Under the pieces are notes generated by a model. The model saw only the letters and a list, made by a program, of their open reading frames with translations, was not told where the DNA came from and made no database searches. The translations under genes were made by a program, and so were the position numbers. Positions 1 to 64,000 of a stretch of DNA of 64,000 bases are shown piece by piece (position 1 is the stretch's first letter; each line of letters opens with the position of its first letter). Source of the stretch: Stenocarpella maydis (taxonomy: Eukaryota; Ascomycota; Sordariomycetes; Diaporthales; Diaporthaceae); the NCBI GenBank assembly GCA_002270565.1, contig NQMI01000019.1:124001-188000 (forward strand), given 5' to 3'.

Positions 1-1124
1 TGGATCGCGGAGGAGCTAGACTTGGTCGAGATCTCAGTGGTGGCAGTCACCGTCAGAGAAGGCACAGTGACAGTGGTGAAGCCACCCGCCGCGGCCGATT
101 TAGTTGTCGAGGTTGCCTGAGCGGACGAGCTGGACTCAGACTCGGAGGCGGTCTCGACAGCGCTGGTCGCCGAGCCAAGCTGCGTGGAAGCAGAGCCTGA
201 GCTCGAGCCGGTGCTCCCCTCCGGGACGGCACCCAGGATGGCAACCACCGTCTCTCTCGGGAAGCAGCGGAGGCTGACACCGGTGGTCGAGTTAAGCGGC
301 ATAGCCGCGCATACCGTGCCCTCATTGCACCCCACGATATCCCAGGATCCATCGGCGGAACAGTGGGCATACTCTGAGCTGACGCAGGCGTACTGGCCGG
401 GGTTGCATGCCGAGGCCGCGGAGATCTCGGTGAAGGCTGCGTTGAGCCTGATGGCCTCGGCGAGGTTTGATGCGTACTGGGAGGAATTCGCGATCGTCGT
501 CCCCGTGGGAGCGGCAGAGGTGATCACATTTGTCGGGATGAAGTCGTCGGGCGTGCCAGTGGGGGAGGCCTTGCTTGTGGTGGAAGAGGCTGAGGAGCTC
601 GTGACGGTAGGCTCCTGTGAAGTTTCCGAGGCCGTGATCGGGCGGGCAGTCGGTGGGGACTGGAGGGTTTGAGATGCTTGTTGCAAGCTGGACTGGGTCG
701 TGGACTGGTTAGAAGAAGCCAAGTTCACGGCGGGAGAGGCTACAGCTGTGGCGGCTGTGCTCTCGGGCGAGGTCGACGCAGCAGCCTGGACCTGCTCCGA
801 CGAGGCACCGGTCACTTGTGAAGCCCCAGACGACTCGGCAGTTCCCAGCTGGGTGGACGAAGTTTCCGTAGGGCTCTCGGCTGCCTGCTGAGTTGCCCCT
901 ACGAAGCCGGGAAAGGGACTAGTGGCTGCGTTCGTGGCGGAGCCTTGGGGCCGATCGGCTGTCGTCGATGATAAAGATGTGGATGGTTCGTGGCTCGTGG
1001 TACTTGAGTTTGCAAATTGTCTTGGTTGTATGCCAGCTGGGTGTAGGAGCGGGCCCCTCAGAGGACCAGCCTCAACTGTTGCTAACAGCAGCAAACTGCA
1101 AAGGAAACACTGAAGATTCTTCAT
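1..1124 (-). CDS. Secreted Ser/Thr-rich protein with CBM19-like cysteine module (partial, C-terminus off left edge)
   Basis: The start codon is at 1124-1122 and the frame stays open for 374 codons to the window edge, so the C-terminus is missing. Residues 1-19 form a signal peptide with a hydrophobic Leu-rich core, followed by a long Ser/Thr/Ala-rich, probably O-glycosylated stretch to about residue 225. Residues 240-287 carry six cysteines in the pattern C-x6-C-x7-C-x10-C-x5-C-x14-C with conserved GxxxC, GSW and GTVC motifs, resembling fungal chitin-binding CBM19-type modules. A second Ser/Thr/Val-rich linker follows and runs off the edge. The protein is therefore probably cell-wall associated or secreted and may bind chitin. 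The family assignment rests on cysteine spacing recalled from the family. No catalytic domain is visible, but one could lie beyond the edge. No intron is needed. Confidence 0.72.
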   Translation of the reverse strand, partial: MKNLQCFLCSLLLLATVEAGPLRGPLLHPAGIQPRQFANSSTTSHEPSTSLSSTTADRPQGSATNAATSPFPGFVGATQQAAESPTETSSTQLGTAESSGASQVTGASSEQVQAAASTSPESTAATAVASPAVNLASSNQSTTQSSLQQASQTLQSPPTARPITASETSQEPTVTSSSASSTTSKASPTGTPDDFIPTNVITSAAPTGTTIANSSQYASNLAEAIRLNAAFTEISAASACNPGQYACVSSEYAHCSADGSWDIVGCNEGTVCAAMPLNSTTGVSLRCFPRETVVAILGAVPEGSTGSSSGSASTQLGSATSAVETASESESSSSAQATSTTKSAAAGGFTTVTVPSLTVTATTEISTKSSSSAI

Positions 1125-4100
1125 TTCTTATCTTGGGTAAGGAAATAACAGAGTAAAGAGCGACTCTGGGTGCGGTGAGATATCAAGCTACTCCGTGATC
1201 GACAAGGAGTGGAGCTTCAAGAAAGAGGTCGTAAGTTGGTCAGGCCTAAATGCCGGCTCGCAGATGGAACGAGAGTGATGACACAGGCTTCAGAGAATCA
1301 ACGAAGCCATGGACTTGTCATGTAGACTTGAGAGAAGGCGAGTAAAGGTAAGAAATCTCAAAATGATGACTGAAGGCGGACTCAGCCAGCAGCGAACGAA
1401 AGCTCCAAGACAGTATGCTGTAGAAACAAAAAGGAAATGTTTGGAAAGGTCAAAGTAGATTGAAGTGGTTTACCTGGGACCAGACCTTTGGATCTGCAGG
1501 ATACGGCGGACCTTATGTATATAGACGCGGCTTGGGAGGGAAGCGATATGCAGCAGGATGCACGAACGGGTGGCCCACCTTGAAAGTTGGGCAGCCCGGG
1601 GGGGCCCCATGGAGGGTGTGATGGCGGAGCATGACCCGGGAGGAGATTTTTAAGATGAGGCCAGTAATCCAGACCTGCCTGTGTCGATCGCTGAGATCCA
1701 ATGCTCTGGACCTGGTTCCATTTTGGAGGTCGAGGGCTGTCTGGTCGATGGATGTGCTCATGGATGTGCCCATGGGCGTGCGTGGGCAGGCCAGAATGCT
1801 CTCGACAGCAGGGGGCTGATGACCAGGACATGGCCGAGGGGACATGGGGATGTATCCTGAGCAAAGCAGTGTATACGTGAATAGTACGCGCCGGGAGAGA
1901 GAGCAAAGTGCATGAGTTGAGTTGAGTTGTGGTCGAGAGCAGCAGACGCGCGCCAAGTGGTAGATGATTGGAGAGGGACCCACACGCAGGCGGTGCGGCT
2001 CTGGGCCCTGTGAGCGAATCAATGGCGGCCCGCTGGGCGGACCTGAGGCGAGAGAGGGCTTGAAGCTGCAGCCGCCCCTGCGCCTGCTGTCGCCTTTGCC
2101 CTTTTCGGGGTGGCATCAACTGATGCGAGGTAGCACTGATATCTAGTGTATGTACACCAAGAGTCGTGTTCAACGCTGTCACGGCAGATACGTGGGCCTG
2201 ACCAGCAGCGGCCGGCTGCTAGACCACACAGTACAAGCACGTCATACTACGTACTCCATATATAGCCAAGTACGGAGCAGGGCAATAAAGCTAGGCGCGG
2301 TCCCCTTGATCGGACAAGGGAGGCCCTCCTCGATCTGGACCTCGACCTCGACCTCGACCGACCAATGCTATCTCACGCCTGGCATGACCTTATGGAACCT
2401 GGCCCTGCCACTGGCCGCGCAGTCTAATTGGCGAATGCCGGGCCATGCATTATCCAACTCATCGATATCTCCCAGCTGTGGCTGAGCTGTTACAAATAAC
2501 CGCGTTCCCTCGCGGCGCAGAGCCGACTTCGTGTCGTCTCTCGCAAGCCAGCAATGGCGTCTACTGCAACTGCCCCACCCTAGCCGCGGTCGCGTATCCC
2601 AGCGATGAAATCTGGATATAACACGGCCTGGGTGCATTCTGACGTGGCTGTGCCATGCCTACACGAGGTATGCCAGTCAGTGGCCAGTGGTACCCAGATG
2701 GATGGATACCTGCAAAACCCAGAGAGGGGACACGTCGACATTTTCGCGACAGACGAGCTGTCATGTTCATGCTGGCACCGGCTGGTATGTGGGTCTGCGG
2801 TGGTGAGGCTGACGAGCCTGAGGCGACGGCCTGATGTCCCATGTCTTGTCCTCTTCCGAACCGATGGCACATACTTCGGCGGCTGTCGTCGATACCTAGG
2901 CATAGCAGTTCGTCCGAATTTCAGCGCTAAGTATTGTTGGAGAGTGAGCCAAGGGTTGGGGTTCTGTTTTCCCGGCCATGCGGGCAGACGTAGCGCGACA
3001 GAACAGGTCCACATACGACGACGTGCTGCCTGTCATGATCCCGCCCAAGATCCCTACGTAGGTATTCCAAGGCATAGGCAGTGAGATATTGTATGAAAAT
3101 CAGCATCGTTCGCCCGGAATTACTCATCTCTCTTCGCTGTCCTGAATTTCGGTACGGTGCCATATCATCAACCTCTTCAAGATAGAGTCCGTCCATCCCG
3201 GCCGATGTACCATGCCAGGCGGACTGACTATCTAGTGTATGTACTTAAAAGGTAGACTGGATACTACGTACACCAGCAACTGTGACAGCAGTGGCACTCG
3301 AGAACAGCAACAACCCACAGACAACAAGATTAAAAGCTAGAGTTCGTCATCACTACTCGGCACCATCCAAGGCAGAGGGACCAAAGAACATGAAGAGCAG
3401 GGAGGAATTGAGAGGGCCGTCGCAAAAAGCATTCTCCGGCCCCGGGGCCTGAAACGGACTAGCGCCATCAGGCTAGCCTCTCTTGTCGGTCTGATTTGAT
3501 GCTGATCCTGGAGTTGCCGGGCATGTACTATGTACACTCCGTACTGCTAGTGTGTACGCAGTAGAGCTGGGACTGGCCAGGCTGACAGGCTGAGAGCGAG
3601 GAGCTGCAGTGGGTGTGCATCTTCTCCCTTGACCTGCAAACCTGCTGCACGGGCATTTTTCCATAATCACTCTCGCCTTGACACATACCATACATACTAC
3701 ATGCCCTTTTGGCTGGCCCTGCCCGTATCTCTGAAATACCAGAGTCATCAATGAAACCCGCCCATCCTTTTCTCGCCATTGACAACACTCCGATTCTCCC
3801 GCCTGCTGCTGCTTCTGCCTCCGTTTCTGCCTCTGTTGCTGCTGCTGCGGGTCCTGGTCCAAACTCAACCGCTGATGAGCTAAGCCAGGTAGTCCAACAT
3901 CCCTCCAGAGCCAGAGCCAGCCTTCCGAAGCCAGAGCCAGAGCACACGGCACTAGTCAGCCAGAGCCTGGGTCTACCGTCTACTTAGCCGTTAGCCGTAG
4001 GTGGTCGGTCGGTCCAGTTTGCGGTTTGACGAGTCTTCCTGGCTGCACTGGGCGGAAAAAAGAGCACTGTGAAGAGATCCAGTCCCGTCCAGTCGACTGG

Positions 4101-4303
4101 CAGTCCAGCAAAACCACCCCCCCATTTTCCCCCATCCCCCGTCTGCCACGGCCGACGCGACAACAGCGCGACGAAGCTACATTTTTCCCCCGGCCTTGTC
4201 ATCATCAAAATTCATTCCGCCTAGGCCCCTGCCCCCCACCTCCGCCCTGCATCACCGCACCGCACCGCACCGCACCGCATCGCATCGCGACCGGCCCACG
4301 ACA
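1125..4303. other. Gene-free 3.2-kb region upstream of two divergent genes
   Basis: The region between the divergently transcribed CBM19-like gene and the Pro/Gln-rich nuclear protein gene has several overlapping open frames on both strands, but none shows a recognisable domain or convincing exon structure. It most likely holds the two promoters and long 5' UTRs. A pentanucleotide (ACCGC) repeat lies in the presumed 5' UTR of the rightward gene at about 4256-4280. Confidence 0.5.
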
Positions 4304-7300
4304 ATGGCCTCGCCTGCCGATGCCGTCGTTGTCCCACAGCCCAACGGCCTTGCAGACCCCGAGCCCCAGTCACATCCCCAACCCGCCGACGGCTCCCAAC
4401 CCGCCGATCCATCTGCGAAGCGGAAGCGCGAGGCCACCGACGATGGCTCCGCCGAGCCAAGCATCAACGGCAACGGCAATAGCAACACCAAGCACGACCA
4501 CGATCACGACACCGCCGACGCCGACCACGCCAGCCACAATGGCGATCAAGATACCAAAGAAGCCAAGCCCAAACTCAACCGCGACCGACCCTTACGCGAT
4601 GAAAGCTCCCTGATTCGCGACTATTTCACTGTCCTACAGAGGTACGCGCCCGCTGGCCCTTCGCTATCCACTTCACATCCATCCCATCCCTTCCCTGACC
4701 ACCCTTCAATTGCAACCCTTGAGCTGCTGGGCTGCTCACGCACCACGTGTGTACAACTCGCGTGCTTACCTGCAAGGCTAGACACGATACAACGCCCTCC
4801 ATCCTGAAGCGACCGCTGCCAGAAGCATCTGCCACTGAGGAGCGCCAGCCCAAGCGACAAAAATCCGACGATGACTCCAAGGCCCTCTGTATCGAGGACA
4901 AGGTCGGGCAGCACTCCTACAAGCTTCTCGACCAGCTCGTCCTCGACCTCAAGCACGCCATCCAGGACAGGATAGCCGAGATGCGAGCCGCCCAGTCTGC
5001 CGACGCTGCCAACTTTGACGAGGAAGCCCTGATGCAACTGACAAACTTCCGGGAGACCGCCATGGCATTGCACAGTCGAGAGATGTCATATCCTGAGGCT
5101 CCCCCACCTGCTGCGAGAGACGGCCCTTCGGCCCTCGACGATGTTGCACAGGGGCTATCGGATGGCAGCTCCGTGCTGACCGTCTTCGGAAACGCGCACC
5201 AGCCCAGAACCCTGTTCTCTAGTCTGCCCAAGAAGACGATAGACCCGGACCACCCCGAGGGCGCTGTCAAGCCTCTGTCTGACGTGCGACTGCCCAACGG
5301 TGTCTCCATGACCACAGTGCTCCCATCAGCCTCAGCCGAGAAGCCGGCCCGTGTCTCTACTCTCGGCGAGCTGTTCCCATCACCCGCCAACCTGCCGCCC
5401 TTGCAACCGCCAAAGGCCCCCAAAACCACGACCAAGAGCAAGATCTTGGGCTTTTACCACCCGGAATTGGCAGAACGGTCAAGGTACAGGCAAGGCTCTT
5501 ATTTCTCGGCCGACCTGACAACTGGCGTCTGGCTCGACTACAGCAATGCGACACCGCCGTCCAAGAACAAGTCGCGCCAACGTGAGCGTACCATGAGCCT
5601 GGCGGGCCAGAAGCCCTCGACGGCTGACGTGGAAATGACCGAGATGGAGGCTCTCTTCCGCGGTGCCTTTTCCAGCTTTGCGCCCGAGAAGGATGATAGT
5701 GGTGCCATAGTCTCGTCTGGCGAGGTCGCCCGCATCTGGTACCAGCGCCATGGACACAGGTACATGGAGCAGATGATCGAGTCCGAGCTGGCAGGAGAGG
5801 AGGCGGAGGGTGTGGATGACGCATTTGCTCCTCCGCCGATCGACGAGGACCAAATCGCCGATATCGTGGAGAAGTGGGATGACAGCCTGGTCGACCCAGC
5901 CCTGACCATTGACGATGTGTTGGGCAAGAAATCGGACGAGGAGAAGGAAGTTGATGATACCCTCCAGGAAATCTCAGATCTCATCGAGACGCTGTCTTCC
6001 TACCAGAGAAACCGCAATATGACACTGCCAACCAGCCAGAACCGGAACTCGGCAGATCCTGCCAAGGCTGACATGCTCAACGGGCCCCTGGCCCAGGAGC
6101 CTACAGATGAGGAACGGGATATCTACCAGATGTTGAAGGACCAGCTGGCTACCATAATCCAGACTTTGCCCCCCTACGCCGTGGCACGGTTGAACTCGGA
6201 CAAGCTCGAGGAGTTGAACGTCAGCACGAAGCTCGAGATCCGCAGCGACGTCTTCAGGGGCATCTTGGAGGAGGACACATCTGCCAGGCCCCGGCACCAC
6301 TCGCAAGCCGGGCAGGGGGCTCAAACGCCTCGACAGCCGCAGCGCACGCCGAGCTTCCATAGCACCACGGCATACCAAGGCCAGCCTTACAATCGCCCAT
6401 ACCAACCGCAAAACCAGACACCAGTCCCGATCCCCAACCATTACCAGCCGCAGGCGCGGCCGCCGATGCCTCCGAACTTCTCGCGGCAGGTATCTACTCC
6501 CATGCAAGGCATGACGCCCCAACAACACCGGCCGGTCGCCGGACAGCCTTTCGCACGACCCAACGGATACACCCCACAGCCAATGCAGCAGGGGAGACCG
6601 TATGGCACCCCCACGGCCGTACCGCCGTTCCAGGCCACTCCCAGCCAGCCGCGCATGGCGGCTGGCTACCCGGGAGGCCCCCAGCCCGGTACGCCTGGAC
6701 AGAGGTACCCTCCAGGATATACTGGCTACAACGCGCAACAGCCGCAGCCGGGAATGCAGCCCCAATACCACCAGCAGGCTGCCAGCTTCCCTTCTCACAT
6801 GAATGGTGCAGGCTCGGTTCCCCCGCGCACAATGTCACCACAGGTACCTCCGTACCAAGCTGGACAGAGCTACTCGCCTCGCCCGGTACAGCAGCCGGTG
6901 CCACGGGGACAGCCTTACGGCACTCCGGGTCAATCAGGTGGGCACCCGGGTGTCCCCCGCTACCCTTCTAATGGAATGCCACAAAACACACCCCACAGCC
7001 CCGCAACCGCCAGTGGCCAGGGCGGATGGGCGAACCCAATGTCCCCACAGCGCCAGTACGAACAACAACTGCAAGCTAGAAACCAGGCGACGGCGCGCAT
7101 GAATGCGTTTAGCGACAAGATCCAGAACCATGGTGTTGCGGGCCTGGGCGGAATTGGCCTGGGAGGCACGCCCGGCCATGTGAGGGCCAGCATCCCGGGA
7201 GGGATGGGCCAGTCGTCTCCGAGCCCTAGGCCCCCCTCTGCTGCAGGAGGCTTGAACGGTGTCCCTCAGCCATCGCCAAGCCCGGCCTCGGTACCGGGTG

Positions 7301-7353
7301 CGACGCCGTCCCCAGCACCGGCAACGGCCTCACAGCCCCAGGCGCCGGCTTAG
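4304..7353 (+). CDS. Large Pro/Gln-rich nuclear protein, family not recognised (possible transcription or chromatin cofactor)
   Basis: Two exons, 4304-4641 and 4782-7353, join through a GT-AG intron of 140 bp and give a 969-aa product. The N-terminal 110 residues are hydrophilic with a basic KRKRE cluster that could be a nuclear localisation signal. A conserved-looking block spans the splice junction (DESSLIRDYFTVLQR then HDTTPSILKRPLPE), followed by a second basic motif (PKRQK). The middle (about 150-420) is acidic and contains a helical segment. Around 455-510 there is another ordered block (DEERDIYQMLKDQLATIIQTLP). The remaining C-terminus is low-complexity, rich in Pro, Gln, Gly and Tyr, as in activation or scaffold domains. 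I do not recognise the family. A nuclear role is inferred only from composition and the basic motifs. The start is the ATG after the pentanucleotide repeat; an upstream in-frame ATG at 4196 would encode a low-complexity extension. Confidence 0.78.
4642..4781 (+). other. Intron of the Pro/Gln-rich nuclear protein gene
   Basis: The donor GTACGC and acceptor GCTAG restore the frame from LQR to HDTTPS. Without splicing, the first exon's frame stops within the intron. Confidence 0.75.
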
Positions 7354-7891
7354 AACGTCGGTTTGTGTCTGCTGCGTATCCAGCAGGTCAAGTGGGCGGG
7401 CGGGGGTGTGGTGGCAGGTTTTCCTGGTATATGAAAGATGGCTAGGGTGCTATCTGTTTCGAAGAGGGGGAGGGGCGGGCCAGCTCGCGCAACAGGCATA
7501 CATTTACACTTGTGCACACAAACAGGCATCGTTCGTGGGTCTTGTTTCAATAAGTTCTGCTCCCAACATCTTTTAAGCCTTGGGCATCTGCCTCTTGTCA
7601 CAGTACGGAGCAGCAGGAACTTTTTTTTTTCTCCGGCCTTCGCTGGAGCGCCAAGGGAGTAGTAGGCTGGAGTTTACGGTTCAGATAAACCTGATGGTCG
7701 GGAGGGAGGGGGGTCCTTTTATTTCATACCCCAGCTCATGTAAGAGACGAATTTGGTGGCTTGACGATGCAGAGCTCCGTCAATTACTCAGTGCTCCGTA
7801 TAGACAAGGGATTCAAAAGAGAATATGTTACATTGCTATTTTTACTGGCAACTTGGAGAAATGCGTGTGCGATTCGTAGAAATGTGATGTT

Positions 7892-7920
7892 TGTGTGTGT
7901 GTGTGTGTGTGTGCGCGCGC
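7892..7920. repeat. (TG)n/(GC)n microsatellite
   Basis: An uninterrupted TG run of about 11 units passes directly into a short GC alternation. It is non-coding. Confidence 0.9.
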
Positions 7921-8405
7921 AGACCGAGATCCCCCAATTGCGTACATACCGAGAGGGGGGAGGAAATCCACTCGCCCCGTCACGCGGCCGCCGACTCGGA
8001 CTCGGCCTCGGCAACGAACCCCTGCAGTGGCCCGGGAGGAGCGTCATCGATCTCCAAACGGCCGGCGGTGCAAGTCAGACAGACACTAGGGCGGCAGGGC
8101 GGCAGGGCGGCAGGGGGCGGAAGGCCAAGGGGGGGGGGAGACTGACCGGCCGACCGACCGACCCACCACCACCGATAGCAGTCTGCGTACAGCGAACGAA
8201 CGCACACCATGGAACCTACCTTCCTGCTCTGTCGTCCAGAGCTTCCTCGGGCGCGCAGACGGGTTCACCGACACGAATTATTGACATGAGGACGAGAACA
8301 TCTCTTGGTCTCTGGTCTATCATCCTGAGAATACATAGGGACCCATATGAGTGTACCTCGAGCCTGCAGAAAAATTGGGCAGTTATTAAGCTAATTGGAT
8401 TGTTC

Positions 8406-8447
8406 ATATACATATATATATACACACACACATATATATATATGTCT
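8406..8447. repeat. TA/CA dinucleotide microsatellite
   Basis: Alternating TA, then CA, then TA units lie in the convergent intergenic region. It is non-coding. Confidence 0.85.
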
Positions 8448-8813
8448 TTGGACTGAGAAACTATTGATTGGCAAGGCGATATTGATTCTTTACAAGACTG
8501 CGGTCGAGTGGGGAGGCGGAGAGACCAATCAAAGGCATACATACGGGCACATGCATGTGATGAACAACGGCAGGTTGGACTCGACAGGAGATTCTTATCT
8601 ATCTGTAACGCCAGCTGTGCACATGTGAATGATTCTATGGATCTTGTACAGAAAAGAGGGGTATCATTATCGGAGCCTGCATTCAATATCTAGCTTTTTT
8701 TGGGGGGGGAAGGGGGTGGCGGCGCTTGCGTCTACCGGGCCGTCACCTTCCAAAGGATCGACACCGGGGACGGGAGGGGGAGGGGGAGGGGACAAAGCCC
8801 TTCCTCGGTCTAT

Positions 8814-10169
8814 TCACGCCCGGCCCCCTGCCCTGGAGAGCTCGAGTGCGAGCAGCTTCTCCTTCTCCGAGGACTCCTTGTACTCGACGATGATATGCCT
8901 CAGCTCGAAGAGGACCTCGATGCAGATGAGGGCGATGATGATCTTCTCGAGGTAGGCGCCGTGGTCGGTGTCGTACATCTCGCGCATGACGGTGGCCATC
9001 TCCTGGGCGTAGTCCATACGCTGGTTGAGCAGCTTGATGCGGTCGAGGACGTCGAGGGCCTTGCCGGCCTGGTCATAGTTCTGCTCCAGGCGCAGCTCCG
9101 AGTCCTGGTCCCAGAACATGTCGGGCAGCGAGTCGGTCAGCTCCGAGTAGAGGTTCAGCTGGGACCGCAGCTCCAGCAGCTCGCCGGTGCGCTGCAGGAT
9201 GAACTTCTTGCTCACGGTCAGCCGGCCCTCGAGCAGCTGGGCGGGTATGTCCTTTGTCCTCTTGAAGTAGGCGCTCAGCAGGGCCTCGAGGAAGGCGATC
9301 TTTGTGCTGCGGGCTAGCCCCGAGGAGAAGGCGATCTTGGCCAGGGTGGGGTAGTAGATGGCCCCGTCGGCGCCGGCGGTGGGGTCCTCGGCGGGCTGCT
9401 TGGTGCCAAGTATGACCTTGTCGCCCCGCATGGTGCTGGTGGCCATGGTGTGGTTGGTCTCGAAGCTGAGGCTCTCGCGCTCGGCCGAGTCGAGGTCGTG
9501 GTTGTGGGCGGCGCGCAGCAGGGTGCCCTGGGCCATGTTGATGCCGACGTCGGCCGGCAGCCCCCAGGTGACGACGGTGCCCGAGGGGAAGACGAAGACG
9601 TCGCCGTGGTCGCCGGCGCCGAGGGTGCGTGCGTGCACGACGTCGGCCGTGTCGAACTCGAGCCCGTCCGGGTCGAGCTGGTAGCAGTGCTCGGTGAGGA
9701 TGCGGACCACCATGTCCATGTCAAAGGACTCGGCAACGCATATGGCCCTGATCTTTGTGCTGGCGTCGTCGTCGTCGGGAGGGTCGGCCTCGGGCCCTCG
9801 GCCCTCGACGCCGGCGCTGCCGGGCTTGCGGCCGGGCCTCTGGGCGATGCTGACGACGCGGCGGAGCGGGTTGCTCAGGGACTTCTTGGGAGGGGGGGCT
9901 GCTGCTGCGGCGGGCGGCTTTGCAGGCTTCTTCCGGCTGCTCGAGCGTGCGGGGGTGGTCTGGGCGTCTGGGAGGGCATCCTCGCCATCGACGGCCTCCT
10001 TGGCCAGCAGCGGGTTTGAGGTGAAGAAGGAGCGCTGCCGAGGCCGGAAGACAGGCGAGGTCTGGTGAAAGGAGCGCAGCAGGGGCCGCGGGGCGGAGGA
10101 GGACGGCCTGGCGCTGGAGTGCAGGCCACGGCGGAGGCCGGCGGCTAGCTCTCGTTGAGGGATGCGCAT
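8814..10169 (-). CDS. Mitochondrial RMND1/Mrx10-type DUF155 protein
   Basis: A single exon of 451 aa from the chosen start. An in-frame ATG 30 codons upstream exists, but the sequence from 10169 (MRIPQRELAAGLRRGL, then Arg/Ser-rich with no acidic residues for about 45 aa) looks like a mitochondrial presequence, so this start is preferred. A disordered Ser/Pro/Lys segment follows. The DUF155 (Rmd1/Sif2) domain occupies roughly the C-terminal two thirds: it begins at IRAICVAESFD and includes GDVFVFPSGTVVTWG and the helical block with DMFWDQDSELRLEQNYDQ. A single C-terminal membrane segment (IIIALICIEVLF) is followed by a short charged tail. Members such as yeast Mrx10 and human RMND1 are inner-membrane proteins that support mitochondrial translation. 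This assignment is strong at family level; the exact role is inferred. Confidence 0.88.
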   Translation of the reverse strand: MRIPQRELAAGLRRGLHSSARPSSSAPRPLLRSFHQTSPVFRPRQRSFFTSNPLLAKEAVDGEDALPDAQTTPARSSSRKKPAKPPAAAAAPPPKKSLSNPLRRVVSIAQRPGRKPGSAGVEGRGPEADPPDDDDASTKIRAICVAESFDMDMVVRILTEHCYQLDPDGLEFDTADVVHARTLGAGDHGDVFVFPSGTVVTWGLPADVGINMAQGTLLRAAHNHDLDSAERESLSFETNHTMATSTMRGDKVILGTKQPAEDPTAGADGAIYYPTLAKIAFSSGLARSTKIAFLEALLSAYFKRTKDIPAQLLEGRLTVSKKFILQRTGELLELRSQLNLYSELTDSLPDMFWDQDSELRLEQNYDQAGKALDVLDRIKLLNQRMDYAQEMATVMREMYDTDHGAYLEKIIIALICIEVLFELRHIIVEYKESSEKEKLLALELSRAGGRA

Positions 10170-11771
10170 GGTGGTTGAGGTGACGAAGCCCTTGAAGCCA
10201 TTGAGGGAAAGGGAGGAGGGCACGGACGGCAGAGGCTGGGATTCCCAGCGACAAGCCAAAGAGAGGCGACACGCGGGCAGGCGAGGCTATGCGGTGAGGT
10301 GGTGATGTGAAAATGGTTCGAGGTTTGCCAGGCCTGACGTCGTGCTTGGAAAAACAAAAAGGGTCTTATCGTTATCGGGAGCCAGGCCCTGGAGTGGGGC
10401 GCCCAGACCGGGACATCTGGGCTCTGGCCAACCACATAACATGGCCCTCCTTCAGCCAGCATCCTCTGCTGAGAGACTAGTGTACACTACTAGGTCGCGT
10501 AGTGCTGGTAATGTTAGTACCTGCGGGGTATTGCTTGGTTATAGTGTACCGTGGTAGAGTCCCAGGTGGGAATTTGTTCCTCGTTGGCTGTATACTACAT
10601 ACCGCGTTCTGTATATATGTGCATTGCTCCACATAAATTATTGAACACGAAGCCAAGGCATGGGCCGATTCGGCAACAGAGACAATTCCTCACTGCCCAA
10701 CAACACTGGGCCGGCAATCGACAACCGAGGGCTTCCCGGGGCGGCCACTACGTCAGCTCGCATTGGAGCTCGACTGGGAGTGTAGACTTTTAGGGGTCCA
10801 GTGCGGGGCTGGGCGGGGGAGCACTGCAGCCAGCTTATACTACGTATGTATGCAACGCCTCATTAGTTAGTATTAGGGGGGCATCATGGACGACTAGAAT
10901 GGCCAGACGGGCAGTCCGTCGGTCAGTCGGTGGCTGCAAATACTTTAATGCGGCACGGAACGGAACGGCTCCAGTCTGCAATGCGCCATGGCCTGATACA
11001 ATATCGTACGTTTGGAAATCAACCAACCCCGTTGACCACGGCCCGTGATTGCCCTGGGCCTGTGTGTGACCTGTACTATGCACACTATATACCTAGGGAT
11101 ACGGAGTATACTATGTATGTCCTGCGCGGCATGCAAGAAGGGTCGGCCCAGTAGTGTAAACACAGCGTGTGATGGTGCCCCCCAGAGCCCCCCATTCTCA
11201 ACCCCAGGATCGAGATGACGGCCTGAGACCAAAAAGCGGGGTCTCCACCTCTCCCGTGTTGTGTGTGTGTGTGCATGTGTGTGATGATGATGCATCCTTA
11301 ATTCGCCTATGGGCTTGACTTGTCAGAGAGGGCGCGTGTGGTCACACCACTCTTGCAGCCACTCCACAGCCCAACCCGGGCCACCCTCCCACCTTAATCC
11401 TCTTGTGGGCAACCCAAAGCAACCTCATGATGCCTCACCCCACTCTCTGAGACCAGCAGCCGCATTGCATGTCGTCACCGTTCCTATACCCTTTGTCTGA
11501 GCTGCCATACCTACTTTCTGTGCCAGTGCCCGTGCCTGTAAGCCCAGACCCTCCTGCCCCCTAGTCGCCGTCTTATATGAACTCCGTTTTTGCTTCCCTC
11601 TCCGCATGTGTGTGCTTGTTCTGAGCTTGCTCTCCTTCATCCCCACATGACAAGGCTCGTGTGAGACGGATATGGTGGAATCGTGAGCCAGGACAGAATT
11701 CCCTTGCTACCGGCCCGACCCGACCTCGTTTATCTCCCCATCTACCTAGTCCATCTCACCACAACCACACA
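10170..11771. other. Divergent promoter region, gene-free
   Basis: The region separates the leftward DUF155 gene from the rightward tubulin cofactor gene. It carries a copy of the 9-mer TACGGAGTA at 11100-11108, and CT-rich tracts near 11700-11770 that suit a fungal promoter/5' UTR. No coding sequence was recognised. Confidence 0.55.
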
Positions 11772-12491
11772 ATGGAGACCACCTTACTCTGCGGGCCCAT
11801 GGCTTACCAAGGGGGCTTTCCAGGTCTGAAAACCGACATGGACCCCAAGGAGCGCTTCTACAGGCACTTTGAGGCCCAGGCCACCGCCCTCCAGGAGGAC
11901 ATTGCAAATCTCGCAAACACCTCCCCCACCAGCGGCGAGCGCAAGGACGCGACAGACCATGTCCTCAGCGGCATCTCCAGGCTGACCAACGAGGTCTCTG
12001 ACGCCTCCGAATATGCGCCCCCTCGCGAACAGATGGTCTATGGCCAGGTATGTCCCCCGCTCCGACACATGATGCCCGAAAATATTTCCCTCAGCCCAAA
12101 AAAAAAAATCACTGCTTACACACCACCACAGGCTCTCAAGGCACTGCGTGAGCAGGTCAACATCCAGAGCAGGGGCCTCGGCCCCAAGACCGGCTTCGAG
12201 TTCACCCAGGAGTCCAAGGACTCGTGGGTCGCGGCCGGGAACGACAACAGCAGCAGCAGCAGCAGCAGGGCACCCGCCGGTGACACCGACGACGCCGGCG
12301 ACGCCACCGCGCAGGCGGAGGGCAAAGACGCCGTCGGCGACCTGCCGAGCTTCGGCGGCGGCCGCAATTTCCCATGCTATCATGGTCTCTGTGCCTTGCG
12401 AAGTTTCACCCGGATTTCGACTTCAATTTTACACACTTGGAGGACGGGATCTGGCATATGCAAGTCCGCCAATCTCTGCACGGCATCATGA
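11772..12491 (+). pseudogene. Tubulin-binding cofactor C, 3'-truncated (CARP domain missing)
   Basis: Exon 1 (11772-12047) and exon 2 (from 12132) are joined by an 84-bp GT-AG intron. The encoded N-terminus (DPKERFYRHFEAQ, GERKDATDHVLSGISRL, then ALKALREQVN) matches the helical N-terminal domain of fungal tubulin-folding cofactor C. A Ser-rich, CAG-repeat-encoded linker follows, reaching the conserved LPSFGGGRN just before the normal CARP beta-helix. From about 12366 similarity stops: the frame runs through unrelated residues to a stop at 12489-12491, giving at most 211 aa. No CARP coding sequence is seen downstream. That domain carries the arginine finger that activates GTP hydrolysis on beta-tubulin, so this copy should be non-functional. 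An intact copy may exist elsewhere, or the break may be an assembly join. Confidence 0.7.
12247..12268 (+). repeat. (CAG)n trinucleotide repeat encoding a poly-Ser run
   Basis: About seven AGC/CAG units encode consecutive serines in the linker of the tubulin cofactor C fragment. Confidence 0.85.
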
Positions 12492-12775
12492 GTGCCCCAG
12501 AAACAATTACCTGTGCTACCTCCATGTATCTCCGTTGATGAATGTCTACAGCACATGTACACTGTCATAGCATTTTGTCTGTAAATACACGTAATGAATC
12601 TGATTTTCTGCTTCAGTGGTTCAAAAAAGCTTGAGCAAGAATGATTGTACATGCTGTCCCCCAAAACATCATCTGGGTTTACATGTACTAAGAATCGAAT
12701 ATATCGCTGGAGGGAACTTTTGGTGCTTGGCACAGCCACTTCTCTACTCCCAGCCAGAGGATGGGATTGGGCCAA

Positions 12776-14139
12776 CTAATTTCCACAGGAGTTGGTATCG
12801 TTGGAAGGGTAAGTTACCATGACAAATGATGTAGCCTCGTCGCAATATTGTGTGCAGCCATTCAGGCCGTAGCTGTCGGTGTCGAGCTTCAGGATCCGGC
12901 TGATTCCAGTACTGCTTGGTTGGGAGGTGCAGTAGGCTACGATATCAGCCTGGCTGGTTGCCGGGGCGCACCCACCCTCAGACCCATCGGTTGCGCTCCC
13001 ACTCCCACTGTCTTGTCGCTTCTTGCCGCCGCCGCCAGCCGCCAGGCTTGAAGGGTACTCGATGTCGAACGCGGGCTTGCCATTATCGGCATAATCTTCA
13101 CATTTTCGAATTAGCAATTGTGCTGGAAGGCGAGCGATAATGCTTACACTTTTGGAAGACGGTGCAAAACTCGTCAGGCGCACCCCTGTTGGAGCCAACG
13201 TTGACGGATCCGACACAGTTCTCGGAGATGGCAAAGTCCATGAATGTGTGCACGTGCTCAGTGATGCTCCACGCATTTTTCTGTCCGATCATGAGTGGAT
13301 GGCCGAGGGCTGTTGTCTTGGAATGCGCGTATTCCGCAAGGGTCGAAAGGAAGTTGATCATCTCGTCTTTCGTGATCTGCTTTCCGATGGACTCATCCGC
13401 CGAAAGTTCCTGTCACAGCGATCAGCAACATGGCAAAGAAGACGCCCTGATAAGCTTACAAATGTATCAATGTTATCGGGATCGAGACCATCGCAACCGA
13501 TTTTGTGAGCAAGGTCGATTCGGGCTTTGTGTAATTCCAGCACCGTTGCATCTGTGACGTCGACGTATTTTTCTTGTGCATAATTTGCCACGGTTTGACT
13601 GGTCCTCATCAGGCCATCGTTGTTCCACTGTGACCAGTCGCAATCCGTCGTCTTTAACGTAAAAAGATGTCAGCAGAAACCAGAATCACAACTGTTGCAT
13701 GCCTGTTACTGACCTGGACTGCGCCCAAGTTGAAGTAGCACAAAACTGTGGCCCCGGCTGCCTAGTGGATATTAGTACACATAATTTGTGCTTGAGCAGA
13801 GACTTTCGATTTGTGTGTTCTTACATGAAGAGCTGGTATGAGTGTGGGATCTTTGCTCGCGTGGAAGAGATCAACGTCGATGACCTTGGCGTCAGCGGGC
13901 TGCAACCCGGCCCGGGGGTCCACCGGATTCTGAATGTTGATCTGCCACTTCACGCCTGGTTTAAAACTATCTGGGACGTTTCCTGCCGATGTTACGTTTT
14001 GGTTTACAGCCGGAATTGATGAACCTCCGTTGGCGGCTGGAGGAGAGTTGGAGACCTGCGGGATCTTGGCAGGGAGGCATTTGGCACTGCAAAGCCCGAG
14101 AAGGGGGAGAAACAACACAGTTGCTGCGAATGAAGGCAT
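12776..14139 (-). CDS. Secreted GH114-like (endo-alpha-1,4-polygalactosaminidase family) protein
   Basis: Five exons (14139-13825, 13761-13714, 13651-13460, 13409-13148, 13095-12776) with four GT-AG introns of 50-63 bp give 378 aa. A signal peptide covers about residues 1-19. The mature part follows the GH114 TIM-barrel order: KWQINIQNP, then DVDLFHASKDPTLIPALH, then VLCYFNLG, then ARIDLAHKIGCDGLDPDN, then IGQKNAW, then DFAISENC and FDIEYP. Family members cleave galactosaminogalactan-type polymers or contribute to fungal cell-wall glycan processing. The usual EPDN motif after GCDG reads DPDN here (Asp178), and the usual LDIR-type motif is also altered, so activity is uncertain. A short Gly/Ser/Lys-rich insert (about 285-305) is followed by a C-terminal cysteine-containing extension. 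The start is the ATG directly before the signal peptide. Confidence 0.82.
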
Positions 14140-15477
14140 CCTGATGCTGGTAGTGTCTAAGGAGTGACTGAAAAGAATAACAAGAAAGGAGCGTGATGGC
14201 GTGAAGCGGCGCCTGGTAGAACTGGAGTGTTCCCGTCCTCTAGGCAAGTGTCTTTAATTATATAGGCTTCCATTTTCGGTCGCCTTCACGTCCAGCTCGA
14301 CTTGTGTAAGCCACAGACCTCTACGCCGAAAACATGCAGGGTGCCGAGCGTGACAAAAAGGCTAGTCCGTTTCAATTAAGGGTCTACCCGTCCGAGCCCC
14401 TTAGACGAGCTTTTTGCCGCCGTCCAATGGGGTAATCTCCCCTAGCTCTACTGACAAAACGAAACAGCCATACTTCTTAGTATCCAATAGTGTCCCGAAC
14501 CGCCGGGACTAATCCTGAGATGATAGGCTTGGCAGGACCGTCGCGTCTCAATAGCAGGTACAAAAGTGCACAAGCTGGAAGTGATTCTTTTCAGGTATTT
14601 TATCGTCAGGTCAGCCGCTTGGAGACGCGGTAAGAGCTGGAGGGGACGCGGACGCCGAACAAAGTGAACCGAACCAAAGCAAGCCAAGAGCCAGAGCATC
14701 CCGATCCACGAGAATCCTTTTCTGCAGCCCCGCGGTGGGTCAGCTGCTGTGCGACCCTGCGGCGGCGGCGGGTGTGGCCCAGGCCTCCTCTAATTTTCCA
14801 TCGCGCAATCCTCTTCCGCAGCCATTTCGCTCGCGCTGACGTTTCTAAAGCCAGAACCTGCCCCCTCATTTGAAAATTTTCTTTCGCACGATGTCATAGT
14901 TCACCTACAAGGCCGATATATTTTTGGTACTATGACGAGCTATTGGTCTTGGGAGGTACTGACTTTATTATAGTTCTTGGTGAGGATGGTTTGCATCACG
15001 CAGGCCTGTCATGGCGTTTTTGGCGGCTGTGGGTGTCAGATTGGTCTCGGGTAACTGTCAGCATCGGAAGATGACATGTCTCATACATCCGTGTTACACA
15101 AACAGGTCTTGATACATGCGCATCGAAGAATTATTTCACAAAGAGCTTATCGTTGACATTTTTTTGGAAAAAAAAACACAGAGAATTGACGCTTGCAAGG
15201 ACGTCACCAGCACTGAAACAAAAATACATCACATACAAGTTCCATCTTGCGAAGCCTCATGGAATCACATTCAGCATCATTATTCTAAATGAATGTGGCT
15301 ACCTTCAGTGTAATAGCTCCAACCACAAACCCCCGAGGACCATGTATGCAAATATCAAAAGTGAGTGACAGGAAGGCAACTGCAATCTCTCCCAGACCAA
15401 TGACCATACCTTGCAAATTAGTCCCAACTCCAGCATGGACGTCACCAGCGAGGTCAAAGAAATCAGTCCGGGATCCT
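14140..15477. other. Gene-free region upstream of the GH114-like gene
   Basis: This holds the promoter of the GH114-like gene and the 3' region of the next leftward gene. No supported coding sequence; the short open frames lack domains. The stretch 15285-15477 can be read open on the minus strand, but only in a frame different from the spliced gene upstream. Confidence 0.5.
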
Positions 15478-16009
15478 CTAATAAAGCCCAACAATGATAT
15501 CACCACGGACACGGGCAGTGAGGTGGACCTCTGCTTCCTGAATGGTTCATCAGTGTCTTGAGTCAACCTCTTGTGGGATCGGCGAACCTACCAAATCCAA
15601 TTTGATTCCAACCTGGAGGGCGGCATCCTTCAAGTCACCCTTTGAATCCACTGCCCCACGAAGCAAGTTGCCTAATGTTGCGTCAGTAAGATTTGGTATT
15701 TCAAGGTGTGAACTGGACAGAAGTCACAGCTCTTTTGCATCAGATTGGGTGGTATTCTTACCCACTGCCCCGTTCGGGTTGCCGCTGAGGCCGGGCATGG
15801 GAAGATGGTTGTGATGAGTGATCTTGTTGTCGCGGTCATCGAAACGAGGGACGTTGTTCAGAGCGCCTGATGAAGAGCTCGATGAAGGAGCAGTGGGCGG
15901 GGCGGGTGTGGTCTTTGTTCTGTAAATTCAACCGGGTTAGAGCACTTGAAGGGAGACAGTGTCTCGAATCGCGAAAGGACTCATGTGGCGCTACTCACGG
16001 GGAAGACAT
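15478..16009 (-). CDS. Small conserved fungal protein of unknown function (102 aa)
   Basis: Four exons (16009-15999, 15919-15762, 15671-15592, 15537-15478) with clean GT-AG introns of 79, 90 and 54 bp encode 102 aa. The N-terminus is Thr/Pro/Ser-rich without a signal peptide. The C-terminal half (GNLLRGAVDSKGDLKDAAL, then KLDLEAEVHLTARVRGD) resembles a small family I recall from filamentous ascomycetes that ends in a similar EVHLTARVxGD block. No enzymatic motif, cysteine pattern or membrane segment is present, so no function is proposed. The first exon is only 11 nt, so the start is less secure than the rest. Confidence 0.7.
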
Positions 16010-16550
16010 TGCTGCTTGAAACGGTTGGATGTTGTGGGAAAAAGTAGTTTCGATCGGAGGGTCCGAAGGGAATCGTGGCGACCGTGGAATGGATATCTTG
16101 GGATTAAAATGCAAAGCTCAACTGAACACGGCTGTCTGAGCTGTGAGGCCTGGTCGACACCAGAACTCGGATTTCTGAGCGAGGCATATCATTTTTATAG
16201 TCGTCTTCCAGCACATTTGGTCGAGAATCGCACCTCGCTCCGAGAAGTCGTCAGCGGTCTGGATGCCCGCCACCTGCATCCCTTGACGGGTCGCACCCGT
16301 GGACCTCGCCGGGTAGCCGCGAGAATCCTACACTCCGACCGGCGGGAAGGGCCGCCCGAGGTGGGATTACCCGTTCGAGTCAGTTACATCCAGCACATCG
16401 AATGTTTTTCATGCGAGGGGTGACTGGAAGCATTGCCGGCATCAAGCTGCGCAACAAAAGCAATGACGATGCTGCAGCCAAGTGCCAAGCCTGCTGCACA
16501 GCACCATCCTGCCCGCATTAGCCTTTATTAATAGAAACCTGCCCCATCCA
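16010..16550. other. Upstream region of the 102-aa protein gene, no gene seen
   Basis: GC-balanced sequence that gives way to an AT-rich block at about 16550. Nothing recognisable as coding. Confidence 0.5.
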
Positions 16551-17075
16551 CCTGATTCATCACTACCTAGTGCATTAGTATACTATACTTATTAATAGAA
16601 TATAACTTATAAATTAGCTTAAATATATTTGTAATTTATTTTATAGTACATATTAAATACATATATTTAAAATGTTTTAATTTATGTTTTAAAATATTAT
16701 AATGTTTAAGCTCTATTATATAAAGATTAAAAATTAATATTCATTAACAAAAGTTATATAATAATTCTAACTTAATAAAGAATTGTTATTATAGAAATTA
16801 TATTATTTATTAAAATTCTGAATATAATCAGGGTAAGTTAGTTATAATATAATAACTATATAATATTATAATATTATAATAGAATACTAACTTTAGGTAA
16901 TAAAATATAAAATAGAAGAGCTTATTAATAAAACTTTATAATTAAGATTAACTAAGAGAAATGTAAATATAATTAATATTTTAAAGATTATAAAGTATAT
17001 ATTAAGTCTATATTTAATAGTAATGATATAAATTTAATTGGAATATTCTTATTAGCATTATGAGTTAGTTAGTAA
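16551..17075. other. AT-rich block, probably a decayed repeat
   Basis: About 525 bp of strongly AT-rich sequence has sharp edges against GC-balanced DNA on both sides, no open frame and many TA dinucleotides. This is the usual appearance of a RIP-degraded repeat, but no terminal repeats or coding relics are visible to name the element. Confidence 0.55.
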
Positions 17076-17421
17076 TTATTTAGGGCAAACAGGCAGTATC
17101 CATTTGCACTTATGCACGCTGCCGGGAGTCCGGGACGTAATTTGGCGCTTGTGATGCACATCTTGCGGGGATCTACCTCTTGATTCACATTCCACGTTTA
17201 ACCAACCGATTGGCCTAGGTAGGGCGCACAAAGGGCGCCTCGGTTTGGAGATATCGAACGATGGCTTGCTTCGTGCTACCCGAGTGGCTCGAGTCAATCT
17301 GCACTCCGGCAATCTAGACGGAAGCATTTCAAATAAGACGCCCTCGAGCTGCGACGTCTCCCCAACCCACCCACAAGGAAACACCCGCTAGTGTGGGGTG
17401 CTTCCGCTTGCTAAAAACAGT
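17076..17421. other. Promoter region of the 231-aa conserved protein gene
   Basis: 346 bp of GC-balanced sequence between the AT-rich block and the next start codon. No gene was seen. Confidence 0.5.
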
Positions 17422-18284
17422 ATGTCACAGCAGGTATCTTTTGTTGTCGCCTTTGCCTCGGTCTTCGGGGCAGCGGAAGCCATCAGGCAAACCCAGGCGA
17501 GGGCGCGGAGGCAAGAGCATCGCAGCAGGAAGAACAATCTCGTTGTCCATTGTACAAAGTCTTCACGGTACAGCCCCATGCTCGAAGGAAAACATGTGAT
17601 TCTCTCGGGGGACAAGGTTTGTGCTTCCTCTCCCGGCTTGCGTGGTCGCCTGAGACGCGCAATCTGGGCCGGCAGTTAACCCAGATAATATTCTCAGCTT
17701 TATATCGACACAGGAACAGAATACGACATCCCGTTCGGTCATCGCTTTGCGGGATACTTCCTCCCGTTCCCTGAAACTCAGCATGAAGGACTAGTCTCCA
17801 CAATAATGGACGATCCTCCCGTCATGTAAGCGAATCTGATTACAAAGCCTGCTCCCCACATCGGCCACCAGCCATCAAGTTACCACTCGTCAACATCGCT
17901 CACACGGTCAGGAACTGGATCTACGTAGATCGCCAGACCCACGAGGTCAAATTTGGTACCCGAGAGTGGGCCCAGCCAAATTTCAAAGCTCCATTCGACT
18001 GCACAAGGCAGGACCGGAGACTGACATTTGGGGGGTGGGAGGGCTTCTGCGCCGTCGAAGAGGGGAATTTCTGGGCCCTGTACTTTGACGTCGAAAATGA
18101 CAGGCTGCAGTCAAAAATTTCCGAGGGCACTCCTGTATTGGAAGTTGAGCTACAGCGGGTCGAGATGAGAGTATCAAAACCTTTGGCACCGGAGCCTGAG
18201 GCGGCGAACGGGGACTGTAAGAAGGAAGAGGAGGAGGACATACCTCTCAAGGCATTGAAAATGGAATCTCCGGAAGTTGACTGA
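17422..18284 (+). CDS. Conserved filamentous-fungal protein of unknown function (231 aa)
   Basis: Three exons (17422-17616, 17698-17825, 17912-18284) with introns of 81 and 86 bp encode 231 aa. The order of conserved-looking blocks is: an N-terminal AAEAIRQTQARARRQEHR basic helix, LYIDTGTEYDIPFGHRFAGYFLPFP, EGLVSTIMDDPPVMNWIYVD, VKFGTREWAQP, DRRLTFGGWEGFCAV, and ALYFDVENDRL, followed by an acidic C-terminal tail. I recall very similar proteins in many Sordariomycetes and Eurotiomycetes, always annotated as hypothetical, so the gene is real but its function is unknown. There is no signal peptide, although the first 20 residues are mildly hydrophobic. The splice sites restore exactly the conserved junctions. 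Confidence 0.83.
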
Positions 18285-20384
18285 ATGTGATTGGACGATT
18301 AACACATTCTGGACCCCACCACTTCAACGTCCGTCGCGCTTTCGAATCTACAGAGCTCATTGTGTGAAGGCCAAACCATACTGAGGACGTGAATTCATTC
18401 AATTACTCATGTGGGTCCACAAAAAGCGGGCACACGATGCATACTGAACAAGGTGCCTTCGCGGGAAGGCTGCCAGCCGCCGATCCTGCAGCAATGGCAA
18501 GCCACAGTGTAACCTTTCGGAACGCATGTAAATGTGGGGTGAGGTCCCTTTCCACCTTTCGGAATGTCCTGGGAGTCTACATATTAGCTCGTCATGCTTG
18601 GATATCAGCTCACGCGGCTACGGCACCTGACCAAGAACCCCGGTTTGAGTAGTAGAGAAATCCAGATCTGGGCTGAACGAGTAAGTAAAGTCGGAGGCTG
18701 GGTGGTGGCAAAAGGCTCCTCGTGACACGCCTTCAGGAAATAACAGGCGACCTCGGGAAATAAACTGAACGTCGGGCACAAATGCATTTTACATTATGTC
18801 TCACATATTTGCGGGTCCGCTTTCCTCGTGCATCTTGAAACATTAGCGGTTCCGCTCCTCGCATGCAGTCCAGGGGCCTTTGGCTGATCAACTCGCTAGT
18901 GACCGCTACGTCTCTCAACGAAAGAATGCTACCAGACCTCATGCCTTGACTGTTACTCAATGGAAGTCATCATACACACGCTCGCACCCCCAACCCCCCA
19001 ACCGCCAACCGCCAACAGTACTTGAAATGCTTTGACATCATATCCTGCTCACCCTGAATCTCGGGATCTTGCTCGTTGATGTGCATCAGAATAATGCCAC
19101 CGACAACCCCTCAACTTCAGTGCGCTGAGGACGGCGCGGTCGGTTCCGCACGCGACGCGGCTCATCATCGTATGTAGTTATGCATCCGTAATACGTCTCC
19201 AGTTCCACGGCATTCTCGTTTCACAGCAGCGGCGCCACGAAGAGATGCTCGAGTGTCCAGATCAGCGTTGCAACGGCTTTTCACCGCTTGCTCTATGAGC
19301 TGATCCACGCCATCATCTATCCCACGCTGGGCCGTTGGTTCAACGGCCGGTCAGACATCTAGGTATGTCAGACTCGCACGGCAGCAACGCCAAGTGTCTC
19401 CACCAGAGTAGATTTGTGAAATGTATTCACAGGCCACGACGACGACATGCCCAAGTATGCCAGATGGGAGGAAACATTGCTCCTTTCTTGTTCGCCTTAT
19501 CCCGTTCGGAAGAACGCTCTGTGGGTGTAAAGACAAGTTTCTGTCAAACAGCCCGGAGAGTCACATCAATTATTCTCATTTCCGAAGGATTGTCTCACTA
19601 CCCCGAAGGTGAGCACTCGCAAGGATCCTGCTTTCAGCCTCGAGGCGATGTCGCTGAGCGAGCAGTAAAGCATTGGGTCTCAACTACACACCCAAGTAAT
19701 GTGTCACAACGGTTGAACCTGTCTCTTGAGCAACTCGAGGCAACTCGAGTAAATGGACTGGAGCAGACCGGACCGCCGGGATCGCATTGGATCCTGGAAA
19801 ACTGTGGCCGGGGACATCAGATGCGTCTTAATTGAACGCAGCCAAATTTGTTGGGTCCTGGCTTGATTCTCTTAAACATTGCGGTGTGTAAGTTGTGCAG
19901 TGCTTGTGTTGTGAGGATACCTACCTAGGTATCTGTCAGGGAGTTGCCCGCCGTTACCACTATACTAACAGACCAAGAGCTCAAGCAATGACGTGTCTCC
20001 CCCGTCGCCCGGCGGGACCGCCTATAACTCAGAACTTCTGACAATATCTCTGATGAGATATCAGAAACTAATTTAGGCATGAAATGTGCAACTAACTTAG
20101 GCTGTGACGCTGTAATGCTACTCGCCCCGGCGAGATGCTAGCTATTTAGAACTTCCATCGAAGCGGAAGACAGACTATTGTGGATCAGCTTTGGTTGATG
20201 AGCCATTCGACCCCACGCAGAGTGATATTAACTAATTCTTCCCAGTTTTTCCCACACATCAATGCCTGGTCTGCAACGGGTGCCAAGTTCAGGTGACCCT
20301 CGCAACTAGACACAGGCGAGAGGCTGGCCAAGTCCCTTGCCTCGGATTGCGTAGCAGTGTGGACTGGTAACCAGATTGACTCCC
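18285..20384. other. Gene-free 2.1-kb intergenic region
   Basis: The region between the 231-aa protein gene and the haloacid dehalogenase-like gene (their 3' ends face each other) has no gene I can support. A short open stretch at about 19258-19363 ends in a plausible C-terminus (YPTLGRWFNGRSDI), but no upstream exon could be assembled. It contains the 10-bp palindrome TACCTAGGTA at 19922-19931. Confidence 0.5.
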
Positions 20385-21179
20385 TCATTTGCTCGAGGTC
20401 TCGACGATTTTCTCCGCCATCTCTACCAAACTGTCTGCGACCACATCGACTTCACCAAACAACTCGGGCAAGGGTTCGACTTCCCATACTGAGCACCACG
20501 CAGCCTTGAATCTGAAGGGAAAATTTGTCAGCTTCCCGGGGGACTTTACGGGGGATGCACAAGAACCAGGATCTACTCACCCACTCGCCTTTGCTGATGA
20601 TGCGTCCCACATGTGAGCGGCGGCAAACCATGTCTCATCAGCGCCCTTGAACTGATTCAAGACGAACTGGTAAGCCTGGGGCACAGGCTTCCTGACTTCC
20701 AGCCCATCACACGAGAAAAAGTTCTCATCGGGGCAGTGCAAGCCTGCGCCGGCCAGATACCCCTTGACCCTCGCCTTGTCGCCCGTCGTGAGGGCCCAGA
20801 CTGTGAACCCCGCATCCCTCAGCTTCTGCCACGCCTCCTGTATACCGGGCCTCGCCTTGAGCGCCTTGTAGCCGTCGGCGCACACGTCGGCGTCCTCCTC
20901 ACTGAAGAGCTCCCTCGGCTTGGGGATGCCCACCTGGCCGAGCACACGGAAGAAGAGCGTCCTGAAGATGGGGAAGTAGGGCTTGTAGCGGCCCGAAAGG
21001 TCCAGGAAGGTAAACTCGCGCTCCGCGCACTCCATCCATGAGAAGCCAAAGACCTTAGGGCTGATGCCGTGTGCGCGGAGCCGGTCGCCGATGCGGGCAT
21101 CGATGATATCGTAGAAGGCCTCGTACCCGACGCATGTCCCGACAATGTCAAAGACGACATGCTTGCCGCCGCTAGCCAT
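20385..21179 (-). CDS. Type II haloacid dehalogenase-like hydrolase
   Basis: Two exons (21179-20581 and 20511-20385), joined by a 69-bp GT-AG intron, encode 241 aa. HAD motif I is VVFDIVGT, with Asp11 as the predicted nucleophile. The cap domain follows, then motif II in VWALTTGDK, motif III in EVRKPVPQAY, and the type II signature AAHMWDASSAKASGFKAAW that spans the intron. This matches (S)-2-haloacid dehalogenase-like proteins, which in fungi usually have unknown physiological substrates. Residues after the nucleophile (IVGT) differ slightly from the common LYGT/FGT forms, so the true substrate could be another small acid or phosphate ester. No targeting signal is seen, so it is probably cytosolic. 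Confidence 0.86.
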
Positions 21180-21758
21180 GTTGATTTGGGGTGAACCGCT
21201 CTAGGGATCAAAGATTGAGAGAATCAAAGCTGCGACTGGGGGTCTTTGACTTCGATCTGGCTTCGCTGTGATTGTTGCGCTGATGTTGTGCTGATATTGT
21301 GGTGACCAGGAAGTGAGTGTGGGGGGTTTAGTGTAACTTTTAAGCTTCTGACCCGGCTGAGCGCCGGATATCGTCCTGACCCACCGGCTCAGTTTCGGGT
21401 CCGTCTCCACTACACGGGCCGGGCCCGGCAACTCTGCATGTTGCGAGATAAGAGGTCCAATGACATGTATTGATACGCGATATGACCCTCTTGCAAATTG
21501 TATTACCTTGCAATTACCCAGGTAACCAATGGCACAAGGCCTCAAAGCATGCTCTTATTTCAGAGCACATTGGATGGCATTGAACTATTCTCTAGACTAC
21601 CTCGTCCTCGCTAACATGGAATACTTGGAATGAGCAGTCTTCATCAGCATCAAATCCACATGAGAGCAACATGACTGAGATCCCTAGCCTGATTCGTAAT
21701 TCATACCCAGTCATCCGTCGCAATGCCCCGTGGATATGCCTTTATTGAGGAGAATAGC
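21180..21758. other. Promoter region of the HAD gene, left flank of the retrotransposon
   Basis: GC-balanced sequence with no supported gene; it ends at the retrotransposon LTR. Confidence 0.5.
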
Positions 21759-21969
21759 TGTTGGCTGGGTCACGTATTGCAATACGATTGGGGGTTATGG
21801 TTAAAATTCTCTATCTAGGAGTAGTGGGTGTAGTGGGCGTAGCCCGCCAGCTATCTCGGGCTTATATAGAGGGTAGTGGTTGCTGAGTAAGCAACTACGT
21901 CCTCTGGCTACAGTATGGTGGCTGTAGCGCTAGCCCACCAGTGTGCTGTTGCACACTGCTATTGCCACA
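21759..21969 (-). repeat. Left LTR (3' LTR of the minus-strand element)
   Basis: A 211-bp copy starting TGTTGGCTGG and ending GCCACA on the plus strand. It differs from the right LTR by three transitions and one missing CT dinucleotide. Confidence 0.95.
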
Positions 21970-21975
21970 CTGGCA

Positions 21976-21988
21976 CTCTTTTTCTTTT
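21976..21988 (-). other. Polypurine tract of the copia element
   Basis: On the minus strand this reads AAAAGAAAAAGAG, a few bases before the 3' LTR. That is where the plus-strand primer lies in LTR retrotransposons, and it supports minus orientation. The 6-base gap to the LTR is a little larger than usual. Confidence 0.45.
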
Positions 21989-23268
21989 GCCAGCAACTAT
22001 CTCCTCCAAAAACATAAAAAAAGTCCCAGGCGTGAGGTTAAACCCACGCTCTCACCATTTCAAGGAAAAACAAAAGAAATTACCGCATTCATCACCAAAT
22101 CCCTATACCACTACTGCTTTTGGCTATACCAGTCCCTTTATTAAGTTTATTATGTATACTGTTATGCTAAGTGCCCATGAAATACAGGCACCCGGAAAGA
22201 CCTGGCATATTATAGCGATCCCTGCTCCCTCTAGAAGCTAAAAGCATACAATTATATAGTCCGGCATAATATAGTACTATTCCCATATAAAATATCCGCT
22301 CCTAATAATTTATACCGCTTATTTATTATCTCTAATACTTAAGGGTTGTAAAAGAAATGTATGATAAGGACTTATAATTCCTTCGCCTGCAGGCCATAGG
22401 TTGAATAAGGATTTACCCGGAACTAGAACAATAATTCTCCGGATACCCTGGAACTGGAATAACAACTATCCGGCCTTCTAGACCTAGATCTCTGGACCCC
22501 CTCTCCCCCTAACTGAGTATTAACAATTAGTTAAATTAGGTATAGTGCAGATTAACTGTCTTCCAGCAGCAGACATTAGTAATAGGGTTTAATGATAACT
22601 TAATCAGTAAAAGCCCTCTCCATTAGAGGCTAATATCAAGAGTTAGTGGGTAGAGGAAGTAGTAGTTAGGTTAGGTAGGGATTATAGTAAATAGCAATAA
22701 ATGGTATATCGGAGCTAACTTCTTAGTAAATATATAGCAGAGCGTGTACTATCCGATGCTGCTCTGGGTAAGTATGTAAAACACATGTTGAGCAGGAGTT
22801 GAGACTGCGAAATCTCGACCGGGGATGCTTAATATAATATAGCTGGTAACTTAAGTGCCTGTGGGATAGTAGTAACCCTTATTACCTAAACCCTCAGTGT
22901 ATAGGCACCACTATAAAAATCTTGGCTATAAGGTCTTGCCCTTAGGATGGATTTGAACTATAGATTGGCCAACTATATAGCTTCTTAGGGTAAGACGTAG
23001 GTAACTAATTAATGGGGATATGAAGTTTTGCTGGTTGCTAGTACTGTGTGATCCCTTTTTGTGTCTTAGGGTACTTATTGACTGCCATCTGGGGCTTAGG
23101 GTGGTGATGATTGGTGGTCCTCCTCCCATGGGGTAGGGTGGCGTTGGTGTGCGTGGCTTTGCCGACCAAGTTGCATTGGTCAGTTAACTGCTGTAGGTTG
23201 TGGTCTTTGCTGGGCAAGTCAGTGTATAGCTGTTCTTGCAGTAATTGTTGTGATCCCTTGTATGGTGT

Positions 23269-26200
23269 TTAGGTAGAGGAAGGGGTTGTTGTTGCCAGCT
23301 GGCTATGGTCTATATATCCTTCTACCTTGATGATGAGGGTATTGTTGTTGATAAGGTGTTCTAATGCCTTATTTGGGGTACTCTTCGTGAAGGTATCTGC
23401 TGGGTTATAGTCCCTAGTAATCCACTGGATCTTGTGGATCTCATGCTTCTCGTATGACTGCCTTAACGCCATTATATTAATTATAAGGTGCTTCTCTTTT
23501 GTTGTCCCTAGCTTGACTAGATACTTATATAAAGAGTAGGAATCTGTATAGATGATAAGAGGGATCTCTGGCAGATTTAAGCGTGTGGTAATTTGGTGGA
23601 GAGTAGCAGCTATTATGATCCCTATATTAAAGCCATTAACTATGCTGTAGATCTTGGAAGTAAGTATGTTATGTATAACCCTCTTGTACTTGGTTGATGA
23701 CTAATGGAGGATATTCCTGGTGATCTCCCATGTAGATGGTTGCTTGGCTTGCGCTTTATTTACTAGGGTAATTATATAGCTAATCTGAGAACTAAGGTCC
23801 TTGTTGTTAGCAAAAGATCCGTTTATGAAGATTATTAACTTGGCTGCTGTGAGGTCTAGAGGAATGTAGTTAAGATTATGGCTAAGGTAATTTGCTTGCT
23901 ACTTTAGCTGCTTGTTTAATTTGGTGTAGTCTTCTTCTTTGGGGTCTTGGATTTAAGCTGCAATAGAGAGGTTAAATGCTGCTTCCGGGTGGTAAATAGA
24001 AGCTAGATATGCTCCTCTTGTGTGTTGCTTTATGTACTGTTGAGCGCGGTCCTTAGCTGTATAGTTAACTGGCTGTATCTTTGCCCTTTGGCCCTTCTGT
24101 CTGAGATGTATGATGCTGTTGTGTGATATCGTGATCTTCGTGCTATTGAAGTCCAGTGATTTCTTAGGAGTTAGCCTGTCCTTTGGCTTGTAGCGGATCT
24201 CCTCCTCCTTAATCTTCTGTTCTTTAAGCTCTGAAAAAGCTGGGGTATAAAGGGTAAGAGTATTATTAGTCTGCATAGCGGTAATACTAAAGATGTCCTT
24301 ATTGCTATGGTTAGCTATCAAGAGGTATGGGTTGTATGTAGATATAATTATCCCCAGCTTCTTAATATAGTGCTTGTGGTATGCGGCCCACTAGTGCATA
24401 CTGGCTTCTGTAATGCTATATAAGGGCTTGACTACTCTTATGATTGTGCCGGCCGGGTATTTGCCCCTTATTTTAGGGGGAAGGTAGCATAGAATGGGCC
24501 TCTTGAGTGTGGATTTTGACTATGGATAGGCCTGAGTAATATTATGGAGCTTAAGATGGAGTCCCTTAGTTATTAATGTAGGTGTAAGAGTAATGAGAAG
24601 TTGATGATTTGTATGTTGTACCGTTGGTAACTGTGTGAGGATCTTATGCTTTATAAGGTTACTAAATCTGGCAATAATGAGGCGGGACTTCTTATATGGC
24701 TTCTTAGTTTTGCCCTTAATCTCCCTGATAATGCGAGATTTGAAGATTTGGATTCCTTTGTGCTTCCGCTTATTAAACTGCTTAAACTAGAATACTCCTT
24801 GGCTGATTAGCTTGGATACTTCCTTATTGTCTGACTCTTCGAAGGGGTCGCCTGGGGTGGTGATGATGCTGTCTTGGTGGAGCTTTAGAGCGAGCTTGTA
24901 GTTCTTGACTTCGCGTGGGGTGAGGAATATGTAAGCAGTGATCTTATCTTTTATATTATTGGTAGTAGTAGCGCTGTTGTTATTGTTGTTTGTGATGATA
25001 ACTGCCTTCTTCCTGCTTTTGGCCCCCTGTGGCTGTCCTTGTTGTTGAGGGATTACTGGGTTAGGAATAGCTGGTATAGGGTCTGGCTTGAAGCATACTG
25101 GCTCCTTTGGGGTATTATTAGGGTTTGGTAGATTAAGAGGTTCTTCTTCATTATGATAGTATGGCTGTATAAGGGTTGACCGGAAGATGATTGGTCCATT
25201 AGGAAGGTTGATTGTTATATTGTGGTTGTTAATAGAGAGCAGTTTGTATGGGCTTTGCTACCTAGTCTTTTCTCTTTATACCTGAACTTCGCTCTGGAGT
25301 GGTAGGCTTAAGACTTCTGATGTAATTAGGCTGTTTCTTGTATGTAATGCTTTACTGATCTTGTGTGTAGCGTTGATTTTCCTGATCTCCTTTATTGCCT
25401 TTTGTATTGCCTCGGCTCTCTTTAGAGTAGATGGTGTAGGGGCTGAGTCCTCTGTTATATGCGGGTATGCTTTAAATATAAGGAGAGTTGGTATGAGACT
25501 GTCCGGGTCAACTGTATTGTTAACCGCACTAAAGCTTGCCTGTAGTATAGCTTCTTTAGTAAATGTGGTTGATAACTTGATGTATAATATGTTAAAAGCC
25601 CTGTATAAAGGAGTGTGATATTGCTTTACTTTACTAATCGACTAGTGTGCTTCTGCAGGTATTTATTTATATGTAATCCTTATAATATGTGTAGTACTCT
25701 TGAACTTGCTGGAAGCAAAGTTAGTCCCCGCATTGAATATAAGACAGTCTGGGGGACCCATGTATGTATTGATCTAGCAGCTCCTTAGGGCTTCCCATGT
25801 ATCTTTGGTGGAGAGAGAAGCTAAGAATCGTCCGGCTTGGAAGGAGGTGGCTAAGTTAATAATGTGTAGTATAGGGAGCCCTATTAAGTATATTATATTT
25901 ATGATAACTTTATAGTTAAAGTTAATGTTATTATGGAGGTTAAACTTGAATCTCTGGGGCGCGGGAGAGTGTATTTGGTAATGGTGGTAGAACTTGGTAA
26001 TAGCCTCTAGTGCTGAGGAATTAATATTGTGGCTAGCGCCCGCTAGTAGCTGAGAGAGCCTCTTAACTGATGGGTGCCTAAATTGTCTGTGTAGTCGTTG
26101 TAACTCGGTCTCCGTGAGGAAGAGAACGGGGGCGTTGCTGCCCTTGTTGATATCTGTAAGGAACTATGGATGTCCCTACTTTTAAGTAATAGGAAACATC

Positions 26201-28120
26201 CTCTTATGCTGCTAATTTGGCTTATATTATATGACTTTATTGGTTGTATTCCGCATAAAGAGCGAGTGTGTATTTATGTCTTGTATATATAAGAGGAAAG
26301 GGGTTGGCGTCTTCATTATGTGGAATGTTAAGTTGCTGGCTGCTGTATTAATTATAGTTGCCCCTATTGACTGTAGTAGTTCTCCTGGCCTAAAGCGGAC
26401 TGTTGCTTCTCTTATGCGAGATATATTAAGAGTGATAGGCATAAGTTGCTGTAGCGCAATATATTGGTTGTGCCTAATAGTGGAGTAGTTGGCTGCGCTA
26501 GTATCTAGGAGAATTCTTTAGAAATGCTAATGTGAGTAGTTGTCTATTGTAAAGACCTCCTTAATACTGCTGGCTCTTTCGCCGGTCTTGGTGTCGCTGG
26601 TGTTAACGTTGTCCCTGCTAGTTATAGGGCTGGGGTTATCCTAGTCCTCCTTATTGTTGTTGATGCTAAAAGTATGGAGGAAGGCTTGGTTTACTAACTA
26701 TATGTAGTTTTTGCGGCTTTTAGCACTGCTAATAAACATACTGGTGCTTTCTTGATTATTGCTCTTATAGTTAATACCCTTATAGTTAATAAAAAATGAG
26801 TAGAATTCCTTATCTGAGCTGCTATATATATATATATATATGCCCTTGGCCCTCTAGCGTTCTTGGAAGGAGTGATTTGATGACCAATACCCCTCCTTCT
26901 AGCAGATATAGCACCTTTTCTTATCTAGGGGGTTATCTCTCCTGTGCCTTCCATATGGGTAGTTATCTCCTCTAGGGGGTGGTTGGAAGTTGCCCTAGGG
27001 GCGATAGTTGCTTTGGGGATAGTAGTTACCTTATCTCGGGGGGTATCGCTTATATGCAGAGCCTCGTGAGTAGTTGCCTTTATGCTGCTGGTCATTATTA
27101 TACCAGCGGTTTAGGTAGTACTGGTTATTTTTAGGGTGCTTAAAGTGATAAAAGTAGTTATTACCAGGGTAGTCAAAGTGCTTATTGTTGCTCTGGTCTT
27201 CCTCGTTATTATAGTTGCCATTTAGCCAATCGTTATTGCCTTGCCCTATAGTATATTGCTGGGAGGGGCGCTAAGGTCCTGATGATGCAGTATAATGATG
27301 GAGCATATTACATGCTTTGTTAGCAGTAGCCGGGGCTGTTACCTTGATGTAGTAGAACTTAGGTATACTATGTATTGCGTATATGAGGTTGTTATATAGT
27401 GGTTTGTCTCTAAGTGCTCCTTTATAGCTAAGTATTTGGGTATATTGCTTTATATTTTTAATTAGAATCTCTATTACTTCTAATGGGGTTTTGTTCTCAT
27501 TTCTTTGCTGTGTTAATGCAAAAGTAGTAATGTTTTATGCGGTTAAATATACTTGTTATCTGCTGTCTGTATTAAATTGTTACTTGAGTTTGGCATATGT
27601 TGTAGTAAAGGTATCTCTATTTGTGATTAACTGGATATAAAAGTCCTTGGCCTTGCCCTTTAATATTGCGGGTAATGCTGCTTGGAAGTGGGTAGGGTAT
27701 AGGTGATTATTCTTGTAGATATTATAAAAAAGATGAATCTTATTGTTAAGTACTTTATCTGTTGCCCTGGTAAACTTCTTGTTGTTTGAGTAGTATTTGG
27801 CTAAGTTGGCGGATATTCCTTTTTTTAATGGTATGCCATTTAGTGGTACTGGAGGGATTGTTGCGTACTTCTCATAGGATACTCGGAATTCTTCCTACTT
27901 GGGTGATGACTTGTAGCCGTTAGAGGTCTTAAAGGCATAGATGCTGTGTGGCTGACGGGATGGTGGTTGAGGTTCGGGTATGGCTGGTGCAGTAGGTTGC
28001 AGTATGGGTCCCTAAGTACTTGGGCCTGTTCTCTAGTTGTTGCTTGGTACTGGTTTGTATCCTTTAAATGATCTGTTGTTATTAAAAGGGATATAATTAT
28101 GATATCTCTTTAACTAAATC
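23269..28120 (-). pseudogene. Degenerate copia gag-pol
   Basis: The coding region can be followed from Gag (about 28,120-26,650) through protease, integrase (about 26,200-25,300), reverse transcriptase (about 25,050-23,800) and RNase H to a stop at 23269-23271. Fragments stay in the same frame over long distances but are interrupted by numerous stop codons. The longest uninterrupted pieces are about 120 residues (near 23,953-24,321, RT to RNase H) and 70 residues (near 26,227-26,442, protease region). No functional polyprotein can be made from this copy. Confidence 0.88.
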
Positions 28121-29131
28121 ATCTGTTAATACTGGTGTTATATAGATGCTAGGGCTCTCGGCAGGGATTCTGACTTTAATAGTTTTATAAAGGCCTTTGT
28201 ATTATTATTGACCCATAGGTGTATCCCTTTGTATTGTAGTATCTTCTTGAGGGCTGAGAGGATATTGTAATGGACTGCCTTGAATGCTGGTTCTTCCCAA
28301 CCCTGGAAGTTATTCTTAAACTCCTTATAGATATCTTAGCTAGTAAGTCTTGCGTATGCTTAATAGCGCTATTACATATAGGTACTTAGGTGCATTATAT
28401 ATTATCTTGGGTTACTTAGGGCCTCTGGATCTGGGTCTATTCCTTATAGGTTGGTATTAAGATCTGATTTAGTAGCAGCTTTCTTAAGTGATGTTTCTTT
28501 AATTATATCCTATAAGTTGATCGGGCTAAGACCAGTAGCACCTGCTGGTGTAGTTGTTGATGCTGATGGTGTAGGGGTGTTATCTTTACTAGCTATTATA
28601 ATGTATGGGTTGTATGGTTGATAACAGGGGTGTGCTAGGGTAAAGTAGGGGTTAAATAAATAGTAATAAGGGGTAGTGAGTGTATAGGGGTAAGCTTGTT
28701 AGCAGGGGGTAGTAAAGATGTGCTGGCTGGTAGAGTTAACCTTGGTTGGTATAGCTGTTGCTGGGGTTGTTGCTGGTTGATTGCTGATGTATGCTGAAGT
28801 GGTAATATCTTTAGCGTTATCTTTAAGAGTAGCGGGGGTTAGCAATATTGTATAATATCTATATTTTACGGTTGCCTTCTAATGATACTTAGGGCGTGAT
28901 GGATGCATGTTTAATGAAGATAAAGTATAATATAGTGCATATAGAGCCCTCTTTGCCTTATGATGGGTAGTAATAATATTGTTAAAGTCCACTATAGCAT
29001 CATTATGGAATCCGCTGAAGTCTCTTTAAGGGGCGGTACCGTTAGTACCGTTAGTACAGCCACTGTTAAGCAGCGAAGGCCTGTCTCTTCAACCTTGCTA
29101 ATCTGTAGTCGCCCTTGCAACTATTAATTAG

Positions 29132-29344
29132 TGTTGGCTGGGTTACGTATTACAATATGATTGGGGGTTATGGTTAAAATTCTCTCTATCTAGGAGTAGT
29201 GGGTGTAGTGGGCGTAGCCCGCCAGCTATCTCGGGCTTATATAGAGGGTAGTGGTTGCTGAGTAAGCAACTACGTCCTCTGGCTACAGTATGGTGGCTGT
29301 AGCGCTAGCCCACCAGTGTGCTGTTGCACACTGCTATTGCCACA
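29132..29344 (-). repeat. Right LTR (5' LTR of the minus-strand element)
   Basis: A 213-bp direct repeat of the left LTR. Compared with it, this copy has CA to TA, TGCA to TACA and CG to TG changes plus an extra CT. The substitutions are all C:G to T:A. Confidence 0.95.
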
Positions 29345-29750
29345 TATATATTTATTTATTTTTGTCAAGAAATAATATTAAATCCCATAACATTCTCTAA
29401 TACACCCTTTTATTAGTATTTCTAGCAAAACGGTACCTGCTAATCCACTTAATAATACGTTCTACATACTAATAACTAACGTTAGTTTATAATATATACT
29501 TTAAAGAATAATATTGAATACATTATATTTTTAGTATATTATAATAAACACAGCTTAATCGATATTTAATTAACATATATATTAATAGTCCATAGTGAAT
29601 TATAATTTAAGGGCTAATATAATCATAATTCAATAAAGAGTATATTTTCTTTATTTAAGTTACCTAGTTTAACGTTATATTATAATCCTGCTAATCACGA
29701 CAAACTACTATAGTTAATTAAAAATAAGCAATTAAGAAGAGTAAGTATTA
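29345..29750. other. AT-rich block flanking the retrotransposon
   Basis: About 400 bp of AT-rich non-coding DNA runs from the right LTR to a fragment related to the inverted repeats of the 34.6-36.9-kb element. It is probably the decayed interior of another copy of that element. Confidence 0.5.
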
Positions 29751-29816
29751 ATTAGTGCTAACCTTTATTAATTATTTACCCCTAGGGGTGCTAGGGTTGG
29801 CTGAAGTTAGTGGAAA
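29751..29816. repeat. Fragment related to the inverted-repeat element's terminus
   Basis: This stretch resembles 36813-36878 (shared TATTAA, CTAGGGGTGCTAGGGT-type and GGCTGAAGTT/GCCTAAGGTT segments) in the same orientation as the right terminus, with scattered differences. It looks like the remnant end of a second copy. Confidence 0.5.
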
Positions 29817-30602
29817 TAGCACAAGTGCGTTACTTACTGATAGTGCAAGTGCCCACTATTTTGTTGGCGCCCGGGGCTTTACTCCGCCGCTCGCTAGGGG
29901 ACGTTGCTGGTGGCTGACTCCTGAAGCCCAGGAGTTGTCATGGTAGCATTCCTGTGCGCACGCCATCGATGTAATTAATCACGGTGTGGAGTAGCCGGTT
30001 TCCGCGATGGCGCAGCCGCAGCACTATTGCATCATGCCGTGGGTAGATTACCCCATGGGGAAATGTTGTCTACCGATGCCGCATGCTAAGTAACAGCAAG
30101 GCCCAGGAAGGGCCACGGAATGCATAATGCATTATTTATATACGTTAACATGGTGAAGATGACATCACAAAGTGATTTTACCATGACAGTAGTGAGATCA
30201 GCCGGGCCATATATGCTTGCTATACCTAAGTATAAATCCACAAACGATGAACATCCATCAAGCACGATGCTCTCTGTATCACAATGTTAAATACTGTACA
30301 TGTGGCTCGGCTTACATTAGTTTTGGATTACAAATGCAAATTCCCGATTCGTCGAAGCAATTAGACTACATGAAATGTGGACTTCTCCACCCAGACTCGC
30401 CTTTGCCAATACAATAGGTTGGGTTGTGTGACCTGGTGGATCGAAATTGCTTATAGATAGTGTACAACAAATCTCAACAGGGGTTGCGAGTCATGATATG
30501 CTACCACGAAGTATCATCTAGATGCACGTGAATTCCCTCTGCCGCGTAGTGTGCATACCTGAGTAGTATTCTAGTGTATTGCCGTTACTACGGTCAGCCA
30601 CA
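29817..30602. other. Gene-free region downstream of the PLP enzyme gene
   Basis: 786 bp without a supported gene. It should include the 3' UTR of the leftward PLP enzyme gene. Confidence 0.5.
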
Positions 30603-31700
30603 TCAAGAGTTGTGGGTAATCTTCGGGAAGGCGCCGAGGGCGGCTTGGCCTCCTGTATGTACAAACAAGACTTCCTTAGCCTGATCAAGCTCCACCTTGC
30701 CGGCCATGTCCAGGATGGCTCCCAAGGCCCGCCCCGAGTAGATCGGATCGCTCACGATGCCCTCCTTGCTGCCAAGCTCCCTCACGCCCGTCTCTGCCGT
30801 TTCGTCCCAGTCTTGGTGGGTTCCGCAGTTATATCTTGTGTCCAAGACGACGTCGCCCGGCTGGACAGCATCCTTGCCAAGTCCTATGACTTCCGCCGTG
30901 CGCTGCGCAATGTCGAGGATCTTGCCTTCCAGCTCACCTGCCGGCTTGTTGTAAGTATCAATGCCGACCAGGGTGCGGCAGCGTCGCTGGACATGCCGGC
31001 CTGTGTCTGCTGCTGCGTGGGCATCGACAGCTTTGAAACCGGCAATCATGCCTGCCAGGGTGCCCCCCGATGCCACGGGTACGACAACGACGTCAAAGAA
31101 GACGCCGAGCTCGGCCTCCTGCTCCGCGATCTCAAAGGCCCACCGCGCGAAGCCCAGGCCCCCGTACAAGTGCGCGGACGCCCCCGAGGAAATGATGTAC
31201 GGGATGCCGCCGTTCTCCGTGACTCGGTCGGCCGCGGCCTCCATCGAGGTTCCCGGTGCTGCGATCATAGCGCCCAGGATCCTGTTGACCTGTACGTTAC
31301 CAAGTCGATAGAACGGCGACAATGATGCTTCCTGGTCTACACCCTGGCCAGCAGTTGCCGCAGGGGGCACCTGCGGCACCAGCACGGCATCCAGGCCGAG
31401 ACTGTTTGCAGCTGCCGCGACTTGACGCATGTGGTTACTCTGGACACCACCCGTGGTGATGAGTGTGGTGGCACCCTTTTCTAGTGCCTCTGGCACAATG
31501 TATTCGAGCTTGCGGATCTTGTTGCCACCCATGCCCAGGCCGGAGGAACAGTCTTCCCGCTTGACCCACAGCTTAGCACGCGACGGAGTCGTTTTGTGCA
31601 GGTGCTTGGTTAGGTGCGGCATGGGGTGCAATGGCGAGGGTCTTGGCCAGAGAAGCTCTGTCCTTGGGATGGATGCGAATGGCTCGGGAAGGTGGACCAT
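30603..31700 (-). CDS. PLP fold-type II enzyme, D-cysteine desulfhydrase / ACC deaminase family
   Basis: A single exon of 365 aa. The PLP-binding lysine is Lys61 in GGNKIRKLEY, followed by the GGVQSNHMRQVA loop (Ser88), ASAHLYGGLGF, the phosphate-binding VASGGTLAGM, and DTRYNCG, SDPIYSG and VHTGGQAAL near the C-terminus. This is the ACC deaminase/D-cysteine desulfhydrase family. Bacterial ACC deaminase has Glu295 and Leu322 at two specificity positions; here the equivalents are Ser322 and Thr349 with the same 27-residue spacing. Ser and Thr are what plant D-cysteine desulfhydrase carries, so sulfide, pyruvate and ammonia release from a D-amino acid is more likely than ACC cleavage. It is head-to-tail with a 2OG oxygenase gene, which suggests a biosynthetic or detoxifying role in the surrounding cluster. 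No targeting signal is seen. Confidence 0.88.
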   Translation of the reverse strand: MVHLPEPFASIPRTELLWPRPSPLHPMPHLTKHLHKTTPSRAKLWVKREDCSSGLGMGGNKIRKLEYIVPEALEKGATTLITTGGVQSNHMRQVAAAANSLGLDAVLVPQVPPAATAGQGVDQEASLSPFYRLGNVQVNRILGAMIAAPGTSMEAAADRVTENGGIPYIISSGASAHLYGGLGFARWAFEIAEQEAELGVFFDVVVVPVASGGTLAGMIAGFKAVDAHAAADTGRHVQRRCRTLVGIDTYNKPAGELEGKILDIAQRTAEVIGLGKDAVQPGDVVLDTRYNCGTHQDWDETAETGVRELGSKEGIVSDPIYSGRALGAILDMAGKVELDQAKEVLFVHTGGQAALGAFPKITHNS

Positions 31701-32250
31701 GATTTTCTGTTTCGGGACAGATTTGAGAGGAAAGTCAAGGGGCGCTACGCGAGGTTGTGTAAGTGGGGATTTCCATAAAAGACTGGATATTCAAATGTAT
31801 GGTTTCATCTGGACGTGTCTTGCATCTCTGTGTTCCGCTTTATATCATACGTCGTCCCAATACTTTAATGGTTCCGAGTCCTCGGACTATTACCAATGCA
31901 TCACAGTATCGGATTGAGGAATCATACGCATCCAGACTTATGCACAATCGGCCCCGGGTCAACGGCTGTCGGGTTGTAGTTGCGGGGGGTGTATTACTCG
32001 ACATAAGGGACCGACACACAGGCTTGGGGATATCTCCGAGCCCTGGGTCATCCCAGAACCGTCGACGTGACACGACTCGGTCTGGGGATGTGCACTTGAG
32101 AATACTCCATTTGGCTTTGTCAATCTCTGTCTCTTTGATCCTAAATTCAAAATTCGTGCAACTGCGGGAATCAGCCTTGCGCAGGTGAGCGCGCCCCCCC
32201 CCCCCAACCGCCCCCAAGGGCGGTGAGGCTCACTCTCCGCGAGTCCCGGC
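31701..32250. other. Promoter region of the PLP enzyme gene
   Basis: 550 bp between two leftward genes. A poly-C tract lies near 32190-32202. No coding sequence was recognised. Confidence 0.55.
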
Positions 32251-33364
32251 CTAAATCGCAACGCCCAGGTCCTTCTCCATGCCCCCTGTCGCAATCGAGT
32301 TGGAGCGCTGCTCCTCCATGGTCTGGTTAAAGCTCGCATACTTACTAAGGAACCAGTCGCCGGCTGTAACCTTGCTGCCATCATACCCCTCGAGCACGAC
32401 ATCGTCTCCCGCCCGCAGAAAATAAGCCGTAGAGTAGCGGTCCTGGGACATTTTTCCATGGGGCGGGAGGACCCGGTGCATGGCCGAGCGGAAGCGCTTT
32501 TTGGAGATAAAACGCAGGGTGTCGGCGACGTTGATGATGGCGTGTCCCGACTTGGCGTCGACATACTCCCACTTGCCCGTCACAGGCGAGAGCACCTGCA
32601 AGCCGGGCTGCTCGGTAACTAGCAGAGTGAAGGACCCCACATCCGTGTGCGCGTTGTGTCCCAGACCTGTCTGGTCGGCGAGTTTCTCTGTAAGGGGGTG
32701 ATGCAGGAAGAACAGCGTGCTCTTAGATGGGGCATCGTCTGGGTGGTACGCCTCGTAGCGCTCGCTGCCTTGCAGTCCGACTGCGTCTGAGAGACGCGCA
32801 AGCAATGTCTTCAAGACGTAGTGGGCCGAGAGTTGGTACTTCTCAAACACGACGAGATTGTCAAGTACAATGGGGGGTAGGTGCTCCCGACTCAGCATGC
32901 AGGTCCGGCTGATCTATTGTGCGCACCGTAAGCCTCCGAGTCCTGTCTATGTATTCTTCACATAATTTCAACTTACCCTCAGGGCCTCGAAACCATCCCG
33001 CACATTCTCTGTCACGCCAGACTGGACTCCAGGAGGCTTATACCTGCCCAGGGATTTTCGAGTCAGCGCCTTGCATGTCATTGAGGGAGCGGGAACCACA
33101 CACTTACCCATGAGCGTCAGACAAGGTCTCAGTGGCCAGCTTGTCCTCAAGTGGTTTCTTGAACCATTCTTTCATCAAGCTTGATGCTAATTGCAGGCTA
33201 TTGAGCATTTCACCTGACTGCCAGTCACGGAGATCGAGGTAGAAGAACCCATCCTTCTCGCATGCCTGGACAAGTGTTGCTATAGCATCAGCATCCCTTG
33301 CGGCAACCTTGCTAAAATTGATAGTGTGGAACTGGGCTTGATTTGGAGTGTTGTCTACGGCCAT
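32251..33364 (-). CDS. 2-oxoglutarate/Fe(II)-dependent oxygenase (isopenicillin-N-synthase-like family), copy 1
   Basis: Three exons (33364-33108, 33043-32977, 32913-32251) with introns of 64 and 63 bp encode 328 aa. An N-terminal DIOX_N-type domain (INFSKVAARD, ACEKDGFFYLDL) precedes the double-stranded beta-helix. Iron ligands are His197 and Asp199 in NAHTDVGSF and His254 in MHRVLPP. Arg267 and Ser269 (DRYSTAYF) form the 2-oxoglutarate carboxylate anchor, which separates it from true isopenicillin N synthase only by substrate. Such enzymes hydroxylate, desaturate or cyclise small molecules. Intron positions and phases are identical to those of the paralogue at 37145-38329, so the two arose by duplication. 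It lies next to the PLP enzyme and is a candidate tailoring enzyme of the proposed cluster. The substrate is unknown. Confidence 0.9.
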
Positions 33365-34014
33365 GGTTGGCGACGTGTGATTTCTTAGAGGATAGTGTGT
33401 TGAAATGTAGTTCAGTCCTGGAGTTTGAACAGGCAATGTCTTGAATGAGGTATCTGAAGCACCGAGGCATCTATCGTAATATATATTGAAGGAATCTGTA
33501 CGATCAATTGCTACCTTTGAAAGTCGTTACAGTTCTTTGAGTCCTGGAGTCCAACAGACTCTTGCAGCAGGGAGAAAAACTCCCAGATACCTCCCTCTCT
33601 GATGTCGGAACCTACGGAGAATTGGAACATCGTCTCCAGGTAGCTAAGCTACAGCGGGATGAATTTGACATGCTTGGAGCGACGATGAGGGCCGACAAGT
33701 ATGCCAACCCATAACGTCACCGATTCTCACGCAGGAGCTGGCACGAGGCCTCGGGGCGTACGCGAGCTGTCGTCGTTGATACGATTTGATCGACAGACAT
33801 TTTCATCGGAGCATCGGGATTCCGCTGGGGCCGGTGCAAAGTTCGGACATATACTGTGTTCGGACTATTCTAGAATTGGGAGGTGTTGCGAATCTCAGTC
33901 GGATGATAAATCGTTTCCCTCATGTCCCATAATTTTAACCCACGTGGCTAAGCTTAATAACACGTAAGCCTTAATTGCATAAGCATATATAATTATATAA
34001 GAATATAGTAAATA

Positions 34015-34045
<31 letters not shown>

Positions 34046-34635
34046 ATTATATATTAAAACTAGGGCCTAACTCTCATATAGCATGCTTAGCACCTAGTCC
34101 CTAATGAATACGCTTTAAAGAAAATATTAAAATATAGGTTATAGATTATTTATATTCTTTTAAGACCCCTACTAACTCGGTCTTAGAAATAGGAACCTAT
34201 AGTATAAGTATAAATTTACGTCTAGATGTAATTAAGTTAAGTTAATAATTAGGCATTTGCGCGACCTTTGATTTAGAGGGCACGTATAAGGAAAAGACCG
34301 CCAGCTGCCGCTATTAACACGGGAAAGACCTTGTAGCTGAGTAAGGGGGCAGTTAGTCTCCAAATTAGAGGTAGCATAGTTGGGGTAGGGCGGGTCAGTC
34401 CTTCTTCTTGCAAAGAAGTCCTCAGCTTGGTTCTTTGGTACTAACGGGAGTCAAACCCATACCCCTACACTTAGCTACTGCGTACGAGTAAACATAAGGC
34501 GCTGAACTATTGCGCTATAGTGCTCAAGTAAAGTTTATAGTTATATTTCTAATCCTATTATAATTCATTTAATAGAAAAAGTTATAACTATATGTAACTA
34601 TACTTAAATAAAATGAAAAATATTACTCAATAACA
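33365..34635. other. Upstream region of oxygenase copy 1 grading into AT-rich repeat DNA
   Basis: The first 600 bp is GC-balanced promoter sequence. From about 33,955 the DNA is AT-rich with a TA run at 34020-34046. A tRNA-like sequence lies at 34436-34524. No protein gene was seen. Confidence 0.55.
34436..34524 (-). ncRNA. tRNA-like sequence (tRNA pseudogene or tRNA-derived SINE head)
   Basis: On the minus strand there is an A-box-like TAGCGCAATAGTT with a perfect GCGC/GCGC D-stem, and a T-arm with a 5-bp stem and 7-nt loop around GGTTTGACTCC (B-box consensus GGTTCGANTCC with one C-to-T change). The acceptor stem pairs at 5 of 7 positions. The anticodon stem pairs at 4 of 5, with a loop long enough to include a short intron. 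No sensible anticodon or nearby T-run terminator is seen, so a decayed tRNA or SINE is more likely than a working gene. Confidence 0.4.
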
Positions 34636-34637
34636 TA

Positions 34638-34787
34638 GGGTACCAGGAAGTAGCTAGGACTAGGAAGTAGCTAGTTTTTAGCAAATTCATTAACTCTAGG
34701 CTACCCTAGCATCTGCTTAGGGCTAAGTAAGTAATGAAGGTTAGTATTAATTAGTACTAATTATACTTAATTGTTTAAAATCATTTA
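34638..34787 (+). repeat. Left terminal inverted repeat
   Basis: Pairs with 36777-36928 in inverted orientation. It contains two AGGAAGTAGCTAG-type copies within the first 40 bp. Confidence 0.7.
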
Positions 34788-36776
34788 ATTTCATGAATTT
34801 AAAGTGATTAATATAAATATAAAATTAATGTAAAAACACTAACCTTTCATAAAAACCATATATCTTATATTGTATAATATTAACTTTACGTTTAATCTTA
34901 ATCCAAGATAAGCTATTAATATATATATATTTATATTAATTAGCATTAATCAGGCTAAATTTATTATTATTTGTTTAAAGTCTAGCTTATTAAATTCTTT
35001 ATATTCTTTTTATAGAATTTTATATTATACTTAATCCTATTATAGTTATTATATCATTATTTATTTAGTTTATTATAAATTAAATCCTCATTATCACTAG
35101 CTGTTTTATTAGCTAATTACTTTCCTTCCTATTTTCCATTAATTATTACTAAAGATTCCTTAATATTCAGTATTTCTTTAGACTAAACCTGACTATTTTA
35201 GCCATTTAATACTTTATAAGCTTAATATTAGCGTTCTTAAGAGTATAAACATAATTACTTAAGAAAATAATTTAATATACTATTATTTATATATTCTTTA
35301 TAAAGTTTATAATCATATTGCAAATTAATATAAAGAACTTCTTATAAGAATTAAAGATTTGAATTTCGATAAGTTTTAATTATTCAAAGATTTAATAACT
35401 ATTTAAGGTTATTTATAATTCTTATTTTAAAAGCAATATAAAAATTAATTACTTTAAAGTTTACAAGTAAATATTTAACTTAGAATAACACAATCTAGAT
35501 CTTATAAAGAAATATTAGCTTTTTTAAACTTAGCTTTTATGTTTTCTTTCACAAAAACCTTATTATAAGGTATCTTAAATTAAATAATATGATTAATTCA
35601 AGCTTGAATAAAAAGCTTAATTTATTTATTATATATATATTTAATAATAAAAGTATTATATCATTTAATAACTATAATATATAAAACACATATATTCATA
35701 TATTTATATAAATAAAGATTTTCATATACTTTCTTAAGTTTTACTATTTTATATTCTCTATATTTATTTATGGTAAGTATTTTATATTTATATTTGATAT
35801 ATATATATATATATATATATACTAAAACACTTAATTTATGTTAAATTACGTTTATAATTTATTTCTTCATTTAAAATAACCTTAACTATTTAATTTAATA
35901 GAAACTTGAATTTTATTAATTGATTAAAAAGAAAATAAATATTTTAACAATAAATAATACGATATATTACCCCTTTATATTAATTCATTTAATAATTATC
36001 ATATATCATTAGTCTGTAACTTATATAAATTTGTTTCTTTGATATTAAATAAAGTATGTAATAATCATAGTTAAAATTATTTAATATATTATAAAGTCAA
36101 ATTTATTAAAACTATTAAAGTTTTGTTTTAAAATATTATTTTAATTATTATATTATAAGATAATCGAAATTAATCTTTAATAAGTTTTAAATCATTATTG
36201 CTAGCCTTTTAATAATTATAAAGCTAATTAAGTAGAATTTTTAAGATTAATTACATGTTAATAAAGTATTATACTTAATATTTATTAATTAGATTATTAT
36301 TATATAATAGAAATAAAACATTAGTTATATTTTTCATATTGTATATGATATAAAGAATTTTTAAATATTTTATTTAATAATATGCTTAATAAAGATTGGT
36401 TTTTGAATTATATTAAATTTTGAATTTTGAATATATGATATTTGTAGCTATATTACTATGTTCTTTTATATTATAATATAATTTAAGGAATATTACAGAT
36501 TTCAATATATATAATTATACTTATAAATAATATATTATGTTTTTTTTAAAAGAAAAAAGCTTTTAAATAACTTAAATAATTAAGAGCAGTTTATGTTTTT
36601 GAAATACAAAATACATTTTAATAATTTTAAATTATAATATACTAAAGGTTCATATAAATAGAGAAATGTAAGAATAATACAAAAATTAATAATGTATTTA
36701 CTATTTAAAAGGGCTATTTTCTATAAACCTTGATGCCTTTTAGCCTTATTATACCTATCTTAATACCTCTAAATTT

Positions 36777-36928
36777 GGGAAATTAATTTAACTAATTAAG
36801 TATAGTTAGTACTAATTGATGCTACCTTTTATTAAATATCTAGCCTTAGGGGGGTGCTAGGGTAGCCTAAGGTTGATAAATTTGCTAAAAACTAGCTACT
36901 TCCTGGTCCTGGCTACTCCCTGGCACCC
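36777..36928 (-). repeat. Right terminal inverted repeat
   Basis: Inverted counterpart of 34638-34787. It keeps G/C at several positions where the left end has A/T, so it is the less decayed end. Confidence 0.7.
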
Positions 36929-37144
36929 TACGTTAATCCTTTTTAAAGAAAGTTAATGTATGGTAAATAACTTGGGTGAACAAGTACATTGTATCTTATG
37001 TTGAGCTTCAGCAAGTTTGGCAATGAGTGTGTATTGTCGCCTAACTACAATCCTAGTTCTTAACACCCCCCTCCCCCCCTCGAACCTATTATCCTTGCAA
37101 GCGCCCCCACCCCAGCCATCCTTAGGTCCTTTCCCTTTGTCACA

Positions 37145-38329
37145 TCAGAAGCTAGCCTTGAGCTCCTGAGCCATGCCCCCAGACAGGACAGTCCGCTGCT
37201 TCTGGATCTCGTGGGGCATCTCATACATCTGGTACTTTTGGAGGTACCACGACTTGGCGTCCGAGTCCTGGCCGTTGCTGTCCTCGAACTCGGTCGAGTC
37301 GTTGGCGCGCAAGAAGTATGAGATGGAGTACCGGTCCTCGTGCTGGATGCCGCCGACGGGGAGCACGCGGTGTAGCGCGGACCGGAACCGCCTGCCCGAG
37401 AGGAAGCGCAGCGTGTCCCCGACGTTGACAATCATCTTGCCCGCCTGCGGCTCGATATACTCCCACGTGCCCGTGCTCGGGGCGGAGGCCTGGAGCCCCC
37501 ACTGCGGTGCCCAGAGGATGGTCAGGGTCCCGATATCTGTGTGCATGTTCTGGCCGACCTGGTCTGGGTTCTGCTCCCCGGGCGGGTAGTGTAGGAAGTA
37601 CAGCGTGCTCTTGGAACGGCGGTCGTCGTGGTGGTAGGTTTCGAGGCGGGCCTTGCCCTTGAGATCAAGCCCATCTGAGAGGCAGTCGAGCAGGAGCTTG
37701 GCGATAAAGTGGCATGACGCGGTGAAGTGGTCAAAGAGGTCCAGGTTATCGCTCACGACGGGCGCCAGCGCCCAGCGTCCGGCGAGCTCGTGCTTGCCAA
37801 TCTACATATCGCCGTGGCGCGTCAGCAGGGCACGAGAGTCACAAAACTCTATGGAGAGATCCACGGCGAACTAACCTTCAGAGCCTCAAAGCCGTCCCGG
37901 CGCGACTCAATCGCCCCGGACTGGTTGCCTACGCCCTTGAACCTGCGGAAGACTTGTCTCAGTTATGATTCTTACCCGCACGCCCAAAATTGCCCTCTTT
38001 CTTTTCTCCCTTCTCCCTTGTCCCGAATTGGACTTGTTCGTGAAAAAGACTCACCCGTGAGCAAGGGATACGGTCGGGGTCTTGAGCTTCACGTCGTTGG
38101 GCAGCGAGAACCATTTCTTCGTGATCAAGTCGACCTCGTTGAGATCGTCCCAGAACTTTGCAGAGCCAGGGCTCTGAAGGTCAAGGTAAAAGAAGCCGTC
38201 CCGCTCACATGCCTTGACCAACTTGGCCACCTCCTGGGAGTCCTTGTCGAAGAGATTCGCAAAGTCGATAGTGAGAAGATCGGCCTTGGGGACATCTCGA
38301 TAAAGCTCCGCGGTTGCTGCAGACGACAT
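37145..38329 (-). CDS. 2-oxoglutarate/Fe(II)-dependent oxygenase (isopenicillin-N-synthase-like family), copy 2
   Basis: Three exons (38329-38055, 37942-37876, 37801-37145) with introns of 112 and 74 bp encode 332 aa. The N-terminal domain (ACERDGFFYLDLQSPG) is followed by the catalytic jelly-roll. Iron ligands are His201 and Asp203 in QNMHTDIGT and His258 in LHRVLP. Arg271 and Ser273 (DRYSISYF) bind 2-oxoglutarate. The ends of exons 1 and 2 fall at the same residues (after the Ala/Ser-His-Gly and FEAL positions) and in the same phases (2 and 0) as in copy 1, which shows common descent, although the proteins differ throughout. It sits downstream of the MFS transporter at 39556-41025 on the same strand. 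The inverted-repeat element separates it from copy 1. It could catalyse a second oxidation in the same pathway. Confidence 0.9.
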
Positions 38330-39555
38330 TGTGTACGTTCCTTGCTATTTGTGGGTAATGCAGATGAAATGCAGATGCAGTCACAGGGCTGAAAAATGGG
38401 ACAGATGATTGGCGCTGCTGGTGGTCTACGAACGGCTCTAGTGTGGCGATGCGTATGCTCCTCTTCCAGTTGAAAGCACTAACCAGATGATCAACAGCCA
38501 CTTGCCGCGTAGTATTATAAATCTCTGCCTTATATGACACACACATCTTTCTGGAGATACGGCAGATCTCTGACGGCCCAAGTCACAAGCGCCGTCCTTG
38601 CTCGGACAATAGATGGATTGATGCTTCGACATGGACGTGGGCATCACCAATCGGATACATCGGCAAGGGTGGCTTGAAAGTATGCCGACGTAGATGCCCG
38701 ACTCGGAAAGTGACTGGAGATTGACCTTGATTTCGGATATTTCTGTAAACGAGGCGCTCACCGGCCAGACGCGGTGGAGTGGGAACAACTGTTTGTCAGG
38801 TGGTTGGTTCCCTTGTGGCAAATAGGCAATGTCTCCGTGAGCTCTGGGAACCCACCACCCTCCACACAAAGACTCTTGGAGGTTCGGCACTCGGTAGGCT
38901 AGGTATGCGCGGGAAAGAAATGCCGGCATGCGCAGGGGTGACGGCTCATAAGTGGCAGGTCGCACACTTAGTTACACATGCGTAGTCATCTCGAATGCCG
39001 CCGGCCCCATTGTCCCAGTCTCCGCGGCAGGAACACGTCGACTTCCGGGGAGGATGTAACTATACGCTCGGTGTTACCTTATTGTTTTGTCGGAGAGGTG
39101 ACTGGGTATACGCGTACGTTGCGTGCTAAGGATCAAGGGGTTGGCAAAGACGATATTAAGGACCTCTGCTCGGGTGCTCCTTGCAATGAAATACTTACCG
39201 GTCGCTATAATTTCCTTTGGTAAAGTTCTACGCTCTAACCTGTGAATAGAGGGGGAGAAATCCCGGCACCTAGTTCAGACCCGTAACAAAATCGTATTAC
39301 ACATGTCCTCGCGTTCCTGTCTCCTTGGGACGAAAAACCTAGCACGCGTCAGATCTCCGGGTTGCTGGTAGGACAAGATGGTATGGTGAAAGATTTTTGT
39401 TTGACTAGTTCTAAGAATAATCGCCCTACATAATGTTCGTCTTGATGCCATGTAAGCTATGTATTAGTATATTATACATCACGAGACTACTCGCATTGAT
39501 CCCTACGACTGCTCCAGACTAAGCTACTCGGGAACCTATTCGCAAAATCACCGAC
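38330..39555. other. Gene-free region between oxygenase copy 2 and the MFS transporter
   Basis: 1.2 kb that should hold the oxygenase promoter and the transporter 3' UTR. No gene was recognised. Confidence 0.5.
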
Positions 39556-41025
39556 TTATCCTTTACGTCGCCTGCTGGTCAGGTAGGATGCCACCAGGAA
39601 CAAGGTACCGATTACGAATGCCACCCCACCAAAGACCTGGGCATACAAGAAACTCCCGCTAGCCAGACCAACAAGAGCGCCAGCGAGCGGAGAGCCCGTC
39701 AGGCAAGCCACCGAGACTACAGAGAAGACCATGCCGACGCGGATGCCCACCTTGTCCAGATCTGTCGTCAGTCCCGAACACGCGGCGGGAAAGAGGCTCT
39801 GCACACCTGCGGCGAACGAGCCGTAGATGATGCAGAAGGCATACAGCCCACCGACCGAGTCCACGGCGATCCAGGAGAGGAGAAGAACACCAGAGAGTAG
39901 CGTCGTCTCCATGAGCGCCTTGACCGGGCCGACGAAGAAGTCGGATATGACAGCGAAGATCATTCTCGCGGGAACTCCGACGCCGTTCATAATGAGGAGG
40001 AGCACAAGAGAGGTGGCGTCTGATAAGCCGATGACTTTTCTGCCAAACGTTGGGATCTGTAGGTAGAGGTGCGCGCAAATCATACTGTCAATATTGTAAA
40101 GAGCACACACAGAATACGACAGGGAAGAAAAGAAGGCCCCGGGGGGGGGGGGGTTGACAAGGCTCGGCAGAAGACTTACGTAGAAGTAGGCAAAGAAGAT
40201 GGCCCAGAAGTTGAGGAACATGCCCGCGCAGAACAGGCAGTAAGTTACGTCTGCAAAAGCGTGCCAGTCGACGAGCGGACCAGACTGTCTCGGCGGGAGG
40301 CGTGTGCGCGCCAGCGCCATGATGATGACTGTGTTGAAAACCATGACAAAGCCCATTGTCCTGATTGTCCAGCCAAACCCGACACGGCCGAGGAGTTGCC
40401 TAGCAATCAGGGGGAACACGATACCCCCGGTTCCAGCCCCGGCCGCGTTGATGGCAAAGGCTACGGCGCGCCTCTTGACAAAGTAGGTGGCGAGGAGTGC
40501 GATGGTGGGGCAGAAGACGAGGCCATCCCCCAGCCCGACGCATATTCCCTGGGCGAGGACGAGCTGCCAGTATCGAGTGGAAATCGATGTCATAAAGACG
40601 CCCAGCATCTGCAGGAGAGAGCCCGCAAGCAGGACCTTGCGATAGTGACCGGCGTCGGTGGCCCGGCCGGAGAAGGTGCCGATGAAAAAGATGAGGAAGA
40701 TCTGGAGCGAGCCGACCCACGAGATGGCGGAGGCAGAGACGCCGAGGTTGGCGTCGTAATAGCTCTGGAAGAACCCAAAGGAGTTGATGTAGCCCCAGGA
40801 GTTGAACTGAACCAGGTGTGCGACGATGGTCTGTGACCACGCCTCCCAGCCGCCGTCTGGCGGAGGGTCTTGGATTTCTGCGGCCGCTGGCGGTGGAAAT
40901 GCAGAGTCGAGTTGGGGGCCCTCCCCTTCTGCAACCGGACTCGGATGCGGCAGAGGGCCGGCGGGCCTACTGATGGCCGATTTCTCAGAATGAGCTGCTG
41001 GCGTGCTGCCCATGTTGGCGGTCAT
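39556..41025 (-). CDS. MFS transporter, monocarboxylate-transporter-like (MCT/TC 2.A.1.13 type)
   Basis: Two exons (41025-40180 and 40056-39556) encode 448 aa. A hydrophilic Pro/Ala-rich N-terminus ends in PPPDGGWEAW, the signature that precedes helix 1 in fungal monocarboxylate-type porters. About 12 membrane segments follow, with GICVGLGDGLVFCPTIAL and FVKRRAVAFAINAAGAGTGG typical of the family. The 123-bp intron between helices 6 and 7 has good GTAAGT and CAG sites but is in frame and without stops. Unspliced reading would add 41 residues, including a Pro-rich run from a poly-C tract, which disrupts the central loop, so splicing is preferred. Fungal members move carboxylates, riboflavin or secondary metabolites. 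Its position beside the beta-lactam-synthetase-like gene suggests export or uptake for that pathway (inference). Confidence 0.88.
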   Translation of the reverse strand: MTANMGSTPAAHSEKSAISRPAGPLPHPSPVAEGEGPQLDSAFPPPAAAEIQDPPPDGGWEAWSQTIVAHLVQFNSWGYINSFGFFQSYYDANLGVSASAISWVGSLQIFLIFFIGTFSGRATDAGHYRKVLLAGSLLQMLGVFMTSISTRYWQLVLAQGICVGLGDGLVFCPTIALLATYFVKRRAVAFAINAAGAGTGGIVFPLIARQLLGRVGFGWTIRTMGFVMVFNTVIIMALARTRLPPRQSGPLVDWHAFADVTYCLFCAGMFLNFWAIFFAYFYVSLLPSLVNPPPPGAFFSSLSYSVCALYNIDSMICAHLYLQIPTFGRKVIGLSDATSLVLLLIMNGVGVPARMIFAVISDFFVGPVKALMETTLLSGVLLLSWIAVDSVGGLYAFCIIYGSFAAGVQSLFPAACSGLTTDLDKVGIRVGMVFSVVSVACLTGSPLAGALVGLASGSFLYAQVFGGVAFVIGTLFLVASYLTSRRRKG

Positions 41026-41610
41026 GGTGTGCGGCTTGCTCCCCCCCCCCGGCGACTGGCGCTGGCAAGCATGGCAAGACGTGATATGAAGAAGGACGCA
41101 GGTGTGTACGGGGGAGGGAGGGGAACAACACTAGCAGCCCTGGAGGCCACGGGGTCAAGGTTCTGCTCGGGCGGTATGCAAGGGGCTCTGCCAGGGGATG
41201 CAGAAATGCTCCGCGAAATGCTCCGGAAAATGCTCCGAGGCGCTGGACAGCACCAATGCGTGCTTCAGGGGCCTCATGGTGTAATGTGCTGGCCGGAGTG
41301 TTGATTATCGGATGGGTTACGCCTGTATCGTTGCAACAATTCTTGATCAGCATGTCAACGAGCATCATCACCATCACCATCACGAATGCTCTGCTGGTGT
41401 TTGGGTGCAATTAAGAACAAGCATATAGTCGCTGGGTGCCAGCGTGGCTGGTCGGTTCAGGTGCTCTTAGATGTCAACAAACCAGCGTCTGGGCCACTTT
41501 GCTTACATCCCCAGCTATATAGCAACATACCACGAAGCACATGAGCGCGACTGCTTCTGAACTTTCAGGGGGGAATTCTGAATCAGTCCACATCCCTGGC
41601 ATCTCAGACC
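41026..41610. promoter_or_regulatory. Bidirectional promoter between MFS transporter and beta-lactam-synthetase-like gene
   Basis: 585 bp separate the two divergent start codons, so both genes may share control elements. A short CAT/CAC repeat lies at about 41363-41386 and a poly-C run at about 41040-41050. No specific operator was identified. Confidence 0.5.
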
Positions 41611-43056
41611 ATGGCAGTCCCTTCGCGCAATGGCCATGATGGTCCACCCGCTGCCATCCGAGGCACCCCGTCGTGGCTGCTGGTGACGAACAAGACGATC
41701 CCCTCGCTGGACAAAGCCCTCGCGCACACGACCGCCTCTGGGGTTTTCATCTATGGCCAAGGCGCTGCCCTGACCTCGACGAATTACCAGTGGAACTCCG
41801 AGGCCAGCCACGGCGAAACCGCCCAGGACCTGCCGGCGTGGGCAACGTCTGTCCGCATACACGACCATGTCGTCCGGCTCCGCACTGCAGCCATGAACGT
41901 GCCCGCGCTGTACTGGATCCAGAACACGACATCGAGGGCCTGGGCCTTCGGCACGGACGCATTCCTGCTGCAGGCCGCTCGCTCCCAGTGGGACATGCCC
42001 GTGGCCCTTGCCGATCCCACCCTCGTCAACCGCGACAGCACGACCAGCTTCCACGGCGTCACCCAGCTGTACCCGAACACCCACCTCGTCCTCGACAGGG
42101 ACCCCGTCTCCGGCGCGTGGAGGGTATCCTCCCAGGGCCTCGATGACCCCGTCTTCCGGGCCCTCCGCCCGCAGATCACAGGGTTCGACGACGCCGGGGC
42201 GCGGTTCGTGGCGGCGGTCCAGAGGTCCATCGCCGACGCGACACGCGAGGACCTCGACAGCTCCACGGGCATCGCCTGTCTGCTCTCGGGCGGCATCGAC
42301 TCGGGCGCCGCCACCACCTTTGCCGTCAGGGCCGGGCTGAAGGTGACAGCTTACAGCGCGGGCTCGCCCTGGGGCAACGAGCACGAAGAGGCGCAGGAGC
42401 TGGCCGACCACCTGGGGATCCCGCTGCGGCGCATCGAGCTGACGGCCGAGGACCTGCTCGCGGCGGTGCCCGACTCGATGCGGGCGCTCGCGACGGCCGA
42501 GAGGGAGCGCATCGACATCGCCGTGACCATCACGGCCATCCTGCGCAGCGGCGCCGTCAGGGAGCAGCACATCCTCACGGGCTACGGCAACGACCTCATG
42601 CTCCTCGGGCTCCCGCCCGACTCGACCGCCACCGAGGTCCTGCTCAACGACATCATTACCGAGGTCGACTTTGCCCGCCACAGCGGCGAGTTCACAGACT
42701 ACGTCGCCCGCCTGTACGGCAAGAGGCTGACGCACATCTACTGGCACGAGGCCGTCGTCACCACCGCGCTCGACATCCACCCGTCGGCCAAGGTCCACGG
42801 CGGGCGTGAGAAGGCCTTCTTCCGCGCCGCGATGGAGCCTTACATGCCCAAGACGGCGGCCTGGCGGAAAAAGATCGGCATCCACGTCGGTGGCGGGCTG
42901 CAGGGTGGTCTCGACGCGCTCTTTGGGGGCCCAGGCCACAAGGTTGCCGCGTATCGTGACGTGTTCCGCGCCCTCGCAGACCGGCTGGTGGACGATCCCT
43001 TTGCAAGCATCGAAGACCTGGCGCCAAAGCCCGCGCTACGGCAAGCGGGCAAGTAG
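41611..43056 (+). CDS. Beta-lactam-synthetase / carbapenam-synthetase-like ATP-dependent ligase (asparagine synthetase superfamily)
   Basis: A single exon of 481 aa. The N-terminal half (about 20-190) resembles a class II glutamine amidotransferase fold but lacks the N-terminal catalytic Cys, as in beta-lactam synthetases, so it should not use glutamine. The C-terminal synthetase domain has the ATP pyrophosphate loop SGGIDS (226-231). Where asparagine synthetase has Glu in SGEG, this protein has Tyr325 in LTGYGND, as in beta-lactam synthetase (Tyr348) and carbapenam synthetase. Glu360 and Lys421 (KIGIHVGGG) fall at the spacing of the catalytic Glu382 and Lys443 of that enzyme. Predicted chemistry is adenylation of a beta-amino acid carboxylate followed by intramolecular amide (lactam) closure; an intermolecular amide is the alternative. 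Neighbours are two MFS transporters and two 2OG oxygenases. Reference residues are from memory, not from an alignment. Confidence 0.8.
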   Translation: MAVPSRNGHDGPPAAIRGTPSWLLVTNKTIPSLDKALAHTTASGVFIYGQGAALTSTNYQWNSEASHGETAQDLPAWATSVRIHDHVVRLRTAAMNVPALYWIQNTTSRAWAFGTDAFLLQAARSQWDMPVALADPTLVNRDSTTSFHGVTQLYPNTHLVLDRDPVSGAWRVSSQGLDDPVFRALRPQITGFDDAGARFVAAVQRSIADATREDLDSSTGIACLLSGGIDSGAATTFAVRAGLKVTAYSAGSPWGNEHEEAQELADHLGIPLRRIELTAEDLLAAVPDSMRALATAERERIDIAVTITAILRSGAVREQHILTGYGNDLMLLGLPPDSTATEVLLNDIITEVDFARHSGEFTDYVARLYGKRLTHIYWHEAVVTTALDIHPSAKVHGGREKAFFRAAMEPYMPKTAAWRKKIGIHVGGGLQGGLDALFGGPGHKVAAYRDVFRALADRLVDDPFASIEDLAPKPALRQAGK

Positions 43057-44450
43057 TGCGGGAATGAGAACAGCGGGGGTGAGAAGCCTGCCACGGTTCT
43101 GGGCTGTGTGTTTCCCGTGATTCTTAGGTATGATATCTATCCTCGCTATTAGAACACCAGTACCACCAGACAACTGGCCGACGGCCTGGTGTTGGGGGAC
43201 GCATTCCATTCTTGAGGCGGCTGGGGGATGACTGCAGGCTGGATTCGGATGCCGTCCAGCGCCGGCGGTAAAGGGCCAAATGATTTAGAAATGCTGGGCC
43301 TCCAGGGTTGCTGCGAGTACGGCCTGTGGGATTTTGGCCAAGGCGGTGGTTCTGTTAGTTACACAGATCCCACAGGCCCGGAATCAGGCCCTCTCTCGAC
43401 AATGTCCGAGCGCATAAGCTAGGTGCGGCCTATTGACTGGACATTTAACATTTTATACATTCCTACAACCACCTTGAGCTTATGCTGATCGCGTCTCACG
43501 CATTAGTGGGCATGGATTGGGGGGAGGCAAACCGCTCGACTTCAAGTGCCTTCAGGCACGGCTCGTAGCACCAGGAGACATAGCTTTCTTCCACCACGAA
43601 AAGTAAATGTGTGACCAGCCGGCTAGAGTCTTCTTTGAATTCCACAAGAATGGTTGTCTGCTTGCTATCTCTCGCCTCTATATAGTTTAAGCCAATAAGA
43701 AAATGAAAACGGAACGCATAGCCCACGAAGAACCGGCCATTGGCGATAGCGCAGCAGCATTGTCGCCGGCACGGGTTCCTCGCGTCAGACCTACGCCGTC
43801 CCAGCGATGGCGTAGAAGCACTGTCGCTGTCGAAAGTGGCTCAGGTATTCGAAGTAACAGTTCCTTGCGCAGGTTATATGCATGTCGTTGGTGACCCTGC
43901 CAGCAACCGTAACTGTAAAAACCTCTCGCACAGACAGCGTTATCCGAACACGGATGGGGTATCATTGTAAAGAAAAGAAAACAAAAAGATAGAAGATGAA
44001 GATGAACAGAAATTATCCCTCATTTGCCACAGGTATGCCTGTCATGTATGCCTTGTTGGAGAAGTTCTGACAGCGCCGGAACCAAGAGGGACGCAGGGGT
44101 GTGGGCTTGACTCGGATGCTGTAGCTGTTATGGTGGAGGTTCGTTGGTCCGGTGTCCCAAGCACAAGGCAAATACGTAGCCAGGCATCTTCATGGCAACG
44201 GGACTTTGTATACAGAGAATTGAAGGTGCCAGATGCATGCTTTGCTGCTGATGCTCACATGCATGCCGTGTCTTGAGGTCCGGGGGGCACTTTGCGCTGC
44301 CCCGAGGTAAGACGGGACCCACTTGTCGAGATTTTGCCCGCGCGCGAGGCTGAGTTCACCTCACCCGCGCGTACGTGGGAGCAGCACTTGAGATTGTGCC
44401 GCCTCCGAGACGGCGCCGTTGGGCAGACCCGGGGCGCAGGTTGCCCAGGC
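43057..44450. other. Convergent intergenic region, gene-free
   Basis: 1.4 kb between the 3' ends of the ligase gene and the ACS-type transporter gene. It should contain both 3' UTRs. No coding sequence was supported. Confidence 0.55.
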
Positions 44451-46191
44451 CTAACACCCTCGGCCGAGGCGAATCCTCCCAAAGCCCCGCTGGACCTGCT
44501 CGCGCCGGGCTGCGCCGTCCTGGAAGTCGTCGGTGGAGCTGCAGCCGCTGGCGATCTTGTGGCTCGGCTTGTTGCCGAACATGTGGACCAGGATGGTCAT
44601 GACGAGGCTGCTGGCAATGCTGAGGCACAGGATGCCGATCATGGCCAGGTTGCTCCGGCGGTAACGGTAGGGGCCCGGCCTCGCGTCCTCTGGCCAGCCC
44701 GTGTAGAGTGCGTAGGTGGTGGTGATGCTGCCCAGGTTGCCGAGCCCCGAGACCAGGGCGGCTGCGGCGGCGACGCCGACCTCGCCGTGGCGGCGCTGGA
44801 AGATCTCGTTGGTCCACGTCATGCAGATTGGCACGGTGGGCCCGAGGCCAAGGCCAACCAAGAGCAGGCCTCCGTACCGGGCCCAGGAGTTGCTCAGGGC
44901 AAAGGTGACGGCCAGAAGGCCAGCAATCTGCACGAGGACAGCGCACGAGAAGAAGACTGGGCGCAGGCGGTGGAAGCGGTCTGAGATGGGCGTGACGATC
45001 AGGATGGAGATGAAATCCATGATCCAGATCGGCGCGAACAGCAGGCTGACCTGGATGCTCGTGTATGCCGGGTTGATCGAGGCGATGATGACGTTCCCGT
45101 AGAGCTGTGTGCCGATGCCGACGCCCACGACTCCGAAGTACATGAGCACAAGCGGCCAGAGACGCCAGTCAATCAGGACGTACCCCAGGTCTGCCCACGT
45201 CCAGGGACGCGGGTGGTAGACCCTCCTGAGGTCGTGGTAGTGCACCAGGGCATCCTCGCCCTCGAGAGCCTCGGGCGGCGCAGGGAGAAACCTCATCAGC
45301 CTGGGCTTCTCCCGCTTCTGGCCGGGCGGGAGAGGCCTGTCAGGCAGCCACCACAGCAGGGCGAAGCCCAGCATCACCGCCAGCGCACCGTAGACGAGGA
45401 ACATCCACTGGAAGCCGACGAGCCCTCCCAGCCCGTCCATCTCCTGGAAGCCAGCACTGACCAGCCCGACAACAGCGGCTGAGATCTGGGCGGCACTGAA
45501 GTACATGCCGATGCGCTTCCCGGTGCGGCTCGGCGGGTAAAAGAGGGTCAGGTAGTAGCTCATGCCGGGCCACATGCCCGCGATGACGACGCCGAGCAGG
45601 AAGCGCAGCAGCTTGACGGACCAGGCCGCGCGCACGGCGGCGAAGCACATGCCGATGACGCCGACGGCGAGGACGATGCGGGCCATCCAGACGCGGGGGC
45701 TGAGCCTGCTCATGACGAGGTTGGACGGGCAGTCGAAGATGACGTACGAGACGTAGAAGAGGGCCAGGGCGGTGGAGGTGTCCCGCGGCGTCAGGTTGAG
45801 GACCGACATGAGGTCGTGGCCCTGGGCGGTGTTCATGGTCTGGGCGAGCCCGATGTTGGAGCGGATGGCGGAGCAGAGGAAGTATAGGATCCAGAAGGCT
45901 GGCCGACGGTTCTTGGTAAGCCGACGAGTCTGCCCGCAGGACTTGGCCGTCACCCATGGTGATAACATGATGTGACACATGGAAGGGATATCTATCGGGC
46001 GTACCTGGTATGATGCGCATGTCCAGCTTCCTGTAAACCGCCTCGACCCTCTCAACGGGATAGTCCCCCTGATGCGGCTCAGCTAGGACATGCGCCGGTG
46101 GCTGTTCCGCGGCATCCTTGGTGTGTTCGTCACTGCCGACAGAGATGCCACCTCCCGTGGCTGTGGTCTCTGGTGCCTTGGTGGTGGCCAT
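44451..46191 (-). CDS. MFS transporter, anion:cation symporter (Dal5/allantoate permease-like) family
   Basis: Two exons (46191-46005 and 45898-44451) joined by a 106-bp intron encode 544 aa. The junction gives YRKLDMRIIPAFWILYFLCSAIRSNIG, which is the expected start of helix 1 in the ACS family (TC 2.A.1.14), and this supports the chosen splice sites. About 12 membrane helices follow, with LRFLLGVVIAGMWPGMSYYL and FYPPSRTGKRIGMYFSAAQIS as family hallmarks. A cytosolic loop lies between helices 6 and 7, and there is an Arg/Gly-rich C-terminal tail. Family members import organic anions such as allantoate, nicotinate, pantothenate, tartrate or peptides. Here it may carry a substrate or product of the neighbouring putative pathway, but it could equally be an independent nutrient transporter. 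Confidence 0.88.
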
Positions 46192-49100
46192 ACTCGAACT
46201 GCAGAGCAATGGAGGAGCGTGCTATCAGTCTTTTCTGGCCAGGCCCCCCGGTGGTTACACAGTGAGAATATCTCAGGCCTCAAGAAGCAGGAGGGGTAGA
46301 TGCTGTGATTATGGAAGCACCCTCGATCGAGAGCAGTGTACGTAGTTTACATACGACTCAAGGTGCTAAGGAGGAAAAATTTGAACCATGCAGGTGTCGG
46401 GTATTCTCTCGCATCATGCCTAGTGTAGACGAGAGTTCTCGGGACTAGCAAGGTGGGGACAGCCAATCGCAGCATTTCTGATTCCGATTCGGTGTTCGCG
46501 GTCATGGTTTTCTCGGCTGAGGTCGGTTGAGAGCGGTGCTCCCACGTTCTAGCTGCATAAGCGTTTTTCAATCCAGTGCAGACCCGTCAGTGTAGGATGG
46601 AATGGCTCACTGATTCCTGCTAGAAATAACTCCGTTTTGCCCTTGCCATGTCAAAGTCCCGTTTCTTCCTGGTGCGACGAGAATGAGGTAGGAGGCTGCA
46701 CGTGTGTGCTAATCAATCGTGGGGTCTAGCATCAGACAAGTCCTTAATTCAGTAAATAGCGTTATCTGATCCAAGCTTATCAGATTCGACGTCATGGGAT
46801 ACATTCAAGGGTTCGGGTCGAGTGCATTTGACGCGAAGGCGGGAAGAGGTATGGAGTACTCCGTACATACTCAAGTACGGACAGTTCATTCGAGCCGTGG
46901 CAGGTCTGGTGGTGTATCGGAGTATATGCATGCACTATCGCCAAATTTGCATTGGGTAACGAGCCTTGGTGGCTTCGAAGGCTAAGCCTGAGTGACGAGG
47001 ATCTTTGTATCTCATGTATATGCAAGATGGGATCTCGCTGGGCAGGTTCAGGCCTCAGGCTACAAGGCTACAAGGCTGAAATATCACAACAACGCAATGA
47101 TGCCTGGGTCCGTTCTCGGGACATCTGTTTGCTCGCCTTCCCCCGCCTCACCGTCCTCATCTCAGATTGATCTCACCATTGAATCGTTCCATCACAGACG
47201 AGGTGTCGCCATTACCTACACCGAGGCGGAAAAGGGGTCCGAGTCATACTCGTATCTGCTCTCTTCCACACGTCAGTTGTGTCTTTTCGTCCACGATGCT
47301 GGACACGCCCCTGGACATCTCGGCGTGAATTAAACCCCCCAATCACCTTGAATCCTGAGATGTGCACGGCCCGTCTTACGACCCAACATTGAAAGTTGTG
47401 CCGCTGCCAAGGTCACCAGTTAACTAAATGATCCAATACTAGCAGCTCACGAGCACTCCCACACGGCGAGACATATGCCCCCGTTCGGCCCCTGCTCACG
47501 ACTCGGAGGCTCCTGACTTTGACCTTCGGGAGCAGCGGAGCTGAGTCACCACGGGCATACCCACCATCGCCCTCATGACACCCTCAATGGGGCTGATTGC
47601 CTAGTCCGAGTCCTTCTGAGTTACACCAAAAGGCGTTTTTACAAGCACAAGACCACAGCACCAAGTTCAAGAGAGCCCATCTGCCTGCCTGTTTTGGCAT
47701 CGCGCCCCATTCCGCAGACGAATGCTATTCACCATGGGACTCACCGGACTGGACGGGCTAGGTCGATCTGCCATGATGGGACCTAGCTCTCGCAGTACCC
47801 GTCCGCCTCCACTTGTGGCTTGTGCTCGTCGGTCTTGTCTTGCCGCCTTGCCGCGTTGGGCCTTTGGGTCTCGGTGCGTCTTCGACTGGGACTCGGAGCG
47901 GCGAGTGCCATACAGTATGGCACTGCTGCACCAAGGCCAGGGCTGAGCCAGGCTGCCTGCCACGTACTGCACTTCGTCACTTGGTCAACACTTTTGCCCC
48001 TTCACGGCGCCGTCATGTCGTCGCCCGACACGCTTGTCAAGCACACCAGCAGGCCATGCAACAACTCAGCCAGTGGTTGTCCAAGCAGGACCTCTTTTGG
48101 CTGCCCCAGCCAACACAGCGCCCTGCTGCCTCAGCACTGTCTTGAGGCCTCTGTGGGTTGTGGCTTGCTGCCGAAGCCCCCCCTGGTGTCACGGCCCGAG
48201 CATGGGCGTGCCTGGAACAAGCCCTGAGGGCGATCCTTCCGAGGGTCACTAAGTGGGCCACGTCGCGCTGGTCCCTGCAGGACTGCAGGGTGTTCAGGGC
48301 GCTGGCAAGTGCTAGAAGCCAGGCCGGCGACCGCAGGCCGACACATGGCATTGTGAAGCTGTGGTCGACGTGGCGGTGCAGCTGATTGACCCATTCCTCC
48401 TTGGCCCTTGATCCGAGCATCCATGTCAACTGGTAAGTGCGACCCAAGGCATCAGGACTCTGCCCTACAGAAATCCTGTGGCTGACACGGGGTAAATCAA
48501 GAGGCATAGGGCTGAGGAAGATGAGAACGCCGTCCGGGTCAGCTGGAGAGAGGGCGTGGGCGGTGGTGATAATTGGGTGCCTGCGGAACGGCCTTAATTA
48601 GCACGAATTTGGTGACTCACGCCCACCGGGTCGAGTCATCTCTGCCTAGCCCGCGTCCTGTCCCGTGGCTTTCTTATCAATAAATAACAAAGGGGTTCCC
48701 GGATGGATCAAGCCTCGAGGCGTGTTGCGTGTTGCATCGAAACCACCTGCAACCATGACGACGGCGGCGACCTCAGCAGCCTGTTTGGATCGCTGTTGAA
48801 CTGAACAGGCACGGTTGCCTTGCCCTTGAGTGTGCATCCGTCGTTTTCTCCCTGTCTTATCGTTATCGCCGACGCACTAGGCTGCAAAACTACTTAAGTA
48901 CTCGGTAAGTACTCCGTACTTAGGTACCCCATCGCAGTACTGAGTACGTACCAGTACCGAGTACAGCACAACCGCACGAGCCCTCACTGCTCGCTGCTCA
49001 TTGGCCAAGGCTTGGTGGGTTGGAGCTTGGTCCAACAGCACAACATCCTCCGGACATCACTGCACTTTGTTCCCGCCTGACGCAGGCGCAACAGCAATAT

Positions 49101-49345
49101 CGCCATCATCACCTCACAACCTCACAACCCCATACGCCTTTGTGTATCTATCTGTCTATCTTGCCAGTTCCTACGAGCCGCGACGCCCGGCGCATTACTT
49201 ATTTCTCTACTATATCCATCTCCTCCCCGGTCCCGGCGTCTCCAGCGTCCTTTTATTTCGGCATCGCCACGCCCCCTCGAGTCCGACAGACCACACACCC
49301 CACCCTTCGCCACCCATCATCCGCTCTGCCGCGGCTGTCCGCTCC
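46192..49345. other. Gene-free 3.15-kb region upstream of the zinc-finger gene
   Basis: The divergent promoter region between the ACS transporter and the C2H2 protein has overlapping open frames at 47,700-48,500 on both strands, but no domain or intron structure supports them. It carries exact TACTCCGTA copies at 46857-46865 and 48910-48918; the latter lies in a cluster of AGTAC/GTACC repeats (48893-48966) upstream of the zinc-finger gene. Confidence 0.5.
48893..48966. promoter_or_regulatory. Cluster of AGTAC/GTAC short palindromic repeats
   Basis: At least eight GTAC cores occur within about 75 bp, several as AGTACTCGGTAAGTACT-type or CAGTACCGAGTAC-type near-palindromes, about 400 bp upstream of the zinc-finger start codon. 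It could be a regulator-binding array or a 5' UTR structure. The function is unknown. Confidence 0.4.
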
Positions 49346-50556
49346 ATGAGTGACGAAAAGTACCCGACTGGTCTCCCAACCCCACCCACGGCACATCGCG
49401 ACGCTACCCCTTGCCCGGACGTCACGATGAGTGTCGCGTACGAGCCGCGCTCCTTCCACGAGGACAGCCCGTACGCCCCCGTGGGCGAGAACGACCATGA
49501 CATGAACAAGTTCATCAACGAGGCAAATGTCGACGACATGGCGAACCTGGCTGCTGCCACCTACGAGCCTGCCAACGAGCCCTCCCCGGCTGTCTTCGAC
49601 CCGTCCCCCTCGCCTGCCGTCGACTTACACCCCGTCGCGCCCCCCAACGTCGACCCTACCAATGTCCCCGTAAGGGACCTGTCGCCCGCTGCCCCGAATG
49701 CTTACCACTCGGCCCAGGCAACACCTCACCGCATCAAGCCCATAGTCAAGCCCAACCGCGAGATTACCAAGAGCGAGGATGGAAAGTTCCTATGTACATG
49801 GCCTGACTGCTCCGAGATGGTCAAGAAATTCCACAGGAAATGCGAGTGGAGGTCGGTTGTGCCTCCCTTACCCCCCGCCCGACGCGTCGTGACCCCTTCT
49901 GTCTTCTTTGCTAACCACGTCTCCACAGCAAACACATGGACAAGCACGAGCGACCCTACGTATGCACCGCCAAAGGATGCGAGAAGATCCAAGGCTTCAC
50001 GTACAGCGGTGGGCTATTGCGGCACGAGCGCGAGGTGCACGGAAAGCACGGCGGCCCCAAGAAGAAGCTCCTCTGCCCTCACGTCAACTGCAAGCGGTCG
50101 AGCGGCAAAGGCTTCTCGAGACAAGAAAATCTGTCAGAGCACCTGCGCCGCGTCCACACCTCCGCCGGCCCCATCCAGATGGACAGCCCCGGCAGCGAGA
50201 ATACTGAGCCCAGCAACAGCGATGCCGCCAACGTCGCCTATGCTGCCTTGAAGACGGCCATGAGCCCCGCAAACCTGGACAACCACCTCCCCGAGGCGGG
50301 CGAAAAGCGCAAGCGTAGCGTCGACGACGACGCGGGCCGCGCGCACTGCGGCGATGACGACGACAACCGGCCCATCGAGGTCATTCGTGCCGACAACAAA
50401 CGCCTTCGCAAGGAGATCGCTGAGCTACGTCAGGCGCTCGAGGAGAGCAGGCGCTCGGGCACCGAGATGCAGTCGCAGCTCACCGCCATCCAGCAGGCCC
50501 TGGGTAACCCCACCATCAGCCAGACCCTGGCGTTCCAACAACCACCGGAGCTCTAG
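49346..50556 (+). CDS. C2H2 zinc-finger transcription factor
   Basis: Two exons (49346-49851 and 49929-50556) with a 77-bp intron encode 377 aa. The N-terminal 150 residues are acidic and Pro-rich, as in activation domains. Three C2H2 fingers follow: FLCTWPDCSEMVKKFHRK..HMDKHE (about 152-177, interrupted by the intron), YVCTAKGCEKIQGF..LLRHEREVH, and LLCPHVNCKRSSGKGFSRQENLSEHLRRVH to about residue 243. A KRKR basic motif and a predicted coiled coil (about 330-365, with EVIRADNKRLRKEIAELR) lie near the C-terminus and suggest dimerisation. The start is the ATG before SDEKYPTG; an upstream in-frame ATG at 49001 would add about 115 residues of unlikely composition. It is probably a nuclear regulator; its targets are unknown. 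It lies 3 kb from the proposed biosynthetic cluster, so a link is possible but unproven. Confidence 0.87.
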
Positions 50557-52380
50557 GGGGGTTTCCAGGATGTCGGGACCGCACAGGTCGGTGTCGGACG
50601 ACAACAGCGAGTCGGGGTGGCGCAAGCTCGTAGCTCACCACAGACGGACGAGCGCTGCTACCTTCGCGGTGGCGAATATCCCATGGAGCCGCTAGGGTTT
50701 GGCTCCGGGATGTACTGCTTTGACGTCCAGACTGGCTGGCCGCCCTCGGTCTGAGGTGGATGGCATGTGTCTGGCGCAAGCCCCTGAGTTCATTATCTTT
50801 TTTCTTTTCTTTTTTAGCGGTCCAGGAGTCATCAGTTTGCACTAGAAGGCGTACACGGGAGTCACGGGTTCTCCGGCCCATTTCTACGTGTCTTGGCACC
50901 GAGAGCGGTTTTTGTCCGACTAGATCCTGCCCGTTGCCATGGTGGACTCGGCAGCATGGAGTTTGAGTTTATGTTTTATTATGTTTTGCTATGGGGTGAG
51001 CGTCTCTCCGGCATTCTGTGGTGTCTTTGGCCCTTTTTTTTTCATCAACGGTTGGCTCAGTGGTGTTTTCCTTGGACAAGACAGAGATATCCCGCTTCTT
51101 TTCTCTTTTGTTTCCACATGGAGGCGTTCAGGCTGAGAGATGGAGTCCATCATTTCACTTAAGAGTCCTCCAAACTGAGATACCCCCATGTAGATGTCGG
51201 ATGCACCGGAATTAGATGTGTCTGGTTCCTTTTTCACGCCCAGGACGTTCGGGGCTCGTTGTCAAGTCTCTCCGGACTTTGTTCGTGATTTATACTCTTG
51301 CACGCTCTTGCTTGTCAACTGGGTAATTGTGGGGTATGGCGTCTTCGGGTGAGAGATGCACGGATCGAAGTAGACTCATGAGTGCCTGAGATCTTTAGCA
51401 TGTGACTCGGTTATAGTATCATACTTAGGTATATAATAGCCCATGTATGCAACAATACTCCCGCATACTCAAGGCTCGTTTTACGTCTGCCCACTCGAGT
51501 AGCACACTCTTGGGGGGCTGATGCAAACGTGCTTTGTGGCGCCATGGGGAAGTCGGAGGACAACCCAAATATTGTTTAGTGGTTGAGATACTTTCATGGT
51601 GTGTATACCAGTACTTTATCACCGCTACGCTTCACATTTTCCTCTGACCTCAGCACAGGACGGAATAATTCCTTGTCTCTTATTCAGCCTGGCCTTTATA
51701 AGGCAATGGCAGGCATACTGACAACTTACAGCCATCAACTGTAGGTTTCGCTGAACTTCCCGACGCGCCCAGAAAGAGGATGTGAAATGTCAAGGTAATA
51801 TTGCTCTCCATATTCCATTTTAAAGTTTTACCGCTCGATTATGGGGTAGTTTTATCATGGTTGCCGAGGACCAATGGCGGGTCTTTCTCGCAAAACCTTT
51901 CCTGTTACGAGCACAATTCTTGACGAGGCCTACAAGGAGCCCCCTATCACACTAGGGTCCCCAGCACATAATCGTGTCTTATTCGCAACGCTCCCGATGC
52001 ATTCCATTCCGCATAGGCTACCACCGGGTCCAGTTGCCTATTCTTCGGCCATCTAGGGTAGCACTGGAACGGCCGCCGGCATTCTTTTTTGTACCTAGGT
52101 AGTAGTTAGTCTTCACGTGGCGCCGTTGGCAAGGGCATATTATATCATGGCGATCGGGGTTTAAACACCTCCTTGTTTTTGACAAGTGAAGTCATACCAA
52201 CTTCAAATCTTAGTATAGATCATCCAAGATATTCCCTTGAAGCAGATGCGCGGGTGCCGGGGCGCAACGGCCAAGAATTTGCAACTGAGCTAAGGCAAGC
52301 TTGAAATACAACAGCAGCGCCACACCGACAAATGTGTTGGCGTGGATAAGAGCGCGACCTTTGGCAAATCTGAGGCGAGA
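50557..52380. other. Gene-free region downstream of the zinc-finger gene
   Basis: 1.8 kb with T-rich 3' UTR-like sequence at 50790-51060 and promoter sequence for the next gene. It contains the palindrome TACCTAGGTA at 52092-52101. No coding sequence was supported. Confidence 0.5.
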
Positions 52381-53240
52381 ATGAGGTTTAACACGATCAC
52401 CTCATTGTCAGCCCTACTAATCTCAGTACGATCCAGGTTTTCTTTTTTCTTTTTTCTTTTTTCTTTTTATCCCCTTTGTGAATCCAAGCCTTACTACATC
52501 ACAGTTGACCGTCATCAATCTTACAGGCGTCTACGCAGGCACAGGATAACGTGAATGCCGCTGCCCCTTTTCGAGAGGCTACTTTCTGGCATCATTGTCC
52601 TCGGAAAAGCGATCTGAAGTTGGGAGACGGATTACTTGACTGCGGCTGCACTAGCGATGGCAAGTCTTGGCTTGACTGGCTTGACTGGTTCGATTGGGGC
52701 GACGACAAGACCACTTGTACCGTAACCGTCACGCAGACCGTGGGCAACGGAGCCACACCAGGCATCCCTCCCACAGCGACAACAGAGCAGCCGGGCCAGC
52801 CCGCTCAAACACAGCCGGGGTTCACGCAGCCGACGCAGACGGTCGGCAACCCGACGGCAACAAGCGGACAGCCCGGGTTGCCCACACAGACCGGTAGCCT
52901 GTTTTCCTCCGTCGCCCCGCCGGCGTCTTCGAGAGCGCCCCCGAGCATGCCCTCGGTCGGGTCCCAGGCCAGCCCAACAGCCTCAGGCGTCTACCCGGAG
53001 GCAAGCTCGGGGCTCAGCGGGCTGGCATCGGAGCTTGGTACTGCGGCAGGCTCAGGCCGGTCGGGCATCACCTCTGAGGTTGGGCGGCCGACCAGCTCTG
53101 CCGCTCCGAGAGCTACTAGCTCAATCAACAGCGAGGCGCCTCCTTCAATCTTTCGGACGGGGGCTGCTGCTCCCATGCGCACGGCGGGGGTGGCCATGGG
53201 GGCTTTGTTTGGAGGCGCTGTCGCGCTGGCGAACATTTGA
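52381..53240 (+). CDS. Secreted, probably GPI-anchored Ser/Thr/Pro-rich surface protein
   Basis: Exon 1 (52381-52425) and exon 2 (52527-53240) are joined by a 101-bp intron containing a long pyrimidine tract, giving 252 aa. The join creates a signal peptide (MRFNTITSLSALLIS followed by ASTQAQ). Next comes a short region with cysteines and a DW repeat (SWLDWLDWFDWGDD), then TTCTVTVTQTV, a motif common at the start of Ser/Thr-rich stalks in fungal wall proteins. The central part is low-complexity with QPGQP/TQT repeats. The C-terminus ends in a hydrophobic stretch (MGALFGGAVALANI) after small residues, consistent with a GPI-attachment signal. It is probably displayed on the cell wall or membrane. 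No enzymatic domain is present. Confidence 0.75.
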
Positions 53241-54142
53241 CGGAACTTTTGGACGGCCTGCGGGCCTGGGGATTTAAGTCGTTGACAGCGACGCGCAGCT
53301 TGGCTGAACACTTTGATTCTACAAGCTATTGCGTTCGAGTCGCTATTATTCATATTCGCAATAACTCTGTCCATTGGTCGCAAGGTAATGATGCAGACTA
53401 TGCTTGGGTTCCTCGGGGTCAGAGCTGCCATGTGTCTATGACTCTGATAAAATCAAATCTGGAACTCATCCCGCTAAAGAACGAAATGTAGAGGGCTACT
53501 GACTGGGTGAAGAAAGCAGTAACATCGAGCTTCTCATGACGACCTTGGAAAGTTGGCCAATTTTGACAATCATCGAATATGGAATTTTCTATGGATTCCT
53601 TTCCCAGGCAAGATAGTTGATTCTGGACGTGGGCCGGTAAACTAAGCATCGCGGGATACACTAAGTTGGGCACCTGTAAACAAGGAAGTCCTGCGGGCCC
53701 AACTCGATAATTTAATCTGTCCATCTAGTCTGCGGCAGCCAGATTCGAATAGTGGAATTCTAATTCAAAAGGGACCCCGGTAGTAGAGTGGGATAACCAC
53801 AGTGTGTGATAACAAGTACTTATATTGGGTAGCAACTTAAACTGTGGTCATTTGGCTGAGCATCGTCGGCAAGAATTATCACGATCACATGGTTCTCGGA
53901 TCATGTTCGGTGGATATCCTTCGGTGCCCAGCTTCACTAGGTCCAGTCAGGACTCCAAACCCGGGGGTAAATCCCACCAATTGCAACGCTTGGCAGCAAA
54001 CTTGTACTGCCTAAAGAGTGTTTAAAATTGTGGAAGACGGAAATTCTGATCAAAGAATCTTATAAACCATTTCAAAGGACCTGGGCAAGGACACAAGACA
54101 AATTTGATTTGTTGTATTCTTAACTCCAACTCGACACCTGAG
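53241..54142. other. Gene-free region upstream of the CE16-like esterase
   Basis: 900 bp of intergenic sequence without a supported gene. It holds the 3' UTR of the surface protein gene and the esterase promoter. Confidence 0.5.
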
Positions 54143-55409
54143 ATGCTCCCCCCACAACCCTGTTCACCACTCCGCCTCGTGGGCATCGGCCTGATGTCAC
54201 TCGTGTCAGTGGCCATAGGCTCGGCAATCCCGCTTGCACCGTTCGAATGGCAAAATATAAAGCATCTGTGAGTAGCTTAGCTGTCATCGCTCATCAGCGG
54301 CGGCGAGACGATGTATCTGGGAGCTGATTTATTAAACCTTGGAATCGCTTTTGGCGACTCGTATACATATGTCCAAGGGGTGTACGGGCGTCAGAACTAC
54401 AGTTTCATCGGCGATTACCTGCCGGGGAACTTTGCCTATGACGCAGAGACTCTCCTGGCGAGCCGGATCGTGCACGGATTCACCGGGACCGCAGAGGGCG
54501 GGCCGAACTGGGTCCAACACCTGACGGGCTGCGGCCTGGAGCCCGGGCTGACATCGCCGCTGTCCTGTGGCCTGCAGCTTTGGGATTTTGCTTTTGCCGG
54601 TGCTGACGTCTCGGCGGAATTGTGAGGTCTTGATTTGGTTTCCCTTCGGCTCAGGATGAGTCCCGTGCGACTGACAGGCGCAGCACACCAATTCATCACA
54701 ACTTTTCCGTCCAGTTGGTCAATCAGACCCAGCAGTTCCTGACATACGGGCAGCCGGTGTTTGAAGAAAGGCTACAAGTCTCGGCTTCAGAGACTCTTGT
54801 CGCGATCTGGATTGGGATCAACGATATCAATGACCTGGCAAAAGCCCCCGGGCCCCACGACTTGCCCAGCATCTACGACACCATCGTCTCCAGTATATTC
54901 TCCCAATCCGTGGCGCCTCTTTTTGAGGCGGGTTACCGCAACTTCCTCTTTGTCAACTTGCCTCCGCTGGATCGTACACCGGGAAACCTTGAGGCGGTCA
55001 GCCCATCCCCAAACACCACAATGATAGGATGGTGGGACGACGCCCTCCAACAGTACAGCGACGGCTTTTCCAGCAATAACGACGGTGCCGCGACCTTGTT
55101 GTTTGATGCAAACACATTCTTGAACGATGTCCTAGACAATGCGAGCGAGTATGGGATCACAAATACAACGGACTTCTGCGCCGGGTATCTGTATGAAGAT
55201 GTTTTGGTAGACTGGGACAAGTATGGCTGCTCCGGGCCGCTTCATACCTACTTTTGGTTCAACAGCGGACACATGTAAGTCTGATTGCCATTTTATGTGA
55301 CCCGAGGCCATGCCGGCGTGGTGAGGCTGACGGTTGCAGGACGAGTCGTGTACATGAAATCCTAGCCGCGGAAGTGGCAAAGTTTTTGAGCAGCCAGACT
55401 ACTTATTGA
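54143..55409 (+). CDS. GDSL/SGNH esterase, carbohydrate esterase family 16-like
   Basis: Four exons (54143-54267, 54298-54621, 54684-55274, 55340-55409) give 369 aa. A signal-like N-terminus (residues about 8-32) is followed by FEWQNIKHL and then FGDSYTYVQG, whose Ser is the predicted nucleophile. GPNWVQHLTGC, LQLWDFAFAGADVS, WIGINDIND (block III Asn) and the C-terminal YFWFNSGH..VHEILAAEVAKFL with the catalytic His complete the SGNH pattern. CE16 enzymes remove acetyl groups from xylo-oligosaccharides and similar sugars outside the cell. The first intron is only 30 bp, and joining it adds about 15 residues (LGGETMYLGADLLN) just before the GDS block, where relatives go straight into it. Either the first splice site is misplaced or the N-terminus is damaged. 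The rest is secure. Confidence 0.8.
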
Positions 55410-56725
55410 AGACATCTTCAGTGTGGGAGTACAGCTCTAAGGTATCCGTCTCACCCTGTAGCTGCATGAGATAGCTTCGGCTTCTCATCAATATAAAATT
55501 ATGCAAAATAGTGTCTTTGAGGACATTCCGCTGCTAGGTGGATGCCATGCATGCGAAAATAATTTCTTTCCGCGCCAGCCTCTCCCGTTCCAAATCTGGA
55601 CGAGGGTAGAATACTAAAGAGGCATGGTGGCCTTAAGTTGAGTCACTGGCATGAACGCCTGGTGCTTCAGTTGCGTGACGTCAGATGGGTCATACCACAG
55701 AACGTGCGTTAGCGGATGCTGAAGACTCAGAGGGAGACAGACAGCGACCGAGTGCTTTTGCCCTGGATTTCTGCCGTCATTAAAAAGGACTGAAGTTCTG
55801 AGATGATGTTGGAGACTATGTCCCTGCGACAGGAGGTCTGCCTTTAGCAGCAGACCCGACATTCTTCAGCACCCCAGAGTAAGCTTCGCAACAATTTCGG
55901 TGGCCATGGTCGAGGATGAAGAAGCTAAAGATTCGTTGTTTTGGAACTGAGCTGACCTTGGGGCAGCCAAGCAATTGTTTCGCTAGGCTCAGGTCACAGC
56001 TACTAGGTAACGGGGTATGTATGGTTATCAGCCGCCAGGAGTTGGACAGAACTGAAGAGACAGTGTGCCCTCGAACTGAAGGCTCCCATTATATTCTCCA
56101 AGAGACCTCGCCTGATTCGTAAGTCTGGACCAAGTCTACTGATTCCGTTGTCTCCAGTGAGAGGTCAACCATGCGAGGAGCCGTCATCGATAGGGTCCTG
56201 CCATGTTGGCTGGTCCAAAATACCTAGCAATCTGGGCGGGTCACATTCTTGGAGATTTTAAAGACAGCTATTACGGGTATCCCCATGGGCACCGCCAACC
56301 GTATGCGTGCAGAGAAGCTGCTTGGCAGATGAACAACAGTACTAACTGGCATCCGGGCATCCTGGGAACTACCAGTGGCGAAGTTCATGGCAAGGTAGTA
56401 AGTACTGTGGAGCGGTTGATCTTCCCCACAGATATTATCAACACCAGGGGCATCGATTCGCCGTTGACAAAGTCTAGCCCTGAAGAATGACGGGGCACAC
56501 TCGTGGTTACTGCGACGATATGGGTAACCGTGAGACTTTAGCCTCCGGAGTGGAGCCCATCTCCCACAAAATGTGTGTTGCGATCAGGGATCGGGCCTGC
56601 CTCGGCCGACCGAGGATATATCAAATCCCAGATTCTGCTCATGCGGGCGAGGATCTCGAGCTTTTTGAAATCCTCAACCCTACATTATCGCCAGTGGCCA
56701 TTTGTCTTCCTGCGTCCTGCCTGCG
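55410..56725. other. Gene-free region between esterase and P450 genes
   Basis: 1.3 kb with no supported gene. An open stretch at 56203-56490 has no recognisable domain. Confidence 0.5.
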
Positions 56726-58669
56726 ATGAATGCGACATCCTCCTCTTCCGAATGGCACAAGGCCACGCCACTGGGCACAAACCCAGCCGTGTTAGTCGTG
56801 CTCGTGCCATTTGTGACCCTGGTCTTGTCATATCTTGTGTCCTGGGTCACATCACCCCTGCGGGGGTTCCCAGGCCCGGCTGTAGCATGTCAGTCTGGAC
56901 CTCCCGTCCCGCTTGGGCGAGAGGCCTGTGCTAAAACGTGGGATTATTAACTTAACCAGCCTTCACGAACCTCTGGCGCATGAAGCACGCCTACGATGGG
57001 TCTATGCACACCACCACACACGAGATGCACAAAAAATACGGGCCAGTCGTTCGTATGGCCCCCAACTACCTCGATCTCGATTACGACACGTGCGCCTCGT
57101 TGATCAAGACGTGCTTCGATACCAAGGGCGTGTGGAGAAAGGTGAACCAGTCCTCCGTGGCAACTACATAGTGGTCATATCCAGGAGCTGACATGTATGA
57201 ATTTCCTATCTCAGACCGACTGGCACGCCGTGAGCGGCTTCAAAGTCGGCAACGAGACCAGGTTCAACATCTTCAGCGAGGTACGCCCCGCCGAGCACAG
57301 CCGCATGAAGAGGCCCGTGGCCAAGTACTGGACAAGCAGCGCGGTGGCCCGGATGGAACCCCACATCGACAGCATCGTTGCGTTCCTCGCGAAGCAGCTG
57401 CAGGACCGCCACGCGGACGGCGGGGCGGAGAGGATGGGGAGGGCGTTCGACTTTGGCGACTGGGCCATGTTCTGTGGGTCTCTCTTCCCGTGGCGACGGC
57501 GCTGCTGACCATCTGTGACAGTTGGGTGGGACGCGGTTGCGAAAACGACAATGAACAGGCGGATAGGCTACCTAGACCACGGGTGCGACTTCGACGGGAC
57601 CCTGGCCACGGCCGAGATGGCCTCGAGGTACCTGGTCACGGTGGGCATGTATCCCGCGCTCGACAGGTTCCTCGACAAGAACCCCGTGTGGCGCCTCGGG
57701 CCGCCGGCCTACTCGAACCTCGCCACGCTGGCGGTCAAGCTGCTGACCGACCGGGCGACAGGCCGAGACGGCCACGATGCCGTGCGAGACCTTGACTTCA
57801 TGGACCACTACATCGAGGCAAAGAAGGAACACCCCGACGTCGTCGACGACACCACGCTCGTGTCCTGTGAGTTGAACAGCCCACAGCCAAGGCCGGTGGT
57901 CGTAGAGAATCACTGTGTGGCGGAAAAGCACATCTCGCGCGCATGACTTGATGTCCAGGCTGACCACAAAACGCAACCGCCACACAAAACAGACGTGCTC
58001 GTCAACCTGGCCGCCGGGGCCGACACCACCGCCGCGGCCCTGCGGACGATATTCTACCTCGCCCTCAAGCACCGGGCCGTGTGGGAGGAGCTGTCCGCGG
58101 CGGTCCTCGCCGCCCCCTTCGCCCGGCCGGGGCCCGCCCAGCAGCTGCCGGCACCCTACGCGCAGGCGCGGGCGGTGCCGTACCTCGGGGCCGTGGTCCG
58201 CGAGGCGCTGCGCCTCTACCCGGGCAACCTGTTCCCGCAGGAGCGCGTCGTGCCGGCCGGGGGCATCAGGCTGCCGGACGGGCGCCTCATCCCCGAGGGC
58301 ACCGCGCTCGGGTTCAACGCCTACGCGATGCACCGCAACAGGGCGACGTGGGGCGCGGACGCGGACGAGTTCCGGCCGGGGCGGTTCCTGCGGGGCGAGG
58401 GCGAGCCGGAGGGCGCGTTCGCCGACAGGATGCGGCTGTACAACGACAGCGACCTGTCGTTCGGGGCGGGCAGCCGGAGGTGCATCGGGATGAACCTCGC
58501 CATGATGGAGGTGTACAAGGCCGTCGCCACGCTGGTTGCCCTGTTCGACTTTGAGCTGGCCACCGAGGACGACTGGACCGTCAGGGCTGAGCTGTTCCCC
58601 AGGGCGAGCGGGATTGTGTGCAGGATCCGCCGGCGGGAAGGCATGTTCTTGAGGACAGATATCGATTAA
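56726..58669 (+). CDS. Cytochrome P450 monooxygenase (pisatin-demethylase-like)
   Basis: Five exons (56726-56888, 56960-57141, 57215-57473, 57522-57866, 57993-58669) with GT-AG introns of 48-126 bp encode 541 aa. An N-terminal membrane anchor (about 20-42) precedes the Pro-rich RGFPGP hinge and FTNLWRMKHAYDG, a start common to pisatin-demethylase-type fungal P450s. The I-helix oxygen-binding motif is AGADTT (324-329). The K-helix ExxR is Glu387-Arg390, the meander has FRPGRF, and the heme-binding loop is FGAGSRRCIG with Cys480 as thiolate ligand. All essential motifs are intact. Relatives detoxify plant phenolics or tailor metabolites in the endoplasmic reticulum. It converges on the sugar transporter gene with 226 bp between the stop codons. 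The substrate is unknown. Confidence 0.9.
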
Positions 58670-58895
58670 AGGAATTAGTGGATCGCCTGTGGTTTGCTTC
58701 AGCCGTAGCCCGAGTGATGAGCTGGTGCACACCCGCTATTTCGGGCGTGTGATGCATTCTTCACACATGATATCCTACATTTGGGGTCAAGACTTCAGGA
58801 AAGGCAGCAATGTCGTGTCAATAACAACAAGGGCTCGATTATATTCCGAATCACTTCAATGCAACGCGCTGGTTCGCCATACGGCAATCACACAA

Positions 58896-60851
58896 TCAAG
58901 CGACAGGTCCCTCAGAGTGCTCCAGGTTCGCACCCTTCTCGGCGCCGACAACGCCTCCCTCGCCCGCAACGGACCCACGCTGCTGGAAGCTGGTGGTGGG
59001 CACCCAGTTCTTGCTCTTCCTGGCGGCGCTCAGGCCCTTGACCTCGGCGTACAGCTCGTCGACCTCCTCCAGGGAGAGGCCCTTGGTCTCGTAGATGAAG
59101 AAGTAGACGAAGGCGATGCAGATGAAGCAGCAGCCGAACCAGATGAAGAACACCTTTGACTGCAGGTTGGCATAGCCCTCTCCGTAGTTGACGAGGTATG
59201 GCGTCATGAACGCGATCGCCCAGTTGAGAAGCCACTGCGAGGGAAGGGGTCAGCCGCTGGATCTTGGGTAAAGTTCTTTGGGTAGGGTTTTTTTTTTTTT
59301 TCGTGACTTACGTTGGTGGCAGTGGTAATGGACAGAGACCTAGCCCGGTGCTTGAGGGGGAAGATCTCGCCGGTGACGACCCAGGCGAGGGGGCCCCAGG
59401 TCGACGCGAAGAAGAAGATGTAGATGCAGACAAAGGCGATGCCGGCCTTTTGGGCGGCGACGTTGTGCACGATGATGCCGCCTGACGAGTCCTGGCTCGT
59501 GGTCAGGGTCCCCAGCATCGCAACGAGGAACTGGGAGGTGGCCATGCCGATTGCGCCCCAGAACAGCAGGGGCCGGCGGCCAAACTTGTCGACGGCGTAC
59601 AGGCCCGGGAGTGTCGAGAACACGTTGATGACGGAGGTGATGATCTGGATGACGAAGGCGTCCTTCAGTCCGGAGTTCTTGAAGTATTGTGTTCCTACAG
59701 TTTGGTCATTAGTCAATCCATTCCCCCCCCCCCCCCNNNCCCCCCCCCGAGGGGAACGTAGCTGCCAGAGCTAGGACGAGGAGGCTTACCGTAGTAGAAG
59801 ATGAAGTTGATGCCAGTCAGCTGCTGGAGTCCCTGGAGGGCCATGCCGGTGAACTGACGCTTGATCATGTCGCCACGGAAGCAGTCGATGTAGCTAGCCT
59901 TTCCGAGGCTCATCTCGTACTCGTGGTTGGCGCGGACCTCAGCGAGCTCAGATGTAACGGCAGGGTGGTCCGCAGGGAGGCGTCGGAGGTAGCCAAGAGC
60001 CTGGGCAGCCTTCTCGCCCTTGCCCTGCTTGATCAGGTACCGCGGCGACTCGGGCAGGATGAGCATGCCACCAATGAGGATGATGGCCCAGGCGAACTGC
60101 ACTGCAACCGGGATACGGTACGACCCGGTATCATCGCGGTTGGCGGTGGCATTGTCCACGACGGCGGCCAGGAGAAGACCGATGGTGATTGCCCACTGAT
60201 AGGCGCCCACGATTGCTCCTCTGATCCACTTCGGAGCAGTCTCGGATTGGTACAGGGGGATGAGGGCCGAGATGAGACCCACGCCGAACCCGGCAAAGAA
60301 CCGACCGGCGAGGAAGAGGGGGAGAGCCGTGGCGGCAGTCTGGAGGATGACGCCGAAGATGAAGACGACCGTCGAGGCGATGAGGGCCAGCCGGCGACCA
60401 ATGTTATCGGCAAGGAAGGGAGACGAGAGGGCACCGAAGAATGTGCCCGCCGACAAGATGCTGACGATGGCAGACTGCTGGGACGGGGAGATATCGAGCT
60501 CGTTGGTGGTCGGGTTGCGGTAGCCGGTGGAAAAGAGGTGCTGGAAGTAGGGCATGGCCAGGATGCCAGAGATAGTGCCTGTGTCGTAGCCAAACAACAC
60601 ACCTGGTTGTTTGTCTGTCAGCTGGATATCCCTGAGGGGCAGGCCACGATACGCTCATGGCCGGTCTCAGCCCTGCAGTCCTGACGGGGCACCCGCCCCA
60701 TAGGCCACAACGGACTGGTCCTGACAAGAGGTAGGATCGTATCCAGAACTTGAGGCTGCTTACCTCCGAACGCGACAAAGGCGCCCACGCAGATGGCGGG
60801 CCACGCCTTGCCGGCCTCCTCCTTGGGCTTGACAACAGCTAGCTTCGGCAT
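58896..60851 (-). CDS. MFS monosaccharide (hexose) transporter
   Basis: Four exons (60851-60764, 60602-59790, 59694-59312, 59234-58896) encode 540 aa with 12 predicted helices. The sugar-porter signatures are present: GGVLFGYDTGTISGI in helix 1, DNIGRRLAL after helix 2, GRFFAGFGVGLISALIPLYQSE, PESPRYLIKQGK before the central loop, QQLTGINFIFYYGTQYF in helix 7 (the junction of exons 2 and 3), GPLAWVVTGEIFP, and YETKGLSLEEVDELY at the C-terminus. This places it with fungal plasma-membrane glucose/monosaccharide transporters. The second intron (59695-59789) contains an NNN ambiguity inside a poly-C run, but coding sequence is unaffected. Three introns disrupt the frame between membrane helices, as is common in the family. 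Confidence 0.93.
59737..59739. other. Ambiguous bases (NNN) in a poly-C tract
   Basis: Three undetermined bases lie within about 20 C residues inside intron 2 of the sugar transporter gene. The homopolymer length is unresolved in the assembly. Confidence 0.95.
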
Positions 60852-63800
60852 GATGGATGCTGTCGTGCTTGAGACGGGGAAGATACACTGGCGAACGGCA
60901 GGTGATGAGCAAACCAAATCCAATGGCTTGAGGTCGAGCACCAGAGATGCTGTGAGGGGGAGAGGGGCAAGCGTAGGCCCTGGGCAAGATGTGAGTGTGA
61001 CCTCGGCCTTCTTATAAGCGGAGGGCGTGAACCAGGGGTGGTGAATCGAGGTGAGTGACTGTCGTATAATCCGTACCCCGTACCTGGTGAATTGTAGTAA
61101 AGTACTTGGGTGCCTAGGGCAATGGGTAGGGCCGAAAGGCTCATGGCACCTCCCTGGCCCATGGGCGCGGACATGGGGCTCCACGTTTCGAATCTGGGGA
61201 TGCTTGGTCCCCTCTGGAGAAAATACCCAGTCACGAGACCCGGACAAAACTTGCCACCGCCCAGTGGTATGGGTCGTTTCCTGTCGATGGTCCCCCGTGG
61301 GGACGGGGCACCCGAGTCAAGGGCTAACTAAATCATGCAGCTCTGGCCTGGGGCCGACCCTGGATGGCCAAACGGCCGGTCCGACTGCGACGAGCCCCCT
61401 CTCGACACGATGGCCCGGACTGATAACATGCTCAGATCCCATTGCTTTTGCGATAGTTGCGAGAGATGTGTGTGTTCCCGGGCTTGATTGACTCTCTAGA
61501 CCTGCCTTGCTAGGCTCTATACTAAACAAGTCTAGCATGTGTGTAGCTCACCATCTTGAGGCTTCCCCCGGGTGGCACGCTATCGTTAGATGCTGGTTAG
61601 TACTCCGCACATTCAATGATGCAGTGGGCGGCACACCACGCGACAGACCAGACCTGTCCATATCCGGGCTCATGGTGGTTCTACAGGTTTCTGGAAAGGG
61701 GCTTCAGTGAGCAACCGGCCATGGCTGCACTGGGTCTCCCGTACCAAACACTGCAGGTACCCATCTTTTTAACTACACGCGGAGGTGTACATGTCCGACC
61801 TGGAGAAGTCTGGATGTCCCCAGGGCTTCCCCAATTTCCCCAGACTTTTCTCCTCGTGGCTGCAGGACTTGTCTGGAGGCTGCAGCCGCGCGCGCGCGCG
61901 GATTGGCCTGGCCCTGGCCCCGCCTCGCGGGCGCCGTTAGGCTCCGCCAAGATGCTCCTACCGATAGCTTATTTCGACGCGCCAATATTCTCGCCCCAAA
62001 TCTCGGTCAGTCGCCGGGGCCACAGCCCACGCGGCCTGGCTGCGGGACTGTCCTCAAGGCTGGGCGCTGCGGGGGGAGAGGAGCTGATGGCAGCAACCTC
62101 GACGCCAGTGTGGGTGTTTGTGCAGGGTCGTGACAACATTAGTGTAGTGTAGGTCCATCATGAATGCGATAAGCAGTGGGCGTCCGGGAGTGGCCTGATT
62201 CCTGCCGTGCGGCAGAGGTGGCGGGCAGAAACTGGGTGTGACGTAGGGCGCCCCACACGCCCGGGATACTGGCCTGGCAGGCGCCTACACTACCTGACTA
62301 CCTGGGCACACTATACATACTCCGTACTGTAGAAGGGGCGATGGGGCTCCAGGTGGAGATGCTGCGGTGGAACTTGTCCGGACTCACGCCTGGGCGTGCA
62401 TCACACTGGCCTAAGCGAGGGGCATGAACAACTAGATGAGCGTCATGGCCATATATATATAGGTATGCAGAGTATATATAGGTATACACACACGGATATA
62501 TATAAACACAGGTCATGTCGTCCCAGCCTGGTGGGATCCCACATCAGACGACCATCAGGGCCGCAGGTCTCAGGCGCCAGTCCAATCCTGGCTGCCCAGG
62601 CCCAGGGATCCTGCCGCACGGGAGTATCCTGGGGCAATCTCGGCGTAAATGCTTAGCACACGTCAGGTCACCTCAGGGCTCACACTGGTGTTATCCACCT
62701 GCATCGCCCACCAGTCCCACCAACCCTTGCAGAGGGCCGAGAGGATACACAGTACTCCGTAGCGTAGTGTAGAATCAGGATGTCGCCGGCCAAGCAGCGC
62801 AGCCTGCAATCGGTCCGTTCGACAGGTCGAGGCTCCGCCTAAGGCCCGATCAGATGGGCCGGGCCCACTCACTTCCACATCCCCATTGGAGCTTAAAACA
62901 CAGGAGTCGGGGCCTGGGCCTGCCCTGCATACAACACACGTCCCTCCGTGCATTGTCGATTTGTTGAGGCTCAACTCAGACTGCCTTCCCACACCCGACC
63001 TGTTCACCCCTCTGCCCATTGTGGTGGTATGGCAAGTATCTAATACATAACACACACATTTTCAATACACACACGTGAAGTCATATTTGGGGATCCGAAC
63101 ACCATGCTACACTAGACTACTTCCCCTGCCCCTTGTCCAACGCGGCAGTCGGATCAACCACCAGACGATATACCAGTCTACAGTGGTGAGGGATATCAAA
63201 CGTTAGCACGGCGCCATGTGCAGGAGCTAATGAGGTTGAGCCAACCATAAGAAGTGGCTTTCCACATGAAGGTTGCAGCCAATGGCAATCAAAGAGCCCT
63301 TCCCATCTGTAGCAGCTGAGGAGGCCCCGGGGGGGGGGGGGCGAGCTGAGCAGGCACGGCGTCTTTGGTAGGCTAGGTATATACCTAGGTATGTGATAGA
63401 ACGTACTTCGTAGCTTCCGGCTAATGTGTTAAGAGAAAATACTAGTTCCTCCATCCAGATCCCTCCTTCACGGAAGCAAGGGAAAATACTTACGTCGAGA
63501 AGGCAAGCTATTGTGGTCTTGCCCCAGCTGCAAGCGACGCCCAAGTAGAAACAAAGACCTCCACTCAGGGGAACGGGAAACCGTCGATGAGTATACATAC
63601 ATGGCTGGTTTATATTTACGAGCCCAAAAAGTAGGATAACACCCCAAGGAGAGCTTCCCCCTCTCATGGCTTGGGATGCCAGCGGCCTGGGTGCGGCTGG
63701 GCTATCAATTGCATCCTGGTCCCCCCCCCCTGTCATGGTCGTGCCCGTGACAAGAGCAACGCCTGGTGGATCGCAGGGTCGAGATCAGTCTTGATCGGGC

Positions 63801-64000
63801 ATCCCTGCCATCGACAGTAGTGGGGACACACAGGTAAGAGGGTTCAGAACGAAAAGGAGTGGATTATTACTGATGAGCGCCAGCCGCGTTTTCCCTACTC
63901 ATTAACCAGCGCAGCCTCACACCTGCGCTGCCCCAAAAAAAGGCAATCCCATTAAAGTTACTCATAGAGACCCCCGGCCGTGACCATCATGACCACCCCC
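60852..64000. other. Gene-free 3.1-kb right end
   Basis: This contains the sugar transporter promoter and further non-coding sequence. It has exact TACTCCGTA copies at 62318-62326 and 62753-62761, TACCTAGGTA at 63382-63391, short TA repeats near 62452-62461, and G/C homopolymers. Open frames on either strand lack recognisable domains or consistent exon structure. Confidence 0.5.

Follow-up and report, generated by a model that had tools for sequence, protein, structure and literature searches.

A gene at positions 41611-43056 (forward strand) of the window, by which we mean the whole 64-kb stretch of fungal DNA analysed here, codes for a protein that, judging from its sequence, is placed inside the carbapenam-synthetase branch (the CarA side) of the beta-lactam synthetases (BLS), sister to the BLS of Catellatospora. 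We consider it reasonably probable that this protein is a true member of that branch which closes a beta-lactam ring, that its gene came from an actinobacterial operon together with carB and probably carC, and that these genes were fused in some ascomycetes. To our knowledge, it is bacteria in which beta-lactams have been described to arise by the ATP-driven route. The available portions of PMC6097109, PMC6542682 and PMC12482188 deal with bacterial enzymes, and the words fungi and fungal are absent from PMC12482188 and PMC6097109. Among the matches listed from the open-access literature, in part available as excerpts and with preprints and most subscription papers outside its scope, there was no report of a fungal carbapenam synthetase or of fungal carbapenem genes. 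Such an enzyme, if confirmed, would represent a second, unrelated fungal way to beta-lactams, as well as a case of an operon that moved between kingdoms and was then fused into a one-chain enzyme. The candidate genes, some of them recorded under Monilinia laxa and Colletotrichum gloeosporioides, would be of interest both in the search for new beta-lactams and in one-pot biocatalysis.

The gene and its conserved residues

The 481-residue open reading frame announced in the original prediction is present and intact, running from ATG to stop with no interruption; a 474-residue open reading frame overlaps it on the reverse strand. The N-terminal domain (approximately residues 20-183, 41668..42159, forward strand, with an approximate boundary) lies inside the range aligned to the BLS and CarA structures and is devoid of an N-terminal Cys: the sole cysteine of the protein is residue 223, so that the glutaminase Cys is absent, as had been claimed. 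The C-terminal synthetase domain (approximately residues 190-470, 42178..43020, forward strand), recognized by Pfam (Asn_synthase, PF00733, 7.4e-26) and by structure comparison, contains the ATP pyrophosphatase loop LSGGIDS, which the alignment locates at residues 225-231 (42283..42303, forward strand).

Three residues had been proposed to correspond to Tyr348, Glu382 and Lys443 of BLS, which we take to be the catalytic residues of that enzyme. The HMMER alignment recovered precisely these pairs, with offsets of 23, 22 and 22, for Tyr325 (codon 42583..42585), Glu360 (42688..42690) and Lys421 (42871..42873), all on the forward strand, and it also reproduced the gapless segment that had been proposed from Glu360 through the IYWHE motif. 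Tyr325, Glu360 and Lys421, together with Asp230 and Asp328, are invariant in all 18 rows (14 fungal-type, four bacterial) of the alignment used here (A1), and mean column identity among the 14 fungal rows is 64%. The Tyr/Glu/Lys set is also kept in a fused relative (P0017), and a second copy of the gene in the same genome, on contig C301, has the same motifs. The replacement of the AsnB Glu by Tyr held as well, since the corresponding site is Glu or Asp in five of six plasmid AsnB rows, the sixth not matching the motif pattern there, and Glu in the AsnB piece of this same genome. The six plasmid AsnB rows, unlike the window protein, all have Cys at position 2.

Affinity to bacterial beta-lactam synthetases

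When compared with PDB sequences using phmmer, the window protein matched BLS best (88.6 bits), followed by CarA (84.6 bits) and AsnB (28.9 bits), and E-values of 4e-24 against BLS and 6.5e-23 against CarA indicate a sequence likeness that is more than chance. Alignment A1, which was used also for the structure model, includes two bacterial BLS rows. A profile built from the 14 fungal rows alone nevertheless preferred CarA (113.1 bits) and BLS (113.0 bits) to AsnB (50.2 bits) and human asparagine synthetase (22.6 bits), and the result is thus independent of the bacterial BLS rows in the profile. The predicted structure (pLDDT 85.6) had BLS and then CarA as its top matches, and model comparison indicated a fold shared with solved BLS and CarA, at 21-22% identity to these proven enzymes and with the BLS alignment covering model residues 20-480; AsnB shares the fold with a lower Z. 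NCBIfam is unusable as a membership test, given that no model named BLS, CarB, CarA or CarC occurred among the matches listed (for P0015, 25 of 72 families). Rfam gave no match within the 64-kb window.

Three synthetase trees, in all of which long branches were flagged, placed the fungal protein with the BLS/CarA branch and not with AsnB. In the first (40 rows, with L017, L040 and L056 excluded for a missing motif and P0014-P0016 not entered), the fungal clade (99/97) was joined successively by Catellatospora (95/94), by Streptomyces car-type rows (89/58), and by Rhodococcus fascians and Acinetobacter (100/98). The second (40 rows) used six better AsnB rows, those from plasmids, after removal of L026, L038 and P0020-P0022 and the loss of L061 (motif missing), and recovered the fungal clade at 100/98, its union with Catellatospora at 97/90 and that of fungal and car-type rows at 100/97. 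A third tree (41 rows), for which this set was extended by the AsnB gene of the genome itself, represented by its first open piece, had corresponding values of 100/97 for the fungal and 100/98 for the car-type clade. The window copy groups with P0001, in a stand-alone fungal set with relatives from Colletotrichum, Fusarium and Neonectria, whereas relatives from Diaporthe and Neoarthrinium are those with which the C301 copy clusters. Taken together, alignment, trees and fold support the beta-lactam-synthetase-like identity originally proposed, as a reading of the sequence.

A fungal asparagine synthetase, whether ordinary or divergent, would also carry a PF00733 domain, and the grouping of the fungal sequences with AsnB withstood an AU test of 37 rows in which AsnB was represented by three poorer rows (p 0.094). 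This reading is nonetheless very improbable, because the grouping was rejected with the better AsnB rows of the second (p 0.014) and third (p 0.0008) sets, the latter also rejecting a union with the genome's own AsnB alone (p 6e-5), and because the N-terminal Cys is absent and Tyr occupies the AsnB Glu/Asp site. Moreover, the protein scores 66.2 bits against the TIGR01536 cut-off of 267.1, which an annotated BLS fails too (131.8 bits). Bacterial contamination of the assembly, to which the actinobacterial affinity of the closest non-fungal relatives found and the single open frame of the gene might be attributed, is more improbable still. Against it, the gene sits on a contig of 530 kb, in an assembly of 53.5 Mb, beside genes whose parts occupy separate frames, as exons would; the second open copy occupies a separate locus (C301:251675-253015, 54% identical to the window protein); and of 13 stand-alone relatives, five bear the names of fungi and come from contigs between 60 kb and 3.3 Mb long. 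Both readings were set aside, as was identity with the clavam BLS, since the same 37-row AU test rejected a grouping with the clavulanate enzyme (p 0.000255).

Fungal relatives and fusion proteins

The protein search yielded 22 proteins at E <= 1e-3 among the 7998 best candidates scored, comprising 17 fungal-type relatives (P0001-P0017), two bacterial BLS-type proteins (P0018, P0019) and three asparagine synthases (P0020-P0022). Thirteen of the 17 fungal-type relatives (P0001-P0013) are single-domain as recorded. Named sources were Colletotrichum gloeosporioides (35 member sequences), Neonectria ditissima, Fusarium sp., Neoarthrinium moseri and Diaporthe batatas, and none of the fungal-type relatives among the matches listed was named beta-lactam synthetase.

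Two kinds of fusion were found. In five proteins (P0015, P0054, P0055, P0126, P0129) a crotonase (PF00378) continues in frame, through a short linker in a shared position, into the BLS-like part, and in four (P0017, P0025, P0042, P0024) the C-terminus of the BLS-like part continues into a TauD-type, CarC-like oxygenase, to which P0024 adds, in the same frame, a sulfotransferase domain (PF13469, precomputed). We infer that these nine proteins are fungal from their kinship and their tree position among fungal rows, P0017 being present in all three synthetase trees, the others in trees of single parts, and P0129 in none. The crotonase part matched the CarB homologue 5o34 (329.7 bits) and CarB (151.9 bits) better than ordinary enoyl-CoA hydratases (at most 98.2 bits). 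For the oxygenase part, CarC scored 143.1 bits, and the best-scoring enzyme of another kind 42.3. All five CarC residues named in the available part of PMC6097109 (His101, Asp103, His251, Arg263 and Tyr165) are kept in P0017, as counted along the PDB alignment. The Tyr165 site is Tyr in P0017, P0023, P0024 and P0025 and His in P0049 and P0052, whereas the in-frame homology of P0042 ends before it. CarC relatives under fungal names include sequences from Monilinia laxa (P0023; 71% identity, covering 70% of the query) and Penicillium soppii (58% identity, covering 62%); in the latter (P0052) the metal-binding Asp is replaced by Tyr.

In the CarB tree, the CarB pieces of the fusions and P0056, a crotonase part alone, formed one clade (100/95), joined by P0057 (98/98), among actinobacterial CarB/ThnE-type proteins. 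The CarC tree was poorly resolved, with 12 of 24 inner branches open and few deep forks settled, and on the ancestry of fused and stand-alone forms two part-gene trees disagree, with weak support. P0054 and P0017 each come from a 3792-base contig, probably the same one, in which case they would represent one gene. By eye, P0015, P0055, P0025 and P0042 depart from the homologous frame partway, which may reflect sequence error, introns or decay. The protein search kept only lengths of 0.55-1.75 times the query, which excludes intact three-part fusions (about 1000 residues) and therefore biases the sampled pieces towards broken or cut genes.

These observations suggest that an actinobacterial car-type operon entered ascomycetes and became fused in some of them, and the joining of the synthetase to the other two carbapenem-making enzymes hints, at the level of sequence, at a carbapenem-type pathway in fungi. 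We lean, by a narrow balance, towards a scenario in which some ascomycetes make a carbapenem-type beta-lactam independently of penicillin, having acquired CarB, CarA and CarC horizontally as a set that is now fused, in this order, into one protein (once with a sulfotransferase domain following), and in which other lineages, including the one studied here, retain the ring-closing enzyme alone and use it on a new substrate.

Proposed reaction, genomic setting and known systems

Ring closure is the likely chemistry of the window protein. At the LSGGIDS loop the enzyme would use ATP to adenylate a beta-amino acid on its carboxylate, and the substrate's own amine would then close the beta-lactam ring; Tyr325 and Glu360 would act as the dyad and Lys421 would aid the acyl-adenylate chemistry. 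The gene would derive from an operon of actinobacteria and would have travelled together with carB and probably carC, the three enzymes merging into one protein in some ascomycetes. Malonyl-CoA and pyrroline-5-carboxylate, the substrates of CarB, are ordinary metabolites, so that, in principle, a simple carbapenem would be within reach of a fungus possessing all three activities. According to the available portions of PMC6097109 and PMC6542682, CarB converts these two compounds into carboxymethylproline, CarA forms the carbapenam with ATP, and CarC epimerises and desaturates it.

The genome studied here carries two stand-alone synthetase copies, each beside a divergent MFS transporter. The window transporter (39556..41025, reverse strand) is 39% and 33% identical, over two pieces, to its divergent counterpart beside the C301 paralogue. 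That counterpart came only fifth (query counted) when the genome was searched with the window transporter, so that the common arrangement is suggestive only. A second MFS transporter lies on the opposite flank of the synthetase (44451..46055, reverse strand). Possible cluster members on the reverse strand are two 2OG-Fe(II) oxygenases of the DIOX_N/2OG-FeII_Oxy kind, 46% identical over their C-terminal part: one represented by a C-terminal exon (37148..37801) and a DIOX_N piece that is probably its first exon (38078..38293), the other by a single piece (32254..32886). A PLP-dependent enzyme (PF00291, 30603-31700) presumably resembles an ACC-deaminase-like protein. The synthetase gene lies just beyond the edge of a low-GC block at 24000-40000 (0.38-0.46 in 4-kb steps, TA/AT about 1.0-1.3), within which retroelement-like coding remnants were seen by eye at about 24.1-28.3 kb. 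Beside the C301 copy, class III aminotransferase-like pieces were noticed by eye in several frames (L023:1400-3250, reverse strand), two of them with no Pfam match. Family and protein searches found neither CarB nor CarC near either synthetase copy, and in the whole assembly, whose completeness is not given, there was no close relative of either, the best-scoring matches having 27% (CarB) and 25% (CarC) identity. With no recognisable CarB in the genome, the beta-amino acid would be supplied by some other enzyme.

That neither CarB nor CarC was found here could also mean that the ancestral substrate is missing and that a descendant of carbapenam synthetase now forms another ATP-driven amide, either a larger lactam or an intermolecular amide, in a fungal cluster. 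The superfamily is rich in amide ligases, some of them matched below NCBIfam cut-offs, and two copies as diverged as these permit new roles; but Tyr, Glu and Lys are kept in every one of the 14 stand-alone fungal rows, in P0017 and, as motifs, in the C301 copy, and we regard such a change of product as possible though rather unlikely. Unlikelier again is a relic, a synthetase that has been drifting since the rest of its pathway disappeared: the partners not found here and the frame departures of some fused relatives would agree with it, yet both copies are open throughout, the fungal rows retain their overall identity and catalytic residues, and a search whose length filter removes intact fusions would be expected to return broken pieces. 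We retain a ring-closing carbapenam-synthetase relative as the preferred reading.

Among bacteria, a CarB query recovered six loci in the genome collection. In two Catellatospora loci (L013, L016) the BLS-like gene directly follows carB, its GTG overlapping the carB stop in L016. No CarC match was found in the two Catellatospora genomes, nor at 1e-30 in a class-wide search of 394 genomes. At 1e-20, a search of the genus Streptomyces gave CarC matches in six of 392 genomes, and carC, BLS and carB matches occur together in five of the six 19-kb stretches fetched (clearly in L052, L053 and L055, in pieces in L054, and at only 29-33% identity in L056), L051 having carC alone. Plasmids of S. decoyicus, R. 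fascians, Pantoea and Acinetobacter also carry the trio together; on the A. indicus plasmid pB18-1 (L027), crotonase, synthetase and TauD-type oxygenase follow the order carB-carA-carC, with argJ nearby.

Compared with known systems, the window protein shares 21% identity with CarA (PDB 1q15/1q19) in structural alignment and has a fungus as its host; the car operon of CarA includes carB and carC, neither of which was found in this genome. The BLS of clavulanic acid (PDB 1jgt) belongs to a clade apart (AU p 0.000255). The genes of S. cattleya locus L019, presumably those of ThnM/CmmM of complex carbapenems, fall in the same carbapenam-forming branch, although joining the fungal rows to the ThnM type alone was rejected in the 37-row AU test (p 1.3e-5). 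More distant (28-29% identity) is the R. fascians stretch, which we take to be the att locus, where crotonase, synthetase and TauD-type oxygenase stand in a row. The available part of PMC12130866 describes att as yielding an autoregulatory compound. The closest bacterial gene found is the BLS-like gene of Catellatospora. Its product forms the sister clade and shows 41% identity with the window protein across residues 19-466; its pyrophosphatase loop, encoded at about 11300 in L013 and L016, is LSEGIDS rather than LSGGIDS.
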